NCBI GenBank assembly: GCA_012515445.1
Contig: JAAYYI010000055.1
Coordinates: 56,238-120,237, forward strand
From: Candidatus Bathyarchaeota archaeon
Lineage (GTDB): Archaea; Thermoproteota; Bathyarchaeia; Bathyarchaeales; Bathycorpusculaceae
Length of the DNA: 64,000 bases
Reading direction: 5' to 3'
The notes beneath the pieces are model-generated. The model searched no databases, had not been told where the DNA came from, and saw nothing but the letters and a program-made list of their open reading frames with translations. Position numbers and translations under genes: made by a program. Positions 1-64,000 of this stretch are shown one piece after another (the stretch's first letter is position 1; every line of letters begins with the position of its first letter).

Positions 1-261
1 GAAACGTTATGGTTTGTAGTGCCTGTGTCGATGTACAGTTTTGTGGGTAATTATGCTCCGTTTTTTGAAGTCAGTATAGGTGCTTATCTGGATAGGAGAC
101 GACAGGTGCAGTGGCTCATGCCATTGATGATTTTCTCTTTTCTACTCAACATGCCAATCTGCGCTAAGGCTTTCCTGAGTTTAATTTTTGACAAGCTTAC
201 AGGTCGTAGAGGCCATTGGGTTAAAACTGAACATTTGGGAAATACAAAAACATGTTTATAG
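1..261 (+). CDS. membrane glycosyltransferase family 2, C-terminal fragment
   Basis: The reading frame is open from the first base, so only the last 86 codons of a longer gene are present. They hold a hydrophobic segment (around LMPLMIFSFLLNMP) flanked by basic residues and end in a short tail with W-V-K-T followed by a G-N-T-K stretch. This layout is typical of the last membrane helix and cytosolic tail of processive or cellulose-synthase-like GT2 enzymes, in which a final W..T motif is common. The catalytic domain lies outside the window, so the family call rests on the tail alone. A further small membrane ORF overlaps its 3' end, and another GT2 gene lies about 1.5 kb downstream, which fits a surface-polysaccharide setting. 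Confidence 0.6.
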   Translation, partial: ETLWFVVPVSMYSFVGNYAPFFEVSIGAYLDRRRQVQWLMPLMIFSFLLNMPICAKAFLSLIFDKLTGRRGHWVKTEHLGNTKTCL

Positions 262-548
262 AACTATTTCAAGCAGCCGATTTAATATCTATACTATCCA
301 CCGAAGCTATCGCAGCATTAGCTATTAGCGTTGTTTTGCCTGTTTTTTTGGTTTCTTTGCTTTCCTTTATACCTGCAACCATCGAGTTGAAGCGGCCCCG
401 AGATGCCGGCCCCCGCGTTATCGCCGACGTTGGCAAAACCTTCATCCCTCATATAATTACGATAGACAGTGAAAAGCCGCTCATAGCACTCAAACCTATG
501 CCTAAATTCTCAGTAATTTTCCCTTTACTGTCCAACTTGGAAACGTAA
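252..548 (+). CDS. small membrane protein of unknown function
   Basis: A 98-residue product overlaps the preceding glycosyltransferase by 10 bases, as expected for translational coupling. Residues about 18-42 form a hydrophobic helix, followed by a basic cytosolic stretch with the sequence IELKRPRDAGPRVI and then a less hydrophobic tail. I do not recognise a named family. The ELKRPRDAGPR segment and the tight overlap argue that it is translated, but no good ribosome binding site is visible, and its stop directly abuts the stop of the convergent radical SAM gene. It could also be a chance extension, so confidence is moderate. Confidence 0.45.
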   Translation: MFIELFQAADLISILSTEAIAALAISVVLPVFLVSLLSFIPATIELKRPRDAGPRVIADVGKTFIPHIITIDSEKPLIALKPMPKFSVIFPLLSNLET

Positions 549-1619
549 TTACCGCAGCAGCATCCTTGCGTTTCGCCATTGATCCTTAGCAAGTGCAGCG
601 TATCCTCGTGGGCCACTGTAAATTGAATATGCGATGTAGCATAGGTAATTACACTGCGAACAGTCATGGTAGAAGCTTCGCAGGTTCTGGAATTCAGTGC
701 TGTTCCATTTAGCGGGCAAATCAAAGACTGAGCAAACGTAGTTGTGGTGGTGGCAACCGGAGATTCTGCCCAGATGATCGATGACTAAAAAGTTTTGTAG
801 CGCATGGCATTTCCAATCTCTCTTTTCCTCTTCGTTGTAGAGGTCACGCACGGCCTCCATTAGTTTGGCGGTCATCAGGATTTTTTTATTCTTTTTCTGT
901 AATTCGATAAGCCGGTTACAGAGGTCAACCATGCCCTTTTTGTCTGTTATTACGAATTCGTCGTTTGCTTTGCCAATGCGGAACAGTTGGTTGCTGTCTC
1001 TTGAGGTGTCATATGAGTAGAGGCAGTACCAGACGGGGATGTCTTTGCCTGTGAAGTAGTTTGTTATATCTACGATTTCGTTGAGGTTTTTCTGGGAAAT
1101 AGTTGGTGTCACGGCGACTTTGATGCCTTCGTGGTGTAGGTACTCTACGGTTTCCATGGCTTTTTTGAATGCGCCCGGTACCGCTTTTATTGCGTCGTTT
1201 TTTGCTTCGTCTAAGCTGTCGATTGATATAGCGACGAAGTCTGCCTTGTGTAGGGCATCGGCTTTTTTTGCTGCCATGCTTCCGTTGTCGTAGACTGTAG
1301 TGATGAAGCGGTCTGTGGCGTAGTCGATGATTTCGTCGATGTCGGGACGTAGCAGTGGGTCGCCTCCAGAGATGACGAGTTCGACGACGCCGACTTTTTT
1401 GAGTATATCCATGCCTTTTTTGATTTCTGTTGCTGACAGTTCTCGCTCGTCTTGTTCTTTCCAGACGTTGCAGCCGACGCATCTGTAGTTGCATTTTCTG
1501 GTGACTAGCCACTGTGCATGTTGTGGTTTGCCTCTAGAAAGCGCCCGTGATGCGATGGATGCTGCCTTTTTTATGCCTGACGCCAAACTGTCACTGCCAT
1601 AATTTTTGATTGTTAACAA
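549..1619 (-). CDS. radical SAM enzyme with SPASM-like C-terminal cysteines
   Basis: This 356-residue protein has the radical SAM cluster motif CNYRCVGC (Cys43, Cys47, Cys50), which binds the [4Fe-4S] cluster that cleaves S-adenosylmethionine, followed by the glycine-rich SGGDPLLRPD segment typical of the SAM site. The C-terminal third carries further Cys and His residues (ISGCHHHNYVC, then DCSQCNYLC), resembling the auxiliary cluster region of SPASM or twitch proteins. Such enzymes modify peptides or metabolites or act in heme and cofactor pathways. No partner peptide or precursor gene is evident beside it, so the substrate is unknown. The gene is monocistronic and convergent with the small membrane ORF upstream. 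Confidence 0.85.
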   Translation of the reverse strand: MLTIKNYGSDSLASGIKKAASIASRALSRGKPQHAQWLVTRKCNYRCVGCNVWKEQDERELSATEIKKGMDILKKVGVVELVISGGDPLLRPDIDEIIDYATDRFITTVYDNGSMAAKKADALHKADFVAISIDSLDEAKNDAIKAVPGAFKKAMETVEYLHHEGIKVAVTPTISQKNLNEIVDITNYFTGKDIPVWYCLYSYDTSRDSNQLFRIGKANDEFVITDKKGMVDLCNRLIELQKKNKKILMTAKLMEAVRDLYNEEEKRDWKCHALQNFLVIDHLGRISGCHHHNYVCSVFDLPAKWNSTEFQNLRSFYHDCSQCNYLCYIAYSIYSGPRGYAALAKDQWRNARMLLR

Positions 1620-1744
1620 GTATTCAAGCTGGCACTATAAAAACAATTATCACATTCGGTCATTGGAAATTAAGCCCGTCGGGCCTGATAATTGGACGGA
1701 TTAGTTTAACTTTTTTAAGCATAGGCTAACCAAATAGTAGCAGA

Positions 1745-2521
1745 ATGAACACTCCAAAGCCCCCTGCCGAAATCGATGTTATACTGTTAACCAAGAACAG
1801 TCAGTATATGCTGAGCCGATGCTTAAGCAGCGCCTACCGAAACGTGCCCATCAAGCGCCTCATAGTTATAGATGGCTACTCAACTGACCGCACACTTGAA
1901 ATCCTTGAGAGCTTCAACCGCCGATACGGAAACGTAGAGGTCCACCAGATGGATGGTTCACGGGCGGCGGCGCGAACCGAGGGCATTTGCAGGGTAAAAA
2001 CAGACTGGTTCATGTTTTTGGACAGTGATGTGCTGCTCTGTAAAGGGTGGTACCGCCGTGTGCAGGCTGATTTAGCGGAAGGTGTTGGCGCGGTTTGGGG
2101 TTTGAACATCGACAAGTTACCCAGCATAGCTAACCCCTGGATTTTGCGCTTTCAGGGAATCATCGCCCGGCAGTGCTTTAATCTTCGGGGCGGCATGCAT
2201 GACACCCTGATCCTTAGAAAGGCGGTTGATGGTATCCGTATCCCAGAGGAGTTGCACACGTACGAGGATGCTTACATTGTGCGCTATATTGAGAAGCAGG
2301 GCTACAGTGTGCAGGTTGCGAGTGACGTCTGCTGTCTACATTGCAAGCCGCCGGACAGCTGGAACCTAAACACCGGCATCAAAGCGGGAATCACAGATTT
2401 GCAGTGTGGACTGGTCTATTCGCATGTGTACGAGTACATGCTGTTTTATCCGGTGTTTTTCCTGTACTGGATGATACAGTTGCCGCTTAATGGGTTGAGA
2501 AACGATATTCAGAAGAAGTAA
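1745..2521 (+). CDS. glycosyltransferase family 2
   Basis: The 258-residue protein starts with a GT-A fold: strand EIDVILLTKNS, then VIDGYSTDRT for nucleotide binding, and the DxD-type metal motif FLDSDV around residue 93. A later TYEDAYIVRYI segment resembles the catalytic-base region of GT2 enzymes. The C-terminus contains one hydrophobic stretch (YEYMLFYPVFFLYWMIQLP) that probably sits on or in the membrane. It transfers a sugar from a nucleotide or lipid-linked donor to an acceptor I cannot name. It is divergent from the radical SAM gene across a short promoter region and has no operon partner. The following 207 bases hold no gene that I can support. Confidence 0.85.
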   Translation: MNTPKPPAEIDVILLTKNSQYMLSRCLSSAYRNVPIKRLIVIDGYSTDRTLEILESFNRRYGNVEVHQMDGSRAAARTEGICRVKTDWFMFLDSDVLLCKGWYRRVQADLAEGVGAVWGLNIDKLPSIANPWILRFQGIIARQCFNLRGGMHDTLILRKAVDGIRIPEELHTYEDAYIVRYIEKQGYSVQVASDVCCLHCKPPDSWNLNTGIKAGITDLQCGLVYSHVYEYMLFYPVFFLYWMIQLPLNGLRNDIQKK

Positions 2522-2728
2522 GTCATGATTATATTTTTAAATTAGAAGAAGAGAGTGCTGCCCTGCTACTTCATCTTCCAATTTTTTGCAGAAACAACTG
2601 TTTTGGATTCTGTGTTGGAAAGGCGTTGATTGCTGGTTGTTGCGTATCTACAAGTTGTGTTAAGAAATAAACAGCCTTTAGCTTACTTCTTTACAGAGGC
2701 TGATCGCATCGAAGACCGCGCGTTGTAG

Positions 2729-3736
2729 TTAATGGCTGAGTGCTATCCACAGATGATCTGAAACTGGTCTCTGTAGCATCTCTGCCGAATCGTCCGCGTG
2801 GATTAGGAGCCGCTTGTTGGTGTTCGGCGTGAATTCGCCTATTACGTCGGCGTAGATGTGCTCTACGGCGAGTGCTTCGATGATTTTAGGCGCCGACTCT
2901 GGGTCAGCGGCTATCAGCAGTGCACCGGAACTTATGAGCTGCAGCGGGTCAATCTCGTAGTAGCGGCATATCTTTGCGGTTTCCGGCTCAACATTGATCT
3001 TCTCCTGCTGTACCCTCACGCCCAAGTTCGCTGCGTCCGCCATCTCGTGAATGCCATTTAGGATGCCTCCCTCTGTTGGGTCATGCATCGCGTGCACTCC
3101 GCCTGTGCGGTAAGCGGTTAAAGCATCTTTGACGACGCTGATCTGATTGTAGAAGGCTTTGGCGCCGTCGAGTAACGTCTGGTTGAAGATTTTGCGCAGT
3201 TGCTCCTCGCGGTCGGTGGCAAGTATCGCGGTGCCTTCTATGCCTGCGGTTTTTGTAAGAATAATTTTGTCGCCTGCTTTTGCTCCGGCGGCTGTTACGT
3301 ATTTGCCTTTCTCGGTTAAGCCCATGATGCAGCCTACGACGATGGGGCTGGTGATGGTTGGGGTAATTTCGCAGTGGCCGCCCACTATGGCGATGCCTAG
3401 TTCCTTGGCGGCGTGGTGCATCTGTGTGCTTATGGTGTCGATGATTTTGCTGTCAGCGCCCGAGGGGAGCATGATGCAGCTGAAGAAGAACGCTGGTTCG
3501 ACGCCAAAGGTGGCGATGTCGTTGGCGTTTATGTGGATGGCTTCCGCTCCGATGCGGTCTACTGCGCCCGTTATGGGATCCATGGATACGACGGCGTCTT
3601 TGCTGCCCATGTCGATTACTGCGCCGTCTATGCCTGATGCTGGGCCAAGAGTGACTTCGCTTCGGAATGCGCCGAGGTTCTTGAACACGACGTCTTTTAG
3701 GATGTCAGGGGGGATTTTTCCGGGCTGAAGCTTCAT
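2729..3736 (-). CDS. AIR synthase-related (HypE/PurM-like) protein
   Basis: The 335-residue sequence has the PurM/HypE fold: an N-terminal ATP-binding half with SMDPITGA and the INANDIATFGVEP segment, a second conserved block IAIVGGHCEITPTI, and the C-terminal domain motif HAMHDPTEGGILNGIHEMA. The family includes hydrogenase maturation protein HypE, phosphoribosyl-aminoimidazole synthetase and selenophosphate synthetase. The sequence looks closest to archaeal HypE-like AIR synthase-related proteins. True HypE ends in a Pro-x-Cys tail that receives the thiocarboxamide. Here the C-terminus is LWIALSH with no terminal Cys, so hydrogenase maturation is unlikely and the reaction is unknown. It lies 13 bases after the ECF transporter gene and is probably co-transcribed with it. 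Confidence 0.85.
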   Translation of the reverse strand: MKLQPGKIPPDILKDVVFKNLGAFRSEVTLGPASGIDGAVIDMGSKDAVVSMDPITGAVDRIGAEAIHINANDIATFGVEPAFFFSCIMLPSGADSKIIDTISTQMHHAAKELGIAIVGGHCEITPTITSPIVVGCIMGLTEKGKYVTAAGAKAGDKIILTKTAGIEGTAILATDREEQLRKIFNQTLLDGAKAFYNQISVVKDALTAYRTGGVHAMHDPTEGGILNGIHEMADAANLGVRVQQEKINVEPETAKICRYYEIDPLQLISSGALLIAADPESAPKIIEALAVEHIYADVIGEFTPNTNKRLLIHADDSAEMLQRPVSDHLWIALSH

Positions 3737-3749
3737 AGATAATCACTTG

Positions 3750-4286
3750 TTAGAGGTAGCTTTTAAGCTGTGGGAAAATGCGGTGTATAGCGTGCATGAC
3801 TGGCACTGCTATTATTAACCCGACGACCATTTGCACGATGTTAATAGGTACTTCAGCAAGGGCTTGTGCTAACGGGTAACCGGGGACGATCAGCTCGTAT
3901 ATGAAGTAGCCTAAAACCATCTCTAACCCTCCAACTATGATTGCTATGGAGGCGCAGACAGTGGTATTCTTGATGTGCTTCTGTAATTTCAAGAATAGGA
4001 ATCCAACTATTGCCCCTTCGAATCCTTTGATAATGAGTGTACCTGGGGCGAATATTCCGTAGCCCAAAAGCAAATCCGCTAGGCTGGCTCCTGCTCCTGC
4101 GATGGCGCCAACGAAGGGACCGAAGAGGAGGGCGGCGATGTAGATGATTGTCTCGCCTAGGTTGAAGTATCCGTTTGTAGCGGGGATGGGTATGACGAAG
4201 GTTAGGGTGGCGGCTGCAACGAGTGCGGCGAAGACTGCTGCGAGTGCGATTTTTAGGGCTGCTTGTTTTTTCATATACCTCGCCAA
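3750..4286 (-). CDS. ECF transporter substrate-binding (S) component
   Basis: A 178-residue integral membrane protein with about six helices. The block GYFNLGETIIYIAALLFGP followed by GAIAGAGASLADLLLGY and FAPGTLIIKGFEG is characteristic of S components of energy-coupling factor vitamin transporters, in which the S unit captures substrate and joins a shared ATPase and T unit. The shared module is not in this window. Substrate cannot be read from the sequence. The downstream AIR-synthase-like gene follows closely in the same direction and may be metabolically linked. No riboswitch is visible in the 122-base upstream interval. Confidence 0.85.
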   Translation of the reverse strand: MARYMKKQAALKIALAAVFAALVAAATLTFVIPIPATNGYFNLGETIIYIAALLFGPFVGAIAGAGASLADLLLGYGIFAPGTLIIKGFEGAIVGFLFLKLQKHIKNTTVCASIAIIVGGLEMVLGYFIYELIVPGYPLAQALAEVPINIVQMVVGLIIAVPVMHAIHRIFPQLKSYL

Positions 4287-4408
4287 TATTATAACTGTGT
4301 TATTGATTAAGTTGCCGTTAGAGTATTGCTGTAGGTGTACTAATTTGTTTAGGCTCCTTTTTGGAGTTTTATGCTAAATAAATTTCTTCATCCGACCGGT
4401 CTGGGCTG

Positions 4409-4936
4409 CTATCTGTCGGAGCCTGTGGTTTGGGTTTTAATGTAAGCTGGGGCTTTGATCAGCCCATCCGCGATCTGTTCATCGCTAAAACCCTCTACAT
4501 TGATGGTTATATCCGCGTATTTCCTGTAAAGCGGTATCCTCTCCTCAAAGAGCCTCTTAAGACCCTTCTCCTTCAACCCAACAATACCTCTATCGAAGAA
4601 GTCTGAGTTGCGCCTCTTGATTTCCGTTAAAGCTGCATCCAGAAATACTACCGTTGAGATGCTCTTCAGAAAATTCATTGCTTTCTCGGAGTAGATTGCA
4701 CTGCCTCCCGGTGAGATAACCGTGTTGCTGGTGTCTGTTATGTTTAGTATAGCGTTCTCTTCCATTTCGAGGAATTCTTCGTTGCCTAAGCCGTCGATTA
4801 GCTCCTGAAGTTTCTTGCCGCTGTTTTCCTCTATAATTCTATCAATGTCTATGAAGCGATAGCTGAGCTTCGCTGACAGGAGGCTGCCGATGCGTGTTTT
4901 CCCGACGCCTGACATACCAATGAGGGTAATGTTCAT
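4409..4936 (-). CDS. shikimate kinase-like P-loop kinase
   Basis: The 175-residue protein has the P-loop GMSGVGKT (residues 7-14), the FIDIDRIIEENSGK segment with the two Asp residues that bind metal and substrate, SPGGSAIYSE in the place of the GGG loop, and the lid/RxPLY motif in FEERIPLYRKYADI. These are the landmarks of bacterial AroK/AroL. The arginine normally present in the FRxxE motif is absent: the corresponding stretch reads NEEFLEMEENAI. Archaea usually phosphorylate shikimate with an unrelated GHMP-family kinase, so this could be a transferred AroK or a paralogue with another small-molecule substrate. No other aromatic amino acid gene is adjacent. Confidence 0.7.
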   Translation of the reverse strand: MNITLIGMSGVGKTRIGSLLSAKLSYRFIDIDRIIEENSGKKLQELIDGLGNEEFLEMEENAILNITDTSNTVISPGGSAIYSEKAMNFLKSISTVVFLDAALTEIKRRNSDFFDRGIVGLKEKGLKRLFEERIPLYRKYADITINVEGFSDEQIADGLIKAPAYIKTQTTGSDR

Positions 4937-5171
4937 ACTACCAGTAATGCGTCGCCGCTGTTATTTTGATTTTCGGGGATAATCAAATGGCATCAACCGG
5001 AAGGCGGTGTCTCACGGAAGTGAGCACAGGCATTTCTTCACGCCATAGTTGAACTCATGTTTGCGTCTTTAAATAAGAGGGGTCTAGTTGGACATCGCAG
5101 TTGAGCAGGCGCTGCTTCGGTAGGGAAAATTCTAAATCTAAGTTCCTTCAACTATTTGCCGTTGATGATTA

Positions 5172-5573
5172 ATGTCTGAAAAAGTAGACGTAATTAAACT
5201 CCACAAAGACGCTCAAGCTTTAATGGAGAGTGGTAAATGTGCAGAGGCACGTGACCTCTTCGCTAGAGTTGCAGATCTCTACTATAAGGGTCAAAACTAC
5301 TTTGGCTCAGCAGAAATGAATTATAAAGCAGGCGAATGCAGCAGCAACCTCAAAGAATACGAGAAAGCTGTTGAGTTTTACACTAAATCCTCAGATATCT
5401 CGTTTGCAAAGGGCTTTGAACGATACGGCATCACTGCACTGGAAGGTGCACGAGACGCACATAAAGCGCTTGGCAACACCAAGGCTGTTGAAGAGATTAA
5501 CGGCAAAATCGCCGAAATCAAAAAGAAGAACGAGCAGCCTGAAGAAGAATCCTCATTCTCGGTATTCTCTTAA
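5172..5573 (+). CDS. TPR/alpha-SNAP-like helical repeat protein
   Basis: The 133-residue protein is almost entirely helical repeats. It has alternating pairs of small and aromatic residues such as ARDLFARVADLYYKGQNYFGSAEMNYKAGECSS and YEKAVEFYTKSSDIS, the layout of tetratricopeptide or SNAP-type arrays with about three repeats. It ends in a charged tail. It would act as a protein-binding scaffold in the cytoplasm. No partner is indicated; the DNA ligase gene begins 73 bases downstream in the same direction and may be co-transcribed. A T-rich stretch (5585-5625) between them could also terminate transcription. Confidence 0.65.
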   Translation: MSEKVDVIKLHKDAQALMESGKCAEARDLFARVADLYYKGQNYFGSAEMNYKAGECSSNLKEYEKAVEFYTKSSDISFAKGFERYGITALEGARDAHKALGNTKAVEEINGKIAEIKKKNEQPEEESSFSVFS

Positions 5574-5646
5574 GCCAGCGAACCGTTTTCGGTTCCTTTT
5601 TCTATTTCTGTCATTTAGTTCATTAATCTTAATTTAGGCTGCATTT

Positions 5647-7347
5647 ATGCCTGCTACATTTCAATCTCTGGGTTTACTGCTTGAAAAGGTTGAATCAACC
5701 AAGAAACGCCTCCAAATCATAGATGAAACCGCAAATTACCTCAAAACACTCGACGCGGAAGAGCTGGAGCCAGCAGTTAACATGATGGTGGGTAGAGCAT
5801 TTCCTAAGTACAGCCAAAAAACCCTTGACGTTTCATGGGCAATACTCCAGCGTATCCTAACGCAGATCGCGGTTTTCGACTGGAACATGTTCCGAGAGGT
5901 AATGGCTAAAACAGGCGACATCGGCTCAGCCACAAAAACCGTACTCGAGCAGTCGAAGGGCAAACGCCAAACGCAGCTAACCCAAACCCCGCTAACAATC
6001 CTCGAAGTTCGCCGCGCACTCGACGTCATAGCCCAAACACAGGGCGCAGGAAGCCGCACCAAAAAGGAACGCCAAATCGCCGTGCTATTAAGCCAAGCAT
6101 CGCCAGTCGAAGCCAAGTACCTCGTTAAGGTTTTCACGGGTGAAATGCGCACTGGTTTACATGAGGGCCTAATGGAGCAATCAGTCGCACGCGCTTTCGA
6201 TATTCCGCTTGCAAAGGTTCAGTATGCAGCGATGGTTTTAGGCGACATAGGCGAAGTTGCGTGTAAACTAAAAACCCAAGGTGTCGAATCCTTGGGGAAA
6301 GCGGGATTCTGTGTTTTCCGGCCTGTCAAGTTGATGCTGGCGCAGACCGCTCAAACGGTCGAAGAAGCACTATCGGAGCAAGGCGGCGCATCCGCATTCG
6401 AGTACAAATACGACGGTGCAAGGGTGCAGATTCACAAGCAGGGACCAGCAGTCAGAGTTTTCAGCCGAAGACTAACCGATGTTACCGAAAGCTTACCAGA
6501 CATTGTTGAGGCTGTAACGCAGAATATCAGTGCTGACAGCGCAATTGTGGAAGGTGAAGTCATCGCGCTCGGCGCATCTGGTTACCCGATTGCGTTTCAG
6601 CATCTAATGCGCCGCTTCAAACGCACAAAAGAAATCGGCGAATTACGCACGCAGATTCCGCTCACCCTCTACCTCTTTGACGTACTGTTCCTCAACGGCG
6701 AAAGCACAATCGCTAAACCCTACACGGAACGCAGACAGCTTCTAGCCGAGAACGCGGGCAAAATCGCCCTTACCAGCCAAATACTCACCGCCGATGCAGC
6801 CGAAGCACAAGCGTACCTGAAGGAAGCCCTCTCGGCAGGGCACGAAGGTTTAATGGCTAAAAAACCCGACAGCCCATACACGCCCGGACGAAGAGGCAAA
6901 CGTTGGCTAAAAATCAAAACAGTCCTTGAACCACTCGACCTCGTCATCACCGCCGCAGAGTATGGTTATGGCAGACGCAAAGAGTGGCTATCTGACTATT
7001 ACCTCGGCGCAAGAGACCCTCAAACTGGCGAATTCTGGGATGTCGGCAAAACGTTTAAGGGCTTAACAGACGCCGAACTCACCGGCTTAACTGTGCGCCT
7101 TAAGGAAATCGCCGTATCCCAGCAAAGTCACAAGATAATGGTTTTGCCCAGAATCGTTGTGGAAGTAGCTTACAACGAGGTGCAGCAGAGCCCCAAATAC
7201 AAAAGCAGAATGGCGCTGCGTTTCGCCAGAATCACACGCATCAGAGACGATAAAAGCCCAGATGAAGCAAGCACGATTGGGCAGGTCAGGGAGATTTATG
7301 AGCGGCAGTTTAAGACCAAGGGCAAGTTGCCTGAAATAGGGGGTTGA
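5647..7347 (+). CDS. lig: ATP-dependent DNA ligase
   Basis: This 566-residue protein has the full archaeal ligase I layout: an N-terminal helical DNA-binding domain (about residues 1-220), the adenylation domain with motif I EYKYDGARVQIHK, where Lys254 takes AMP, motif III LYLFDVLFLNG, motif IV EGLMAKKPDSPYTPGRRGKRWLKIK, and a C-terminal OB domain ending in MALRFARITRIRDDKSP. Length matches the family (550-610). It seals nicks in replication and repair by joining 3'-OH and 5'-phosphate ends via ligase-AMP and DNA-AMP. The next gene starts five bases after its stop, so the two are probably one transcript. Confidence 0.97.
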   Translation: MPATFQSLGLLLEKVESTKKRLQIIDETANYLKTLDAEELEPAVNMMVGRAFPKYSQKTLDVSWAILQRILTQIAVFDWNMFREVMAKTGDIGSATKTVLEQSKGKRQTQLTQTPLTILEVRRALDVIAQTQGAGSRTKKERQIAVLLSQASPVEAKYLVKVFTGEMRTGLHEGLMEQSVARAFDIPLAKVQYAAMVLGDIGEVACKLKTQGVESLGKAGFCVFRPVKLMLAQTAQTVEEALSEQGGASAFEYKYDGARVQIHKQGPAVRVFSRRLTDVTESLPDIVEAVTQNISADSAIVEGEVIALGASGYPIAFQHLMRRFKRTKEIGELRTQIPLTLYLFDVLFLNGESTIAKPYTERRQLLAENAGKIALTSQILTADAAEAQAYLKEALSAGHEGLMAKKPDSPYTPGRRGKRWLKIKTVLEPLDLVITAAEYGYGRRKEWLSDYYLGARDPQTGEFWDVGKTFKGLTDAELTGLTVRLKEIAVSQQSHKIMVLPRIVVEVAYNEVQQSPKYKSRMALRFARITRIRDDKSPDEASTIGQVREIYERQFKTKGKLPEIGG

Positions 7348-7352
7348 TTTGA

Positions 7353-7910
7353 ATGGTGCATCTCAGAACGGTTTTGTGGAGAAAAGCGGATAACACCAGC
7401 ATTGAGTATTCTGTACTGCATCGTGGCGGTGATGGTTCTGTTTTGGAAGGCACTGTCATCTTGATTTTAGAGGATTCGCCTGCTAAAGTCACATACAGGG
7501 TAAACTGCGATAGCCAATGGCGAACAAGACACGTCGAGGTGCTTCAAGAACACGTGGGAAAAGTGAGCAAACTGTCGCTTGATGTAGATGAGAATCAGCG
7601 CTGGCAAGAAAACCATGTTCATCTGCAGTTCGCCGATGGCTGGTTTGATGTTGACTTCGAAATTTCACCCTCGACTAACACTTTACCTATCCGCCGACTT
7701 AACCTAAAGGTTGGCGAATCAGCGGAAACCACTGCAGTTTGGGTTCGTTTCCCCAGCTTAAAGCTTGAACGCCTAAAGCAACGGTACAGTCGAGTCGGTG
7801 ACCGAAGCTACCGCTATGAAGCGCCCACATTAGGCTTTAAAGCGCAGCTTGAAGTAGACGAAGCCGGGTTAATGGCTAAATACGGGGACCTCTGGATGCG
7901 AATAGCTTAA
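7353..7910 (+). CDS. putative glycolipid-binding protein (DUF1089-like)
   Basis: The 185-residue protein matches the layout of the putative glycolipid-binding family: an opening VLWRKADNTSIEY segment, a central VTYRVNCDSQWRTRHVEV strand pair, and the family signature TNTLPIRRLNL followed by W-V-R-F-P and QRYSRVGDRSYRYEAP near the end. These proteins form an antiparallel beta-barrel. A biochemical role is not established and the glycolipid label comes from structural resemblance to lipoprotein-localisation factors. It is translated five bases after the DNA ligase and precedes the E1-like gene, but no functional connection is evident. Confidence 0.75.
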   Translation: MVHLRTVLWRKADNTSIEYSVLHRGGDGSVLEGTVILILEDSPAKVTYRVNCDSQWRTRHVEVLQEHVGKVSKLSLDVDENQRWQENHVHLQFADGWFDVDFEISPSTNTLPIRRLNLKVGESAETTAVWVRFPSLKLERLKQRYSRVGDRSYRYEAPTLGFKAQLEVDEAGLMAKYGDLWMRIA

Positions 7911-7954
7911 TTGGCGAATCTGCACAGAGTTAAGCAGCAATCCTTGGAGCGATA

Positions 7955-8713
7955 ATGTCGTTGGATGAGGTTGATCGGGAACAATTCGCATCTCAATTCT
8001 ACAGTCGTCAGTTGCTCATTGAGCAGTTGGGAGCCGCCGGACAAGAGAAGCTCTCGGGAGCCAGAGTTGCGGTAGTTGGCGTTGGCGGTTTGGGTTCTGT
8101 CTGTTCGCTTTATCTTGCTTTGGCCGGAGTGGGTTACCTGCGCCTGATCGATCCCGACACTGTTGCAATTCACAATCTGCATCGTCAGATTCTCTACAGC
8201 GCCGACGAGGTTGGCCATCCTAAAGCGGAACTCGCAGCCAAGCTTCTTAGAAAAAAGAACCCGCTGATAAAGGTCAATGCTGTAATCGAGAAAGTAGACG
8301 CCTTAAACGTTGAGACATTACTGGAAGACGTTGACGTGGTAGTTGACTGCCTCGATAACTTCCAGACCAGATACCTTGTTAACCGTGCCTGCATAAAACT
8401 CGGCGTACCATACGTCTTCGCTGCAGTAACAGGCCTAGAAGGAAACCTCGCAATCTTCAACCCACCCGATACCGGTTGCCTAGAATGCACGATGCATAGC
8501 CAAAAAGAAAACTCGCCGAAAAGGGTTTTTGGCATAATCGGCGCAGCAGCGGGCATAATGGGCAGTTTAGAAGCTCTGGAAACTATCAAACTCATCGCCG
8601 ATGTAGGCTCAAACCTGTCGGGCAAAATGCTGGTCTGCGACTTCACCGACATGAGCTTCATGACTGTGCCGCTGCCCAAGAACCCCAACTGCTCTGTTTG
8701 CGGCTCCCGCTAA
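7955..8713 (+). CDS. HesA/MoeB/ThiF-family E1-like adenylyltransferase
   Basis: The 252-residue protein has a Rossmann fold with the nucleotide motif VAVVGVGGLGS (about residues 34-45), the Arg-rich RQILYSADEVGHPKAE segment, and DVDVVVDCLDNFQTRYLVN, where the Asp coordinates Mg-ATP. Zinc-binding pairs TGCLEC and NCSVCG occur in the second half. The family adenylates the C-terminal glycine of ubiquitin-like sulfur carriers such as MoaD, ThiS or SAMP, enabling sulfur transfer for molybdopterin, thiamin or tRNA thiolation, or protein conjugation. There is no small carrier gene beside it, so which pathway it serves is open. It overlaps the convergent transporter by 4 bases. Confidence 0.9.
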   Translation: MSLDEVDREQFASQFYSRQLLIEQLGAAGQEKLSGARVAVVGVGGLGSVCSLYLALAGVGYLRLIDPDTVAIHNLHRQILYSADEVGHPKAELAAKLLRKKNPLIKVNAVIEKVDALNVETLLEDVDVVVDCLDNFQTRYLVNRACIKLGVPYVFAAVTGLEGNLAIFNPPDTGCLECTMHSQKENSPKRVFGIIGAAAGIMGSLEALETIKLIADVGSNLSGKMLVCDFTDMSFMTVPLPKNPNCSVCGSR

Positions 8714-10065
8714 ACGGTCAGGGTTAAGCCCAAAACGGCGATTTCAACCCACAGCACAGCCGACGCCACAAGCACCTCAACAATAGACAGTACAGCGCCG
8801 ACTTTTAGGTAGCTTATGAGGCTGATGTTAACGCCTTTGCGCTTCATGATCTCAAGCCACATCAGAATCGCCAGAGACCCCAGCGGGAAAAAGTGCGGCC
8901 CCAAATTGTTACCGATGATGTTTGAGAACACCAACGTAGTGAAGGTTTCACCGCTTAAGGCGACTGTGGCGGCGATGCCATCAATGGAGACTAACCCGAG
9001 AATAGTCATAGGCCAGTTGTTCATGAACGAAGCACCTATCGTGACGATTATGCTGGGCACAAAAACGCTTAGAACCGAGGGCAAGCTGCTGGCTTGAAGA
9101 AGCGCCGATGAAAGAACCTCTGTTATCCCCGCATTCGCTAAGCCCTCTACAACGATAAAGCTGGCAAGCATAAAGATGACTATGTCCCAGTTGATGTCTC
9201 GGGCTAAACCTTTGAGGCCTTTACGTTCACCTCGGATGATTTCGCCGTTGAGGCTTGCCATGTAGAAGGCTAAGAGAAAGACCGCGACCGAACAGATGAC
9301 TACCGAAACTGGGATTCGGGCCATTGAAGCTGCAACGTAGCCGACGTCGATGGCGACCAGTGTTGCGATGCAGACTTTGAGCATCTGCGGCTTAATCGGC
9401 GAGGACCACGCCAATATGTCCACCGCTGTCGTGTCGTAGCTTTGTGGGATTTTCTTGCGGAACATCAAATAGACGATTGCTAAGCTACTCATGATTGTGG
9501 CGACGGCGATGGGCGCCATAATGATGAGGTGGTCGATGAAGGTGTATCCGAAGAAGTCCGCGCTTAAGATGTTGATGGGGTTGCTTGTGATTAGCGGCAT
9601 AGCGGCGGTGTCGGCGATGAGGCCAGCGGCGAAGAGGTACGCTAATCTGCCTTTGCCGTCGATTTTGAGCTGGCTGATTATTTCCAGCACGATGGGCGTG
9701 AGGATTAGGACTGCGCTGTCGTTGGCGAAAAGTATGCTGACTGCCGCTGTCAAGAGCGAGATGTAGATGTAGAGCCGCAAACCGCTGCCCCTCGCTGCCC
9801 TAACCACTTTCAGTGCCGCCCACTTGAAGAAGCCCATCGCATCCAATATTACCGAGAACGCGACTATGCCGATGAAAGCCAACGCAGCGTCCCAGATGTC
9901 CAGAAACGATTCAGCAGCCTGACCCAAAGATACCGTGCCCACGAGAAGCGAAGCCAACGCGCCGATGCCCGCTGCGTAGCCTATCTTGATGCCCCGTGGC
10001 CGCTTAATCATCAGAACCAAAGTTAAAACAAATATCAAGAGAGCCGCAGCGGCTACGTAGTCCAA
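8710..10065 (-). CDS. ArsB/NhaD-family ion transporter
   Basis: A 451-residue protein with 11-12 hydrophobic helices. The segment ILFANDSAVLILTPIVLEI in the first half and the symmetrical SFMNNWPMTILGLVS in the second half are the paired intramembrane re-entrant motifs of the ion transporter superfamily that includes arsenite efflux pump ArsB and NhaD sodium/proton antiporters. It could export arsenite or exchange cations at the cytoplasmic membrane. No arsR or arsC neighbour supports arsenic specificity. A TATA-like element on the minus strand lies about 40 bases upstream (near 10102-10110). Confidence 0.8.
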   Translation of the reverse strand: MDYVAAAALLIFVLTLVLMIKRPRGIKIGYAAGIGALASLLVGTVSLGQAAESFLDIWDAALAFIGIVAFSVILDAMGFFKWAALKVVRAARGSGLRLYIYISLLTAAVSILFANDSAVLILTPIVLEIISQLKIDGKGRLAYLFAAGLIADTAAMPLITSNPINILSADFFGYTFIDHLIIMAPIAVATIMSSLAIVYLMFRKKIPQSYDTTAVDILAWSSPIKPQMLKVCIATLVAIDVGYVAASMARIPVSVVICSVAVFLLAFYMASLNGEIIRGERKGLKGLARDINWDIVIFMLASFIVVEGLANAGITEVLSSALLQASSLPSVLSVFVPSIIVTIGASFMNNWPMTILGLVSIDGIAATVALSGETFTTLVFSNIIGNNLGPHFFPLGSLAILMWLEIMKRKGVNISLISYLKVGAVLSIVEVLVASAVLWVEIAVLGLTLTV

Positions 10066-10191
10066 AGGGAGCCTCGCATACCAATGCAGGCGCTCTATTC
10101 GGCTATAAAAGAATAGCTAACCAAACAGGGCAGAATTAAAATGTAATAACGGCAAAAATCAAGAAATAGAAAGAAGAAGAAAAGAGTGGGT

Positions 10192-11256
10192 TTACTCTTT
10201 CTTTTGTTTGTTTGGGCGTAGTGAACGCACGGTTTCGCCTGCGCGCCACATTTCGCTTTGGCCCATTGCCTTGAGTTCGTCTGCTAGTTTCTGGCGGTAG
10301 TCTGGTGCTTTGCTCTTTTCGAGTACAATGCGTGTTTCTTCGCCTGCTGCAGTTAACTCGTAGAGGCTATCGAATACTGGTTGTGTTGCGCTGCGGAAGC
10401 GTTCTTTCCAGCGGAGTGCGCCGATGCGGGCGGTTTCGCTGCAGTTGCAGTACATCCAGTCCATGCCGTTCTCGTCTACCAGTCGGATGAGGCTTTGTGT
10501 GAGTTCTTCGACGGTTTCGTTGAAGGCTTCACTTGGGCTGTGACCGTTTGCGCGTAGAGTGTTGTATTGGGCTTCTAGTATGCCTGCGAGTGCACCCATT
10601 AGTGTGCCGCGTTCGCCGGTTAGGTCGCTGTAGACTTCTTTCTCGAATGTTGTTGGGAAGAGGTATCCTCCGCCGATGGCGATGCCGAGTGCTTTTGCGC
10701 GTTCTTCAGCTTTGCCTGTTGCGTCTTGGAAGACTGCGAAGCTGCAATTGATGCCTGATCCGTCAACGAAGTTGCGGCGTACGCTTGTGCCGCTGCCTTT
10801 TGGCGCGACAAGGATGACGTCGATGTCTGCTGGTGGGATAACGCCTGTCTGGTCTTTGTAGACGATGCTGAAGCCGTGGCTGAAGTAGAGTGCGTCTCCT
10901 TTTTTGAGTGTAGCTTTTACTCTCGGCCATACTGCTTTCTGTGCAGCATCGGTTAGAAGGAACATTTTGATTGTGCCTTTCTTTGCTGCTTCTTCGAGTG
11001 GGAACAGGTTTTCGCCTGGGACCCATCCGTCAGCGACTGCTTTATCCCATTCTTTTTTGAATATGCCTTCTTTTTCTTGTCCGATGATTACTTTTATGCC
11101 GTTGTCTCTCATGTTTAGCGATTGGGCTGCACCTTGAATACCGTAGCCCAAGGAAACGACGACTTCGTCTTTTAGGACTTGTTGGGCTTTTGCCACTGTA
11201 AATTCATTTCTGGTGATGACGTCTTCTTGTACGCCACCGAAATCCATCTTTACCAT
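10192..11256 (-). CDS. ilvC: ketol-acid reductoisomerase
   Basis: Enzyme of branched-chain amino acid synthesis: it isomerises and reduces 2-acetolactate to 2,3-dihydroxyisovalerate with NAD(P)H and Mg. The N-terminal Rossmann domain starts with VVVSLGYGIQGAAQSLNMRDNG. The helical C-terminal domain contains the metal site in DLTGERGTLMGALAGILEAQ and the C-terminal EELTQSLIRLVDENG and CSETAR segments. The start MVKMDFGG is preferred because GAGGAA lies at a suitable distance upstream; an upstream ATG at 11280 would add eight residues. At 354 residues it is slightly longer than class I bacterial enzymes. No ilvB or ilvD is adjacent. Confidence 0.95.
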   Translation of the reverse strand: MVKMDFGGVQEDVITRNEFTVAKAQQVLKDEVVVSLGYGIQGAAQSLNMRDNGIKVIIGQEKEGIFKKEWDKAVADGWVPGENLFPLEEAAKKGTIKMFLLTDAAQKAVWPRVKATLKKGDALYFSHGFSIVYKDQTGVIPPADIDVILVAPKGSGTSVRRNFVDGSGINCSFAVFQDATGKAEERAKALGIAIGGGYLFPTTFEKEVYSDLTGERGTLMGALAGILEAQYNTLRANGHSPSEAFNETVEELTQSLIRLVDENGMDWMYCNCSETARIGALRWKERFRSATQPVFDSLYELTAAGEETRIVLEKSKAPDYRQKLADELKAMGQSEMWRAGETVRSLRPNKQKKE

Positions 11257-11362
11257 TTGTGTAATTCCTCGCCACTCCAACTAGCAAACGCATAATTAAG
11301 AATTTTGCAGAAAAACAGCCAAGATAAGGGTGTGAAGCGGAGGTAAAGGCGAAAAAGCGGTT

Positions 11363-11611
11363 TTAGATGATTTTCAGCCTTTTTTCCATAATATAAAATA
11401 TTACATAAACGATTATGCCTAAAACTATCAATGCTGCCCCGATAAACATGGACGCCAGAATAATTGCGGCTATACCTGCTATTATCAAGATTAAGCCCAA
11501 GATTCCTAGAATCGCAAGGTAAGTCAGTGAAGTTTTATCCAGCTGCTCCTCTTCAGGTGTCTCCTCTTTAGGTTTCGCCTTAGGTTTTAGCTTCTGTCTG
11601 GGTTTAGGCAT
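11363..11611 (-). CDS. small two-helix membrane protein
   Basis: An 82-residue protein. The first 30 residues are strongly charged with a run of Lys/Pro/Glu (KPKAKPKEETPEEE), followed by two hydrophobic helices (about residues 32-53 and 55-72) separated by a tight turn, and a short basic end. I do not recognise the family. The charge pattern places both ends in the cytoplasm by the positive-inside rule. It sits 52 bases downstream of the GyrI-like gene in the same direction and may share its transcript. Confidence 0.6.
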   Translation of the reverse strand: MPKPRQKLKPKAKPKEETPEEEQLDKTSLTYLAILGILGLILIIAGIAAIILASMFIGAALIVLGIIVYVIFYIMEKRLKII

Positions 11612-11663
11612 CGCTGGTCACAGAAAGGAAAACGCGGCAGAGTAAAAACTTTTTCTGCCCTAT

Positions 11664-12107
11664 CTACTCTCGGAGTTGAAGCCAGAGGCGAAAACGCCAC
11701 TCCTCCGGCGGCTTCTGCTGTGCCCAATCAAGCAGCTCCTCGTATGCGCTGTTAACCCATCCATGCGGTCCCTTCTTTACTCCGACCGCCATATACCCGT
11801 TTGCTGCTGCCCAATCCATAAGGCCTTTCCAGCCTTCAGCTAAGCCAAAGAGTCCTTTTATTTCCTGCATTGCATACAATCCCCCCGAAACCACGTCCTT
11901 TTCTTCCGTACTGCCTGGTTTGTTGTTGTCTGTTGTTATGAGGTATTCGTATCCGTGTGGTTCGGGTTTGTCGGTTGGGTAGATGTTTCGGCCAAAGAGC
12001 CGTGCGTTTTGCTCTGTTAAGTCGCTGTTTTTAGCGTACTGTAATGCCGCGTTTAGAGCTTCTTCTTCGGGTGGCTGGTTGAGTGAATAGAAATGAGTAG
12101 CATCCAT
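11664..12107 (-). CDS. possible GyrI-like/effector-binding domain protein
   Basis: The 147-residue protein contains EKDVVSGGLYAMQEIKGLFGLAEGWKGLMDWAAANGY. This resembles the ligand-pocket strand-helix of GyrI/AraC effector-binding domains, which normally read pGgtYAv followed by a helix with W..L..W. An N-terminal DNA-binding helix-turn-helix is absent, so if the match is right it is a stand-alone small-molecule-binding domain. The C-terminus is rich in Trp (EELLDWAQQKPPEEWRFRLWLQL). The divergent neighbour is a DUF3795 protein across 133 AT-rich bases. The assignment is tentative. Confidence 0.5.
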   Translation of the reverse strand: MDATHFYSLNQPPEEEALNAALQYAKNSDLTEQNARLFGRNIYPTDKPEPHGYEYLITTDNNKPGSTEEKDVVSGGLYAMQEIKGLFGLAEGWKGLMDWAAANGYMAVGVKKGPHGWVNSAYEELLDWAQQKPPEEWRFRLWLQLRE

Positions 12108-12240
12108 ATTGTTTAGTTTTAAAACTTTAGGTGTAATAAGTTATTCCTCAAAATAGTATTGCGGATGATCTGTATTTAATTTTTTTTGCCAATAATCTGT
12201 CAATAACAATCTTAAGTAAAACAGCACCAATAAGTCGAGT

Positions 12241-12714
12241 ATGGAACCAAAATTCACTGCTGAACTCATCGGTCCATGCGGTATGAACTGTGGATTATGC
12301 AAAGCCTACCTTGCCTACAGCCGAGGCGTCCCAGCTCAGAAGGGAAAAGTGTCACATTGCAGCGGCTGCCGAGCCCGAAACAAGAACTGCGCATTCGTTA
12401 AACGCGATTGCCCCAGAAAAGTGGGGAAAAGCCTTTACTCATGTAGCGAATGCCCCGATGTTCCATGTGAAAGGCTAGTTAAGTTAGACGAGCACTACCA
12501 AATCCGTTACGGCGTAAGTTTCGTTGAGAACCTGAAGATGATTAAGGAAAAGGGGATGGATGCGTTCCTGAAAAGCCAAACAGAGCGGTACTGTTGCCCA
12601 AGCTGCGGTGACGTTGTTTCAGTGCATGACGGCAAATGCTACAAATGCAGTTATCAGGGTCCCAAGCCTAAAAGTTTGGATCCGAAATATCGCTGGGTGC
12701 CCAACCGTAAATAG
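12241..12714 (+). CDS. DUF3795-like cysteine-rich zinc-binding protein
   Basis: A 157-residue protein beginning IGPCGMNCGLCKAYLAYSRG, the hallmark start of DUF3795 proteins, followed by CSGCRARNKNC, DCPRKVGKSLYSCSECPDVPCERL, and a C-terminal zinc ribbon YCCPSCGDVVSVHDGKCYKCSYQGP. At least 16 cysteines are present, arranged in C-x2-C pairs, so it probably binds zinc or iron-sulfur clusters. The family is widespread in anaerobic archaea and bacteria and has no established function. It stands alone, with its own upstream AT-rich promoter region. Confidence 0.8.
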   Translation: MEPKFTAELIGPCGMNCGLCKAYLAYSRGVPAQKGKVSHCSGCRARNKNCAFVKRDCPRKVGKSLYSCSECPDVPCERLVKLDEHYQIRYGVSFVENLKMIKEKGMDAFLKSQTERYCCPSCGDVVSVHDGKCYKCSYQGPKPKSLDPKYRWVPNRK

Positions 12715-12867
12715 CTGATAGACGAAGAGCCCGGATGCTTCAGCATTCTTCCTACTCAAGCTTGGTTTACCCTTTTTATTGCCTAATTAGTTGTTGCTCT
12801 CCTGCTACTACCACATACCCTTATATCCACTAGCAAACGAAATGTAAATACACTAAGGGTTCAACTT

Positions 12868-13683
12868 TTGAATAGGGTAAAACTAAAGCAGCGGCCGCCC
12901 ACGGTTTATGCCACCAACCACCCGAGGCTTCCCCCGCAACCAGAAACTCTAACGTTAAACAATGCGTTAATCCTAAGTGGACACCAACCAACACTTCTCC
13001 CCTACCCCGGCTTCTTCTACCGAATGTTCCACTCAAACATCATGGACATCTGCCCCTACGACCCTTTCAGCTGTCATAGCGACCGGTACCAGCACCGCGT
13101 CAAAATCGGCACCGACCACAACTGGCAATGGCTAACTCTACCAGTTGAGGCGCATAACGGCTGCTCAATCCTGGATGTGAAACTAAAAACTCACCTCTTG
13201 AGTGAACGCTGGAGTATACTTGAGCAAGTCTACAAAAGCTATCCCCTCTGGCCAAGCTACAAAACAGAGCTAAAAGAGATATTCTTCGGCTATAGCCACC
13301 TCTGGGAGCTTAACCTGCGCCTGATCACATGGATACGTGACCTGCTACGGATCAGAACTTACCTCTCTATATCTTACGCTGCAGAAGGCGACGACACCAC
13401 GGAGCGTGTAGCCTCTCAGTTCGCAAAGTATGGTGCAGTAATCTATCTAGCCGGTAAAGGCAGCGTGGAGTACCTTGACATGCAGAAATACAATCGCTTA
13501 ACACACTCGACGATTGCAGTTGTCACTTATACGCCTCCTGAGCCGTACTCGACTGTGACGATGCTGACGCCCATCTTGTTGTATCCGCCTGAGAAAGTCT
13601 TAAGCCAGCTAAACATCATTAGGGCGCCGATAAAAGTGATAGTTAACGGCGCAGAATACAACGCCAACTACTTAAACAACTAA
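12868..13683 (+). CDS. WbqC-like family protein
   Basis: A 271-residue protein whose conserved beginning LSGHQPTLLPYPGFFYRM and following RYQHRVKIGTDHNWQWLTLPV match the WbqC-like family. Typical members start close to the HQP motif, so part of the first 28 residues may be untranslated. The TTG start at 12868 is the first in-frame candidate and the next methionine would remove the HQP motif. WbqC-like proteins are associated with surface glycan gene clusters and are suspected transferases. Here no glycan gene is adjacent, so only the family is supported. Confidence 0.8.
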   Translation: MNRVKLKQRPPTVYATNHPRLPPQPETLTLNNALILSGHQPTLLPYPGFFYRMFHSNIMDICPYDPFSCHSDRYQHRVKIGTDHNWQWLTLPVEAHNGCSILDVKLKTHLLSERWSILEQVYKSYPLWPSYKTELKEIFFGYSHLWELNLRLITWIRDLLRIRTYLSISYAAEGDDTTERVASQFAKYGAVIYLAGKGSVEYLDMQKYNRLTHSTIAVVTYTPPEPYSTVTMLTPILLYPPEKVLSQLNIIRAPIKVIVNGAEYNANYLNN

Positions 13684-13742
13684 TCTCGCAGAAAAACTTA
13701 ACTTTATCTGGCAGATATTTAATTATCCGGTGAATCGGAAAA

Positions 13743-13976
13743 ATGCAGGAAGGTCGAGTCGGCTCCAAAGGGGAATTGTTTCCATCTAAAGAAATCCGTG
13801 AAAAACTTGGCTTAAAAGCATGTTCTAAAGTGGTTTTCACAATCGAATTTGGTCGTCTTATTGTTGAACCTGTTCCCACTATCGAAGAAGCCATCGCAAT
13901 GGGTACACCTGTAGAAATTACTCTTGAAGAGTTCCATAAGGCGCGGCGTGAGTTATCTAGGCAGGCTGAAGCTTGA
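13743..13976 (+). CDS. vapB: AbrB/MazE-type antitoxin
   Basis: The 77-residue protein begins with GRVGSKGELFPSKEIREKLGLKACSKVVFTIEFGRLIVEP, the swapped-hairpin AbrB DNA-binding fold that represses its own operon. It is followed by a helical tail (ITLEEFHKARRELSRQAEA) suited to occupying a toxin. Its stop codon overlaps a TTG that opens the PIN-domain reading frame, the usual layout of vapBC operons. The antitoxin reading frame is intact even though the toxin frame is broken. Confidence 0.85.
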   Translation: MQEGRVGSKGELFPSKEIREKLGLKACSKVVFTIEFGRLIVEPVPTIEEAIAMGTPVEITLEEFHKARRELSRQAEA

Positions 13977-14447
13977 GAGTTTTACTCGACACAACTTATC
14001 TGCTACCAACTGTTGGTGTTGCAATTAAGGAAATATCAAAAGATACAGTAATTAAATTACTCTCAAAGAATTACGAATTAAGTATTAGTGAGATTACCTT
14101 TTTTGAGTTATCCGCAAAAGCTGCAAAATAGCGCGCGCGTCCAAGATGGTCTTCTTACGTCTGAGCGTGTTACTCTTGGCATACGTTCGTTATTACATGA
14201 TGAGAACATTAAAAAAATCCCTTCATATAATAGTCAAATCTTGTTATCAGCATTATCTTTGCGATTTCTAATGAAAGATTTCATTGATTGTATAATATTA
14301 TCCACCGCTCTCAATAATGCTGACACTTTTGTAACAGAAGACCAAGTGATTAATGGTCTAAATAAAAACGCGAAGTTCCTCGAACATAGAGCATCAATAA
14401 ACCCTAAGTTTGAGATAAAACCTGCAAGGGAAATTCAGGGACTTTAA
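13973..14447 (+). pseudogene. vapC: PIN-domain toxin, frameshifted
   Basis: From TTG 13973 the frame reads LRVLLDTTYLLPTVGVAIKE and later EITFFELSAKAAK before a TAG at about 14129. The rest of a PIN domain continues in another frame: RVTLGIRSLL, then MKDFIDCIILSTALNNADTFVTEDQ, ending in EIQGL at 14447. All acidic metal-binding positions (Asp in LLDTTY, Glu in FFEL, Asp in DFIDC, Asp in VTED) are kept across both pieces. One shift near the GCGCGCGCG run at about 14131-14139 explains the break. It is either a recent inactivating slip in a dinucleotide run or a sequencing error. PIN proteins are Mg-dependent RNases. Confidence 0.75.
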
Positions 14448-14458
14448 AAAGTGGTCCT

Positions 14459-15370
14459 TTATGGGTTAATCAGTTTTAGAAAAATCGCTTTTGCCGAGTA
14501 GAGCCTGTTTTCCGCCTGCTCATAAATCACTGACTTCGGGCTCTCTATTGCGTCTGCGCTGATTTCGTAGCCGCGGTGGATAGGCATGTCATGCATGACG
14601 TATGCATCGCTGCCCTTTAGCAGTTCAGCGTTGATCTGGTATGGCATCATGAGTTTGATTCGCTTCTCCTTTTCAGTCTCGAACTTGGGGTCTGTGAAGA
14701 ATTCCATGTCAATCCATGTGTCTGTGTAGACGAAGTCTGCGTCTTTTACTGCTGCTTTTACGTCAAGGGTTGATTCCCAAAGCCCCGACTGTTTGGCTTC
14801 AGAGAGGATTTGCTCGTCGCGTGCGGCTTCGTTGAAGATGGGTGAGACTGTAGTGATTTTCATGCCTGTCTTTGTGCAGCCTTCTATGAGTGAGTTTGTT
14901 ACGTTGTTGTGGACGCCTATGTAGACGAGTTTTGCGCCTTTTAGTTTGCCCCGTTTTTCTTTCACGGTGATCAAGTCGGCGAGTATTTGGCTTGGGTGGT
15001 ACATGTCGTCGCAGCCGTTGATTACGGGCACACGGGATGCCTTCATCATCTTCTGCACGTCTGTGTCGTAGAGCATGCGTGCCATGATGCAGTCAACGTT
15101 TCGTGACAGGTACTGGAGTTCATCAGAGATGTCTGCTAAGGCAAAGTTGGTGGTTCGCCAGTCAATGTAGAGCGCGTGGCCGCCTAGCTGTGTCATGGCG
15201 ACTTCAAAGGAGACGCGTGTGCGTGTGGATGTTTTTTGGAATATGAGTGCTGCGGATTTGCCCTCGAAAGTTCTAAGGTACTTGTTCGGGTTGGATTTGA
15301 CTTCTATGGCTAAATCTACGAGTGCTTCGAGGTCTTTACCGCTGAATTCTTTGAAGTTAAGCAGATGCAT
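14459..15370 (-). CDS. argF: ornithine carbamoyltransferase-like enzyme, atypical substrate motifs
   Basis: A 303-residue carbamoyltransferase starting MHLLNFKEF. The carbamoyl-phosphate site is clear: STRTR at 48-52 and HPSQ at 125-128. The amino-substrate loops differ from textbook ornithine enzymes: the SMG loop position reads DTWIDMEFF (217-225), and HCLP is replaced by HDMPIHRG (260-267). The family transfers the carbamoyl group from carbamoyl phosphate to an amine. Ornithine is the default substrate (citrulline, arginine synthesis), but a different diamine or amino acid is possible. A longer frame reaches 15508, but those codons overlap the divergent DTD2 promoter and start, so the ATG at 15370 is preferred. 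Confidence 0.8.
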   Translation of the reverse strand: MHLLNFKEFSGKDLEALVDLAIEVKSNPNKYLRTFEGKSAALIFQKTSTRTRVSFEVAMTQLGGHALYIDWRTTNFALADISDELQYLSRNVDCIMARMLYDTDVQKMMKASRVPVINGCDDMYHPSQILADLITVKEKRGKLKGAKLVYIGVHNNVTNSLIEGCTKTGMKITTVSPIFNEAARDEQILSEAKQSGLWESTLDVKAAVKDADFVYTDTWIDMEFFTDPKFETEKEKRIKLMMPYQINAELLKGSDAYVMHDMPIHRGYEISADAIESPKSVIYEQAENRLYSAKAIFLKLINP

Positions 15371-15471
15371 CTTATTTTGTACCTTCAGTACGCTTGAATC
15401 AAGCCTGCAATAATAAGCTTTATGCAAAAGCCTTTTCCATAGAACCACACAATACCCTATAAGGAACAGAC

Positions 15472-16305
15472 ATGATTCTCCTGGTAGCATCAAACAAAGA
15501 CCCCGCAAGCCTCAGCATTAAAGAGCAAATCCTGAAAAACTATATCTTCAACCAAACCGGCGGCGAATACGAAGGAAACCCCACCTATACAGCTGACGTA
15601 AACGAAAAACAAGTCACCTTCATAACACTAAGCAAAGAATCCGTGCAAGCGCAAGATCTGCCAGGAAAGTTTCCAGACGCCAAACTGGTCGTTTTCATCT
15701 CGCGCCATAGTAGCCAAAGCGCCAAACCAACCCTGACCGTGCATACTCCGGGAAACTTTGCAGATGCAGAACTCGGCGGCTTACCCCGTTGTGTCTCCGT
15801 TTGCCCAGCGCTTGCAATGCAGACGGCGCTTAAGGCGCTGGTGCATTACCAGGAGCAGTTCGGGCTTAGAAATTATGAAGTTTCATACGAGGTTACCCAT
15901 CATGGACCCAGCTTAAGCATACCAACGATGTTCGTTGAGTTAGGTAGCAGCCCAGAGCAGTGGGGTGACCTTGTTGCTGCGGAAGCTGTCGCGCACAGTG
16001 CCATGACTGCCATCGCAAACTTTGAAGCGCCCAACGCATCCTGCTCCGCGGCGCTTGGCATAGGCGGCACACACTACAACCAGCAATTTACATTAATGGC
16101 GTTGATGGGTGCAGCAACCTTTGGCCACATGATACCTAAATATGCGGTATCGCAGATTGATGCCGAAATGGTTAAACAGTGTGTGGAAAGAACACTAGAA
16201 AAGGTGCCTTATGCGCTGCTGGACTGGAAGGGGATTAAAAGCGAGGATAAACTTGGCTTAATTGCGGCTCTGGAGTCCGCTGGGTTGCCCTACAAGAAAA
16301 TATAG
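15472..16305 (+). CDS. dtd2: D-aminoacyl-tRNA deacylase (archaeal DTD2/GEK1 type)
   Basis: A 277-residue protein starting MILLVASNKDPASLSIK. Diagnostic segments are VVFISRHSSQSAKPTLTVHTPGNF, the YEVTHHGPSL catalytic region, TMFVELGSSPEQW, and ALGIGGTHYNQQFT. These define the DTD2 family of archaea and plants, which hydrolyses D-amino acids wrongly attached to tRNA and also clears aldehyde-modified D-aminoacyl-tRNAs. Length fits the family (270-290). It is divergent from the carbamoyltransferase over about 100 bases and lies upstream of secE, separated by its own promoter-like region. Confidence 0.93.
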   Translation: MILLVASNKDPASLSIKEQILKNYIFNQTGGEYEGNPTYTADVNEKQVTFITLSKESVQAQDLPGKFPDAKLVVFISRHSSQSAKPTLTVHTPGNFADAELGGLPRCVSVCPALAMQTALKALVHYQEQFGLRNYEVSYEVTHHGPSLSIPTMFVELGSSPEQWGDLVAAEAVAHSAMTAIANFEAPNASCSAALGIGGTHYNQQFTLMALMGAATFGHMIPKYAVSQIDAEMVKQCVERTLEKVPYALLDWKGIKSEDKLGLIAALESAGLPYKKI

Positions 16306-16364
16306 GTTATACTGTAGGACTGGTTGAAGTAACGTTTAAAAGCGTACACCGAGTATTTTGTAAA

Positions 16365-16373
16365 CTTAAAAAT
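16365..16373 (+). promoter_or_regulatory. TATA-like element upstream of secE
   Basis: The AT-rich element cttaaaaat lies about 50 bases before the secE start, which would place transcription initiation near 16395-16400. A second candidate, tttaaaagc, is at 16335-16343. Assignment is by position and composition only. Confidence 0.4.
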
Positions 16374-16421
16374 TACAGCAATGTTTATTATAGCTGATGA
16401 AATCTTGAGTGTGCGGTAAAT

Positions 16422-16598
16422 ATGGGAATTAAATCTTGGCTACAACAGGCAGGCAGAACACTGAAACTTGCCGTTAAACCAGACCGTGAAGAGCTTTGGC
16501 TATCCGTAAAAATCAGCCTCCTTGGCATCGGTGCAGTCGGCTTAATCGGTTTCGTCATAAAAGTCATCTCCTGGGGCATATCCCAGATGAGTGCATAG
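16422..16598 (+). CDS. secE: preprotein translocase SecE/Sec61-gamma
   Basis: A 58-residue protein, MGIKSWLQQAGRTLKLAVKP followed by DREELWLSVKISLLGIGAVGLIGFVIKVISWG. The amphipathic N-terminal helix, conserved P-x-R/E-E segment and single C-terminal membrane helix are the Sec61-gamma layout. It clamps the two halves of the SecY channel. The gene immediately precedes spt5, the usual archaeal order, with 13 bases between the stop and the next start. Confidence 0.92.
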   Translation: MGIKSWLQQAGRTLKLAVKPDREELWLSVKISLLGIGAVGLIGFVIKVISWGISQMSA

Positions 16599-16611
16599 AA
16601 GGATAATTTTC

Positions 16612-17088
16612 ATGGTGGACAAAAAAGAAGAGCTATCACAAGTAAAAATATTCGCAATAAAAACCACGACAGGTCAGGAACGTAACGTTGCAAGACTAAT
16701 CGCAACCAAAGTGGAAATGACCCATATACCAATCAAAGCTCTTCTTGTACCAGACACCCTAAAAGGCTACGTCTTCATCGAAGCAGACGGGCCACACCTA
16801 GTAGAGGAAGCCATCTCAGGCGTAAGACACGTCCGATCCAGAATACCCGGCTTAATCAGCTTCAACGAAATCGAGCGCTACATCGTACGCAAACCAGTAA
16901 TGGAAGACCTCACCGAAGATGACGTCGTAGAAATCACCGGTGGACCCTTCAAAGGAATGCGCGCAAAGATCACAAGACTCGATAAATCCAAAGGAGAAGT
17001 CACCCTCGAGTTACTTGAGGCAACCTTCACCTTGCCCATCACAGTACATTCAGACTATGTAAAACTAGTTGAAAAAGGAAAAGCATAA
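16612..17088 (+). CDS. spt5: transcription elongation factor Spt5/NusG
   Basis: A 158-residue protein from MVDKKEEL: an NGN domain (IFAIKTTTGQERNVARLIATK through YVFIEADGPHLVEEAISGVRHVRSRIPG) and a KOW domain (VVEITGGPFKGMRAKITRLDKSKGEVTLELLEA). It clamps RNA polymerase together with Spt4 and raises processivity. Archaeal Spt5 lacks the extra eukaryotic repeats, and the length agrees. The ATG at 16612 follows AGGATAATTTT; the frame extends slightly upstream into secE but without a better start. It forms an operon with secE and rpl11 (11-base gap). Confidence 0.97.
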   Translation: MVDKKEELSQVKIFAIKTTTGQERNVARLIATKVEMTHIPIKALLVPDTLKGYVFIEADGPHLVEEAISGVRHVRSRIPGLISFNEIERYIVRKPVMEDLTEDDVVEITGGPFKGMRAKITRLDKSKGEVTLELLEATFTLPITVHSDYVKLVEKGKA

Positions 17089-17099
17089 AGTGATACATT

Positions 17100-17582
17100 A
17101 TGGCAGATAAAAAAGTTGTAGAAGTAATCGTCAGCGGCGGTCAAGCTAACGCAGGTCCACCGTTAGGTCCAGCATTGGGTCCATTAGGCGTCAACATAGT
17201 GGCTATTGTTAACAAAATCAACGAAGTCACTAAAGCTTATGCTGGAATGAAAGTTCCAGTAAAGGTGGCAGTTGACACCGAGGATAAAACCTTCGAAGTA
17301 ACCGTCGGTACACCAACAGCATCCGCACTAATCGTAGCTGAACTCAAAATCGAAAAAGGTTCAGGTACACCTAACAGCGTTAAAGTTGGCGACCTCACCA
17401 TGGAGCAAATCGTAAAGATCGCCCAGATCAAAGGGCCACAGCTCTTAGCACCAACCCCTAAGGCAGCAGCAAAAGAGTTGCTTGGTACATGCGTCTCCAT
17501 AGGCGTAACGGTTGAAGGCAAAGATCCCCGCGATGTTCAGAAAGAAATCGACGAAGGTAACTACGATAAAGTATTCGCTTAA
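17100..17582 (+). CDS. rpl11: large ribosomal subunit protein uL11
   Basis: 160 residues. The N-terminal domain has [20 protein letters not shown], the proline-rich signature that contacts translation factors and 23S rRNA, and the C-terminal domain has [40 protein letters not shown], which binds the GTPase-centre rRNA. Length and motifs are typical of archaeal uL11. It is followed by a strong hairpin that overlaps the stop codon and then by rpl1. Confidence 0.98.
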
Positions 17583-17604
17583 GCTTTAAGCGAATATTTT
17601 TATA
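17573..17604 (+). promoter_or_regulatory. hairpin spanning the rpl11 stop codon, plus TATA-like element
   Basis: ATTCGCTTAA (17573-17582) and TTAAGCGAAT (17586-17595) are perfect 10-base complements around a 3-base loop, followed directly by a T-rich run and tttttataag. The stem includes the uL11 stop codon. It could terminate or attenuate the upstream transcript, serve as a processing site, or be a structure near which uL1 binds its own mRNA. The tttttataa part could also act as a promoter for rpl1-rpl10 (start at 17642). The roles are inferred. Confidence 0.55.
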
Positions 17605-17641
17605 AGTGGTTTCTTATCCCCTATTGGCACGAGGCTTAAAA

Positions 17642-18292
17642 ATGCCCCTAGACAACAAGACAATACTCGAAGCAATAAAACAGGCAAAGTCTAAAGCTGG
17701 AGACAAGAAGTTCAACCAGACCATAGACCTGATTCTTGACATTCAAGAAATCGACATGAAGGCACCTGAAGGCAAAATACAGGAGATCGTTGAGCTTCCA
17801 CACGACACTCTGAAACCCAACACTGTCTGTGTTATTGCTGCAGGCGAAACTGCATTAAAAGCAAAGAACGCAGGCGCTGACCGTGTAGTTGAACGCGCAG
17901 ACCTTGACGACTTAAACGGCAAAAAGAAAGAGCTGCGTCAATTAGCCAGCCAGTATGACGTCTTCATTTGCGAAGTTCAATTCATGCCGCTGGTCGGTAG
18001 GATTTTGGGTCCAGTTCTGGGTCCAAGAGGCAAAATGCCTATTCCTGTTCCGCCAAACTCAGACATAGCTGCTATAATTGCAAAACACCGCAAAACGGTG
18101 GTTGTGCGCATGCGTAACCAGCCGATCATTCAAGTTTCAGTCGGCTCGCAGCAGATGAAAGATGAAGACCTCACCGATAACACGATGGTGATTCTTCGTG
18201 TCCTTGACGGTAAATTGAAGCGTGGACTAAAGAACGTAAAGTTCGCGTTCATCAAGACCAGTATGGGCGAGCCAGTTAAAATCAAACCATAA
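17642..18292 (+). CDS. rpl1: large ribosomal subunit protein uL1
   Basis: 216 residues from MPLDNKTILEAIKQAKSKAGDKKFNQT. The archaeal-type signature FMPLVGRILGPVLGPRGKMPIPVPPNSDI marks the rRNA-binding interdomain region. uL1 forms the stalk that helps release deacylated tRNA from the E site, and in archaea it can also repress its own mRNA. The start at 17642 is chosen because the family begins at this point; the 12 extra upstream codons run through the leader. Its stop is 14 bases before rpl10. Confidence 0.97.
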   Translation: MPLDNKTILEAIKQAKSKAGDKKFNQTIDLILDIQEIDMKAPEGKIQEIVELPHDTLKPNTVCVIAAGETALKAKNAGADRVVERADLDDLNGKKKELRQLASQYDVFICEVQFMPLVGRILGPVLGPRGKMPIPVPPNSDIAAIIAKHRKTVVVRMRNQPIIQVSVGSQQMKDEDLTDNTMVILRVLDGKLKRGLKNVKFAFIKTSMGEPVKIKP

Positions 18293-18306
18293 GCGAGAGA
18301 AATAGT

Positions 18307-19164
18307 ATGCCATCCCAACAAGTATTAGATCAAAAATCAAGCGAAGTAGAAGTAATCAAAGAAATCTTCAAAGAATACAAGTCCGTCGGCATCGCCAGCT
18401 TACAGAAGGTTCGCGCATCACAGTTACAAGAACTCAAGAAATCCATGAAAGGCCAAGTTTACCTCCGCGTCCTAAAGAACACACTGATTAAAATCGCCAT
18501 CGAAGAACTCAACCAAGCAGAACTCAAGAAGCTTGAGGAATACTTGGAAGGATCAAACGTTTTCCTCTTCACTGACTTAAACCCCTTCAAGCTAGCACTG
18601 ATGCTGGAGAAGGGCAAAGTCAAAACCTTCGCTAAAGCAAACGACGTCGCAGCAGAAGACATCATTGTTCCATCAAGCAACACAGGTCAACCACCAGGAC
18701 CAGTCATCAGCCAACTCAACGGCGTCGGTCTTCCGACAAGAATCGAGAACGGCAGCGTCTGGGTTAGCAAAGACACCTTGGTTGTACGCAAAGGCGAACC
18801 GATCAACGACCGATTAGCCGGTGTCCTCTCAAAGCTGGGCATCAAATCAGTTGAACTCGGCATCTCCATGCGTGCAGTATACGACAACGGAATGATGATC
18901 TCCGGCGACCAGCTAAAAGTAGACGTTCCAGCAACAAAACGCAGCGTAGAAGTCAGCAACCAAGAAGCATTCGCACTTGCGCTCGAAATCGGCTATGCAA
19001 GCAAAGACACAATCAAGCCACTGCTACAGCGCGCACACCAGAAGGCAGTTTCACTGTCAGTCGGTGCAGCATTCCCAACTAAAGAGACAATCGGCGACTT
19101 GATCCGTAAAGCCAACGCAGAAGCATCAAGCTTAGAAGCAAAAGCTAAGCCTAAAGCTTCCTAA
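18307..19164 (+). CDS. rpl10: large ribosomal subunit protein uL10 (P0 stalk base)
   Basis: 285 residues. The N-terminal domain (VEVIKEIFKEYKSVGIASLQ through MLEKGKVKTFAKANDVA) binds rRNA with uL11, the archaeal insertion SSNTGQPPGPVISQLNGVGLPTRIENGSVWV follows, and the C-terminal spine helices (ALALEIGYASKDTIKPLLQRAHQKAVSLSVG then KETIGDLIRKANAEAS) recruit the stalk protein P1/L12. The protein stops soon after the last helix, with a short Lys/Ala tail and no acidic GLGALF-type ending. No rpl12 follows in the next 80 bases or anywhere in the window, although archaea commonly place it here. Confidence 0.96.
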   Translation: MPSQQVLDQKSSEVEVIKEIFKEYKSVGIASLQKVRASQLQELKKSMKGQVYLRVLKNTLIKIAIEELNQAELKKLEEYLEGSNVFLFTDLNPFKLALMLEKGKVKTFAKANDVAAEDIIVPSSNTGQPPGPVISQLNGVGLPTRIENGSVWVSKDTLVVRKGEPINDRLAGVLSKLGIKSVELGISMRAVYDNGMMISGDQLKVDVPATKRSVEVSNQEAFALALEIGYASKDTIKPLLQRAHQKAVSLSVGAAFPTKETIGDLIRKANAEASSLEAKAKPKAS

Positions 19165-19182
19165 ACCCTTTTCCTTTCTTAA

Positions 19183-19218
19183 ATCTTTACTAAATTCTAG
19201 TATCTTTACTAAATTCTA
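19183..19218 (+). repeat. 17-base tandem direct repeat
   Basis: atctttactaaattcta occurs at 19183-19199 and again at 19202-19218, two bases apart. It lies directly downstream of rpl10 and before the stop of the convergent His-rich gene, in a T-rich stretch that probably ends transcription. It may be a slipped duplication with no function. Confidence 0.6.
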
Positions 19219-19247
19219 AAAAAGAGCCTAAAAAAGAGGATATGATT

Positions 19248-19592
19248 CTAATCTACATGTTCATGCTCGTGCTCATGCCCATGTTCGTGTGTATGTCCTT
19301 CCCCATGAGTGTGTCCAGTGCGGTAAGATGCACGCCAAACTCTGCCTATTATCGCTGAAATCAACGCTACTACTAGGAATGTTACCGCCGTCAGGAAGAG
19401 GTCTCCGCCGCCTGAAAGCCCGCCGGTTAACACCCAGACAAGAAGCGCCGCTAATACCGCGATCGGTAACGCGAAGAGGAAGCCTAAGACTACAATTATG
19501 ATTATTCCGATGATGATGAGAATTAACAGTATCCACAGTAGCGATGTAAAATCCGTGGGTATAGCTATCTGTAGGGCAGTTAAAAAAGTCAG
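19248..19592 (-). CDS. His-rich membrane protein, candidate CTG start
   Basis: A continuous frame encodes three or more hydrophobic stretches (LLWILLILIIIGIIIIVVLG, LFALPIAVLAALLVWVL, LFLTAVTFLVVALISAIIG) and a tail with about ten histidines alternating with Glu and Gly (HTHGEGHTHEHGHEHEHEH), a likely Ni, Zn or Co binding segment on one face of the membrane. No ATG precedes the first helix. GAGGTGA lies seven bases before an in-frame CTG at 19592, giving 114 residues. A GTG at 19433 would remove the first two helices, and a GTG at 19602 is in another frame, so a CTG start or a frameshift in the ACTTTTTTAAC run are the two explanations. It is convergent with rpl10. Confidence 0.6.
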   Translation of the reverse strand: MTFLTALQIAIPTDFTSLLWILLILIIIGIIIIVVLGFLFALPIAVLAALLVWVLTGGLSGGGDLFLTAVTFLVVALISAIIGRVWRASYRTGHTHGEGHTHEHGHEHEHEHVD

Positions 19593-19680
19593 AACTTTTC
19601 ACCTCTACAAAAAACTTGGCGGTTTGGAATATTTAATGGTTTGTTACATGCCGTTGGCTGCAACAGAAAGAATAGGCTGC

Positions 19681-20136
19681 TTATTTGTCTAAGCGGCGTC
19701 TGTAGTTCTCGTAATCCGGTAGCTTGCGGCAGTACTCCTGCGCCATGAGGCTTGAGCTTATGATGAAATCAGCGGATGAGCGGTTCATCGCGATGGGGAT
19801 GTTCCATACAACCGCCACCCGTAGGAGTGCTTTAACGTCCGGGTCATGCGGCAGCGGGCAGAGGGGATCCCAGAAGAATATCATGAAGTCTATTTCGCCG
19901 TTGGATATGCGTGCGCCAACCTGCATGTCGCCGCCCAGTGGTCCCGATTCTAGTACGTTGATTTCTAATCCGAGTTCCTTCTCAAGCAGTTTACCGGTTG
20001 TGCCGGTAGCATAGAGGATGTGCTTCTCGAGTGTGCCTGCATTGTATTTTGCCCATTCCAGCATGTCTTCTTTTTTGTTGTCGTGGGCTATGAGTGCTAT
20101 TCTTTTGCGTGGCCTAATTGTAGCTGTGTTTATCAT
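19681..20136 (-). CDS. mgsA: methylglyoxal synthase
   Basis: 151 residues. It begins [22 protein letters not shown], then [77 protein letters not shown]. The [15 protein letters not shown] and PHDPD segments hold the catalytic Asp residues and the phosphate-binding loop. The enzyme eliminates phosphate from dihydroxyacetone phosphate to give methylglyoxal, a bypass of lower glycolysis that relieves phosphate limitation. It is uncommon in archaea and may have been acquired from bacteria. A lactate racemase-like gene is 1.8 kb away on the same strand. Confidence 0.93.
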
Positions 20137-20271
20137 CTGAATCCCCGAGTAGCCGTCGGAGCTTGCGCTTATAATTGTTGTGCTGTAGAACTATTTACCT
20201 AAAGTTGGGTTATGGGAATAAAGGTTATTTACGTCAACAGCTGATTGCCAAAGTGGGGAGAAGGAATAAGC

Positions 20272-20907
20272 GTGGAGGCACTGAAAAGTCTAGGCCAGGG
20301 GTACCTGGTTGCTGTCGGCGTTGTATGGGTTTGCTGCATCATCGCATTGGTTAGGGGCGGTGACGCATGGCTAGGTCTAGCTTATCTTTTGATCATGCTG
20401 TTCCCTATAACTGGCTACACGGCGCTGAAACTGCTACGCCCCAATGCAGTTGGGGTAGGCACAGTTAACTGGCGTCATCTGCTCTTCGGCTTCCAGGGCG
20501 CCGCCTTAGCCTTCTGGACATACGACGTAGCCACCACTTACTACGCGATCAACATCACCGGTTTAGCCACCGAGTTAAACCCGCTCGGCTGGCCTATGGG
20601 CATACTGGGCGCCGCCGCCTACTATATACCCACAGTTGCATTATCATACGTTTTACTGTTCAGGTTAAAAGGAAACGTGGCATTATACGCCGCTGTGCCC
20701 TATACACTGGTTACAATTTCGATGGCGTCTATGAACCTGTTTGCGGGCGCACAGAACTTCCAGTTATTCGTTGACACCGCTTTGTTGGCGTCGAGTGTAC
20801 GGTTTGATTTGGTTGCCTTGATTGCGGGGCTTGATGTTGCTGCTCCGTTGGCTCTGCGGTACCTAACTTTGCGTCCCCGTGGTCAGCTAAGCTTTAAGCC
20901 GCATTAG
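20272..20907 (+). CDS. multi-pass membrane protein of unknown function
   Basis: About 211 residues with six hydrophobic helices. The segment FQGAALAFWTYDVATTYYAINITGLATELNPLGWPMGILGAAAYYIP is distinctive and resembles DUF5658-like membrane proteins, in which a helix pair is joined by an N-P motif. No enzymatic motif is visible. A GTG at 20272 preceded by GGAGAAGG is preferred over the TTG at 20245, which lacks a binding site. It is divergent from mgsA, and the two share the intergenic promoter region. Its stop overlaps the stop of the convergent small gene by 4 bases. Confidence 0.65.
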   Translation: MEALKSLGQGYLVAVGVVWVCCIIALVRGGDAWLGLAYLLIMLFPITGYTALKLLRPNAVGVGTVNWRHLLFGFQGAALAFWTYDVATTYYAINITGLATELNPLGWPMGILGAAAYYIPTVALSYVLLFRLKGNVALYAAVPYTLVTISMASMNLFAGAQNFQLFVDTALLASSVRFDLVALIAGLDVAAPLALRYLTLRPRGQLSFKPH

Positions 20908-21086
20908 AGGTGCTGTTTGCTACGGCGTTGCCTTCGTTGGTAGAGGTCCATCTGCGTGTCAGGCTTATGCTTGATACCTTCACGCGTCGGCACAGTAGTT
21001 GTGGGGTCTTTTGGTTTAACTTCCCCGTCCTCGGAGGCTGCGTCGTTTAACTCTACTCTGTGATGTTTATCTCTTGGATCAACCAA
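20904..21086 (-). CDS. small charged protein of unknown function
   Basis: 60 residues, very hydrophilic, rich in Asp, Lys, Arg and Gln with no hydrophobic core: MVDPRDKHHRVELNDAASED and so on, ending RRQRRSKQHL. A TTG start is preceded by GAGGTGA at six bases, one of the best binding sites on this strand. It lies 14 bases after a 42-residue ORF that ends inside the same leader. Probably a disordered protein or nucleic-acid-binding peptide; function unknown. Confidence 0.5.
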   Translation of the reverse strand: MVDPRDKHHRVELNDAASEDGEVKPKDPTTTVPTREGIKHKPDTQMDLYQRRQRRSKQHL

Positions 21087-21100
21087 AATGTTTCACCTCT

Positions 21101-21229
21101 CTAGTCCTCGAGGGACTCCCTTGTCTTGTACAACTCCGATTTCTTGTCGGGAGTTCCACTGGTGCGGGTTTCTTCTTCGGTTATGGTGATGTCGTCGGTT
21201 TGGGCTTCCTTCCGGTCTTTCTCGCTCAT
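21101..21229 (-). CDS. small acidic peptide
   Basis: A 42-residue frame, MSEKDRKEAQTDDITITEEE continuing to KKSELYKTRESLED, with TAG immediately before the GAGGTGA site of the 60-residue gene. No binding site is visible close to the ATG: a GGTGA lies about 30 bases upstream, which fits poorly. The codons look natural and the pair reads as a two-gene transcript of small, highly charged proteins. No family is recognised. Confidence 0.4.
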   Translation of the reverse strand: MSEKDRKEAQTDDITITEEETRTSGTPDKKSELYKTRESLED

Positions 21230-21336
21230 TTTGGGTTTGGACAAAAGTGTAACTGTCACCTAAACTAAGTTGGGTTAGGGACAATTTTTAAGGATATGTG
21301 GGTTGATAGAAAGCAACAACAGAAAGTTGAGGGAAA

Positions 21337-21816
21337 TTAGCATAGTTTTTTTGTCATTACGTAGGCATCTTCGCCGTCGCTGTAGTACCCGTTGATGGTG
21401 CGTGTAATCTCGAAACCCAGTTTCTTGTACAGTGAAATCGCTGCTTCGTTGGTGACGCGGACCTCAAGGAAACCCTGTTTCGCCTTATAGTATTCCATGC
21501 CCTGCAGGGCGCGGTTGATGATTGCCTGCGCGACGCCTCTGCGGCGGTACTGCGGCAAAACCGCGATGGAGACCACATGGCCTTTTCTCACTAAGCCGCC
21601 GAAGCCATAGTTTGACAGTCCGACTTCGATACGGCACATGATATAGCCGATGAGTTTCCCCTCTTCCTCAGCAACTATGAATGTTTCCGGGAACCGCTGA
21701 TGCAGATCCACAAAGAAGAAGTCAGTATAATTTTCCGGTAGGCAGACGCGGTTGATTTGCATGACTGCTTGCAGGTCGTCAGAGACGAATTTACGTAATG
21801 TAAATGGTGATGGCAT
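21337..21816 (-). CDS. archaeal N-terminal acetyltransferase (Ard1/RimI type)
   Basis: 159 residues of a GNAT fold. The segment ENYTDFFFVDLHQRFPETFIVAEEEGKLIGYIMCRIEVGLSN is typical of archaeal Ard1 (NatA-like) enzymes. KGHVVSIAVLPQYRRRGVAQAIINRAL supplies the acetyl-CoA pyrophosphate loop R-x2-G-x-A, and FLEVRVTNEAAISLYKKLGFEITRTINGYYSDGEDAYVM contains the substrate tyrosine and the final strand. It acetylates protein N-termini (Ala, Ser, Met-acidic) in the cytoplasm. Monocistronic. Confidence 0.93.
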   Translation of the reverse strand: MPSPFTLRKFVSDDLQAVMQINRVCLPENYTDFFFVDLHQRFPETFIVAEEEGKLIGYIMCRIEVGLSNYGFGGLVRKGHVVSIAVLPQYRRRGVAQAIINRALQGMEYYKAKQGFLEVRVTNEAAISLYKKLGFEITRTINGYYSDGEDAYVMTKKLC

Positions 21817-21904
21817 CGTTTCGCCTTTGCCTAAACAGGATTTATCTGTTTAGACTTAAAGGTTACGCTTCAGACATCCACCATGCACTGATGGATTCGC
21901 CATG

Positions 21905-23188
21905 TTAGGCTTTGGTTTCTTCAGGCGCTTTGTAGATTGGTAACGTGTAGCTGCCCTGCGGCATCGCCCAGACGCGTGCTGAGGAACCTGCAAGCTTGAA
22001 TGCTTCGGTTAAGGCGTCGTTTACGGCGCGGGCTGTTTTTAGCTTGAAGATGCTTTGCGCGTAGAAGTCAGGCATCGACGAGACCAAGATGATCTGGTGG
22101 TTCTGCAGCGCCTTCATGAGGTAGAGTGCTTTATGCCCGCCCATTACGAAGCGGTGGCGGACCTCTTTCTCGGCTGCTTTAACGTCTGGGAGCTTTGTCA
22201 TCCAGTCGTAGAAAACTTGGTTGCCGTGTCCTTCAAGGCATTCGGCGACGAGGATGATTACTCCGCCGCGTTTAACCGCGTCTAGTGCGTTGTCGAGGCC
22301 TTTGTAGGCTTGGTAGAGGTTAATGTCTGATGGGTGACCACCTGCGCTGACCACGATGACTTCCGCCCGTCGGTCGACTGTGACTAGGTACATTTCGTCG
22401 TAGAGCTTCACGGCTTCGAGGAAGGCTGCTTCGAGGTCGCCTGCGAAGGCTTTGACGATTTCGCTCTTCTTGTTCTCTACCACGTTAACTATGAAGTCCA
22501 CTTTGGCTAATCTTGCGGCTTCGGTCATGTCTATGTGCACGGGATTATTCTCCAAGTTGCCTGTGTGGGCATTTGGGTTGACCAGCATGGCGTGGTTGCG
22601 CTGTATTGTGTCCGCGCCGCAGACTGCCGGAAGCACGCTTTTCCTGCCGCCGCCATAGCCTGCGTAGTAGTGGTAGTTTACGTCACCCAGAAGAATGCGC
22701 ACGTCTGCCTCCACGAAGATGCGGTTAACCATAACTTTATTGCCGTAGGTTTTAGTTGTACCGATGTTTACTAAGTCGGGGGCTGATGCGTTGTGGCTGA
22801 CTACCTTGACGCGCTTTAGGGCTTCTTCGCCTAGGATCTCTGCGGCTTCTTGGGTTGTAGCTGGGCGGTGGGTTCCGCAGCCAAAAATTACTGTGACGTT
22901 TTCGTCTTTGACGCCTGCCGCATTCAACTCCGCCAGAACGGGCATTAGCATACGTTCGCTGGGGGCTTTGCGTGTGGCGTCATCTACAACGATTGCGACT
23001 TTAGATTCTGGCTTGGCGATTTCAACTAAGCGCTTTGAATTGATGGGTTCTTTGAGTGCACGTTCAACTTCTGCTTTCTGGTCAGCGGCGCCTGCTCTGT
23101 CTTTAGGTTCAATCGACCCCAAAAGGTTTCGAGCTGGAATCCGCACACAAACGTCTGTTCTTCCGTAAGGTAACCAAACATCAACCAT
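21905..23188 (-). CDS. larA: LarA-like nickel-dependent racemase
   Basis: 427 residues. The four residues that hold the nickel-pincer nucleotide and catalyse hydride transfer in Lactobacillus LarA (His108, His174, Lys184, His200) are all present one position earlier: His107 in GCGTHRP, His173 and Lys183 in NYHYYAGYGGGRKSVLP, and His199 in TIQRNHAML. The family racemises lactate and other alpha-hydroxyacids. The cofactor needs LarB, LarC and LarE, none of which is in the window. Substrate could be lactate, linking to methylglyoxal metabolism, or another hydroxyacid. Confidence 0.9.
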   Translation of the reverse strand: MVDVWLPYGRTDVCVRIPARNLLGSIEPKDRAGAADQKAEVERALKEPINSKRLVEIAKPESKVAIVVDDATRKAPSERMLMPVLAELNAAGVKDENVTVIFGCGTHRPATTQEAAEILGEEALKRVKVVSHNASAPDLVNIGTTKTYGNKVMVNRIFVEADVRILLGDVNYHYYAGYGGGRKSVLPAVCGADTIQRNHAMLVNPNAHTGNLENNPVHIDMTEAARLAKVDFIVNVVENKKSEIVKAFAGDLEAAFLEAVKLYDEMYLVTVDRRAEVIVVSAGGHPSDINLYQAYKGLDNALDAVKRGGVIILVAECLEGHGNQVFYDWMTKLPDVKAAEKEVRHRFVMGGHKALYLMKALQNHQIILVSSMPDFYAQSIFKLKTARAVNDALTEAFKLAGSSARVWAMPQGSYTLPIYKAPEETKA

Positions 23189-23466
23189 GCCAAGTCACGT
23201 ACATTAGAATTTACACGGCGCCAGAAACTATTAAGCCTTATCAAGATCAGGACAAAAAAGAGCGAGCTAAAAGGCATTTTGGAAAGTGGATTGTTTGCTG
23301 AGTGTCTTTGCTGCCTTTTTGCCGCTGGGGCCTGTGGTTTGTGCTTTCTGTGGGCCATCCCGTTGGGCTGCGGGCGGTACAAGACGGCTTATCTTTTCAG
23401 GATGGTATTAGTAAGGCGATACTTCTTTAAAACCACCCCGCATACTAGATCAATAGGAAACAAGTT
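23189..23466. other. intergenic region with GC-rich patch
   Basis: Between divergent larA and the MBL-fold gene. About 23305-23385 is conspicuously GC-rich and contains short complementary blocks (GGGGCC with GGCC..CCC, and CCGC with GCGG), ending in gtACAag. A structured RNA such as an H/ACA-type guide is possible but unproved. The short frames here overlap larA out of phase and are not convincing. A TATA-like ttctttaaaacc lies near 23420 for the MBL gene. Confidence 0.3.
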
Positions 23467-24165
23467 ATGTCCATCCAGAAAACCCCAGAGCACAACACCA
23501 TCTTCTTCACGTGGCTCAACAGCTACAGTTGCGTCCTACTAAAAACACCCAGCAAAACCATCCTCGTAGACCCCGTAGATGTAAAAGTAAAAGACTTCCC
23601 AACGTTGGACGCAATACTAATCACGCACGAGCACTACGACCACCTCGATGTACCACTCGTAGCATCCATCCAGAAAAACACCGACTGCGAAGTCATCGCC
23701 GACCAAGCATCCACCCCCAAACTCCAGCCAAGCATCCCAGCAGGCAAACTCCATGAAATCCGACCAGGCATGAAGATCGCGCTCGGACAAGTCACCCTAA
23801 AAGCCCAGAAATCCAACCACCCGCCAGCCAAAGCCCCCAACACTTACCTCATCACAACTGAGGACAACATAGAAGTCTTCCACACATCCGACAGCAACCC
23901 ATACCCCGAAATGGGCACAATGGGCCAAAACCAGAAGATCGACATCGTCTTCTGCACAGTCGGAGTAGCCCCAGGCGCAACACCAGAAACCGGCGCAGAA
24001 ATCGCATGGTTAACCAAACCCGGATTAGCGGTTCCTTACCATACTGGTTCAGTAGAGCAGCAGAAGCGTTTTGAGGAAATCGTCAAAAAGAAGCTGAAAA
24101 GAACGGCATGCTTGATTCCTGAACAGAAAATAATCTATCAGGTTACTAAGAGGGAAGACAAATGA
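23467..24165 (+). CDS. metallo-beta-lactamase-fold hydrolase
   Basis: 232 residues. The metal-binding motif THEHYDHLD (about residues 55-63) marks the MBL fold, with further ligands in KSNHPPAK, HTSDSNPYPE and a C-terminal PYHTGS. It is of the UPF0173/UlaG-like short subgroup, which often cleaves phosphodiesters or lactones. Its TGA overlaps the pyrE ATG in ATGA, so the two are translationally coupled. The connection to orotate PRTase hints at nucleotide metabolism but the substrate is unknown. Confidence 0.85.
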   Translation: MSIQKTPEHNTIFFTWLNSYSCVLLKTPSKTILVDPVDVKVKDFPTLDAILITHEHYDHLDVPLVASIQKNTDCEVIADQASTPKLQPSIPAGKLHEIRPGMKIALGQVTLKAQKSNHPPAKAPNTYLITTEDNIEVFHTSDSNPYPEMGTMGQNQKIDIVFCTVGVAPGATPETGAEIAWLTKPGLAVPYHTGSVEQQKRFEEIVKKKLKRTACLIPEQKIIYQVTKREDK

Positions 24166-24791
24166 ATACCGAGAAAGTAGCGCTAGAAAAAAAGGACAGG
24201 ATGGCAAACATCCTTTTCAAAATTGACGCCGTAAAATTCGGCGTATTCGAGCTTTCAAGCGGAAAACAAAGTCCCTACTACATCGATTTAAGGGTGATTC
24301 CAAGCTTCCCCGATGCCTTCCGCGAAATCTGCGACACGTACGCAGAACAAATCCAAAACGAAATCGGCCTGTCAAACTTTGACCGCATCGCCGGCGTCCC
24401 AATCGCAGGCATCCCATTCGCCAGCCAAATCGCATACAACCTCAAAAAACCGTTCCTCTACGTCCGAAAAAACATCAAGCACCATGGACGAGAACGCAGA
24501 GTCGAAGGCATACTCGTTTCAGGAGACAAAGTGCTCTTAATCGACGACTTACTAACCACAGGCTTAACACTCAAAGAAGCCGCCGAAGCCACACGCGCCG
24601 AAGGCGGAATCGTAACCGACGCCATCGTCTTTCTAGACCGCGAAGAAGGCGGCAAACAAATCTTAGAGCAAGCAGGCGTAAAACTACATCCACTGCTGAA
24701 AATCAGCGAAGTAGCACACACACTATACGAGTTAGGCGCAATAGACAAAGAATCACTAAGAACAATCCTAAAACAAATAAAAAAAGCATAG
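24162..24791 (+). CDS. pyrE: orotate phosphoribosyltransferase
   Basis: 209 residues. The PRPP-binding motif VLLIDDLLTTGLTLKEA is clear, with the upstream flexible loop KNIKHHGRERRVEG, and FELSSGKQSPYYIDLRVIPS matches the orotate-binding N-terminus of OPRTases. The enzyme joins PRPP and orotate to give OMP, the penultimate step of UMP synthesis. It partners with the window's prs, which makes PRPP. It begins inside the MBL gene stop and ends 2 bases before the stop of convergent tbp. Confidence 0.93.
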   Translation: MNTEKVALEKKDRMANILFKIDAVKFGVFELSSGKQSPYYIDLRVIPSFPDAFREICDTYAEQIQNEIGLSNFDRIAGVPIAGIPFASQIAYNLKKPFLYVRKNIKHHGRERRVEGILVSGDKVLLIDDLLTTGLTLKEAAEATRAEGGIVTDAIVFLDREEGGKQILEQAGVKLHPLLKISEVAHTLYELGAIDKESLRTILKQIKKA

Positions 24792-24793
24792 GT

Positions 24794-25354
24794 CTACTCG
24801 TAGTAGATCAAATTGGCTTCTTCCAGAAGCACCTGTAGCTTCTCCACCGCATCATAAGAATCAGGCTCCTTCTTTGCACCCGTACACACAAGTTTGCCGC
24901 TAGCAAAAAGCAGAATAACCACTTTAGGCTCCTCCATACGATAAATTAAACCTGGAAACTGCTCCGGCTCATACATAGCACGCCCCAGCGAGTAAGCAGC
25001 TTTTTCAAGATCAATCATGCCGCCGAGTCCGCCGGAAGCAACTATATTCTGTATTTTAACGTCGGGTTTACCGATAATGATTATGCCGCCTTTCTTTAGC
25101 TCTTTAATGACTTTAAGCACCGCACGTTTTGCTTCCTTCTCTGACTTAGCACCTGTGCAAACCATCTTACCTGAACTGAAAATCAACGTTGCAGTCTTAG
25201 GCCGCTTAAGCCTAAAAACTAACCCCGGGAACTGTTCAGGACGATACTCAACGCCCGGATAACCTTTAACAACCGAGTTCAGGTCAACCTTCTGATTAAG
25301 CGTGGCGGAAGCAACCACGTTTTCGATGCTTACCTGAGCTTTAGTTTTAGGCAA
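24794..25354 (-). CDS. tbp: TATA-box binding protein
   Basis: 186 residues made of two direct repeats: VSIENVVASATLNQKVDLNSVV..., with FPGLVFRLKRPKTATLIFSSGKMVCTGAKSEKEA, and VKIQNIVASGGLGGMIDLEKAAYSLG, with FPGLIYRMEEPKVVILLFASGKLVCTGAKKEPD. This saddle-forming symmetry is diagnostic. It recruits TFB and RNA polymerase to promoters. A TTG start is preceded by GAGGAGA. A TATA element lies upstream and fits self-regulation. It has only a very short acidic tail. Confidence 0.98.
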   Translation of the reverse strand: MPKTKAQVSIENVVASATLNQKVDLNSVVKGYPGVEYRPEQFPGLVFRLKRPKTATLIFSSGKMVCTGAKSEKEAKRAVLKVIKELKKGGIIIIGKPDVKIQNIVASGGLGGMIDLEKAAYSLGRAMYEPEQFPGLIYRMEEPKVVILLFASGKLVCTGAKKEPDSYDAVEKLQVLLEEANLIYYE

Positions 25355-25406
25355 TCCAGTCTCCTCTTGCTATACGCCCTTGAATAGTCACCTATTGAAA
25401 GCTTTA

Positions 25407-25415
25407 TTTATAAAT
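25407..25415 (-). promoter_or_regulatory. TATA box of tbp
   Basis: atttataaa on the minus strand about 53 bases before the TTG of tbp, implying initiation near 25380 and a leader of about 26 bases that contains the GAGGAGA ribosome binding site. Confidence 0.5.
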
Positions 25416-25419
25416 ACAT

Positions 25420-26115
25420 CTATACCGCGATAGATGCCTCTTTTTGTTCTCCACCAACGGTTTGCTTAGCAGATTTAGGCTTTATCGCTGGTAAAACAAA
25501 CTCCGCTATCACTAGGATCATGATTACAGCGACCACGATTGGCAGAGCCCAGTAAGTATTCCGCATAAGCAGGGTAGTCCAGCCCACATATGGAACACGC
25601 ATGACTACTCTTCCCAAAATTTGCTCCTCTGTCACGCCTTGCCCTGTATTCCAAAATGTGTACGAGTCGTACTCTGTGGATGTGATGCTTGCGGGCCAAT
25701 GGTGGCCGTTGCCGTCGCCTTTTGTTTGGAAATAATATGTTCCGTTGACTTCGTATCTTGCCACTATACGATGCACAATCGGAGTGGCTCCCAAGTTGAC
25801 TTCCAATTCAGGATTGCGGTAGACTATTATGTCACTGTTTGGGTAGTTAACGTTGTATTCCTCAACATTATCTAATCTCTGAATGATGATTAAGTCGCCG
25901 ATGTGTAGAGTTTGGGTAAATACATCTGACAAGCCATCGCATCTACCTGCCGCTATACACATGCTGCCGCTTTCAACAACCCGTATCGGCGTATCAGTGC
26001 CTAAAGCAAGACCTAGAACGAAGTATCCGCCTAAAACGATCACTATGACTAGGCCGATTGCGATTAGGGTTTTAACAAACTCGCTGTTTAGGATACGTTT
26101 AGGTTTGCTAGCCAC
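25420..26115 (-). CDS. archaeal type I signal peptidase
   Basis: About 231 residues. An N-terminal membrane helix (FVKTLIAIGLVIVIVLGGYFVLGLALG) is followed by the catalytic serine motif VVESGSM, DLIIIQ, the TPIVHRIV segment with the His that replaces the bacterial lysine, and TKGDGNGHHWPA box E. A second membrane helix lies near the C-terminus. It removes Sec signal peptides outside the membrane. A GTG start after AGGAG (VASKPKRIL) is preferred to the frame's upstream ATG at 26199, which adds 28 hydrophobic residues lying in the promoter region. Confidence 0.92.
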   Translation of the reverse strand: MASKPKRILNSEFVKTLIAIGLVIVIVLGGYFVLGLALGTDTPIRVVESGSMCIAAGRCDGLSDVFTQTLHIGDLIIIQRLDNVEEYNVNYPNSDIIVYRNPELEVNLGATPIVHRIVARYEVNGTYYFQTKGDGNGHHWPASITSTEYDSYTFWNTGQGVTEEQILGRVVMRVPYVGWTTLLMRNTYWALPIVVAVIMILVIAEFVLPAIKPKSAKQTVGGEQKEASIAV

Positions 26116-26225
26116 AGTTACCGTTCTCCTAATAAGGTAGGGTGACTGCCGGGATGGTTTTAAAACTACCGATAGGAAAAAGAAAAATAGCGAGTGCACT
26201 CTATTCTGGCACTACTATTAGTTGA

Positions 26226-26396
26226 CTAAATTTTGCTCTTGCTTAATACTTCGCGGAATACGTTGCCGCATTTGGAGCATTCGTACAGGCCGATTTCTAG
26301 TTGCATGCGTTTTCCTGTTTTGTCTGGGCGGCCTGCCATTTTCCATGTCTTCTTTGCTGTTTTTACTTCAGTTCCACATTTTGGACATTTTGCCAT
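26226..26396 (-). CDS. small zinc-ribbon protein
   Basis: 56 residues from MAKCPKCGTEVKTAKKTWKM to VFREVLSKSKI. Two zinc knuckles, CPKCG (Cys4, Cys7) and CSKCG (Cys40, Cys43), flank a basic, aromatic linker that includes GRPDKTGKRMQLEIGLYE. This is a conserved small ribbon seen in several archaeal genomes, sometimes labelled as chorismate-binding, with no firm function. It is likely a nucleic-acid- or protein-binding zinc ribbon. The ATG follows AGGAAATCT. Confidence 0.75.
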   Translation of the reverse strand: MAKCPKCGTEVKTAKKTWKMAGRPDKTGKRMQLEIGLYECSKCGNVFREVLSKSKI

Positions 26397-26633
26397 TTGT
26401 TAGATTTCCTCCGTATTATCGCTTTGATGCCATTCGCCTTATTGGATAAAAAAGTTTCCATTGAATTCAAATACATATTTTATTGTACAACATGCAGTTT
26501 AGACATAAACATGTTTAAGGCATGGCAAACTGGTTTTGTAAATGTAGAAACACTCTATTCAGTACATGAATAATCATCAAGAACAACACCAATAAAACAG
26601 GTATACACCACATAAATGCAAAACCGAAGATTT

Positions 26634-26710
26634 AACCTGTTAATTACAGGTTGAAGCCGCAACATTTTTTATTGCAAAAACAAAGCTATCATCTAATCAA
26701 CCTGAAGGTT
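26634..26710 (+). promoter_or_regulatory. pair of inverted repeats upstream of the Lhr helicase
   Basis: AACCTGT-TAATT-ACAGGTT (26634-26652) is a 7-base perfect inverted repeat. AACCTGAAGGTT at 26699-26710 has the same AACCT half-sites with a 2-base centre. Shared half-sites in one 77-base promoter interval suggest an operator for a dimeric regulator. Regulator unknown. Confidence 0.4.
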
Positions 26711-26718
26711 AATTTATA

Positions 26719-29607
26719 TTGCAAGCCGCTTCTGAGAATGCTTTTGAAATACTCGTAAAGCCTATACGAAAGCTAATTGAACAGAGAGGATTCACCAAAC
26801 CCACAGAACCACAGGAAAAAGTAATCCCTAAAATCCTAGAAGGAAAAAACGTTCTCTTAATCTCTCCTACAGCAACAGGGAAAACCGAAGCAGCATTCCT
26901 GCCGGTTCTAAGCATGCTACTCCAGCAGCCTAAAACACCCGGCATAAAAGTCCTCTACATCACACCTCTGCGTGCATTAAACCGGGACATGCTAGAGCGG
27001 ATGCAGTGGTGGTGCAACAACCTCGACATCAAACTCGCCGTACGACATGGGGACACCGAACAGAAGGAACGCACAAGACAAAGCCAGTGCCCACCAGACA
27101 TATTAATCACCACGCCCGAAACACTTCAGGCAATACTTTCCGGGTGGCTTCTGCGGCAGCATCTTCAGGCCCTCAAGTGGGTAGTAATCGACGAAGTACA
27201 CGAGTTATCCGACAGCAAAAGAGGCAGCCAACTCGCGTTAGCCTTGGAACGCGTAAGAGGTTTAATTGGGCGGGACTTTCAGATGGTTGGTTTATCGGCG
27301 ACGGTTGGTAGCCCAGAAAAAGTCGCACAGTTCCTCGTCGGCAACCAGAGGCAGGTTGAAATCGTCAGGGTCTCAGTTGCAAAGATGGTTAATCTGAAGG
27401 TGATTTATCCTAAACCAACCGAGGAGGATGTGAGGTTTGCGGGCAAAATCTATACGCATCCAGAAGTCGCCGCTCGACTGCGAATTATCCGTGACTACAT
27501 GACCAAACGCAAATCTGTTCTTCTCTTCACTAACACGCGATCGGTTTCAGAGGTTTTAGCTTCGCGTTTCAAAGTATGGGACGTAGATTTCCCAATCTCA
27601 ATCCACCATGGTTCACTTGCGAAGCCTTCACGTATAGCAGCCGAAGCAGGGCTCAAACGCGGTGACCTCAAAGGTTTAATCGCGACAAGTAGCCTCGAAC
27701 TCGGCATAGATGTCGGCCACATCGACTTCGTAATCCAATATATGAGTCCACGTCAAGTTTCAAGGCTTATTCAGCGTGTCGGTAGGGCAGGCCACACGTA
27801 CGGTAACCTCTCAGAAGGCTTAATCATAGGCATGGACTCCGATGACACACTAGAAGCTCTCGTGATCGCACGCAGAGCCTTAAACGAGCAGCTTGAGCCA
27901 ATCACTATACCAGACAAACCCTATGATGTCTTGACACATCAAGTCGCCGGATTACTGCTTAAAAATAGGCGCTTAACATTCCAAGAAATTCTTGATACCT
28001 GCAAAAAAGCGACGCCTTTCGAGAACCTCACCCTCGCCGACGTTGAGAAAGTTATCAAGTACATGCATGAACGCTTTCCAAGGTTAGCGTGGGCAAGCCT
28101 TGAGGATCAAGTTGTGCTAAAACCGCAGCGCACTAAAGCCCTCTTTGAATACTACTTCGACAACCTCTCTATGATCCCAGTGGAAAAGCAGTTTCTTGTC
28201 ATAGACGAGTCAGCAGATTCCTCAATCGGTGTCTTAGATGAAGCGTTTATGGCTGAGTACGGCAAACCCGGAACCAAATTCATCATACGTGGAAGCCCAT
28301 GGCAGATTATTCACGCCACCGAAGACAAAGTGTACGTGCGGCCAGTTGATGACCCCACAGGTTCTATTCCTAGCTGGATCGGCGAGGAAATCCCCGTGCC
28401 ATACGAGATTGCGCAGGAGCTGGCAGAAATACGAGGTTTCGTCGAGGACGAGAACCAGCGTGGCTGTACACCAGAGGAAATCAGTCGCGAATTATCAGAA
28501 AAGTACCCAGCAAGCCCAGAAAACATCCTGCATGCTTTGGTCGAGACCTTGGAGCAGGTGCACAGCGGCTTCCCGGTGCCCACACCCAAACGCATCGTTG
28601 TAGAGGACTGGACAGAATTCATAATTATACACTCGAACTTTGGCTCGAACACTAATCGCGCGTTGGCGCAGTTGCTCGGTCAAGTATTATCAGATAAGCT
28701 GGGAAGAGGCATCGTGGTACAGCATGATCCATACAGGATATTCGTTCAGACTATGGGTGCAATGAGCGCTGAGCGGCTGGTTGAAGTGTTAAAAGAGATC
28801 AAGGATATGCCAGAGCAGGCCATCAGAAGCACCTTAACGTTATCTACTGTCAAAACTGGCCTGTTTAAGCGCAGAGTCATCCAAGTTGCGAGACGCTTCG
28901 GCGCACTCAAGAAGTGGGCGGACTTCAGCAACGTCAGCTTGCAGAAGCTCATCAGCAGCTTTGAGGGAACACCGATCTACGAGGAAGGCCTCAAAGAGGT
29001 TTTTAGCAAAGACTTGGACGCTGACGGACTGGTTATGGTCCTTAGAAGGCTACGCGAGGGTGAAGTCAGGCTTCAAGTGGTTGAGACAGGTGGTAATGCA
29101 ACCCCTGTGGCGCGTGTTGGCATCGAGCGTGTTAGTATGAAAACTGATTTGATTCCGCCGGAGCAGATGCGTGCAGTGCTCGTTGAATCAGCGAAGGCGC
29201 GGCTGCTCAACGAGACAGGCAACTTTGTATGTACCAGCTGCTGGGACTACATGGAGATGATCAGAATCAAGGACCTGCCGGATAAGCTGAAGTGTCCACG
29301 TTGTGGCTCAAATGCGATCGGAATGCTTAAAGTTGAGGAGGAAAAAGCCGCTGGATTGCTTGATAAGAAGGGCGAGAATCTGGCGAAGGACGAGGAGAAG
29401 ATGCAGACAATGGCTAAGAAAACCGCCTGTTTGGTTGAGAAGTACGGTAAGGCTGCGGCTGTTGGTTTGAGCGCTCGGCATGTTAGTATTGCTGACATCG
29501 GCGAAGTTCTAGAAAAGGAGCCTAAACTTTCGGATAGGTTCTACGAGCTTGTTTTGGAGGCGGAACGTAAGGTTCTCAACAGGCGTTTCCATGCTAACAA
29601 GCCGTAA
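26719..29607 (+). CDS. lhr: Lhr-family ATP-dependent helicase
   Basis: 962 residues. Motif I SPTATGKTEA (Lys55), motif Ia YITPLRALNRD, motif II DEVH (158-161), motif III LSATVG, motif IV LLFTNTRSVSE, motif V GLIATSSLELGIDVGHIDFVIQY and motif VI RLIQRVGRAGH give a complete SF2 core. A winged-helix and Lhr-specific beta-barrel region follow, and a C-terminal zinc ribbon CTSCWDYMEMIRIKDLPDKLKCPRCG. Lhr-type helicases unwind forked DNA and RNA-DNA hybrids in replication-fork repair. A TTG at 26719 is preceded by AGGTT. It overlaps the convergent membrane gene by 14 bases. Confidence 0.96.
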   Translation: MQAASENAFEILVKPIRKLIEQRGFTKPTEPQEKVIPKILEGKNVLLISPTATGKTEAAFLPVLSMLLQQPKTPGIKVLYITPLRALNRDMLERMQWWCNNLDIKLAVRHGDTEQKERTRQSQCPPDILITTPETLQAILSGWLLRQHLQALKWVVIDEVHELSDSKRGSQLALALERVRGLIGRDFQMVGLSATVGSPEKVAQFLVGNQRQVEIVRVSVAKMVNLKVIYPKPTEEDVRFAGKIYTHPEVAARLRIIRDYMTKRKSVLLFTNTRSVSEVLASRFKVWDVDFPISIHHGSLAKPSRIAAEAGLKRGDLKGLIATSSLELGIDVGHIDFVIQYMSPRQVSRLIQRVGRAGHTYGNLSEGLIIGMDSDDTLEALVIARRALNEQLEPITIPDKPYDVLTHQVAGLLLKNRRLTFQEILDTCKKATPFENLTLADVEKVIKYMHERFPRLAWASLEDQVVLKPQRTKALFEYYFDNLSMIPVEKQFLVIDESADSSIGVLDEAFMAEYGKPGTKFIIRGSPWQIIHATEDKVYVRPVDDPTGSIPSWIGEEIPVPYEIAQELAEIRGFVEDENQRGCTPEEISRELSEKYPASPENILHALVETLEQVHSGFPVPTPKRIVVEDWTEFIIIHSNFGSNTNRALAQLLGQVLSDKLGRGIVVQHDPYRIFVQTMGAMSAERLVEVLKEIKDMPEQAIRSTLTLSTVKTGLFKRRVIQVARRFGALKKWADFSNVSLQKLISSFEGTPIYEEGLKEVFSKDLDADGLVMVLRRLREGEVRLQVVETGGNATPVARVGIERVSMKTDLIPPEQMRAVLVESAKARLLNETGNFVCTSCWDYMEMIRIKDLPDKLKCPRCGSNAIGMLKVEEEKAAGLLDKKGENLAKDEEKMQTMAKKTACLVEKYGKAAAVGLSARHVSIADIGEVLEKEPKLSDRFYELVLEAERKVLNRRFHANKP

Positions 29608-30496
29608 TCTCATTTTTCTCATGCTTATTTTTTCGTTTTGCGGCGAAAACAGCGATGAACTCCACAGCGGTTAAGGCGGCGACTGCGACTATTGGAAGCC
29701 AATCGTAAGCGTACATGTCGCCAACTGAGCCGTTAACCCTCTTTTCAAGAAAGGTTAAAGCGATGTTGCTGTAGAAGAAGAACGGCAGATTAAAAGCTGC
29801 AATTAATCCGATTGAGCAGATTAGGAACTTTTTGAGGTTTGCCCTGTTGTACCAGAGGAGTATTGGGATAGCCAGCAATGTTACTCTTGGATCAAAAGAG
29901 GACAATGCCACCAGAAATGCGGAATGCCAGGGCTTTTTTATGAAGGCAAAGTAGATTGCTGCGGCTATGAGTGCTGTCTGGATTACATGCGCGTTTGCCA
30001 GTGCGTAACCCCAGTAGTAGCCTTGGAAGAGGTACATTAAGCCAAAATGGTTCAAGTCGGCTACTGGCAATAGCAGGACCACGACGATAGCGATGGAGCC
30101 TAAAAGTAGCGGTTTGCCTTGAAGCAGCTTATAGAGTAGAAATGCAAGCGCAAAGATCGAGATTAACTGTATGAAGTCGAAGACGTTTAGGGCGGTCTGG
30201 TAATCTAATGTCAGAAGGGGCGAGAAGAAGACTAGAAAAGACGGTGGATACATGAATGTCTGTGGTTTAGGTAAAATCACGTAGTCCCCTTGGATGTAGT
30301 CGCCTGAGTAGTAGATGGCGGTGGGGTTCTGGATTAGTCGCCATGCGCCGATGTAGTAGGCTGAGAAGTCAGCTGCGTAGGTTGAGTCTAGCTGCTTGAA
30401 CGTGCGGGGGTAAGCTTCGATGAAGGTGGCGACGTTTAATGCCAACGCTACTATGATGACTGCAGCAAGTGCTTTTTTCTTGTTTTCCGCTAACAC
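29594..30496 (-). CDS. GT87-like membrane glycosyltransferase
   Basis: 300 residues with about eight hydrophobic helices. The first loop, DFSAYYIGAWRLIQNPTAIYY, and then FMYPPSFLVFFSPLLTL is the characteristic pattern of GT87-type polyprenyl-phosphate-mannose mannosyltransferases, where the Asp in the first loop is catalytic. Shorter than typical GT87 proteins (about 380-430), so it may be a reduced member or another GT-C enzyme. It probably transfers a sugar from a lipid carrier outside the membrane; acceptor unknown. Confidence 0.65.
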   Translation of the reverse strand: MLAENKKKALAAVIIVALALNVATFIEAYPRTFKQLDSTYAADFSAYYIGAWRLIQNPTAIYYSGDYIQGDYVILPKPQTFMYPPSFLVFFSPLLTLDYQTALNVFDFIQLISIFALAFLLYKLLQGKPLLLGSIAIVVVLLLPVADLNHFGLMYLFQGYYWGYALANAHVIQTALIAAAIYFAFIKKPWHSAFLVALSSFDPRVTLLAIPILLWYNRANLKKFLICSIGLIAAFNLPFFFYSNIALTFLEKRVNGSVGDMYAYDWLPIVAVAALTAVEFIAVFAAKRKNKHEKNEITAC

Positions 30497-30630
30497 TTAG
30501 TTCTTCTCTAGATAAGTACTGTCTACAAAATCATTTTAGACTTTTGATGGTATCAAAAATACAGCATCTTTTTAGCCTAGAACTTTCTATTTTAACTTGT
30601 TTGCTTGTTATGTAATAGGAGTTATAGCGT

Positions 30631-30960
30631 GTGGAGATAAGCCGAAAAAACCTACGCAACGAAGTTCTGGAACGCATAAAATTCGTCCGCACCTGCGTCA
30701 TGGCGAGGGAACTATGCCTACTCGTACGCACCAACAGGGCAGTTCTGGAGCCAAAAGACGTAGAGGACATATGTATGCATATAAGCGGACTCTGCAAAGA
30801 AGAAGGCTGCAGCGAACCAAGCGAGCTCTGCACCAAAGCGGCTGCGGCAATCGGAAGCGGAGACGAAGAAAAATATCTGGATCTCTGCGCTCAGAGCTGC
30901 GTCAAATGCGGCGAAGCAAAGCGTCCACAGCGCCCCAAAAACGATGCCTACGTATCATAG
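30631..30960 (+). CDS. cysteine-rich helical protein, function unknown
   Basis: 109 residues with nine cysteines (positions about 22, 29, 48, 54, 59, 66, 85, 89, 92) in helical spacing, ending LDLCAQSCVKCGEAKRP. The closing CAxxCxxC segment and helical character recall four-helix-bundle copper-storage (Csp/DUF326) proteins, but the rest does not line up well, so this is a suggestion only. A GTG start follows AGGAG. The aKMT gene starts 31 bases downstream in the same direction. Confidence 0.55.
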   Translation: MEISRKNLRNEVLERIKFVRTCVMARELCLLVRTNRAVLEPKDVEDICMHISGLCKEEGCSEPSELCTKAAAAIGSGDEEKYLDLCAQSCVKCGEAKRPQRPKNDAYVS

Positions 30961-30991
30961 CGAGCAGAGAAGCATTCTGAGGTAGATTGGT

Positions 30992-31468
30992 ATGTTTATC
31001 GCTCCGTTTGTTCCAAGTCCATCGCTTGTAGTAGCATACATGCTTAAGCTTGCAGATTTGAAGTCAGGTGAAGTCCTTTTTGACATGGGAGCGGGCGACG
31101 GCAGAACGGTGATTATGGCGGCGAAAGCGTTTGGCGCACGTGGCGTCGGTATCGAGTTGCGGGAGGACTTGGCGAAGAAGGCGATGGGTTCAATCCACGA
31201 GAGCGGTTTGGATGACCGCGTGACGATCGTTAACGATGACATGTTTAACGTTAACTTGACTGCGGCGGATGTGGTTTACCTGTATTTGACGACGAGCGCC
31301 AATGAGAAGATCAAGCCTAAGCTGGAACGCGACCTTAAAAAGGGCGCACGAGTCGTCAGCCACGATTACGAAGTAGTCGGCTGGCATCCCGAGAAGATAG
31401 AGACCTTCTGCGAAAACCCGCAACTGGGGTATCCTTCGCATACGATTTACCTATACAGAAAAACCTGA
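30992..31468 (+). CDS. class I SAM methyltransferase, aKMT-like
   Basis: 158 residues. It opens FIAPFVPSPSLVVAYMLKLAD, has motif I VLFDMGAGDGRTVIMAAKAFGARGVGIELREDL, then IVNDDMFNVNLTAADVVYLYLTTSANEKIKPKLERDLKKGARVVSHDYEV. This sequence is close to the archaeal protein lysine methyltransferase aKMT of Sulfolobus, which monomethylates many proteins, including chromatin proteins and replication factors. The call rests on the YLYLTTSANEKIKPKLE and VVSHDYE blocks. A hairpin and T-run at 31461-31506 end the transcript. Confidence 0.85.
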   Translation: MFIAPFVPSPSLVVAYMLKLADLKSGEVLFDMGAGDGRTVIMAAKAFGARGVGIELREDLAKKAMGSIHESGLDDRVTIVNDDMFNVNLTAADVVYLYLTTSANEKIKPKLERDLKKGARVVSHDYEVVGWHPEKIETFCENPQLGYPSHTIYLYRKT

Positions 31469-31506
31469 ACGGCAGGTTTGGCTTCTGGTCGACTGCGGTT
31501 TTTTTT
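31461..31506 (+). terminator. stem-loop plus T-run after the methyltransferase
   Basis: AAACCTG-AACGG-CAGGTTT (31461-31479) spans the stop codon; a run of eight T follows at 31499-31506. The layout fits a transcription terminator, although archaea may use the T-run alone. Confidence 0.6.
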
Positions 31507-31879
31507 ATAGCCCCCTTATTTATAGGCTCAACGTTTGCTGAGAGAAGAAGCTGAGAAACACGCGATTGCTGATTGCCTACTGCGAAGTTTACATGATTGC
31601 TGCATGGACACGATTTTTTTCTTATATCTGTTTCTGGGGTATACGCTTTTTGGGGTTTGGATGCGTCTGTTGCTCTCAAGCTACCTCCCTCCCCTTATAA
31701 AAAGCGCCAATTTAAGACCTACCCGTCTCAGAGTGAGGCCCTCTCCCTATCAAATGCTTAGAGATCCTTTCTACAGGTTGCTGCATGGCTATCCTACTAG
31801 AGCAAATAGGCAAATAGCCACGTAGAGCATCGCTGATTTACGCTGATTTACGGGGACAGATTTTAATTCATCCGAACTA
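31507..31879. other. 373-base intergenic region without a supported gene
   Basis: No frame here has a convincing start or family match. A TATA-like ttataaaaag lies at 31695-31704, far from the next start (31880), so it may drive a short RNA that ends before the MFS gene. The decamer CGCTGATTTA is tandemly repeated at 31831-31850, and caaatag repeats nearby at 31803-31817. I see no clear RNA fold. Confidence 0.35.
31831..31850 (+). repeat. tandem decamer repeat
   Basis: CGCTGATTTA occurs twice head to tail, 30 bases before the MFS start codon. It could be a regulator site or simple slippage. Confidence 0.5.
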
Positions 31880-33115
31880 ATGATTGCTCATATGTGGCGG
31901 CTAGGAACTTTCTTTCATGAGATGGCTTACGGTTTACTATCCGTATTCATCCCAATGTACATCGTCACATCGGCTGCGCTTGGCGGTTTAGGGGGAAGCT
32001 TATTCGACTTAGGCTTGATCACTGCCCTCTCCGTTGTATTCACGATTCCTGCCGCTTACTTCTGGGGCTGGATATGCGACCGAATACGCCGCTATAAAAT
32101 CTTCATCCTGCTGTCTTTTCTTTCCTCGGCGGTGATACTGTTCCTGTTAACGTTTTCTTTTGCACAGAACTTGGCTGTGTTTGCTGCGCTCTACATTCTG
32201 ATGAGTGTTCTGCACATAGCTCATGAATCGCCGAAAAACGTCTTAGTGGCAGAGAACTATTCACATGATCAGTGGGGTAGAGCATACGCCGTATATGAAG
32301 GGGTAACCGAAATAGGGCTAATAATCGGTTTAGGCATAGGCTTCTTCACTTTCAGCGCGTCAATCAGCTTCGGCATAAACGCAATACACTCGTTCTATGT
32401 CTGCAGCATCCTTAGCTTCATCGCCTTTTTGCTGTCATTGTTCTTCATCGCTGATCCGTTAGTGAATTTTGAGCGCCGCTTGGTAGGCATGGAAAACAAG
32501 CTTAACTTCGTCAATAGCGGCTTTCAAACCTTGTCTAAAATGTGGCGCGGTAACATGGATATATCAGGTTTCAAGCAGACTCGCTTCTTAGGCTTCGGTT
32601 TGGCAATACTGTTCTTCACATTGGCAACAAGCGTATTCTTTACGCCACTTCCCGTATTCTTCACCGACTACTTAGGATTAGAACCTAGCTTAGTCTTCAT
32701 AGTCTACGTGCTATGCTCAGTCGGAGCAACTTCTGGGTATTTTTACGTTCGGAACAGGGCTTTTGGGGGTAATGTGAAAAGCCGAATAAGCCGAATGATA
32801 CTGCTTCGAAGTCTGCTGGTTTTCTTGACTGTTGTGGTTGTGAGTTTATCATTTAACGCCCTGGCGCTTTCTGGGTTGATGCTGATCGGTTTAGGCTTCG
32901 CATTCGCGGTTTACTCTATTCTGATGCTCTGTAACTCGATGGCTCTTGTACCCCAAGGAAAAACAGGCATAATCGACGTATTAGCTAGTTTAGGCACTGC
33001 AACTGGATCCTTCTTAGGCCCATTTCTAGCCGGTGTTATCGGTTATTTGCCGGCGTTTCTGATTGCAAGCACTCTTTTCCTTGTGGCCTTCGTCTGCATA
33101 AAGCTCCTATCGTAA
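31880..33115 (+). CDS. major facilitator superfamily transporter
   Basis: 411 residues with 12 hydrophobic helices in two six-helix halves joined by a charged loop (around FERRLVGMENKLNFVNSGF). The loop after helix 2 reads WGWICDRIRRYK, the MFS motif A (G-x-x-x-D-R-x-G/R-R), which supports the fold. Substrate cannot be read. The last helices are followed closely by the YkgJ-type gene (68 bases), which could be co-transcribed. Confidence 0.88.
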   Translation: MIAHMWRLGTFFHEMAYGLLSVFIPMYIVTSAALGGLGGSLFDLGLITALSVVFTIPAAYFWGWICDRIRRYKIFILLSFLSSAVILFLLTFSFAQNLAVFAALYILMSVLHIAHESPKNVLVAENYSHDQWGRAYAVYEGVTEIGLIIGLGIGFFTFSASISFGINAIHSFYVCSILSFIAFLLSLFFIADPLVNFERRLVGMENKLNFVNSGFQTLSKMWRGNMDISGFKQTRFLGFGLAILFFTLATSVFFTPLPVFFTDYLGLEPSLVFIVYVLCSVGATSGYFYVRNRAFGGNVKSRISRMILLRSLLVFLTVVVVSLSFNALALSGLMLIGLGFAFAVYSILMLCNSMALVPQGKTGIIDVLASLGTATGSFLGPFLAGVIGYLPAFLIASTLFLVAFVCIKLLS

Positions 33116-33182
33116 ACGCTGAAATATAGTTTTTTTAAGCAAAAACTTAATCCGCGATCCCCCATTTTCTCAACTGACTTCA

Positions 33183-33677
33183 ATGCAATACGTCCCTTGG
33201 CGAAACGTTAACAGTTGGCAATGCAAAGCATGTGGTTACTGCTGTAAACTCTATTCGGTAGTGCTGAACTTCGGTGAATACCTGCGTCTGACTCAAACGT
33301 ACGGACAAGGCGCCGCAGAGTCTGATTTGAGCCGCTTCTACATCAAGCGCCACAGCAACGGCGACTGCGCATTTCTAGGCTGTAAATCGCTGAAGTACTA
33401 CTGCGGGTTGCAGGCGACAAAGCCTGAGGCATGCAAAATCTGGCCATTTAAAGTGGCGGCCGAACCCAAGTATGGCGATGAGGACTTAGCAGCTTTCAAT
33501 TATGATGGAAAAGAGGTTTACATCTACGTCGATAACATGTGTAGTGGGGTACGGTATGGCAAGCCGACTTGGGAGTTTCAGAACCAGACGATTAAAGAGT
33601 TTGTCGAAATCGCGCTTGGCACACGGGAGTTTCAGCATCACGCAACTGGGCGCATTGGGTTTGAATGGCGGAAATAA
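33183..33677 (+). CDS. YkgJ-type CxxCxxCC cluster protein
   Basis: 164 residues. The N-terminal metal site WQCKACGYCCKLY is the signature of the YkgJ (zinc- or iron-chelating) family, continued by GDCAFLGCKSLKYYCGLQATKPEACKIWPF with four more cysteines and the typical RP-x-C-x2-PF-like ending. The family probably binds a metal or an iron-sulfur cluster; function not established. A second, longer member lies at 49979-50551. Confidence 0.8.
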   Translation: MQYVPWRNVNSWQCKACGYCCKLYSVVLNFGEYLRLTQTYGQGAAESDLSRFYIKRHSNGDCAFLGCKSLKYYCGLQATKPEACKIWPFKVAAEPKYGDEDLAAFNYDGKEVYIYVDNMCSGVRYGKPTWEFQNQTIKEFVEIALGTREFQHHATGRIGFEWRK

Positions 33678-33786
33678 ATTTTAGGTCTATATTTCAGAAA
33701 ACAACGATATCCAGCAAAAATTGGCAGTAACTTCATAAATCTGAAACCACTTTTAAGCACAAACACTTCCGCTAGAAGGCAACTAT

Positions 33787-34569
33787 ATGTCTAAACCAAA
33801 AGTCGGTGTTTCAATGCTCTACAGCCTAGGCGAACCATACAACCGCATGGTTAAACGCCTAGCAACAATGGAAACAAAATACATAGAGATACTTGACGAC
33901 GGCACCTATGACCTCAATAAGTCTCGAGTAGCGCAGCTAAAGGAAGCCGCCAAATCCTTAGATCTCACCTATAGCGTGCATGCACCGTTTGTGGATATAA
34001 ACATCGGTTCACCCGCCAAGCCCATGCTCGCCGCCGGCTTAAAACGCCTCAAACAATCCCTAGCCAATGCTAACGAACTTGACGCGAAGATGTGGACTTT
34101 CCACCCGGCACAGTTCACGGGTATCAGCGCCTTCTACCCTGATGGACTCTTCAAGCAGTCGTTCGAGAGTATAAAGGAGCTGTATGCCGTCGCGGAGGAT
34201 TACGGCGTCAATGTGGCGCTTGAGAATCTGCCCTCACAGTATGGTTATTTGATGAGTAAACCCGAGGAGTTCCAGCGGCTCTACAAAGAAACCAACCTGC
34301 CCATAGGCATCACGTTGGATTTGGGCCATGCGCATCTTGACCGTCAGATTCAGCCCTTCTTTGACCAGTTAGCCGACAAAATAGTGCATATCCACGCCAG
34401 CAACAACTACGGCAAGCAGGACGACCACAACGGAGTAGAAGACGGCAACATAGATTACAGCCAGTTTGTTGAGAATCTGCGAAGAATCGGCTACGACAAA
34501 TGGGTTATGGTTGAATCCATAAAGAAGGTGCCTGAGAGCATAGCCAAGCTAAAGCAGATTCTTGCTTAG
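33787..34569 (+). CDS. TIM-barrel sugar phosphate isomerase/epimerase (AP endonuclease 2-like)
   Basis: 260 residues in a TIM barrel. SVHAPFVDINIGSP, VNVALENLPSQYGYLMS, GITLDLGHAHLD, IVHIHASNNYGKQDDHNG and MVESIKK are the beta-strand ends that bind divalent metal in xylose-isomerase-like proteins: Glu in ALEN, Asp and His in DLGHA, His in HIHA. It could isomerise a sugar or act on abasic DNA. The GNIDYSQF segment favours a sugar epimerase. It overlaps the convergent RNase Z by 21 bases. Confidence 0.85.
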   Translation: MSKPKVGVSMLYSLGEPYNRMVKRLATMETKYIEILDDGTYDLNKSRVAQLKEAAKSLDLTYSVHAPFVDINIGSPAKPMLAAGLKRLKQSLANANELDAKMWTFHPAQFTGISAFYPDGLFKQSFESIKELYAVAEDYGVNVALENLPSQYGYLMSKPEEFQRLYKETNLPIGITLDLGHAHLDRQIQPFFDQLADKIVHIHASNNYGKQDDHNGVEDGNIDYSQFVENLRRIGYDKWVMVESIKKVPESIAKLKQILA

Positions 34570-35478
34570 AGGTAACTCTATTTCTAAGAAGTCCTCTGCG
34601 AGCACCGTGTTGGGAAAAACCTTTTTTGCCTGCTCCAGCAGCGGTGTAGCGTCGGGATATCTTGCGCTAATATGCGATAGGGCTAGCTGCTTTGCATTCG
34701 CTGATTTCGCTTGCCCCGCAGCCTGAGTTGGGGTCGAGTGCCCGTCAACATCTGCTTTTTGCGTCAATGAATCGTCGAATGTGCAGTCGTGGATAACTAA
34801 GTCAGCGTCTTTTGCAAAATCCGCGAAGGCGTCGAAGGGTTTGGTGTCACCGGTGTAGACGATTTTTCTGCCAGACCGCAATGGGCCCATAACATCGGTT
34901 GGTTTCACGGTGTTGCCGTTGGGGGCGATGACTTCTTTGCCGCTCTGCAGCTTAGACCACAGTTCCCCCTGTGGGATGCCGAGTGCTTTGGCTTTATCCG
35001 GGTAGAATCTGCCGGGGCGTGGGTGCTCGGTGAAGGCGAAGCAGTAACTTTCAACTGCATGGTTTGATTTGACGGCGGCTAAATGGTATTCGCCTTGCTC
35101 AATAATTGGGCCTTCGCCGGTGATTTCTATGATTTCAAGGGGGTAGTTGACGCCGAAGTGCAGGGTTTCCGCTGTGCATTCGAGGAATTTTTTGATACCA
35201 ATGGGGCCATAAACCTGTAGGGGTTCTTTGCGCTCCATGAGTGCCATGGTTTGCAGCAGGCCTGGTAAGCCTAGTACGTGGTCGCCGTGTAGGTGGCTAA
35301 TGAAGATTTTCATTTTGCGGTGGAAACTTACTTTGGCTCCCATCATCTGGTGCTGGACGTTTTCGCCGCAGTCGAACATCCACTGTTCCTTCGGGCATTG
35401 CACGACTACACATGGTAGGCTGCGTTTCATGGTGGGTACGCTGCCGCTTGTTCCTAGGAATACTATTCGAATGCTCAT
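34549..35478 (-). CDS. rnz: ribonuclease Z
   Basis: 309 residues. It starts with MSIRIVFLGTSGSVPT, has the zinc motif FISHLHGDHVLGLPGL (HxHxDH), then IVYTGDTKPFDAFADFAKDADLVIHDCTFDD and DVDGHSTPTQAAGQAKSANAKQLALSHISARYPD, the order of the metallo-beta-lactamase RNase Z family. It cuts tRNA precursors after the discriminator base to make 3' ends. The C-terminal 7 codons overlap the convergent TIM-barrel gene. Confidence 0.95.
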   Translation of the reverse strand: MSIRIVFLGTSGSVPTMKRSLPCVVVQCPKEQWMFDCGENVQHQMMGAKVSFHRKMKIFISHLHGDHVLGLPGLLQTMALMERKEPLQVYGPIGIKKFLECTAETLHFGVNYPLEIIEITGEGPIIEQGEYHLAAVKSNHAVESYCFAFTEHPRPGRFYPDKAKALGIPQGELWSKLQSGKEVIAPNGNTVKPTDVMGPLRSGRKIVYTGDTKPFDAFADFAKDADLVIHDCTFDDSLTQKADVDGHSTPTQAAGQAKSANAKQLALSHISARYPDATPLLEQAKKVFPNTVLAEDFLEIELPLSKNLL

Positions 35479-35740
35479 GGCTGTGCACTTGTGTATTGGT
35501 TAGCTCTTTTGTCTTATTTTAATGATATTTTCTTTGTTGTTTGCTTTTTGCGTTTACTACTTTTTAGTATCTGGATAGTTCAATTTCTGGTGATTGTTAT
35601 TAGGGGGTATATAAGGAAAAACGGTTGGTTGCAGTTTTATTACTAAAGGCTTATAACTAAAACTAGTGGAATAACTAATCAGGTAAGCGTTTCTTCTGCA
35701 AAAGGACGCATGCCTTAAAATATTTAAGGAAAATAAAAAG

Positions 35741-38272
35741 ATGAATACTAGAAAAAATCTTGTATGGGCACTAGTCGCTATCCTTGCAATATCAATCGTA
35801 GTATCATTACCTCTGATAAGCATTGAAGTAGACGCAGCAGTAACACAGAAGACCTATGCAATTTCTGACGCTATCCCTCGCACAGTCGGAATGGGCGAGC
35901 AAGTTTTGCTCAAATGCGGTATCACTGAAGCATTAGCATCACAAGCATACGGATGGACCGGTATCACAATAACCGTCGTTAAACCAGACGGCGCAACCCA
36001 GACACTTGGACCATTCACCACTGACTCTACTGGCTCAACCTACACACTCTATACACCAGACCAAATGGGTGTATACAACATTACAACTAATTTCCCACAG
36101 CAGGAAATGCCAGTAAACACCATGGCAGTTGAAAGAGGCGCAATGATCGCTAAAGGCACCATTATGCTAGCAAGCACAGAAAAAAGCTCCTTCACCGTAA
36201 CCCAAGAGGCATCGCCACAGTATCCGGGTCATGCTCTGCCAACTGAGTATTGGAGTCGTCCAATCGACCCACAGCTCAGAGAATGGTACAGCGTCTCAGG
36301 CAACTGGGTAGCAAGACCAGATAACTCCGTTGTAGAATATAATGACAATGCACCGGACACAGCACACGTACTATGGGCTAATCCATTGACAACTGGCGGT
36401 ATGGCTGGCGGCTTAATCGCTGGTGTACCTGTTGCATCAGAAACAGGCGACGCATATGAAGGCAAATTCCCAGGCTCAGTTATACTGAACGGCGTACTAT
36501 ACTACCAAAGAACAGACACTAGAAGGGAAACAGCACCGGCAATTATGGCAATCGACTTACACACAGGCGAAGAATGGATGTTCAGAAACAACACCGTTCT
36601 ATCCTTCGGCCAAGTATTCTACTTTGACAGCTACAACTTCGACGGCGTATTCACATACGTCTGGTCAGTCTCTGGCAGCACTTGGACAGCATATGATCCA
36701 TTCACCGGCAACCAACAGATGCAAATCACCAACGTACCCTCCGGCACAAGAGTCTACGGGCCACACGGCGAAATCTTGATCTACCAAATTAACTATAACG
36801 CAGGCTGGATGGCACTCTGGAACTCAACAGATGCAGGTCTACAAAACGCAGTTATCGGAACACCTGACTATGGCAGCTGGGGAAACACTGCACACGGAAC
36901 ATCACTGCAGAACAAGGGACTAAACGGCACCAACCCACGATGCTACACATGGAACGTTACAATACCCAAGGGCTTATCGGCAACTGGAACAAAAATCTAT
37001 GTTGATGACAGAGTAGTTGGCTTATTTGTCAATCAAAGCAGAGTACGCGTTTGGGCACTTAACACTGCAAACCTGAACTCAGCATCTACACAGGCATCAG
37101 TACTCTATGACCAATCGTGGACTCCACCATCAGAATGGATAGAGGGCACAAACACAATGGCATACACAGGTGCATCCAACTGGGTAACAGACCCAACATA
37201 CGGTGACGGTGTTATTGCAGTATGGGATAAAGAACTAAGAACCCACTACGGCTTTAGCGTAACCACCGGAAAATACCTCTGGGAAACTGACTCAGAACAC
37301 TACCTCGACTCTTACGGTTGGGGCTCTATGGAGCACACTTGGTACTTTGCCTATGGCAAACTGTTCTCTATCGGTGTCGGCGGTATTCTATATGCCTATG
37401 ACCTAAAGACAGGCAACACTGAATGGACTTACGCCCTCAACGATGCGTACGGCGAGCCAATCACCGGCGAAAACTGGTGGGGATGGATCGACCTAATCGC
37501 TGACGGCAAAGTCTACGTTGGCACACTTGAGCACTCAGCAGAAAACCCGCTACCAAGAGGAGCACCATACGCTGCAGTCAACGCATCTAACGGCGCAGAA
37601 ATCTGGCGAGTCAACGGCATGTTCCGAGAAACCAGATGGGGCGGAAACGGCATCATCGGAGACAGCATCATCGCAACCATGGACACCTACGACCAACGCG
37701 TCTACGCAATCGGAAAAGGACCCTCACAAACAACAGTTTCAGCACCTGACCTAGCAGTAAACGGCGGCGACCCAGTACTAATCACTGGATCAGTAATCGA
37801 CATCTCACCAGGCACAGCAACAGCAGAAATCAAAATGCGCTTCCCCAACGGAGTACCAGCAGTATCTGATCCAAGCCAAAGCCAATGGATGCTATACGTC
37901 TACAAACAATTCGAATGCCCAACCAACGCAACCGGAGTAGAAGTAATCCTATCCGTAATCGACGCAAACGGCAACTACAGAGCAATCGGTACAACAACCG
38001 CTGACATAAACGGCAAATTCAGCTATGCATGGCAACCAGACATAGCCGGTAAATACACAGTATTCGCAACCTTCGCAGGATCAGACGCATACTACAGCTC
38101 AACAGGCCAAGACGCATTCCTAGTCAAAGAAGCTCCAGCAGCAACCACAGAGCCAACAGCGCAACCACAATCAATCACTGACGCCTACTTTGTACCAGCA
38201 GTCGCAGTCATACTAGTCGTACTAGTCGTCGGCATCGGCTTAATCCTGATGGCGCTACGCAAAAAACCATAA
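35741..38272 (+). CDS. large membrane-anchored surface protein with PQQ-type beta-propeller repeats
   Basis: 843 residues. An N-terminal hydrophobic segment (VWALVAILAISIVVSLPLISI) is a Sec signal, and a C-terminal helix (FVPAVAVILVVLVVGIGLILMAL) followed by RKKP anchors the protein. The extracellular part contains repeats such as DLHTGEEWMFRNNT, VTTGKYLWET, DLKTGNTEWTY and VNASNGAEIWRVN, the W-motif blades of PQQ/quinoprotein beta-propellers. An Ig-like domain (GGDPVLITGSVIDISPGTATAEIKM) precedes the anchor. No heme or quinone ligands stand out, so a structural or binding role is likelier than dehydrogenase activity. A T-rich terminator follows. Confidence 0.8.
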   Translation: MNTRKNLVWALVAILAISIVVSLPLISIEVDAAVTQKTYAISDAIPRTVGMGEQVLLKCGITEALASQAYGWTGITITVVKPDGATQTLGPFTTDSTGSTYTLYTPDQMGVYNITTNFPQQEMPVNTMAVERGAMIAKGTIMLASTEKSSFTVTQEASPQYPGHALPTEYWSRPIDPQLREWYSVSGNWVARPDNSVVEYNDNAPDTAHVLWANPLTTGGMAGGLIAGVPVASETGDAYEGKFPGSVILNGVLYYQRTDTRRETAPAIMAIDLHTGEEWMFRNNTVLSFGQVFYFDSYNFDGVFTYVWSVSGSTWTAYDPFTGNQQMQITNVPSGTRVYGPHGEILIYQINYNAGWMALWNSTDAGLQNAVIGTPDYGSWGNTAHGTSLQNKGLNGTNPRCYTWNVTIPKGLSATGTKIYVDDRVVGLFVNQSRVRVWALNTANLNSASTQASVLYDQSWTPPSEWIEGTNTMAYTGASNWVTDPTYGDGVIAVWDKELRTHYGFSVTTGKYLWETDSEHYLDSYGWGSMEHTWYFAYGKLFSIGVGGILYAYDLKTGNTEWTYALNDAYGEPITGENWWGWIDLIADGKVYVGTLEHSAENPLPRGAPYAAVNASNGAEIWRVNGMFRETRWGGNGIIGDSIIATMDTYDQRVYAIGKGPSQTTVSAPDLAVNGGDPVLITGSVIDISPGTATAEIKMRFPNGVPAVSDPSQSQWMLYVYKQFECPTNATGVEVILSVIDANGNYRAIGTTTADINGKFSYAWQPDIAGKYTVFATFAGSDAYYSSTGQDAFLVKEAPAATTEPTAQPQSITDAYFVPAVAVILVVLVVGIGLILMALRKKP

Positions 38273-38290
38273 AACCACAAAAACCAACAA

Positions 38291-38311
38291 TCTTCCTTTT
38301 TCCTTTTTTTG
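38291..38311 (+). terminator. T-rich terminator
   Basis: tcttcctttttccttttttt directly after the surface protein stop. Confidence 0.55.
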
Positions 38312-38441
38312 TTAGAGAAATGCAGAATGGGGCTGAGAGGGTCTCCGAATTTGGATTTACGATGATTGCAGGGCATCGTAATCACATTACATCTCTCTTT
38401 CTTCTGATAGGATCGGGGGCCTCAGCTAACCCAACTCTGCG

Positions 38442-39518
38442 TTAACGTCTTCTCTCATACACGACTATCTCGCGAGTTAAGGTTGCATGAATGTACACTT
38501 GGTGGCTCTCAAGCGCTACGAACCCTAACTCGCCGACGAAGACAGATATTTCATCTGACATACGCGTAACTTTCCCCGCGCTGTCCGGACTGATAGGCAT
38601 AGCAATGCAGATACGTTGCCCAACGCCGAGTAGCACCGCAGAAGCCGCCAAAACATCCTTCACCAGCTGTTTTGTGGTGGATTTCAGGGTGCTGGATGAG
38701 CGGCCATAAGGCGGGTCAGTTACGATGGCGTCAACTTTCCAGAGAGGTATCCTGCGTGAATCCGCATGTAGCAGCCCCTCTGCTCGTATGCCAAAGTGCT
38801 CAAGGTTCTTTTTTGTGCCAGCTACCATGCGGCGCTGGGCGTCGATGCCCACTGCCCTGCAGCCGATGAATGTCGCCTCGATCAGTGAGGTGCCTGTGCC
38901 GCAGAATGGGTCAAGCAGTACTGACTCGGCTTTTGCATGTGCCAAGTTAACCATGCAGCGTGCCATTTTTGAGGGCATTGCGGATGGGTGGAAGAATGGT
39001 TTCTTGCGGGGGCGCCTCTCGGAGAAGGTTTTGCTTGTGATGTCTGTTAGTTTTAGACCTATAATCAGCTGGTTGTTTGTTATGATGCCGATTATGGTTT
39101 TATCAGGGTTTTTGAGGTTCACTTTAGCGCCGGGGGTTTGCCTAAGAATTTGGCCGCCGAGTTTAATTTCAAGGGTCATGGTGTTGATTTCGGCGTCGGC
39201 GTAGTTTTTGATGCGGTTGATGCGTACAACGAAGGATTCGCCGGGTTGGATAACTTGGGTGAAATCTACTTTTGCTGCTGCGTCGGCGATGTCCTTGTAG
39301 GTTGCGTTTGAAACCATTAGTTCCTGTGCACAGACCCTTGTATATGCGGAGCGGACTGGTACAACTTTTACGCTTTCCAGCGGCGCTTCCAAGCGGAGAA
39401 TTTGATCGAACTCGCAAACGTTACAGTAAGCGTAGCCTTCAGCTTCCAGAATCGCCTTGATTTCGGAGGCTGGAAGCGTGCCGTTCTCGCCTGAGAGTAA
39501 AAAGAAGAGTTTAGGCAC
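38442..39518 (-). CDS. trmG10: tRNA (guanine-10-N2) methyltransferase, THUMP-Rossmann
   Basis: 358 residues. An N-terminal THUMP-like domain (through SFVVRINRIKNYADAEINTMTLEIKLGGQILRQTPGAKVNLKNP) binds tRNA. A Rossmann methyltransferase follows, with LLDPFCGTGTSLIEATFIGCRAVGID as motif I and the catalytic DPPY in VDAIVTDPPYGRSSS. It makes m2G10 or m22G10 in the tRNA D-stem. A GTG start shares one base with the prs stop (TAGTG), so translation is coupled. Confidence 0.92.
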   Translation of the reverse strand: MPKLFFLLSGENGTLPASEIKAILEAEGYAYCNVCEFDQILRLEAPLESVKVVPVRSAYTRVCAQELMVSNATYKDIADAAAKVDFTQVIQPGESFVVRINRIKNYADAEINTMTLEIKLGGQILRQTPGAKVNLKNPDKTIIGIITNNQLIIGLKLTDITSKTFSERRPRKKPFFHPSAMPSKMARCMVNLAHAKAESVLLDPFCGTGTSLIEATFIGCRAVGIDAQRRMVAGTKKNLEHFGIRAEGLLHADSRRIPLWKVDAIVTDPPYGRSSSTLKSTTKQLVKDVLAASAVLLGVGQRICIAMPISPDSAGKVTRMSDEISVFVGELGFVALESHQVYIHATLTREIVVYERRR

Positions 39519-40399
39519 TATACTGCGCCTTTTAGTGCTTCGCTAATTAGCGGTGCAAGCGAGACCTTGCTTACTGCGCCGGGAACGCTGTCTGTGCCGA
39601 CGATTTCTTCTACGCCTGCGTCTAGGATGCGTTTCTCTGCGTCGCCGATTAAGAGGCCGTGTACGCAGCCGCAAAATATGTGTTTAGCGCCGTTTTCGCG
39701 AAGTATTTTTGCCGCGCCTACGATGGTGCCGCCGGTGCTGATGATGTCGTCTAGGATGATTACGTTTTGGTCTTTAACGTTTAGGCCCTCTGCGGTTTGG
39801 ACGGTTTGGCCTGTGTAGCGGTCACGGGTCTTGTTGAGGTGGCCTGCGTCGCCGCCGAGCACCGCTTGTGCCTGCTTGGCGATGTACATTGCGCCCTTGT
39901 CTGGTGAGAGCGCGTAGGCGCCTTTGTAGCCTTTCTGGACAAAGTAGTCTGCGATGAGTGGGATGGCGCTTACGGTTCTGGCTGGCATAGGGAACTGCTT
40001 AAGTGACATTTCGGAGTGGAGGTTGACTGTGAGGAACTCGTCGATTCCTGCGGCTTTTAGCATGCGCGCGATGGTTTCGACGCCGATGCCTTCGCCTGAT
40101 AGGAAGATTTTGTCTTGCCGCGCGTAGGCCATGTATGGGATTACCGCGGTGACTTTTGTTGCGCCCGCACGTTTAGCTGCGTCTGCTAAAAACGAGATTT
40201 GGAATAGTCTGCCGTCCTGCATTGGTGGGCAGGTGGTTTGGATGATTGCAACTTCATCGCCTTTGACGTCGCCGTCTAAGCGGACGTAGGATTCGCCGTC
40301 TGGGAAAATCTTTGCGACTACCGGAATGTTTGGGTATCCGGTTTGGGCTGATACTGCTTCAGCTAAGGGTTTGGATGCGGGGCCAGAGATAATCTTCAA
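39518..40399 (-). CDS. prs: ribose-phosphate pyrophosphokinase
   Basis: About 293 residues. LKIISGPASKPLAEAVSAQTG starts the first PRT-like domain; DEVAIIQTTCPPMQDGRLFQISFLADAAKRAGATKVTAVIPYMAYARQDK is the ATP- and ribose-5-phosphate-binding stretch; VILDDIISTGGTIVGAA is the PRPP loop in the second domain. It makes PRPP from ATP and ribose 5-phosphate, feeding nucleotide, His and Trp synthesis. The TTG at 40399 follows GAGG. The frame extends to an ATG at 40471, but the family starts at KIISG, so the TTG is chosen. Confidence 0.95.
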   Translation of the reverse strand: MKIISGPASKPLAEAVSAQTGYPNIPVVAKIFPDGESYVRLDGDVKGDEVAIIQTTCPPMQDGRLFQISFLADAAKRAGATKVTAVIPYMAYARQDKIFLSGEGIGVETIARMLKAAGIDEFLTVNLHSEMSLKQFPMPARTVSAIPLIADYFVQKGYKGAYALSPDKGAMYIAKQAQAVLGGDAGHLNKTRDRYTGQTVQTAEGLNVKDQNVIILDDIISTGGTIVGAAKILRENGAKHIFCGCVHGLLIGDAEKRILDAGVEEIVGTDSVPGAVSKVSLAPLISEALKGAV

Positions 40400-40537
40400 T
40401 GCTGTTTCCTCTTGCAGTTTAGGAATGCATATTGTGGTTTTAAGCGTTATCTCTGAAAAAAGCTGCATCACGCATTGTATGAAATTGTTGAAGAAGCTTC
40501 AATAAACCGGTCTGCAACATAACCCATTGAGTGCGCG

Positions 40538-41032
40538 ATGAAGATTTTAGATGTAATGAAGGTTATGCAGGATGCTTACCGCCAAGCAGATCAGGCTTTC
40601 CACAAATGTGACTATCAGGGCTCCGTTGATAGCTACCGAAAGGCGCTTAAGCTCTGCGAGTCGCTACCCGCCGAGCAGGAGTTTGACAGAGGCCGCTTTG
40701 AAGCTTCATGCTACGCCGGCTTATCAGGCGCACTGGGCCGACTGGAGAAGCACATGGAAAGCTTTGCGGCGGCAAACATGGCGCTTGCCTTTTACGATCA
40801 ATGCGGCGACAAATACCTTGCTGACACGGGCAGGTGGTTGATGGCTCAGGTAAATCAGGGCGCTGCGTTGGCCGCATTGGGCTGTTTTCCAGCAGCGATT
40901 GAGGCGCTTCAGCGGGCTAAGCAACTCTTCACCGATAAAGCACTTGACCCAGCCAAGAATGCCGAGTGGCTAAAAATGGTTGACGGCAACATAGCGGCTA
41001 TAACTGCACAGATGGAAAAGAAGAAGCAGTAA
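40538..41032 (+). CDS. TPR-like helical repeat protein
   Basis: 164 residues, all helical: YRQADQAFHKCDYQGSVDSYRKALKL, FEASCYAGLSGALGRLEKHMESFAAANMALAFYD, and WLMAQVNQGAALAALGCFPAAIEALQRAKQLF are tetratricopeptide-type repeats. It resembles the 133-residue protein at 5172 only in architecture. It lies 51 bases before the lipoate ligase gene and may share its transcript. A scaffold role is inferred. Confidence 0.65.
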   Translation: MKILDVMKVMQDAYRQADQAFHKCDYQGSVDSYRKALKLCESLPAEQEFDRGRFEASCYAGLSGALGRLEKHMESFAAANMALAFYDQCGDKYLADTGRWLMAQVNQGAALAALGCFPAAIEALQRAKQLFTDKALDPAKNAEWLKMVDGNIAAITAQMEKKKQ

Positions 41033-41083
41033 GCTAAGTTTTTAACCGTTGCCGAACAGTGGTAAACACCAAAGTGAACCCAT

Positions 41084-41869
41084 ATGATTACTTGGCGCTT
41101 CATTCCCCTTTCAACTAATAATGCAGCAATGAACATGGCTATTGATGAGGCAATTTTACAGGCGCGTGCCGCCGACAAAGTGCCCAACACCCTTCGGTTA
41201 TACCGCTGGCAACCCTCAGCCGTCACAGTCGGACGCAACCAGAACCCCGAAGAGCAAGTCTATCTTGAAAACGCAGAGAAGCTGGGCGTGGACGTAGTGC
41301 GCAGGCTAAGCGGCGGCGGAACCGTCTACCATGACTACGAAGGCGAAGTAACCTACGCCATAATCGCCAGAACCGCCGACTTAGGCAACGCCGATGTCAC
41401 TACAGTTTATAATAAAATCTATATTTGCGTAAAAGACGGCCTTCGCATAATGGGCACAGGTTCGGACTTCAGTGCTGGCGACGCGAAGAACTGCCCAAAC
41501 CTCACAATAAATGATAAAAAGATCAGCGGCAGCAGCCAAACAATCACCCGCGGCGTCGTCCTCCAACACGGGACACTGCTCCGCCGAGTGGATTATGAGC
41601 GGATGTTCCAGCTGCTCCAGCTTAAAGGCGCCAGCTGCAGCCAAGCCGCAGACATAGCTAAAGAAAAAATCACAAGCATCGAAGCCGAACTCGGGCACAG
41701 AATCAGCCTCGACACCGTCGCGTCAGCGCTCCAGCAGGGCTTCCGCATCATGCTCAAAGCACAGATGGAAGAAGGCGAACTAACAACAGAAGAAAAAGAG
41801 CTAGCAGCTAAACTCTACAAAGAAAAGTACCAGACAAAAGAGTGGAACCTAAGCGGAAAAACCGCTTAA
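41084..41869 (+). CDS. lplA: lipoate-protein ligase A-like
   Basis: 261 residues. VVRRLSGGGTVYHDYEGEVTYAII is the lipoyl/biotinyl-AMP loop, NDKKISGSSQTITRGVVLQHGTLL contains the lysine that binds lipoyl-AMP, and TLRLYRWQPSAVTVGRNQN is the substrate-specific start. It attaches lipoate to lipoyl domains, such as GcvH or 2-oxoacid dehydrogenase E2. The C-terminal EELAAKLYKEKYQTKEWNL matches the small accessory domain found in fused LplA. There is no lipoyl protein gene in the window. It ends 2 bases before the stop of convergent cysS. Confidence 0.9.
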   Translation: MITWRFIPLSTNNAAMNMAIDEAILQARAADKVPNTLRLYRWQPSAVTVGRNQNPEEQVYLENAEKLGVDVVRRLSGGGTVYHDYEGEVTYAIIARTADLGNADVTTVYNKIYICVKDGLRIMGTGSDFSAGDAKNCPNLTINDKKISGSSQTITRGVVLQHGTLLRRVDYERMFQLLQLKGASCSQAADIAKEKITSIEAELGHRISLDTVASALQQGFRIMLKAQMEEGELTTEEKELAAKLYKEKYQTKEWNLSGKTA

Positions 41870-41871
41870 GA

Positions 41872-43293
41872 CTACTTTTTCTCTTTATGCCATCGGATGC
41901 CCTGAGCGGTGTCCTCAAGCACGATACCCATGGCTTTGAGCTGTGCGCGGATGGCGTCTGCTTCCTTCCAGTTCTTAGCTTTACGTGCTTCCTCACGCTT
42001 CTGAACCATAGCGTCGATGTCTGCGGACAGTGCCTCTTCAACTTCAACTTTGCCGATTACTCCGAGCACACCATCTATGCGCATCATCAACCCACCGATA
42101 TCAGCTGCTTGCTCCTTACTAACTAGATTGGTATCAAGTAAAGCGTTCATTTCTCTGACAAAATCAAACACCGATGATAGCGCTACAGCGACGTTTAAGT
42201 CGTCGTCCATTGAGCCGCTAAAGCATGCTTCGAGTTTAGCGGTTAAGGTGGCGACTTTTTCCGTTGCGATTGTGCCTTCAGCCTCGTGGAGTCGCCTAAC
42301 GAAGTTGCGTAGGCGCTCTACTGCGGCTTTAGCTGACTCTAAGCCTTCAAACGTGAAGTTGAACTGCTGGCGGTAATGCGTAGAGATGAGCAGGTAGCGG
42401 ATCGTGATCGGGTCATAGCCCTTGGCGAGTAGGTCGCGGAGCGTGTAGAAGTTGCCAAAGCGTTTGCTCATCTTTTTGCCTTCGACTTGGAGATGCTCGT
42501 TATGCATCCAGTAGTTCACGAAGGTTTTGTCGGTTGCCGCTTCGGTTTGGGCGATTTCGTTTTCGTGGTGGGGGAACATATTGTCGACTCCGCCGCAGTG
42601 GATGTCAAAGGTTTCGCCGAGGTACTTCGTGCTCATAGCGGAGCATTCGATGTGCCATCCGGGTCGTCCTTTGCCAAGTTCGGTTTCCCAGTAAACATCG
42701 CCGTCTTCGGGTGTCCATGCCTTCCAGAGGGCGAAATCCTGTGCCTCTTCTTTGGCGTATTCATCTTGGTTGACGCGTGCACCGGCTTTGAGTTCGCCGA
42801 CTTTAAGGTGGCTGAGTTTGCCGTAGTCTGGGAACTTAGCGACTGAGAAGTAGATTGAGCCGTCATCGCCCTTGTACGCCACGCCTTTTGAAAGGAGCTT
42901 TTTGATGATTTGGACCATTTCCGGGATGTGGTCGGTGGCTCTTGGGTACACGTCGGCTGGGGCGATGTTCAATGCCTTTATGTCCTCAAAGAATGCGGCT
43001 GCGTAGAAGTCCGTGTACTGGCGCAGAGGAATGCCCTGTTTCTGGCTGCCCTTAATGGTTTTGTCGTCGATATCGGTTAAGTTCATGACGTGGGTAACTT
43101 TGTAGCCCTTGTACTGTAGCCACCGTTTCAGTAGGTCCTCGAAGAGGAAAGCGCGGAAGTTGCCTATGTGGGCGTAATCGTAAACTGTTGGACCGCAAGT
43201 GTACATTTCAACCTGCCCCTCTTTGATGGGTGCGAAGGTTTCTTTTTTGCGACTTAGTGTGTTGAAAAGGCAAATCGGTTCGTTAGTAGTCAC
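41872..43293 (-). CDS. cysS: cysteinyl-tRNA synthetase
   Basis: 473 residues. [18 protein letters not shown] contains the class I HIGN motif (42-45), with GPTVY typical of CysRS. CysRS zinc ligands and substrate residues are in [40 protein letters not shown], and KMSKRFGNF (KMSKR 274-278) is the second signature. C-terminal helical anticodon-binding region as expected. The enzyme charges tRNA-Cys with cysteine. Its presence shows the organism does not depend only on the SepRS/SepCysS route. Confidence 0.97.
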
Positions 43294-43626
43294 TTTCTCA
43301 GCTCAAGTAGAAGGTTTGGAGACGAAATTATTTAAGGTATATGTAGCAGCCGAGTTCTCTTCTTCTTTTAAGTACACTGGGTTATCTATAGCTTTTTGCC
43401 TATGTGCTCTATTTACATCCTAATATCCGAACTATGCATAACACCTATAGAGGGGGTACCTGCGCCTTTTACCGCTTAATATAGGCGTAGGAAGGTACCT
43501 TGAGAGCAACAAACGCCTATTCAGAAATCGTAGGTATCTTAGTTGATTTTAAAGTTGTATTATTAGTACACAACATCTATAACCAATTTTGGGCTAAGTC
43601 GTTGCTGGTATTTAGGAAGAAACCAC
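43294..43626. promoter_or_regulatory. 333-base intergenic region with GGTACC inverted repeat
   Basis: Between divergent cysS and the first Cache-like gene. GGTACCTGCGCCT (43455-43467) and AGGCG..GGTACC (43483-43499) form an imperfect inverted repeat with two copies of the palindrome GGTACC. A TATA-like ttatttaagg near 43328-43338 could serve either side. I see no coding sequence in this interval. Function inferred as promoter or operator for the Cache locus. Confidence 0.4.
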
Positions 43627-44457
43627 ATGAACCCCAAATTAGTCGTTACCGTTTTAGCAGTGGCATTAATCATCTCGGCAGCCGCCAACATCTACATCGG
43701 CGTGCAAACCTTCACGGTAAGCGTCGGAGGAGATCCATACAAGACCCGAGTAGACATGACCTCCGTGCTTTCAGAGGTTCAAGCTAAAGTAGACGAAGAA
43801 CTAACATGCATTGGGCAAAGCCTAATCTACGCCGCCGAGCAGCTTAGCAGCGCAGGCTTAACGGGTGCACAGGTAGACGTAATCCTATCCGCGTTAGCCG
43901 CCAATAGCAGCTACATAATCGACGCTGGAACACAGGACATGAACTGCGTAATGGCTGCAATTCAGCCTTCAACCTACAGTGGTTCAATCGGCAAAAACGT
44001 CGGTGAACAGAAATGGCTAAACACTAACCCAGACGGCGCAATCACACCCACTATGACGCCAGTAATCCCGCTAATCGAGGACCTAACGGGCGTCGCCATG
44101 GCTGCACCAGTCTTTAACAGTAACAAGCAGCAGATTGGAACCGTCAGCGTCGTCTTCAACCCGCAGGAACTTCTCTCTGACGCAATCACCGCAGTAACAA
44201 CCGACCCACAGTATGAATTCACCGCCATACAAACCAACGGCGCAATACTATTCGACTCCATGGGCGCAGAAGTCGGCACAAACCTCTTTGATGAAACCAG
44301 CAACACAGAGATCCTAACTGTAGGTAGCAAAATTGCGCAGACTTCATCGGGTTACAGCACATACAACATAAGCGAAAGCCTCCATAAGCAGTGTTACTGG
44401 ACCACCATCAGCCAATACAGCCAAGATTGGCGACTGATAATCCACCACACAATCTAA
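43627..44457 (+). CDS. membrane-anchored Cache-like extracytoplasmic sensor, copy 1
   Basis: 276 residues. One N-terminal helix (LVVTVLAVALIISAAANIYIGV) anchors the protein with the rest outside. The remainder looks like a double Cache domain: a helical lead SEVQAKVDEELTCIGQSLIYAAEQL, MAAPVFNSNKQQIGTVSVVFNPQELL, then FTAIQTNGAILFDSMGAEVGTNLFDE, the membrane-proximal Cache signature, and YWTTISQYSQDWRLIIHH. No cytoplasmic histidine kinase, HAMP or MCP domain follows. It must therefore act through a partner or as an extracellular ligand binder. First of three tandem paralogues. Confidence 0.75.
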   Translation: MNPKLVVTVLAVALIISAAANIYIGVQTFTVSVGGDPYKTRVDMTSVLSEVQAKVDEELTCIGQSLIYAAEQLSSAGLTGAQVDVILSALAANSSYIIDAGTQDMNCVMAAIQPSTYSGSIGKNVGEQKWLNTNPDGAITPTMTPVIPLIEDLTGVAMAAPVFNSNKQQIGTVSVVFNPQELLSDAITAVTTDPQYEFTAIQTNGAILFDSMGAEVGTNLFDETSNTEILTVGSKIAQTSSGYSTYNISESLHKQCYWTTISQYSQDWRLIIHHTI

Positions 44458-44460
44458 CCA

Positions 44461-44475
44461 TCTTTTTCCTTTTTG
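44461..44475 (+). terminator. T-rich tract between Cache genes 1 and 2
   Basis: tctttttcctttttg follows the stop; it may separate the two transcripts. Confidence 0.4.
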
Positions 44476-44535
44476 CTTTACAGATAAACCTATTTTTCAC
44501 GGCTAACTTTATGCTGAGCTGAGGAAAAGTATACA

Positions 44536-45399
44536 GTGAATAAAACCAAGACGTCAGCAATCATATTGGCAGTACTTGTAGTAGTCTCTTTATCTGTGAA
44601 CGTTTACCTTGCCAGCCAAAACAGTACACTTAACAGTGAAAAAAGCGCCTACACGGCTAAAGTTGACATGGTTGCCACACTTGCAGAGGCGCAAACCAGC
44701 ACCGACTCAGAGCTTCAGCGCATCGGCGAAAGCCTCATCTACGCCTCAAAGCAGCTCTCAACCTCTGGAATCAGCGGCAGCCAAGCCAACGAAATCCTAA
44801 ACGCCTTAGCCTCAAACAGCACCTACATAATCAACGCCGCAACCGAAAACTTAGACAACGCCATCGTGGCTGCAGCGCCAGCTGATTGGAGCTACATTAT
44901 AGGCAGAAATGTCGGCGAACAAACCCATCTTAACCCAAACCCGCATGGAGAAATTACGCCCGTGATGACTCCTCTTGTTCCCGTTCAATCTGACATGATG
45001 GCAAACATTATGGCAGCTCCAGTCTTTGATGGCGACAGAGAACTCATCGGTTACATTAGCGTAATTTTTGACCCAGCAAGACTTCTAAACGACACCATAT
45101 CTGCCGCGTTAGCGGGTACATCTTATACAACGACTGTCATGCAGGTCGACGGCTTAATGATCTACGACACTGACCAACTGCAGCAGTACAAAAATATGTT
45201 CACCGATCCAGCATACGCTAACTACACCCAGCTAATACTGCTCGGACGCCATGTATCCCAGTACAGTTCAGGCTATGGGACATACCAATTCACCATAGAC
45301 GCAGCCTCTCCGATAATTATCAACAAGGAATGCTACTGGACTACCGTTTCTGCTTATGGGCAGCAATGGCGCATAGCACTCCAGCACTCAATAAGCTAA
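44536..45399 (+). CDS. membrane-anchored Cache-like extracytoplasmic sensor, copy 2
   Basis: 287 residues. Same architecture as its neighbours: helix SAIILAVLVVVSLSVNVYLA, then DSELQRIGESLIYASKQLSTSGISGSQANEIL, MAAPVFDGDRELIGYISVIFDPARLL, VMQVDGLMIYDTDQLQQYKN, SGYGTYQF and ECYWTTVSAYGQQWRIALQH. It shares the conserved TPLVP proline pair after NPHGEITPVMTP. The proximal Cache loop differs from copy 1, so ligand specificity may differ. The start is a GTG following GAGGAAAAG. Confidence 0.75.
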   Translation: MNKTKTSAIILAVLVVVSLSVNVYLASQNSTLNSEKSAYTAKVDMVATLAEAQTSTDSELQRIGESLIYASKQLSTSGISGSQANEILNALASNSTYIINAATENLDNAIVAAAPADWSYIIGRNVGEQTHLNPNPHGEITPVMTPLVPVQSDMMANIMAAPVFDGDRELIGYISVIFDPARLLNDTISAALAGTSYTTTVMQVDGLMIYDTDQLQQYKNMFTDPAYANYTQLILLGRHVSQYSSGYGTYQFTIDAASPIIINKECYWTTVSAYGQQWRIALQHSIS

Positions 45400-45511
45400 G
45401 AATCTAAAATCTACATCAATAGCCTGTTTATTTCAAACGTTTATTGGTAAACAGCAATGCCTATAACCAGTTCAGTAACAACTTGTATCTAACATAGGAA
45501 GATATGTTGAA

Positions 45512-46342
45512 ATGAATAAGTCCAAATTAATCATAATATTCTTAGCAGTATTACTAATCGCATCCATAGGGGCAAACGTCTTCTTCGCAGGCTTCACAAT
45601 AGCACCGAACAGCAATGACCAAACCAAGCTTGGAATGGTTTCAGCTCTCTCACAGGTTCAAGTCAACATAGACAGGGAACTGCAACGGATTGGCTGCAGC
45701 CTTGCCTATGCTTCAGAACAACTGACTAACACAGGCTTAACCGGTGTGCAAGCAGACGCAATACTAAGCGCATTAGCTGCAAACAGCACCTTCATCATCG
45801 ACGCAGGAACAGAGGACCTGAACAACATAATGGTCGCCGTGCAGCCTCCATCATGCAGCAACGTACTTGGCCTCGACGTCGGCGAACAAACTTGGCTAAA
45901 CACTAACCCTCATGGTTCAATAAAACCTATGATGACTCCAGTTATACCGCTAGTTGAAGGCTCAGAAGGAATAGCAATGGCTGCTCCAATCTTCAACACA
46001 AACAAAGAAATGATCGGCACAGTCAGCGTTATCTTTAATCCACAGGAACTCGTCAGCGCGTGCATCGCACAAACAACAGAAGGCGACAAATACGAATTCG
46101 CAGTAATGCAAACCGATGGCTACTGCATATATGACTCTGAACCAGAATACCAAGGCATAAACCTTCTAACCAACACAACATTATCCGACTATAATCTAAT
46201 CATTAATTCAGTACGCCAAACCGCCGAATACATCTCCGGATACTACCTCTACGACTACGAAGGCACCAACTGGCAGCTTTACTGGACAACCATAAACGCT
46301 TTCGGCCAAGACTGGCGACTAAGCGTCCACCACTCGGCATAA
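45512..46342 (+). CDS. membrane-anchored Cache-like extracytoplasmic sensor, copy 3
   Basis: 276 residues. Helix LIIIFLAVLLIASIGANVFFAGF, then QVNIDRELQRIGCSLAYASEQL, DLNNIMVAVQPPSCSNVLGLDVGEQTWLNTNPHGSIKPMMTPVIPL, MAAPIFNTNKEMIGTVSVIFNPQEL, FAVMQTDGYCIYDSEPEYQGINLL and YWTTINAFGQDWRLSVHHS. Closest to copy 1 by length and motif spacing. Separated from copy 2 by 112 bases, so it may have its own promoter. Confidence 0.75.
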   Translation: MNKSKLIIIFLAVLLIASIGANVFFAGFTIAPNSNDQTKLGMVSALSQVQVNIDRELQRIGCSLAYASEQLTNTGLTGVQADAILSALAANSTFIIDAGTEDLNNIMVAVQPPSCSNVLGLDVGEQTWLNTNPHGSIKPMMTPVIPLVEGSEGIAMAAPIFNTNKEMIGTVSVIFNPQELVSACIAQTTEGDKYEFAVMQTDGYCIYDSEPEYQGINLLTNTTLSDYNLIINSVRQTAEYISGYYLYDYEGTNWQLYWTTINAFGQDWRLSVHHSA

Positions 46343-46350
46343 AACAACAA

Positions 46351-46370
46351 CTTTTTCTCTTTTTTCTTGT
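46351..46370 (+). terminator. T-rich terminator of the Cache locus
   Basis: ctttttctcttttttcttgt directly follows copy 3, before the convergent methylthiotransferase stop. Confidence 0.45.
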
Positions 46371-46418
46371 CATTAACTTTCTTAAATGCAAGTTCGCTTA
46401 ACCTGTCAGCGCCCAGAA

Positions 46419-47747
46419 TCAAATAACAACGTAGCCATACTCGCCGTTTGCCTGCTGATCGACAATTTTGCCCCTCAAATACGTCTGAGAAGCCTCAACC
46501 ACCTCAACCCTCAACGTCCTGCCCATGAGATCATCGCCGCATTTAACCACAACTGGCTTGTAAGCAAAATTCCGACCTATCCATGAACCCTCAACTTTTC
46601 CCTTCTCATCAACCAGCACTTCGCCGCTCCAGCCAACCCACTTCCTGTTCTGAGCAGCAGAGATTTCTTTAGCTAATTCTGCAGTTACAGTGCTTCTGCG
46701 TTTAGTCTCTTCCTTATCCACTAAGCCATCGCGGATTTCCCAAGCGGCAGTTTTAGGCCGCGCAAAAAACTTTGACACATTAGTAACATCCGGCTGGACT
46801 TTTCGCATTACTTCAAGCGTGTTGTTGAAGGCTTCCTCGGATTCGCCGGGGTAACCCACGATTACATCCGTTGCCAGCGTCAAGTCGGGGAAGGATTCAC
46901 GGAACCCATCTGCAATCGAGAGGAATTCTTCTGCTGTGTAGAATCTACGCATGCCTTTCAGCACAGTATTGTCGCCGCTCTGGATAGGCAAATGAAGAAA
47001 TTTGAAGATTTTCTGGTTTTCGTAAGCGGCTATTAGCTTCTCTTGGATATCGCTGACGAGGTTGGGTGTCATCATACCAACTCTGACGCGGAAATCGCCC
47101 TCCAAGTTGCCGACTGCGCAGAGCAAATCAGCGAGGTCTGTGTGGATTTCTCTGCCGTAGCTCGCTGTATCCTGCGAAGTTAACCAGAACTCGCGTGCGC
47201 CAGCAGCATAATCTGCTTTTATTCGCTGGGTTACATCCGCAATGTTGTAACTCCTTAAATGTCCACGTGCTTGCACCACGCAGCAGTAAGCGCAGCTTCC
47301 CAAGCAGCCAAAGTTGATGGGAACAACGCTGACTATAGGATTTGTAGGCAATTTGGGTAGGGTAAGCGGCGGAATTTCCCTCTCAGATGCTAACTCGACT
47401 ACTTTTTCGCCCATTAACACGCGCTTTATTACTTCAACTATGCTTTTTCCTTTTGCGGGGCCGACAGCAGCGTCAAAGTGCACCTCACGAGCTAGGCGTT
47501 CGTAGCTGATTTTGGGTAGGCAACCGGCGACGACGATTTTTTTGCCACACGGGGCATGTTTTATGTCATCGATTATGCGGTTCTCGGTGGGTCCTTTGAC
47601 TGCACAGCTGTTGAAAATGATGAGGTCTGCTTCTGCTTCAGTGGCGGTGAGTGTGTAGCCTGCTTGCTTTAGGCATCCTGCAAGTGTTTCTCCATCTGCT
47701 AGGTTTGAGCTGCAGCCGTAATTGATGATTTTTATCTTGCTGTGCAT
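46419..47747 (-). CDS. tRNA t6A37 methylthiotransferase (CDKAL1/MtaB family)
   Basis: 442 residues. The N-terminal UPF0004 domain has cluster cysteines in NYGCSSNLADGE, IIFNSCAVKGPTENR and VVAGCLPKISYERL. The radical SAM motif is GCLGSCAYCCV; the SAM-binding and Arg motifs follow in PIQSGDNTVLKGMRR and LATDVIVGYPGESEE; a C-terminal TRAM domain (GKVEGSWIGRNFAYKPVVV through YLRGKIVD) binds tRNA. The enzyme inserts a methylthio group into t6A at position 37 of ANN-decoding tRNAs. Confidence 0.93.
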   Translation of the reverse strand: MHSKIKIINYGCSSNLADGETLAGCLKQAGYTLTATEAEADLIIFNSCAVKGPTENRIIDDIKHAPCGKKIVVAGCLPKISYERLAREVHFDAAVGPAKGKSIVEVIKRVLMGEKVVELASEREIPPLTLPKLPTNPIVSVVPINFGCLGSCAYCCVVQARGHLRSYNIADVTQRIKADYAAGAREFWLTSQDTASYGREIHTDLADLLCAVGNLEGDFRVRVGMMTPNLVSDIQEKLIAAYENQKIFKFLHLPIQSGDNTVLKGMRRFYTAEEFLSIADGFRESFPDLTLATDVIVGYPGESEEAFNNTLEVMRKVQPDVTNVSKFFARPKTAAWEIRDGLVDKEETKRRSTVTAELAKEISAAQNRKWVGWSGEVLVDEKGKVEGSWIGRNFAYKPVVVKCGDDLMGRTLRVEVVEASQTYLRGKIVDQQANGEYGYVVI

Positions 47748-47957
47748 GTTTTGACCTGCACGTTAGTTGCTTTGTCTTGCCATAAAAACGTGTTCATTAG
47801 AGAGGCATATTTGACATTATCCTATATACTCCATGTTTTTCTGCTTATATAGTGTGGAACCAACATGTTGTTAGCATATTTGTAGCATAACATGTATGAG
47901 TATAAGTGTCTAGTGGCAGAATATAGTTGTAAAAGCAGCAGGGGAGTTAATACTCAC

Positions 47958-48113
47958 TTGAAACTAATCACTCTGTATCTACCTGAAACGTATATAAAAG
48001 CTTTAGACCAGTTAGTGGACGAGCGGTTCTACCCTAACCGAGCCGAAGCTATTCGCGTCGCAATAAGAGATCTAATCAGTGCTGAAGTCTGGAGGAGAAA
48101 GGGCGTTGACTAA
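47958..48113 (+). CDS. ribbon-helix-helix (CopG-type) DNA-binding protein
   Basis: 51 residues: LKLITLYLPETYIKALDQLV followed by DERFYPNRAEAIRVAIRDLI. A beta strand with alternating polar residues (LITLYLP) and two helices with the N-R-A-E-A-I-R turn are the Arc/CopG fold, which binds operators as a dimer. The TTG at 47958 follows a GGGGAG site; the same frame is open upstream from 47892 but those residues do not resemble the family. Its stop overlaps the next gene's start by eight bases. Confidence 0.75.
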   Translation: MKLITLYLPETYIKALDQLVDERFYPNRAEAIRVAIRDLISAEVWRRKGVD

Positions 48114-48405
48114 ACAATTACACGAAGAAATGAAATGCAACCTCTCAATCGACGCAGGTAAAGTTGAAGTCGCACATGTTTCGCCGGTTTCCCCTGCACT
48201 CATCGACAACTCCTTGGTGATCACTGCACCAGGACTCGTTACAAAACCCAAGAAAGTCAAGGTAAGGATGGATAAGCCAAAAGTGACAACAAGAAAAACA
48301 CGCTTAGATAAAGCAACAAGCCACCTCTACGACCTTGAAGACACACACGGCCCCGAAAAGTGCCTAAACATCGATTTAGGCCTCTACCAAATGGAAGACT
48401 TCTAA
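48106..48405 (+). CDS. unknown protein coupled to the RHH regulator
   Basis: 99 residues from a TTG at 48106 after GGAGGAG: TKQLHEEMKCNLSIDAGKVE and so on, with a basic central segment (VTKPKKVKVRMDKPKVTTRKTRLDKATSHLYDLED). The C-terminus is acidic (IDLGLYQMEDF). No family recognised. The 8-base overlap with the regulator and the absence of a promoter between them argue that they act together; it might be a partner or target of the regulator. Confidence 0.55.
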   Translation: MTKQLHEEMKCNLSIDAGKVEVAHVSPVSPALIDNSLVITAPGLVTKPKKVKVRMDKPKVTTRKTRLDKATSHLYDLEDTHGPEKCLNIDLGLYQMEDF

Positions 48406-48478
48406 ACTCTTCCAACCCCAACTTTTAACATAACCCGCTAAATAAAGCCTATATCTTTTGAGCTATGCCTCTTCTGCT

Positions 48479-49189
48479 ATGAACCCAACTATTCAGCAGA
48501 TCCGCCAAGACCTAGACGCAAACGTTGACCAACACACCAAGGAATCCGCAAAACGCTACTTCAAAGAAGCAATCAAAGTCTACGGAGTTAAAACCGCAGA
48601 TGTCGGGAGAATCGCAAAAGAGCACTGGACACGAGTCAAAATTCTGCCCAAACAAGAAATTTTCGAGTTATGTGAGGAACTCTACAAGTCAGGCTACATG
48701 GAGGAAGCCTTCATCGTATCCGACTGGATGCCACGCTACATCAACAATTTGCAAGCGTCGGATATAGCTACTTTCAGGCGCTGGATAGACACCTACATCT
48801 CTAACTGGGCTGAATGCGACGGCTTCTGCAACCACACCATCGGCGACCTAATCGATAAGTTCCCCGAGATTGTACCCGAAGTAAAAAGCTGGGCCAAAAG
48901 CCAAAACCGCTGGATGAAACGCGCTTCCGCAGTCTCCTTCATCCTTCCAGCCAGACGCGGTGAGTACCTTGCTGAGGCGTTTGAAATCTGCGATGTATTG
49001 CTGATGGACGGTGGTGACTTGGTGCAGAAGGGCTATGGTTGGCTGCTTAAAGAGGAAAGTCGACAGCACACAAAAGAAGTCTACGACTATGTAGTAGCGC
49101 ACAGAAAGACTATGCCAAGAACAGCGCTACGCTACGCAATAGAGCTGATGCCAAAAGAGCTAAAAGACGAAGCAATGAAACGCGATTAA
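48479..49189 (+). CDS. AlkD-like DNA alkylation repair protein
   Basis: 236 residues of HEAT-like helices. The start NPTIQQIRQDLDANVDQHTKESAKRYFKE and the central FIVSDWMPRYINNLQASDIATFRRWIDTYISNWAECDGFCNHTIGDLI match the AlkD family. The Trp-rich surface (WAECDGFCNH) and RWMKRASAVSFILPAR line the DNA groove in bacterial AlkD, which excises 3- and 7-alkylpurines without base flipping. ATG 48479 is preferred; a TTG 21 bases upstream is possible. Standalone gene. Confidence 0.85.
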   Translation: MNPTIQQIRQDLDANVDQHTKESAKRYFKEAIKVYGVKTADVGRIAKEHWTRVKILPKQEIFELCEELYKSGYMEEAFIVSDWMPRYINNLQASDIATFRRWIDTYISNWAECDGFCNHTIGDLIDKFPEIVPEVKSWAKSQNRWMKRASAVSFILPARRGEYLAEAFEICDVLLMDGGDLVQKGYGWLLKEESRQHTKEVYDYVVAHRKTMPRTALRYAIELMPKELKDEAMKRD

Positions 49190-49553
49190 GCCTGCGATTT
49201 TTCTTTTGACTCTCAGTTGTTGATAGGTAGCAGCTGCAATGGGAATATTGCGGGTTATCTGTAAGTGCTGGCATGACAGTACTTCCCTCCCCCGCTTTTA
49301 AGACGGGAAATTTTGTTTGTTTGAGAATTTGGCGTGTTGTCCTGAAAGGTTTATCAAATATGCGTGTGTGTGCTAAAAGGTTGGCGTATATGATGCATTA
49401 AATCTTTCGTGATTTTTCAGTTAGAATTAATAAAAAGTTAGTATTATGCATATCAATTACTATAAAAATTTCTCGTTTCAGGCAAAAAAACGAAACAATA
49501 TTGCGCAAGATATATATGAGCTGATTTTTTTCAGGAATGTAGGGGACTAGAAG
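49190..49553. other. 364-base AT-rich intergenic region
   Basis: No gene that I can support. It contains a short stem CCCG..CGGG (49291-49307) after the AlkD gene, and from 49380 the composition is strongly AT-rich, with a GTTTC..GAAAC inverted repeat (around 49475-49496) and a TATA element agatatatatg at 49507-49517 that suits transcription of the Mrr-like gene. Confidence 0.4.
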
Positions 49554-49964
49554 TTGACGATGCAACAGAATGAGCGTCACTTTGAAGAAAACGTAGAAGT
49601 ATTCTACAGGCACATGGGGTATAACACAAGAACTAACACTACACTCCATACCCGCCCAAAACATATCCACGCCCACCTAGATCACCCCAAAGAAAAACAA
49701 AAAGTCCTCGTCGAATGCAAACCCCACACTGAACCAGCAGGTCTCCTTGAAGTTCAAAGGTTCTGCTCCAAAGTAGCATTCGCCAGAGAAAAAAACCAAG
49801 CAAATCTCGGCGTACTTGTTTCCAACGCTGGCTTCACAGAGGAAGCAGTGACATGGTGCAAACGTAACTGCTCGTTTGTCAGGCTAAGAACCTACATGCA
49901 AGTTGTCAACCGATCTACAAGAGTAAACAAGCTGGCCAAAAAACTAGACAAACACTCCCAATAA
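49554..49964 (+). CDS. Mrr/HJR-type PD-(D/E)XK nuclease-like protein
   Basis: 136 residues. The central strand IHAHLDHPKEKQKVLVECK gives the D-x(n)-E-x-K active site of restriction-endonuclease folds (Asp in HLDH, ECK), followed by the helix with E in LLEVQRFCSKVAFARE and the LGVLVSNAGFTEEAVTWCKRN segment shared with Mrr-type endonucleases. Small and without a DNA-recognition domain, it may cleave modified DNA or Holliday junctions, or be inactive. A TTG at 49554 or an ATG six bases later are both possible. Confidence 0.6.
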   Translation: MTMQQNERHFEENVEVFYRHMGYNTRTNTTLHTRPKHIHAHLDHPKEKQKVLVECKPHTEPAGLLEVQRFCSKVAFAREKNQANLGVLVSNAGFTEEAVTWCKRNCSFVRLRTYMQVVNRSTRVNKLAKKLDKHSQ

Positions 49965-49978
49965 ACAAAATCCGTTCT

Positions 49979-50551
49979 CTATCTGTTTAGGCTCTCAAAG
50001 AGGGCGTATTCCTCTTCTGTTATTCCCGCCTTACGTAATTTTGTTATGCAGTTTTGGTACTGCTTTTGTGATGTTTTAACTGGCGCAATTGGCTCTGAGG
50101 TAAAGTGGTATGCCTTCTTTGTTTTTCTGCCTCTGCAAACCGCTGTAGCCTGCTTTTTGAACCTGTCTAGTGCAGCGCAGTCTTGGCTTAGCATCCCAAA
50201 CGGGGTGTTGGGGAACTGCCGACAGCCATCTGGTCTATACGAGTAGATTGTGCATTTCTTGTCTTTGACAAACGGGCATGGCGTGGTTGTTATGCATCGC
50301 TCGTATTCTTCTGGGTCTGCTTCCCATTTTCTGCCTGTGTCTTCATAGATTTCTTTAAGCTTGGCAGTTAATTGTGGATTATCAGCTGGGTTTACTTTGA
50401 CTGGGCCTGCTGTTAAGAAGTCTTCGAGTTTACAGCATACGCCGCATTGGTCACATACAAAAGGCAGGTTAATTGACAATATGCCGCTTTTTGTTTGGAA
50501 TTCTAAGTGTAAATATACTGTGTCAATCATCTTATCGCTTACTTCGTGCAT
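49979..50551 (-). CDS. YkgJ-type cysteine cluster protein
   Basis: 190 residues. CDQCGVCCKLEDF is the CxxCxxCC signature and CPFVKDKKCTIYSYRPDGCRQFPNTPFG completes the metal site. A C-terminal Lys-rich helical extension (KKQATAVCRGRKTKKAYHF) follows. A later ATG at 50530 would start just after the upstream gene's stop; the longer form overlaps the PP-loop gene by 13 bases. The pairing with the thiouridylase-like gene may mean it supplies a metal or cluster to that modification. Confidence 0.75.
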   Translation of the reverse strand: MHEVSDKMIDTVYLHLEFQTKSGILSINLPFVCDQCGVCCKLEDFLTAGPVKVNPADNPQLTAKLKEIYEDTGRKWEADPEEYERCITTTPCPFVKDKKCTIYSYRPDGCRQFPNTPFGMLSQDCAALDRFKKQATAVCRGRKTKKAYHFTSEPIAPVKTSQKQYQNCITKLRKAGITEEEYALFESLNR

Positions 50552-51558
50552 ACTTTTGTCTGTTCAGCGCCCACCCTAAGCTTATCTACTTCAGATTTTT
50601 CTGGCAGGGTGACTTTGATCGTTTTGTTGAGGCTTTCTTTGCCGTACTTAACCGTTGCCTCAGGAGTTTTTGCGTCAGAGTAAACTGCAGTTAGCTTCGC
50701 TGCAGTTTCGATTGCTGCTCTGGTTTTTGGTCCCTGCAGTAGCGTGGTTGGGCCGACGATGTCTTGCAGTTCAAAGTAGTAGTCACCCTTTGCCCTGTGA
50801 GCTTGAAGGTAAGTGTTCTCAGCGTAGTTTCTGCCGATTACGAACTTGTTCTTGCCCACCCTGAAGTGTCTGCCGAACCGAAGCAAATCAACATCTGTTG
50901 TTGCTATGTGCTTTTTATTTTCGAATAGGTCGCTGAGCTTTTTCGCGTACTCCTCGCAGGTTAAGAGGCATCCGCCGGCGGGTGAAGGATACGTTTTGAT
51001 ACCGAATTCTTTGGCGAGTTCCATCTGGGGTTTGCGTCCCCTGCCAGAGATGCTCAGGAGCTTGTTACGGTCGATTAAGCCCTTCTTTTCCGCTTCAGTC
51101 TCAGCTAGAAGCTTGGCGGAGAGCGGCCGCAGAAGCTTTCCCTCAAGTCCAGCTTCTTTTTCGATGGTTCTCAGTGCTGGACCATGCTGTGACATTGGGC
51201 GCTCACCTAGAACTTCGCCTGTGAAAAGGAAGTCTGCGCCGACTTCTTTAGCGTACTTTTTGGCTTTTTTTAGTATGAAGATTTTGCAGTCCACGCATGG
51301 GTTGATGTTTTTCCCGTAGCCATGCTTGGGTTTAAGCAGCATATTGATGTATTCTTTATCGAAACTCTGCACTACCAGAGGAACTTTAAGTTGTTCTGCG
51401 CCTTGCTGTGCTTCACTTTTACCGCCCTTCTTGGCGGTGCCAAAGGGCGTTTTTAGGTTGTAAGCGATTACTTCGATGCCTTGGCGGCGGACGAGTTCAG
51501 TTGCGAGAATGCTGTCTAAGCCACCTGAGAATAGGCTTATGGCTTTAACCTTGCTCAT
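50539..51558 (-). CDS. PP-loop ATPase, thiouridylase-like (tRNA thiolation)
   Basis: 339 residues from MSKVKAISLF. The SGGLDS PP-loop binds ATP for adenylation. The following NPCVDCKIFILKKAKKYAKEVGADFLFTGEVLGERPMSQHG holds the catalytic-type cysteines and is typical of the MnmA/TrmU-like archaeal family, as is KTYPSPAGGCLLTCEEYAKKL. The substrate is unknown; tRNA uridine thiolation or a related sulfur transfer is likely. LarE is a different PP-loop family and does not fit as well. The frame is open to 51627 but the family begins at MSKVKA. Confidence 0.75.
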   Translation of the reverse strand: MSKVKAISLFSGGLDSILATELVRRQGIEVIAYNLKTPFGTAKKGGKSEAQQGAEQLKVPLVVQSFDKEYINMLLKPKHGYGKNINPCVDCKIFILKKAKKYAKEVGADFLFTGEVLGERPMSQHGPALRTIEKEAGLEGKLLRPLSAKLLAETEAEKKGLIDRNKLLSISGRGRKPQMELAKEFGIKTYPSPAGGCLLTCEEYAKKLSDLFENKKHIATTDVDLLRFGRHFRVGKNKFVIGRNYAENTYLQAHRAKGDYYFELQDIVGPTTLLQGPKTRAAIETAAKLTAVYSDAKTPEATVKYGKESLNKTIKVTLPEKSEVDKLRVGAEQTKVCTK

Positions 51559-51691
51559 AACACTGAAATAAGCTTCAGTAGGCGAATAATAATGTACCTC
51601 TTCAGTAAAAATGCTTTGCGGGAGCATCTCCGTGGCTTTGCTGCTTGTTAACGATGTTTCGCTATTTTGCGAAGCCCGCTTGGCAAGAACC

Positions 51692-51727
51692 TATAAAAAT
51701 TATTATTCAAGAAAGCGTTTGGAGGAG
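51692..51727 (+). promoter_or_regulatory. TATA box and strong ribosome binding site for ablA
   Basis: tataaaaat (51692-51700) is followed 20 bases later by GGAGGAG (51721-51727). Initiation is expected near 51717-51720, which removes the first 36 codons of the open frame from the transcript. Confidence 0.6.
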
Positions 51728-51733
51728 AAAAAA

Positions 51734-53068
51734 CTGATTGTTGAAAAGACAGAGCGCCTGACCAGCTACAAATCCTACCTATCTAAAGGGCTCGATGCAT
51801 CCATATCACTCATTGAGTGGACCGATTTCAATTGGCAAATGAAGAATTCGATCCGAACCATCGAAGCTTTCGAGAGTTTCATGGGTATAACTTTTCCCAA
51901 AAAAGAACGCAGAGAGCTTGAGAAAACCGTTAAGAAATTCCCGCTCTGTATAACGCCCTACTATGCGTCGCTTATTGATACAGAAAACATGTATAATGAT
52001 CCGATTTACAAGCAAGCTTTCCCGAATCCTGCTGAACTGATCATCTCAAAACAGGATATGAAAGATCCATTGCATGAGGATAAGGATAGCCCAACAGAGG
52101 GCATAACCCACCGTTACCCTGATCGGGTGCTGTTTCTTATCAGCAATCGATGTGCGATGTATTGCAGGCATTGTACAAGAAAAAGAAAAGTCGGCGACCC
52201 AGACCATATTCCATCCAAACAGCAGATTATAGCTGGTTTAGACTACATCCGCAACCACACTGAAATCCGCGATGTATTGTTAAGTGGCGGCGATGCATTG
52301 ATGCTGCCTGACGATTATCTAGATTGGATATTAACTGAACTTAACAGCATGCCCCATGTTGAAGTAGTGCGCATCGGGACAAGAACGCCGGTTGTTCTTC
52401 CATACCGCATAACCGACAAATTAGTGGCGATGCTCAGACGTCACCATCCAATATGGTTGAATACACACTTTAATCACCCACGGGAACTTACGCCATCCGC
52501 TCGCGATGCGCTAAGTAAACTCGCCGATGCAGGAATACCACTCGGTAACCAGTCAGTGCTGCTATCAGGCGTCAATGATTGCCCCCAGATTATGAAGAAG
52601 CTTAACCAGAAGCTCGTCCAGAACAGGGTGCGGCCATATTACTTATTCCAATGTGACCTCTCAGAGGGATTAACGCATTTCCGCACTTCAATCGGCAAAG
52701 GTATCGAGATCATGGAGAGCTTGCGTGGTCACACCAGCGGATTTGCTGTACCTACGTTTGTGATTGATGCACCGGGCGGAGGCGGCAAAATACCTGTTAT
52801 GCCTAATTATGTGCTTTCCTGGTCTACTAACAAGATGGTGCTGCGTAATTATGAAGGTGTAATCACGACTTATCAGGAACCTGACGATTACAAACCGGCT
52901 AAATGTAATTTGAAATGCCTGAAATGTAATCTGCAGCTGGAAGAGGACGATAAGGCTCCGATTGGCGTAGAGAAGCTTTTGGCGGACTCAGACAAGACGA
53001 TATCTCTTGTTCCTAAAGGCAACCTTAGACTTGTACGGAGAAAAAATGGCAACTGCAAGGAACAGTAG
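51734..53068 (+). CDS. ablA: lysine 2,3-aminomutase
   Basis: About 444 residues. The radical SAM motif CAMYCRHC is flanked by the conserved FLISNR and [11 protein letters not shown] segments, and [19 protein letters not shown] follows. The PLP lysine lies in the [13 protein letters not shown] motif, next to [13 protein letters not shown]. It converts L-alpha-lysine to beta-lysine with SAM and PLP. The CTG at 51734 lies 7 bases after GGAGGAG and is the likeliest start. A TTG at 51719 is possible but overlaps that site. A TATA element at 51692 shows that the frame upstream of 51717 is untranslated. It is followed by an EctA-like acetyltransferase. Confidence 0.93.
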
Positions 53069-53069
53069 A

Positions 53070-53591
53070 ATGCAGAGAACCCTAAATGATCTAACTATTC
53101 GAAAAGTCAGAATTGACGACATACCTGACGTCTACAAGCTGCTAACCGCAAACAGACCCTACGTTGGACTCAACAGCCGATACACCTACTATCTGCTTGC
53201 AAGAGACTTCAGCGATACTTGCATAGTAGCGCTAGATAGGTACCGCCTTGTTGCCTTCTCTTCGGGGTATGTTCCACCATCGCGCCCTGATACTTTCTTT
53301 AACTGGGAAATAGTGGTTGACGAGAAATACCGCGGGAACGGATTACAGAAGAAGTTGCTACTTGAGCAGCTCCGTATCACTAGAGCCGAGTACTTTGAGG
53401 GTACAGTTAATCCTTCAAATCACGTTTCTGAGAAGAATTATTTGGCGATAGCGGAGATGCTGGGCGCTAAATGCAGTAAAAGCGTATTGTTTAGCGAGGA
53501 AGACTTTGATGGCGACGGTCACGAAGCCGAGGTGCTGTTCCGTATAGGCCCAATTTCTTTGGCGTCTATTGAAAACATAGTGTCTCCTTAA
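53070..53591 (+). CDS. EctA-like GNAT acetyltransferase, candidate beta-lysine acetyltransferase
   Basis: 173 residues. LTIRKVRIDDIPDVYKLLTANRPYVGLNSRYTYYLLARDFSDTCIVA, then GYVPPSRPDTFFNWEIVVDEKYRGNGLQKKLLLEQL, recalls diaminobutyrate acetyltransferase EctA, including the NS-x-Y-x-YLL and PxRPDT blocks and the R-x-x-G-L acetyl-CoA loop. It starts one base after ablA and is preceded by AGGA. In methanogens, ablB encodes a longer, different GNAT that makes N-epsilon-acetyl-beta-lysine from the AblA product. This gene could replace it. Direct ectoine synthesis is unlikely as no ectB or ectC is present. Confidence 0.75.
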   Translation: MQRTLNDLTIRKVRIDDIPDVYKLLTANRPYVGLNSRYTYYLLARDFSDTCIVALDRYRLVAFSSGYVPPSRPDTFFNWEIVVDEKYRGNGLQKKLLLEQLRITRAEYFEGTVNPSNHVSEKNYLAIAEMLGAKCSKSVLFSEEDFDGDGHEAEVLFRIGPISLASIENIVSP

Positions 53592-53640
53592 GATTAGCTT
53601 GCTCTCTATTTTATTTAACGGGTTAGCGCTTGAGTCGAAT

Positions 53641-53652
53641 TAATTATATACT
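53641..53652 (+). promoter_or_regulatory. TATA box upstream of the glycosyltransferase
   Basis: taattatatact, with expected initiation near 53672. It supports the GTG start at 53701 over an ATG at 53656, which would lie before the transcript. Confidence 0.5.
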
Positions 53653-53700
53653 CATATGATAATAGACTGTTGGTCTTGTAAAGGCGATCGAGGAGAAACT

Positions 53701-54807
53701 GTGGATATCAGCATCTTTATCCCGATATTTAAAGAATCGATTCAACTAGAAGGGATGCTGGATGTTCTTTGTTCACAGAATGTTTCTAAAGAAATTTTTA
53801 TAACTGTTGATGAACCCTCTGAGTCTTTTGCGCAGAGGTTAGCGAAGATAAAGCGGGAAAACGTTACTGTGATCGTTAACAAGGAACGCACAGGCAAAGC
53901 GAACGCCTGCAACGAAACCGTCAAGCTCTCATCGGGCGGTATCCTGCTGTTTTTAGACGCCGACGTAAGCTTATCAGCGGACCCTGATTACCTGCGCAAA
54001 ATCGTTATGGAGATGCAGAAAACCGACATCTTAGACATCAAAAAAGAGGTAACTAAAGACAAAACTTTCCTCTCCAAGATGGCTTACTATGAGTACCTAA
54101 CGTTTAACATGAGCGCCTGGCTTTCCTCGCGTTTCATGAAGAAGTGTCCAGCGGTTAACGGCGCAGCATTCGCGATTAAGCGGGAAATGTTTGACAAGGT
54201 GCACGGCTTCCGCAAGGTGGTAGCTGAAGACATTGATTTGGCGACGAGGGCTTTTCTTGCAGAGGGCAGCTTCGCTTACACTCAGGATGTAGAAGTTAAA
54301 AACGTCGTCTATAATGACTGGCACAAGTGGTACACGCAGCGCAGGCGATGGTCGATTGGTCAAGCCCTTTGGGTTATGGACTGGTATAAGGATCTTCTGC
54401 GTAAATTTGCTAAGAAGCCTCAGGTTTTTCTGCCTAGCTTGTTTTTCCTTTACCCATCAGTCACGGTTTTTGCGCTCAGCGCGCTTATTCCCAGCGTCTG
54501 GATGTATAACGGGATGCTGTTTTTCTCACTGTTTCTATCAGTGAAACTTAATTTCGCGTTGCCGCTGTTTCTGGTTTCACTTGCGACTGCTGACTTGCTA
54601 AAAATCGTTGTTATGTCGCTTGCGGGTTTCGGCATTACAGCCGGGGTCTTCTACGCGTTTGGGCGAAAGCTGGGATTCAGGGACATGAAGCTGCATGAGC
54701 TGTTCCTGTATTACTTCTTTTACTCGTCGCTTTGGTGGATATTTGTGATTGTGGGTATGGTTCAGGTTATCGGCGGCAGAAAGTCGGGTCCAGGCTGGAA
54801 GACTTAA
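53701..54807 (+). CDS. membrane glycosyltransferase family 2
   Basis: About 368 residues from VDISIFIPIFKES. GT-A motifs: VTVIVNKERTGKANACNETVKLSSGGILLFLDADVSLS (DxD-like DAD), VVAEDIDLATRAFL (ED) and YTQRRRWSIGQALWVMDWYK, the QRRRW processive-type signature. Three to four membrane helices close the protein. It probably polymerises or transfers sugars across the membrane. A GTG start follows AGGAG at five bases. It ends before a 122-base interval with no gene. Confidence 0.85.
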   Translation: MDISIFIPIFKESIQLEGMLDVLCSQNVSKEIFITVDEPSESFAQRLAKIKRENVTVIVNKERTGKANACNETVKLSSGGILLFLDADVSLSADPDYLRKIVMEMQKTDILDIKKEVTKDKTFLSKMAYYEYLTFNMSAWLSSRFMKKCPAVNGAAFAIKREMFDKVHGFRKVVAEDIDLATRAFLAEGSFAYTQDVEVKNVVYNDWHKWYTQRRRWSIGQALWVMDWYKDLLRKFAKKPQVFLPSLFFLYPSVTVFALSALIPSVWMYNGMLFFSLFLSVKLNFALPLFLVSLATADLLKIVVMSLAGFGITAGVFYAFGRKLGFRDMKLHELFLYYFFYSSLWWIFVIVGMVQVIGGRKSGPGWKT

Positions 54808-54929
54808 CATAAACTTGGTTGACCGAGCTGTTTAGACTAATCCACACCATCCACACTTTCGTATGAGGAATCTAGTCGGCGATTGTGTTGGGGGTGTGGC
54901 TTGATTTTTTAAAATGGCATGTTTGCTGC

Positions 54930-55751
54930 TTAACCCGTTTTGAGCTTGATTAAATACTGAAACATAGAAACCTCGGGGGCAAGATAATAACAGAAACCCA
55001 CCCAAGAATACTGGTCATCTATTTTTTCTCGACCCCGAAAAAACCTCGATTTTCTATGGTTAGGCAAGGAAAAACTAACGCTGCCATCAATATGCGAAAG
55101 AGACGCTTCACCCGCCTCCACAACCTCCCAAGCGCCTATCTGAGTGTCTAGAAGAGTCAATCCATCTGTATCGGAGTATTTTCTAAAAATTGAAGCCCCC
55201 TGCTCATTAAGTACGGCTACTTCGCGGTAGCCTCTTTGGAGCTGAGAAAGAACCTCAATGCTAATCGAGTCAGTTAGGCAAGAGTACTTTACGGTGACAT
55301 TTCCTATCGAGGTGACTTTTTGGAATTCCGTTGCAACCCCGATTCTTCTGGAGAGTTCAATTAATTTAGTTGAAATCAGTGCGAAACCTTTGTGTTCAGT
55401 GTAGATTTTTTGAAACCACTTATGGTAATAACTGTATAGGTAATCGTTTATGTAGAATGCATCGCCGATTTTTTTCCGTAAAATTGTGTCGAAGATGAAT
55501 TTTTTTGTTAAAATTTTGGAGTTGCCTATTTGTGTGACGGATGTTTCGGCTGATCTGGAAAAATAGGTACGATTTTCAAATAGAACCACGGGTGCCCCAA
55601 ATCCCATGCCTTCTTCGATGAGTTCTTTCCCGTTTAAGACAAGGACCAATCCTTTCTGTAGCGGTGCGGTTTCGAGATAGTTTGGGCGGGAATCCTCGTA
55701 TAGTTTTACTGAAAGGTGTTCATTTAATTCGGCGGTTAGGGGTGGGTTCAC
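54930..55751 (-). CDS. unknown protein paired with the B12-binding radical SAM enzyme
   Basis: 273 residues, mostly beta-strand-like, with a NRTYFSRSAETSVTQIGNS block and no cysteines in the typical cluster spacing. It has no membrane helix and no signal peptide. I do not recognise the family. Its start overlaps the radical SAM gene's stop by 4 bases (ATGA), so the two are translated together. The partnership suggests that it is a substrate-binding or product-handling partner, but this is inference. Confidence 0.65.
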   Translation of the reverse strand: MNPPLTAELNEHLSVKLYEDSRPNYLETAPLQKGLVLVLNGKELIEEGMGFGAPVVLFENRTYFSRSAETSVTQIGNSKILTKKFIFDTILRKKIGDAFYINDYLYSYYHKWFQKIYTEHKGFALISTKLIELSRRIGVATEFQKVTSIGNVTVKYSCLTDSISIEVLSQLQRGYREVAVLNEQGASIFRKYSDTDGLTLLDTQIGAWEVVEAGEASLSHIDGSVSFSLPNHRKSRFFRGREKIDDQYSWVGFCYYLAPEVSMFQYLIKLKTG

Positions 55752-57148
55752 TTTTCCAGTTCCCCACGCATAGGTTCATCGAACTCTTTGTCTCTTGTAA
55801 GAAGGACATCAGTGATTCTCTCAAAAGGCGCCCCCACGATAGTGTAGCCCTTTTCTCCTAGATATTTCCGAATACGAAATTGCACCAGACCCTTGACAAT
55901 AATGGATTTCAGCCAGCTCTCAGTAATCTCAGAATCAAACAGCAACTTGTGCTTAATCAATTTAATATTCTTGGGTTCCTGCCACTCATCAAGCTCCAAG
56001 TCCCCTTTTATCCGCTCAAACAATGGTGTCCCGGGAATAGGATAAGGCAAAGTAAACGACAAATAATCCAGAGGAAGAGACGAAGCCAGTTTCACGGTGT
56101 CTTGTATGGTGCGGTAGTTTTCGCCCGGGTATCCGACGATGAAGAAGGCGCCTGCTTTGATGCCAGTTTTTTTGCAGATTTTTATGGCATTAGCGGCTTG
56201 CTTGGTGGTTATTTGTTTTTTCATTATTTTAAGAATATAATCATTTCCGGATTCTATTCCAAAAAACACTCTTAAGCACCCCGCCTGCTTCATTTTATTG
56301 GCAATTTCTAAATCTAATGTATCAACACGCGACAAACACTCCCATTTGACTCGTACACCCCGATCGATAATCTTGTCACATACCTCCATGAGTCGGCTCT
56401 TTTCAAGAGTAAAGCAGTCATCCGCAAACCATATTCTATCATATCCCAAAGAAACCACAGCTTCAACCTCATCCACAATTTTGATGGGCGAGCGGGTTCT
56501 GACAGTGCTTCCAAAAATGGGTTTACTGCAGAAATCACAATTAAACGGGCACCCCCGTGAGGTTAGGATAGCTGTGGTTTTATAGCCGAATCGCCGATTG
56601 TAATATTTCTTGTAAGAAGAATTATCGAATAATTCTCGGGATGGAAAGGGCAGTGAATCCAAGTTTTCGATTAAGGGTCGGGAAGCTGTTCGTTTGATTT
56701 CACCTGTCGCTTTATCCTTAAAGGCAATGCCCTTTATTTCATCAAACGCGCCGCCTGAAATGAATTGGTTGACGAGTTCAAGCATAGTCTGCTCCCCTTC
56801 GCCCTGTACCACAACGTCAAAATCGACAAGAAACATCTCCGGATTAATGGTGGGAAGCGCACCTCCCGCTACAAGCAGACCACAATGAGGCCTTAGTAGG
56901 CGGGCGAGCTCTAGGGCAGGTTCACGCATGGAGTACATAGATTGGATTCCGATAATCGCGGGTTTGTTTTTAATGATTTTATCAACGGCTTGCTTCTCAT
57001 CAAGAAACGTGCAATCTACGATTTCTACCGAAATATTGTGTTGTTGGAGGAAAGCAGCGATGTAGCCTAAGCCTATGGGTGGAAACCGAAAAATAGAGTT
57101 ATCAAACCTTGGATGAAAATAGGGATAAACAAGAGTAACAGTAATCAA
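55748..57148 (-). CDS. B12-binding radical SAM protein
   Basis: 466 residues. The N-terminal B12-binding fold has FPPIGLGYIAAFLQQHNISVEIVDC, then IIGIQSMYSMREPALELARLLRPHCGLLVAGG and VVQGEGEQTMLELV. The radical SAM motif is RGCPFNCDFCSKPIFGSTVRTRSP, followed by IWFADDCF and FFGIESGNDYILKIMKK. The C-terminus ends in basic and acidic residues. The architecture fits methyltransferases or ring-forming enzymes of the BchE/HpnP/GenK group, often acting on lipids or cofactors. It is coupled to the unknown 54930 gene. Confidence 0.88.
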   Translation of the reverse strand: MITVTLVYPYFHPRFDNSIFRFPPIGLGYIAAFLQQHNISVEIVDCTFLDEKQAVDKIIKNKPAIIGIQSMYSMREPALELARLLRPHCGLLVAGGALPTINPEMFLVDFDVVVQGEGEQTMLELVNQFISGGAFDEIKGIAFKDKATGEIKRTASRPLIENLDSLPFPSRELFDNSSYKKYYNRRFGYKTTAILTSRGCPFNCDFCSKPIFGSTVRTRSPIKIVDEVEAVVSLGYDRIWFADDCFTLEKSRLMEVCDKIIDRGVRVKWECLSRVDTLDLEIANKMKQAGCLRVFFGIESGNDYILKIMKKQITTKQAANAIKICKKTGIKAGAFFIVGYPGENYRTIQDTVKLASSLPLDYLSFTLPYPIPGTPLFERIKGDLELDEWQEPKNIKLIKHKLLFDSEITESWLKSIIVKGLVQFRIRKYLGEKGYTIVGAPFERITDVLLTRDKEFDEPMRGELEK

Positions 57149-57340
57149 CTAAAAAACCTCAAAATCTCTCCGCAAACTCTTGCGGCATCAAACTTTGAGG
57201 TAAACATGAAAATAAGGTTTACTAAAAGGTCTCCTGATGGTTGGTGGCTGGTGGCGGCGTATGTCATGGATTCATGATATATACAAGAGGCAAAATCTTA
57301 TTTGGAAGTGTCCCATTAGAAGAGCCGTTCGCAGTCGTGT

Positions 57341-57668
<328 letters not shown>

Positions 57669-57999
57669 AAGTTGGGCGCTTGAGAGCTAGAAGTTGTATA
57701 TAATGGCCATTAAGAACTAGTTTTGGAGCGTAGAAGGTGTGAGTGATTGTTGTTGTTTTTTCCAATCATTTTCTCTATCAATATGGTAAGCAATAGTAAT
57801 TAGTAATAAAGCAATAGACGCAATGACTGTTATACCTGTAAGCAGAGAAAAATCTAATGAAAATTCTGAAATAATAAATTATGTAATAATTTGCCCAAAT
57901 TATTTGTCAAATTGTTTAAACTTATGACTACTCAATGGCTGTAGAGTCTTTTGTTGTTGGTATTCTGATGATTGGGCACCTAGAGATTGTAACATCTAT
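57669..57999. other. AT-rich leader region of the element
   Basis: 331 bases between IntN and the basic protein. One short frame encodes a possible membrane peptide (see 57717-57878). Otherwise there are scattered TATA-like runs (gtatataatgg near 57695) that could promote the divergent transcripts. No tRNA or other RNA fold was found. Confidence 0.35.
57717..57878 (-). CDS. possible single-helix membrane peptide in the element, no canonical start
   Basis: The open frame reads ISEFSLDFSLLTGITVIASI, then ALLLITIAYHIDRENDWKKQQQ, ending TPSTLQN before TAG. Its hydrophobic helix and charged tail look coding-like, but no ATG, GTG or TTG precedes the helix; an ATT or CTG would have to serve. It may be a truncated remnant. 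Confidence 0.3.
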   Translation of the reverse strand, partial: FIISEFSLDFSLLTGITVIASIALLLITIAYHIDRENDWKKQQQSLTPSTLQN

Positions 58000-58413
58000 A
58001 TGACTAACAACACAGAAGCAATAAACTACGATAATAAAAGAGACATAGACTCAAAGCATAGAAAATTATTATCACACTCTGAGGCAGTAATTGCTATCTC
58101 TAAGAAAGCTAACAAAATCCATAAGAAAGTAATAGGGTGTAACCAACTATCAAGTTGGAATAGTCTTAAGTATATTATAATTAACTCTATTCAAGTAATA
58201 ACTAGTACAATTTCTAGTAAAATAGAAGCGCCTAACCTAAAAATTAGGCTTAAACCAAGTTTGTTAGAGTTAAAATCCTCCATAATAGATAGATTCTCTA
58301 AACCTCATGTTTCAGCCATGCATAAGTTAGAACTAGAGCTAGGCGTTACCACACACAATAGCAAAGTAAAAAACTGTCTTAGACAGGAAAGGAAGCTGTA
58401 CCGTACAACATAG
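58000..58413 (+). CDS. basic small protein of the integrated element
   Basis: 137 residues, rich in Lys, Ser, Ile and Asn, predicted mostly helical: MTNNTEAINYDNKRDIDSKH and so on, then VIAISKKANKIHKKVIGCNQLSSWNSLKYIIINSIQVITSTISSK, ending KNCLRQERKLYRTT. No recognisable replication, partition or helix-turn-helix motif. The composition is AT-rich like the rest of the element. It may bind DNA, but this is only suggested by its charge. Confidence 0.6.
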   Translation: MTNNTEAINYDNKRDIDSKHRKLLSHSEAVIAISKKANKIHKKVIGCNQLSSWNSLKYIIINSIQVITSTISSKIEAPNLKIRLKPSLLELKSSIIDRFSKPHVSAMHKLELELGVTTHNSKVKNCLRQERKLYRTT

Positions 58414-58523
58414 CTAAACTTCCAACTCTAGGATTGTTAATCTAGTAAAGAAACTTTGACGTAACTTAGTATAGAAGTGTAAACAAAAAACCAAATTAAG
58501 GTAAATCAAAATAATCAGGTTGA

Positions 58524-59351
58524 ATGTTTAAGAAAATAATCAGTCTTACCTTCATTATTGCTGTGGCTTTAGCATTAGCTTATGCAACCGATGTATCTAT
58601 GGGTGAATCTATAGAAGAGGCAACCATCAGAATTGTATCCCCTTCTGGAAAACAGGTTGAAAGAAATACAACTGTTGAGTTAAGGATTACTGTTGTTTTT
58701 GCGATGTCTGATAGGGTGCGTGCTGCTCCAAAAGGAGTAGAGATTTCATACAAGTTAGATAACGACTCTATTACACCACTTAATGATTTGGAGATGTTTC
58801 AATGGTCAAATGGATGGTGGGAAGTCCAAGGTAAGACATTGTTAGTTGACTTAGCTGAGGGTAGTCATAAACTAACTGCTTATTCTACAAGTAGTGCCGG
58901 TTTGAAAGCTAACACTACAACTAATTTTACTGTAGATACAAGCTATGAGTATCCCAAATTATCTGTTTTATCGCCTCAGAATAAGAATTACACCACATCA
59001 GAAGTTCCACTAGTCTTCTATGTGAATGGTAATATTTCAGATGGTTATGTTGACTTATCTATCTCTCCTTATTTGTCTAGTTATCCTATTCCTAATAAGC
59101 CCTTTCCAATTAACAACATGACGCTTTCTGAGCTTAAGGATGGGGATTACAAATTATACATTGGTGCTACTACAGAAAGAGGTAGAATAGATCAAATCAT
59201 TGAATTTTCAGTTAATACTAATTTCTTATACAAGAATCAGCAGATTCTAATAACAATAGGAATTATTGCGATAGTGTTAACAATTCTAGCACTAATAAAA
59301 TATAAGAGAGATAAGACTGAGAAGCTAGTAAGTAAGCAAAGTTTTCTCTAA
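58524..59351 (+). CDS. secreted membrane-anchored surface protein of the integrated element
   Basis: 275 residues. N-terminal Sec-type signal (ISLTFIIAVALALAYA), one to two beta-sandwich domains with Ig-like patterns (SPSGKQVERNTTVELRITVVF and LAEGSHKLTAYSTSSAGLKANTTTNFTVD, then SPQNKNYTTSEVPLVFYVNG), many N-x-S/T sites, and a C-terminal helix (ILITIGIIAIVLTILALIKY) with a basic stop-transfer tail. It would display the beta domains on the cell surface. Its stop overlaps the convergent IntC gene by 27 bases. It is the element's only clear cargo. Confidence 0.7.
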   Translation: MFKKIISLTFIIAVALALAYATDVSMGESIEEATIRIVSPSGKQVERNTTVELRITVVFAMSDRVRAAPKGVEISYKLDNDSITPLNDLEMFQWSNGWWEVQGKTLLVDLAEGSHKLTAYSTSSAGLKANTTTNFTVDTSYEYPKLSVLSPQNKNYTTSEVPLVFYVNGNISDGYVDLSISPYLSSYPIPNKPFPINNMTLSELKDGDYKLYIGATTERGRIDQIIEFSVNTNFLYKNQQILITIGIIAIVLTILALIKYKRDKTEKLVSKQSFL

Positions 59352-60209
59352 TTCACTCTCAATTGCTAATACTGATTTACCTAGCACTTTGAGATCCTCA
59401 CCCAAATAATGCCTACAGAACACGTTCCTAGGAACTCTCCCAGCCAAGATATCTATCAATTCAGAGATTACTCCATTCTTCGTCAAGTAGCTGTTGTGGT
59501 AGCTTCTTAGCTCTTTTAGCCTAAGTTTGATATTTCTTCTAGCAAATCTACTGTGAATGGCACTGTAAGTTATTGGTTGACTAGAGCATATTTCATTGAT
59601 TAGCTGTTGTGATACAAAGCTGATGTAGGCATTCTTTGTTTTATGTAAGAATATCTTATGTTTGAAGTGTTCTAGAACATTTAGCTCAATGTTATAGTAC
59701 TCACCAAGTTTACCTTCATTATTCAGTCTGATTATCATATTGAAGGATGTAACAGCTTCATTCATTCTCAATCCGCTAAGAGCTAGAAACTTTACAAATA
59801 CTCTCTCACTAGCTGTTAGATGTGGTTGTATATCTTTGATGTATTGAGGTAATGTATTATGCTGTTTAGAGAATACTGAGAGAAAGCCATTGAAGGCTGT
59901 ATCTGCACTAGTCCACTTAATCCCATAATTCTTTAGCTTAACCTTATACTCTTCATAAGTGCCTAGAAACTTTGCTAAGTTTACCATTGCTTCTAAGATA
60001 TTATGCCTATTACTCTCTTTTACTGCTAACAGCTTACTAGGATTAAGATAACAGTCATAGTGCTTTATTGCATTGCTAGCCATTGATGAGGCATAGCACT
60101 TTGAGAATTTATTGTTAAGATATTTTCTGTATGGGTCAATATCAAAAACATATTCTTTTTGGTCTTCTAAGCTGAGGGTCAAGGGTTCAAATCCCACCCC
60201 CGCCACCAA
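59325..60209 (-). CDS. integrase C-terminal catalytic fragment (IntC), SSV-type tyrosine recombinase
   Basis: 294 residues from a GTG at 60209. The first 15 residues (MVAGVGFEPLTLSLE) are the tRNA-derived repeat; the catalytic domain follows. Residues in place: Arg148 in SGLRMNEA, Lys192 in HKTKNAY, the K-x-x-R box KELR (232-235), His238, Arg258 and the nucleophile Tyr268 in CRHYLG. This is a tyrosine recombinase of the archaeal integrase family. As it sits, it lacks the N-terminal domain encoded at 57369-57668. It could be expressed alone, but integration has separated the two. Confidence 0.9.
   Translation of the reverse strand: MVAGVGFEPLTLSLEDQKEYVFDIDPYRKYLNNKFSKCYASSMASNAIKHYDCYLNPSKLLAVKESNRHNILEAMVNLAKFLGTYEEYKVKLKNYGIKWTSADTAFNGFLSVFSKQHNTLPQYIKDIQPHLTASERVFVKFLALSGLRMNEAVTSFNMIIRLNNEGKLGEYYNIELNVLEHFKHKIFLHKTKNAYISFVSQQLINEICSSQPITYSAIHSRFARRNIKLRLKELRSYHNSYLTKNGVISELIDILAGRVPRNVFCRHYLGEDLKVLGKSVLAIESELEKTLLTY
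60164..60195 (+). repeat. attR, 32-base direct repeat copy
   Basis: Second copy of the tRNA-Arg 3' half, followed by acccccgccacc rather than ttcccgcccgcca, so the far end of the original tRNA has drifted or was never identical. It contains no complete tRNA. Confidence 0.85.
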
Positions 60210-60294
60210 AAGTTAGTTAAGAAATTTGGACTTGGCTTAGTCAAGAAAGTTTGACGAAAATACATTAAAGCCTAGTTTGCTATTTGTGGGTTTT

Positions 60295-61659
60295 ATGGGT
60301 AAAAAATCGGTATTACTATTTCTGCTTTTATCACTGTGTTTAATGTTGTCTGTTACGTTTGACGATGTTCCTTTTTTTGTGTCAGGCGAACCTGATACGG
60401 TTGTTAGCAATGAGACTGAACTTAGAAACGCAATCGATAATGCACAAGCTGGAAAATCGGTTGTTATAGCTCTTGACCGAGATATCACCCTAACCGAGTC
60501 TACCCTAACTATCCCAGTTAACAAAGACATCACACTGACAAGCAACAAAGAGTCAGAATTATACAAACTAATCGGCACCTCCTATGAAGAGTATGGGGTT
60601 ATCGTTGGAGGATCAAGCGTTAGCACTATCACTGTTGAAAGCAATGGAGCCTTAAAGCTTGACGGCATCAGTGTAACTCATACACATACACGCCTTGGAT
60701 ATGTGATAACCGTTAATGAAAACGGCAAACTCATCCTGTATAATGGTTTAATCTCAAGCAACATCGGAGGAGTATACAATATTGGCGCTTTTTTGATGCA
60801 GGGCGGCGAGATCTCTAACAATTCTGCTATAGATGGTGGTGGCGTACGTAACAGAGGCACCTTTAGAATGGCAGGTGGAGAAATCTCGGGAAACAGCGCA
60901 GGAAACGATGGCGGCGGGGTATACAACGAGAATACTTTTGAAATGTCGGGTGGAGAAATATCGGGAAACAGCGGTGCTACAGGCGGAGGCATCTACAATT
61001 GGGGAGGTGCAGTGGTTGGTGACGATCAATACGGCGGCAGTTTTACTTTATCAGGTGGACTGATTTCGGGCAATACCGCATGGCGAGGTGGAGGTGTTGG
61101 CAATTATGGGATTTTCATTATGAATGGTGGCGAGATTTCAAACAACATAGCCACTGTGAATGGCGGAGGCGTAATTAATGGTCAAATTATTGCTAAAGCT
61201 AATTTTGAAATGTCTGGTGGAAAAATACTAGGTAATACTGCTGAAAAAGGTGGCGGTGTGTATAATTTTTTTAACAGCACTGCTAGTCTTTCGGGTACGG
61301 GGGTGATTTCTAACAATAACGCCACTAACCTTGGAGGTGGTATATGTACTGATGGCGCTTTTACGCTGGTTGAAGGCAAGATTTTGGATAATTATGCTTA
61401 CGTTGGCGGTGGAGTTTATGTTGGAAATGGAGATACCACATTAATAGGTGGTAGAGTTTCAGGCAACACAGCTAAAGAGGGCAAGAACGTGTTTAACGAA
61501 AATGGCAACCTTACAATCTCGTCGGAGGAAATAATTGAAGACACACCTACTATAGATGGCGTTATGATTATTTGTGCAATTGTTATAGTTTTGGTGGTAT
61601 GTGTTGTGGCTGTTTTGCTTTTTAGAAGGCATCGAAAAACCGCTATGTTGAGTAAATAG
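60295..61659 (+). CDS. beta-helix repeat surface protein
   Basis: 454 residues from MGKKSVLLFLLLSLCLMLSV, a signal peptide. About eleven repeats of GG-x-I-S-G/N-N-x-A..GGG-V-x-N (for example GGEISGNSAGNDGGGVYNEN, MSGGEISGNSGATGGGIYNW) build a right-handed parallel beta-helix of the pectate-lyase or polymorphic membrane-protein type. The C-terminus has a membrane helix (MIICAIVIVLVVCVVAVLLF) and basic RRHRK tail. It is an anchored extracellular adhesin-like or polysaccharide-binding protein. It begins about 100 bases after the element's right end. The repeat number may vary by recombination. Confidence 0.8.
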   Translation: MGKKSVLLFLLLSLCLMLSVTFDDVPFFVSGEPDTVVSNETELRNAIDNAQAGKSVVIALDRDITLTESTLTIPVNKDITLTSNKESELYKLIGTSYEEYGVIVGGSSVSTITVESNGALKLDGISVTHTHTRLGYVITVNENGKLILYNGLISSNIGGVYNIGAFLMQGGEISNNSAIDGGGVRNRGTFRMAGGEISGNSAGNDGGGVYNENTFEMSGGEISGNSGATGGGIYNWGGAVVGDDQYGGSFTLSGGLISGNTAWRGGGVGNYGIFIMNGGEISNNIATVNGGGVINGQIIAKANFEMSGGKILGNTAEKGGGVYNFFNSTASLSGTGVISNNNATNLGGGICTDGAFTLVEGKILDNYAYVGGGVYVGNGDTTLIGGRVSGNTAKEGKNVFNENGNLTISSEEIIEDTPTIDGVMIICAIVIVLVVCVVAVLLFRRHRKTAMLSK

Positions 61660-61664
61660 AAAAG

Positions 61665-62141
61665 CTACCAAGCTCCTTCTGTTCCCAAGATTTCAAAATA
61701 TCCTATACCTGAGAAGTGGTACTCATACTCAAAAGTCATCTTCAACGAGTTGTGAGTGCCGTTGTTAATCAGAGTGTATCCTTCTGGGTCTACCTGATAA
61801 TACTTGTGAATCAGTGAGATGTTTCCCCAAAGCAGGTCAGTTGGAATGGTGATTGTGTAGGTGATATTCTCCCAACCGATGTCTTTCACGGTTTTTCCAA
61901 GGAAGTGAAGTTCTATGGAATGTCTGCTAGGTTCGGAAGAATTAAGCAGAGTAACAGATGGGGAGCGCTCTGCATTCCAGTTAGTTTCCACGGTTACGAT
62001 GTAAGTTTTGTCTCGAACTGAAAGTGGATAGGTGAATAGGTTGGTTTTTTCTAAATTCGCTAAAAATATTCCAACGGTCAATGAAATGGCGACAAGAAAG
62101 ATGGCTAATACAACTATGATTTTTCTTTTCACAACTACCAC
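61665..62141 (-). CDS. membrane-anchored extracellular protein of unknown function
   Basis: 158 residues. An N-terminal uncleaved helix (IIVVLAIFLVAISLTVGIFL) is followed by a beta-rich domain, TYPLSVRDKTYIVTVETNWNAERSPSVTLL, with N-x-S/T sites and a C-terminal YHFSGIGYFEILGTEGAW. No cysteines. Convergent to the beta-helix protein gene by 5 bases between stops. Unknown family; a surface structural role is likely. Confidence 0.6.
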   Translation of the reverse strand: MVVVKRKIIVVLAIFLVAISLTVGIFLANLEKTNLFTYPLSVRDKTYIVTVETNWNAERSPSVTLLNSSEPSRHSIELHFLGKTVKDIGWENITYTITIPTDLLWGNISLIHKYYQVDPEGYTLINNGTHNSLKMTFEYEYHFSGIGYFEILGTEGAW

Positions 62142-62498
62142 TTTACCGCTGGTTAAACATACACCAAATTCTTATAAAAACCAGCGCGCGATACTCTTTT
62201 GGGAGAGACAATTTAGCAAAGTTTTGTCCGCTCTACATAGCGCGCTAGGGACTTATGGTTTTTTATTGTTGGAACCTTGCTGTTTGTGGGTGGTGGAGTG
62301 CTGGTTCATATTTCCAAGCAATAGGCAGTGTATTAAATCTTGCTACACAAGAGTTTTATAAGCTGAACCTGCCTGTGTTTTCAAGTGAAGGACGTTACTG
62401 ACCAAAAGAGTCAAAGGCAAACTAAAACCCGAAATCACTCAGACAGAGGTGGACTGAGAACGAAACACATCAACATTAATCTTCGTCTTCATAGATTG
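62142..62498. promoter_or_regulatory. 357-base divergent promoter region of the pilin-like gene
   Basis: A TATA box ttttataag lies at 62354-62362, with expected initiation near 62385, where a GTG also sits. A second AT-rich element at 62175-62184 (cttataaaaa) could serve a transcript starting upstream. The GCGCGC/AGCGCGCT blocks at 62190 and 62239 are partly complementary. No other gene is supported. Confidence 0.35.
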
Positions 62499-63545
62499 AT
62501 GATGAACAGATTCGCTCTCAGTACTGTTGTTACAACATTGATTATTCTGGTTATTTCGGTGTTGCTGGCAAGTGTAGTTACATACTTCGCTATTAACGTC
62601 GTATCTACACGTGTCCAGGAAGAAAGCCTGGCATTAACAAAGCAGCACGTGTGGTACAGTTCAGCCGGGAGGTATGACGATCTTTGTAATCCGATTTCCA
62701 CTACCCAGGCGGCTCTCATGATTATTAATACCGGTGGTCGTGATGTTGTTATACAAAAGTTTTCTATTAGGGGGCAGACGGTTGCTTGGGGTAATGTGTA
62801 TTATACTACTACTCAGGCGACGGTTTCGGATGATCTTAATTGTCAGCCGTACGCGCCAAATATTAATGATTTTGTGCTTTCGGATAGTGATGGTGCTTTA
62901 GGTTTTACGAAGGCAGAGGATTCGTTGACGCTTAAATCAGGTTGGTCTATGGTAATCTACATTAACCAGCCGGATAGCATCAGCATAAATGACGTCGGAT
63001 TAACGGTTAGCATCACCCTGAATACTGCGCAGGCGATGTATTATGTGGAGGCAAACGTGCTGGCATATGTTCCATCAGTCAAGTATGAGCCCGACTTCAC
63101 AATCAGGATGGCGAAAGCATGGTATAGTGCTGCTGCTGACCCTGACCCCGCGTTTTCACAGTGCGCATTCGTCATAACCAACAACAGGGCCGACGCCGTC
63201 TTCATCAGAGGTATATACTTTTATGCAACTGTAACTGACTGGTATGCGTATTCTGGAAATTTAGACGCGATTGATCTCGATTCGATAGTGGCGTCCCATA
63301 ATCCGGGTGCGTATGAGCCTGTACCAGGTCACAATTTGGAGCCTGTGGCTGCTGCAGACGGTATGACTATCGCTGCCGGCGAGGGGGCAGTGATCTACTT
63401 CACCGCTGGTGACCTAAGCACTAAACTCGGCGATAAAGTAATGTTGTCGTTGGCGTTTACGGTCTTTAAAAATACGGCTCTTGAAACGGATTTAAGTATG
63501 GGTTTGGCGAGAGTGGCGGTTTCAGCCCCACAATTTGCGGAATAG
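62499..63545 (+). CDS. archaeal pilin/archaellin-like protein
   Basis: About 348 residues from the ATG pair at 62499. NRFALSTVVTTLIILVISVLLASVVTYFAINV is a type IV pilin-like N-terminal helix: a short basic lead then a long hydrophobic helix that would be cleaved by a prepilin peptidase and pack in a filament core. The remainder is beta-rich, with two similar domains (each including an AWYS/QHVWYSSAGRYDD and AFVITNN / ALMIINTG strand pair). A GTG at 62385 would add 38 hydrophilic residues, unlikely for a pilin. No prepilin peptidase or filament ATPase is in the window. Confidence 0.6.
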   Translation: MMNRFALSTVVTTLIILVISVLLASVVTYFAINVVSTRVQEESLALTKQHVWYSSAGRYDDLCNPISTTQAALMIINTGGRDVVIQKFSIRGQTVAWGNVYYTTTQATVSDDLNCQPYAPNINDFVLSDSDGALGFTKAEDSLTLKSGWSMVIYINQPDSISINDVGLTVSITLNTAQAMYYVEANVLAYVPSVKYEPDFTIRMAKAWYSAAADPDPAFSQCAFVITNNRADAVFIRGIYFYATVTDWYAYSGNLDAIDLDSIVASHNPGAYEPVPGHNLEPVAAADGMTIAAGEGAVIYFTAGDLSTKLGDKVMLSLAFTVFKNTALETDLSMGLARVAVSAPQFAE

Positions 63546-63896
63546 TGTAGCTATGGAATCTAACCCTTACCTTAAGCAGCAAAGCTAAGTAAGTACGTAG
63601 GTAGGTTGTCCTTCCCCTTTTTTGGGCGGGTATCATTTGCCGCCTTAAGGGGCTTTTTTGTTTTTGTTTTTTTCCATAAGTCCATAGCTCGTATACTGCT
63701 TTTTGGCTTGATTTTATCTGCTTAAAAATAACGGGACAAACAGGCGTAATTGGAATGAAAACATTCAATTGCATAAAAAAACTGCAGTCAAAACGGCCTG
63801 TATGTTACTTATGCACTTATGGTTTTTTTTGCATTCACTTAGGTTATATGTTAACTGTTATATTGACAACTTTTAAGAAAGGACTTTGATGAAACA
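63546..63896. other. 351-base intergenic region
   Basis: After the terminator-like tract there are two further T-rich runs (63826-63833 and around 63610-63622) and a short ccccttttttggg palindrome at 63614-63626. No gene can be supported up to the last 100 bases. Confidence 0.35.
63653..63673 (+). terminator. T-rich terminator
   Basis: cttttttgtttttgtttttttcc region after the pilin-like gene. Confidence 0.5.
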
Positions 63897-64000
63897 ATGC
63901 TCAAACCGAACTATGACCAATTCGTCTGCAGAATTCACCTTAGTCTGCGGGGTCATAGAGATAAGCAGGGCAAGTTCGATTGGACCAGCGCAGTTTTGGA
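63897..64000 (+). CDS. possible start of a gene running off the end
   Basis: Starting at ATG 63897 the frame MLKPNYDQFVCRIHLSLRGH, followed by RDKQGKFDWTSAVL, stays open to the last base. An overlapping frame from ATG 63889 is also open and has a better-placed AGGA, so the true frame is uncertain. Too short to assign. Confidence 0.3.
   Translation, partial: MLKPNYDQFVCRIHLSLRGHRDKQGKFDWTSAVL

Follow-up and report, generated by a model that had tools for sequence, protein, structure and literature searches.

Cache domains are the largest group of prokaryotic extracellular sensors, and they nearly always lie in one chain with an output domain. More than 90% of them are fused in this way (PMC12889525). 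The stretch of Bathyarchaeota DNA analysed here (64,000 nucleotides, hereafter the window) comes from contig C33 of a draft genome of 2.44 Mb. It carries three genes in a row, each of which appears to encode a membrane-anchored Cache ectodomain and nothing else. What, then, could an extracellular sensor domain do when its chain holds no output?

The genes themselves are well defined. It had been proposed that three paralogues stand here in tandem, and the open reading frame list indeed contains three intact frames, all on the forward strand, that together span exactly positions 43627–46342:

43627–44457, forward strand: dCache copy 1, ATG start, 276 aa, clade A (open reading frame, PF22309 at 76.2 bits, tree); N-terminal membrane anchor, long helix, distal then proximal Cache subdomain, stop.
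44536–45399, forward strand: dCache copy 2, GTG start, 287 aa, clade A (open reading frame, PF22309 at 63.8 bits).
45512–46342, forward strand: dCache copy 3, ATG start, 276 aa, clade A (open reading frame, PF22309 at 76.7 bits); the modelled copy, with transmembrane helix 2–29, helix 34–74, distal subdomain about 91–190 and proximal subdomain about 191–276.

The spacers of 78 and 112 bp between the copies are non-coding, and the genes on both flanks of the array lie on the opposite strand. Over their full length copies 1 and 2 share 41% identity, copies 1 and 3 51%, and copies 2 and 3 44%. Differences among the copies and their orthologues pile up at third codon positions (0.32/0.22/0.56 per codon position for copy 2 against the orthologue in genome G007), as expected of genes under purifying selection.

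The Cache identity of these proteins is strongly supported by a family profile, a structural model and a fold comparison. All three copies exceed the cut-off of 27 bits for PF22309 (HK-GC-Chemotax_sensor); dCache_1 scores for copies 1 and 2 (17 and 21 bits) and a CHASE match fall below their cut-offs, and NCBIfam and PHROGs searches of the three copies returned nothing further. The AlphaFold2 model of copy 3, built with 21 relatives (pLDDT 88.7, pTM 0.81), contains the transmembrane helix, a 41-residue helix and two PAS-like alpha/beta subdomains. When this model was compared with the PDB by Foldseek, 5ERE ranked first (E 2.4e-19, query TM 0.70), followed by the dCache sensor domains of kinases and chemoreceptors, and the family profile matches the 5ERE protein, Dret_0059, at residues 323–560 (E 1.4e-64). 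Structure prediction, the check suggested along with the original prediction, thus returned a dCache fold and no other, and the modelled fold and the sequence together confirm the window copies as members of the double-Cache superfamily.

The absence of an output domain is equally clear. In each copy a short basic tail precedes a single hydrophobic segment at the N-terminus, and the rest of the chain never exceeds 1.6 on the Kyte-Doolittle scale; the single membrane helix per protein noticed at the outset is therefore the sole hydrophobic segment in all three copies. Segment and tail together predict an N-in/C-out topology with the ectodomain outside the cell. The final strand of the copy 3 model stops at residue 275 of 276, and in all intact members of the family the chain likewise stops at the last Cache strand, with a single membrane segment and no cytoplasmic domain. 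No intact family member thus joins a second membrane helix and a cytoplasmic output in one chain, as a Cache-type receptor does. The earlier observation that no intracellular part follows also stands, the dCache ending at a natural stop before the short spacers. We rejected the idea of interrupted longer receptors, because each frame closes with the last Cache strand and the downstream sequence holds nothing membrane-like.

The copies are likely transcribed separately, judging from putative promoter and terminator elements read from the sequence:

43577–43584, forward strand: CTATAACC, putative TATA-box-like element about 50 bp before copy 1.
44462–44475, forward strand: T-rich tract that follows copy 1, perhaps an archaeal terminator.
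45461–45468, forward strand: CTATAACC, putative TATA-box-like element about 50 bp before copy 3.
46352–46368, forward strand: T-rich tract after copy 3, possible archaeal terminator.

The stretches upstream of copies 1 and 3 and of the G025 and G015 orthologues have this element in common, in sequence and in position, and resemble one another, with alignment scores for the pairs that were reached by 0–3 of 100 shuffles; the stretch upstream of copy 2 has no clear match to those bearing CTATAACC.

Cache proteins without an output domain are unusual, but they are not unique, and since stand-alone forms exist elsewhere the kind is already known. Its precedents are Dret_0059, dCache_1AM and sCache_heme. 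Dret_0059 of Desulfohalobium retbaense (PDB 5ERE), through which alone the bacterial side was covered here, has the same kind of dCache at residues 323–560 in a solved chain without an output domain. It carries about 320 additional residues before the dCache, whereas the window proteins (276–287 aa) consist of anchor and dCache only. We take its N-terminal half to be a solute-binding domain with ketoleucine bound, and the authors of the structure were reportedly undecided between signalling and transport. Residues 322–562 have been tabulated as a cytosine-binding dCache (PMC8694187). dCache_1AM, from Actinobacteria and others, and sCache_heme resemble the window copies in having no output in the chain (PMC10104139, PMC12889525). 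The dCache_1AM example is cytoplasmic and encoded beside a transcription factor, whereas the window copies are anchored; sCache_heme is a single Cache with a c-type heme, whereas the window copies are double Caches without CXXCH whose relatives are linked to LYT genes. The dCache histidine kinases and chemoreceptors (PF22309/PF02743) share with the window copies the fold, an extracytoplasmic placement (predicted for the window copies) and the N-terminal membrane helix running into a long helix, but they possess the second membrane helix, HAMP and output domain that the window copies lack.

The source genome encodes six PF22309 proteins, all single-domain: three in the window, two in tandem on contig C34 and one on C83. 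Its sole dCache_1 match to exceed the cut-off is a receptor of ordinary appearance on C16, 708 aa long, with what look like HAMP and a SpoIIE-type phosphatase in its C-terminal part (domains named by reading the sequence). Within the genus the family is present in 9 of 32 genomes (the source genome and 31 others); none of 29 further genomes drawn from the same family and order has it. When 398 genomes of the phylum were searched with a profile, one carrier was added, G275 of a sister genus. The remaining matches were distant (E 1e-9 to 1e-11) and belonged to other archaeal families, and the three examined were dCache histidine kinases. Every intact close relative is about 280 aa long and unfused, so the result that would have refuted the original proposal, a conserved cytoplasmic partner fused in other genomes, did not turn up; fused forms occur among the distant matches only. 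A separate observation concerns the protein encoded in the window at 35741–38272 on the forward strand, which is large, secreted and anchored to the membrane at its C-terminus, and looks propeller-like by eye; its family recurs near dCache relatives (L039, L042, L045) and beside the phosphatase-like receptor on C16.

Two clades can be distinguished. Clade A, to which the window copies belong, occupies a site downstream of a convergent cysteinyl-tRNA synthetase-like gene (cysS), usually with a convergent MiaB/MtaB-like gene on the right (both named by reading the sequence); the right flank in G025 is unlike the others. This site holds one copy in G007, G015 and G021, two in G025 and three in the window. 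In the tree, the window copies fall into one clade (100/100) together with the clade-A genes of other genomes and G275_B2, a gene located within a dCache-dCache-LYT operon of the sister genus (L118). Copy 2 groups with the single copies of G007, G015 and G021 and the first G025 copy (100/98). Copies 1 and 3 join the second G025 copy (93/94), which places the first duplication before the split of these genomes. Because a clade-A gene lies inside the G275 operon, the array is best read as relocated and duplicated descendants of an operon gene. In the simplest history, a gene of the operon would have given rise to clade A by moving to the cysS site and duplicating at that location, although the tree is unrooted and is also compatible with a move in the reverse direction.

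Some relatives are degraded:

L036, 9361–10185: broken relative.
L042, 9463–10305: broken relative.
L049, 586–1463: broken relative.
L050, 9635–9844: broken relative.

These carry nonsense codons or a frameshift, or are reduced to a remnant. The operon copy of G021 is interrupted by an early TGA and is also frameshifted, G006 retains a remnant, the first G025 copy has a TGA at a conserved Trp near the C-terminus, and G018 has a TGA close to the C-terminus. Recoding at the in-frame TGA codons of G025, G018 and G021 was considered and set aside, since their positions and the frameshift look like nonsense or pseudogene changes. An origin in phages or plasmids was likewise rejected: there was no PHROGs match and no relative in viral contigs or plasmids, and the Dret_0059 domain gave no more than weak matches (about 25% identity), to GGDEF-type sensors on enterobacterial plasmids. 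The broken relatives are a sign of birth-and-death turnover in the dCache family. Together with its patchy presence, they might suggest surface proteins in decay or under loose constraint, whether decoys or products of birth-and-death duplication, with no specific partner. We regard this as very improbable for the window, where all copies are intact at 41–51% identity, where change is biased to third positions, and where the distal subdomain is conserved in a clade-specific manner.

Clade B lies in an operon. Its order is a HAD hydrolase, a protein of 204–215 aa, an anchored ectodomain protein of 250 aa (present in most loci), one or two dCache genes and, last, a stand-alone LYT gene encoding a 5TM-5TMR_LYT domain (PF07694, E 1e-35 to 1e-39). 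At seven loci, six in the genus and one in the sister genus, a dCache gene lies 16–41 bp upstream of a co-directional LYT gene. In the genus, the genomes with strong stand-alone LYT proteins are precisely the six whose operon-type dCache gene is intact; G018, G021 and G006, in which a dCache copy is truncated, broken or a remnant, lack such proteins. A further LYT gene, unlinked to the operon, is present in four of the six, among them the source genome (on C56). The LYT proteins and the third operon protein of the source genome are encoded as follows:

L016, 175–837, reverse strand: stand-alone LYT on C34, without kinase, BtsS pyruvate-site residues kept.
L117, 7157–7768, reverse strand: stand-alone LYT on C56, without kinase, BtsS pyruvate-site residues kept.
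L016, 2738–3487, reverse strand: third operon protein, the anchored 250 aa ectodomain; homologues at L040, L042, L044, L045, L118 and L150.

The C56 LYT gene is convergent with a gene for an NMT1-type solute-binding protein. Weak LYT matches across the genus (1e-4 to 1e-9) were set aside as probable ECF S-components, one tested example having fitted both families equally. The window holds a match of this weak kind at 3864–4262 on the reverse strand (207-codon frame, E 3.6e-4), probably also an ECF S-component. The third operon protein is 56–65% identical among its homologues and occurs in 6 of 398 genomes; dCache is present in five of these, and in G122, the sixth, the gene abuts the end of its contig. 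It had no Pfam match and no PDB relative, and structure prediction from five sequences gave a pLDDT of 35. The co-occurrence of these genes is not statistically independent evidence, since a single island that comes and goes as a unit would give an identical pattern. In other families LYT also occurs without dCache (G054, G218). LYT genes of another archaeal family (L147 7354–8184, forward strand; L148 6624–7454, reverse strand) encode a C-terminal coiled-coil-like tail and adjoin a MinD/ParA-like ATPase gene.

The LYT protein is about 200 aa long and ends soon after its last membrane helix, with no His_kinase or HATPase domain. All 11 homologues keep N74-x-R76, R103 and C114, with S or A at position 117, and the spacings of 27, 11 and 3 are identical to those of R72, R99, C110 and S113 in BtsS, which form its pyruvate site (PMC10653868). 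The operon LYT therefore shares with the LytS-type receptors BtsS and YpdA the PF07694 domain, the NxR motif, the pyruvate-site Arg and Cys, mostly the Ser, and their spacing, but it has no kinase and is encoded beside a dCache gene, being a neighbour of the relatives and not of the window array. The fold of the LYT domain is that of S-components, which receptors share with ECF transporters; certain S-components carry out transport by themselves (PMC11109136). The source genome encodes no LytS-type kinase (PF06580) but has two CbiQ/EcfT proteins, so that sensing and uptake are both possible.

A solute-binding role in uptake is the main rival to a split receptor. The dCache proteins would then be analogues of solute-binding proteins, anchored nutrient catchers that feed an ABC or ECF permease, or LYT as a solitary S-component-like carrier, and would not signal at all. 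Besides the LYT fold and the CbiQ/EcfT proteins, this gains from the fact that neither dCache nor LYT carries a signalling domain, and from Dret_0059, the nearest solved relative, being annotated as an extracellular ligand-binding receptor and solved as a chain without output. We nevertheless consider it rather unlikely: the resources used here record no Cache domain as a transporter feeder, an ABC permease is not a constant neighbour (ABC-2 type genes occur in L045 and L118 only), and the LYT residues retained are those of the receptor site.

Signalling through proteins elsewhere in the genome, independently of LYT, has also been weighed. HATPase_c matches the source genome 23 times above its cut-off, relatives at L040 and L046 have one or two PAS histidine kinases nearby, and dCache copies exist away from LYT genes, all of which would suit sensors that act through a histidine kinase without an ectodomain or another receptor. 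However, no kinase is a conserved neighbour of dCache genes, the dCache proteins offer almost no cytoplasmic residues and one membrane helix with which to contact a partner, and the MCPs of the genome look soluble; we judge such a route improbable. As the genome has no LytS-type kinase and two soluble-looking MCPs, neither type is an obvious direct partner, and a chemoreceptor partner was rejected on the same appearance of both MCPs. Their genes (L119 7089–8600, reverse strand; L120 6837–8366, forward strand) are each followed by a CheW-like gene, and chemotaxis in the source organism may rely on sensing inside the cell.

A further line of evidence comes from the distal subdomain, the usual ligand site in dCache proteins. 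Its identity is 31% between the clades and 56% and 61% within them, compared with 40% between and 47% and 56% within for the proximal subdomain. This excess distal divergence was reached in none of 10,000 column permutations, a test that ignores sequence kinship. Against Dret_0059, the distal subdomain is 35–46% identical in operon-type copies and 23–28% in window copies. Since the usual ligand site is where the clades diverge, the clade-A copies of the window seem to have an altered ligand preference.

Our best explanation, held tentatively and at somewhat less than even confidence, is that the anchored dCache ectodomains act in trans with a membrane partner, most plausibly LYT, as a split receptor or uptake system. 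The window genes would descend from operon genes by relocation and tandem duplication; outside the cell, the distal Cache subdomain would capture a small molecule, upon which the ectodomain would act on its membrane partner, most plausibly one of the two stand-alone 5TM-5TMR_LYT proteins encoded on C34 and C56. The dCache would thus supply the outer half of a receptor, or of an uptake system, that is divided over several proteins. We infer the dCache-LYT partnership from gene order and co-occurrence, and on the same basis the partnered sensor has gained ground, through the LYT-adjacent relatives, among the stand-alone binder, decoy and partnered sensor that were first offered as roles; we also infer ligand binding by the window copies and any route of output. 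We prefer this split-system explanation because it accounts for the topology, the operon, the co-occurrence and the clade-specific ligand subdomain. It is favoured by the kinship of the dCache to Dret_0059, by the clade-A gene G275_B2 inside a dCache-LYT operon, by the retention of BtsS-site residues in 11 of 11 LYT proteins, and by the conservation of the distal subdomain within clades. Several facts count against it. The window array has no LYT gene next to it, and neither do the single copies C83, G007_C3, G016_C15 and G025_C21; G021 has an intact clade-A copy and no strong LYT detected in an assembly that is 85% complete; other families have stand-alone LYT proteins but no dCache, and co-occurrence among neighbours may simply reflect one island that comes and goes as a unit; and LYT itself has no output domain.

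A more specific version is possible but doubtful. An archaeal receptor or receptor-like transporter may be split into a dCache ectodomain, a kinase-free LytS-type domain with a 2-oxoacid (pyruvate) site and a third anchored ectodomain, with the duplicated and relocated dCache copies giving the shared partner alternative specificities. A limited search of the open-access literature found no report of a dCache paired with an output-less LytS-type domain. What sets the system apart is that a Cache ectodomain and a neighbouring membrane receptor domain are both without output, with repeated duplication and clade-specific change in the ligand subdomain. A concrete candidate partner, LYT, and a ligand class, 2-oxoacids for LYT, are now available. 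If the explanation is true, these uncultured archaea would make it possible to test whether extracellular sensing can be modular and act in trans, or whether a sensor fold has been converted to uptake.
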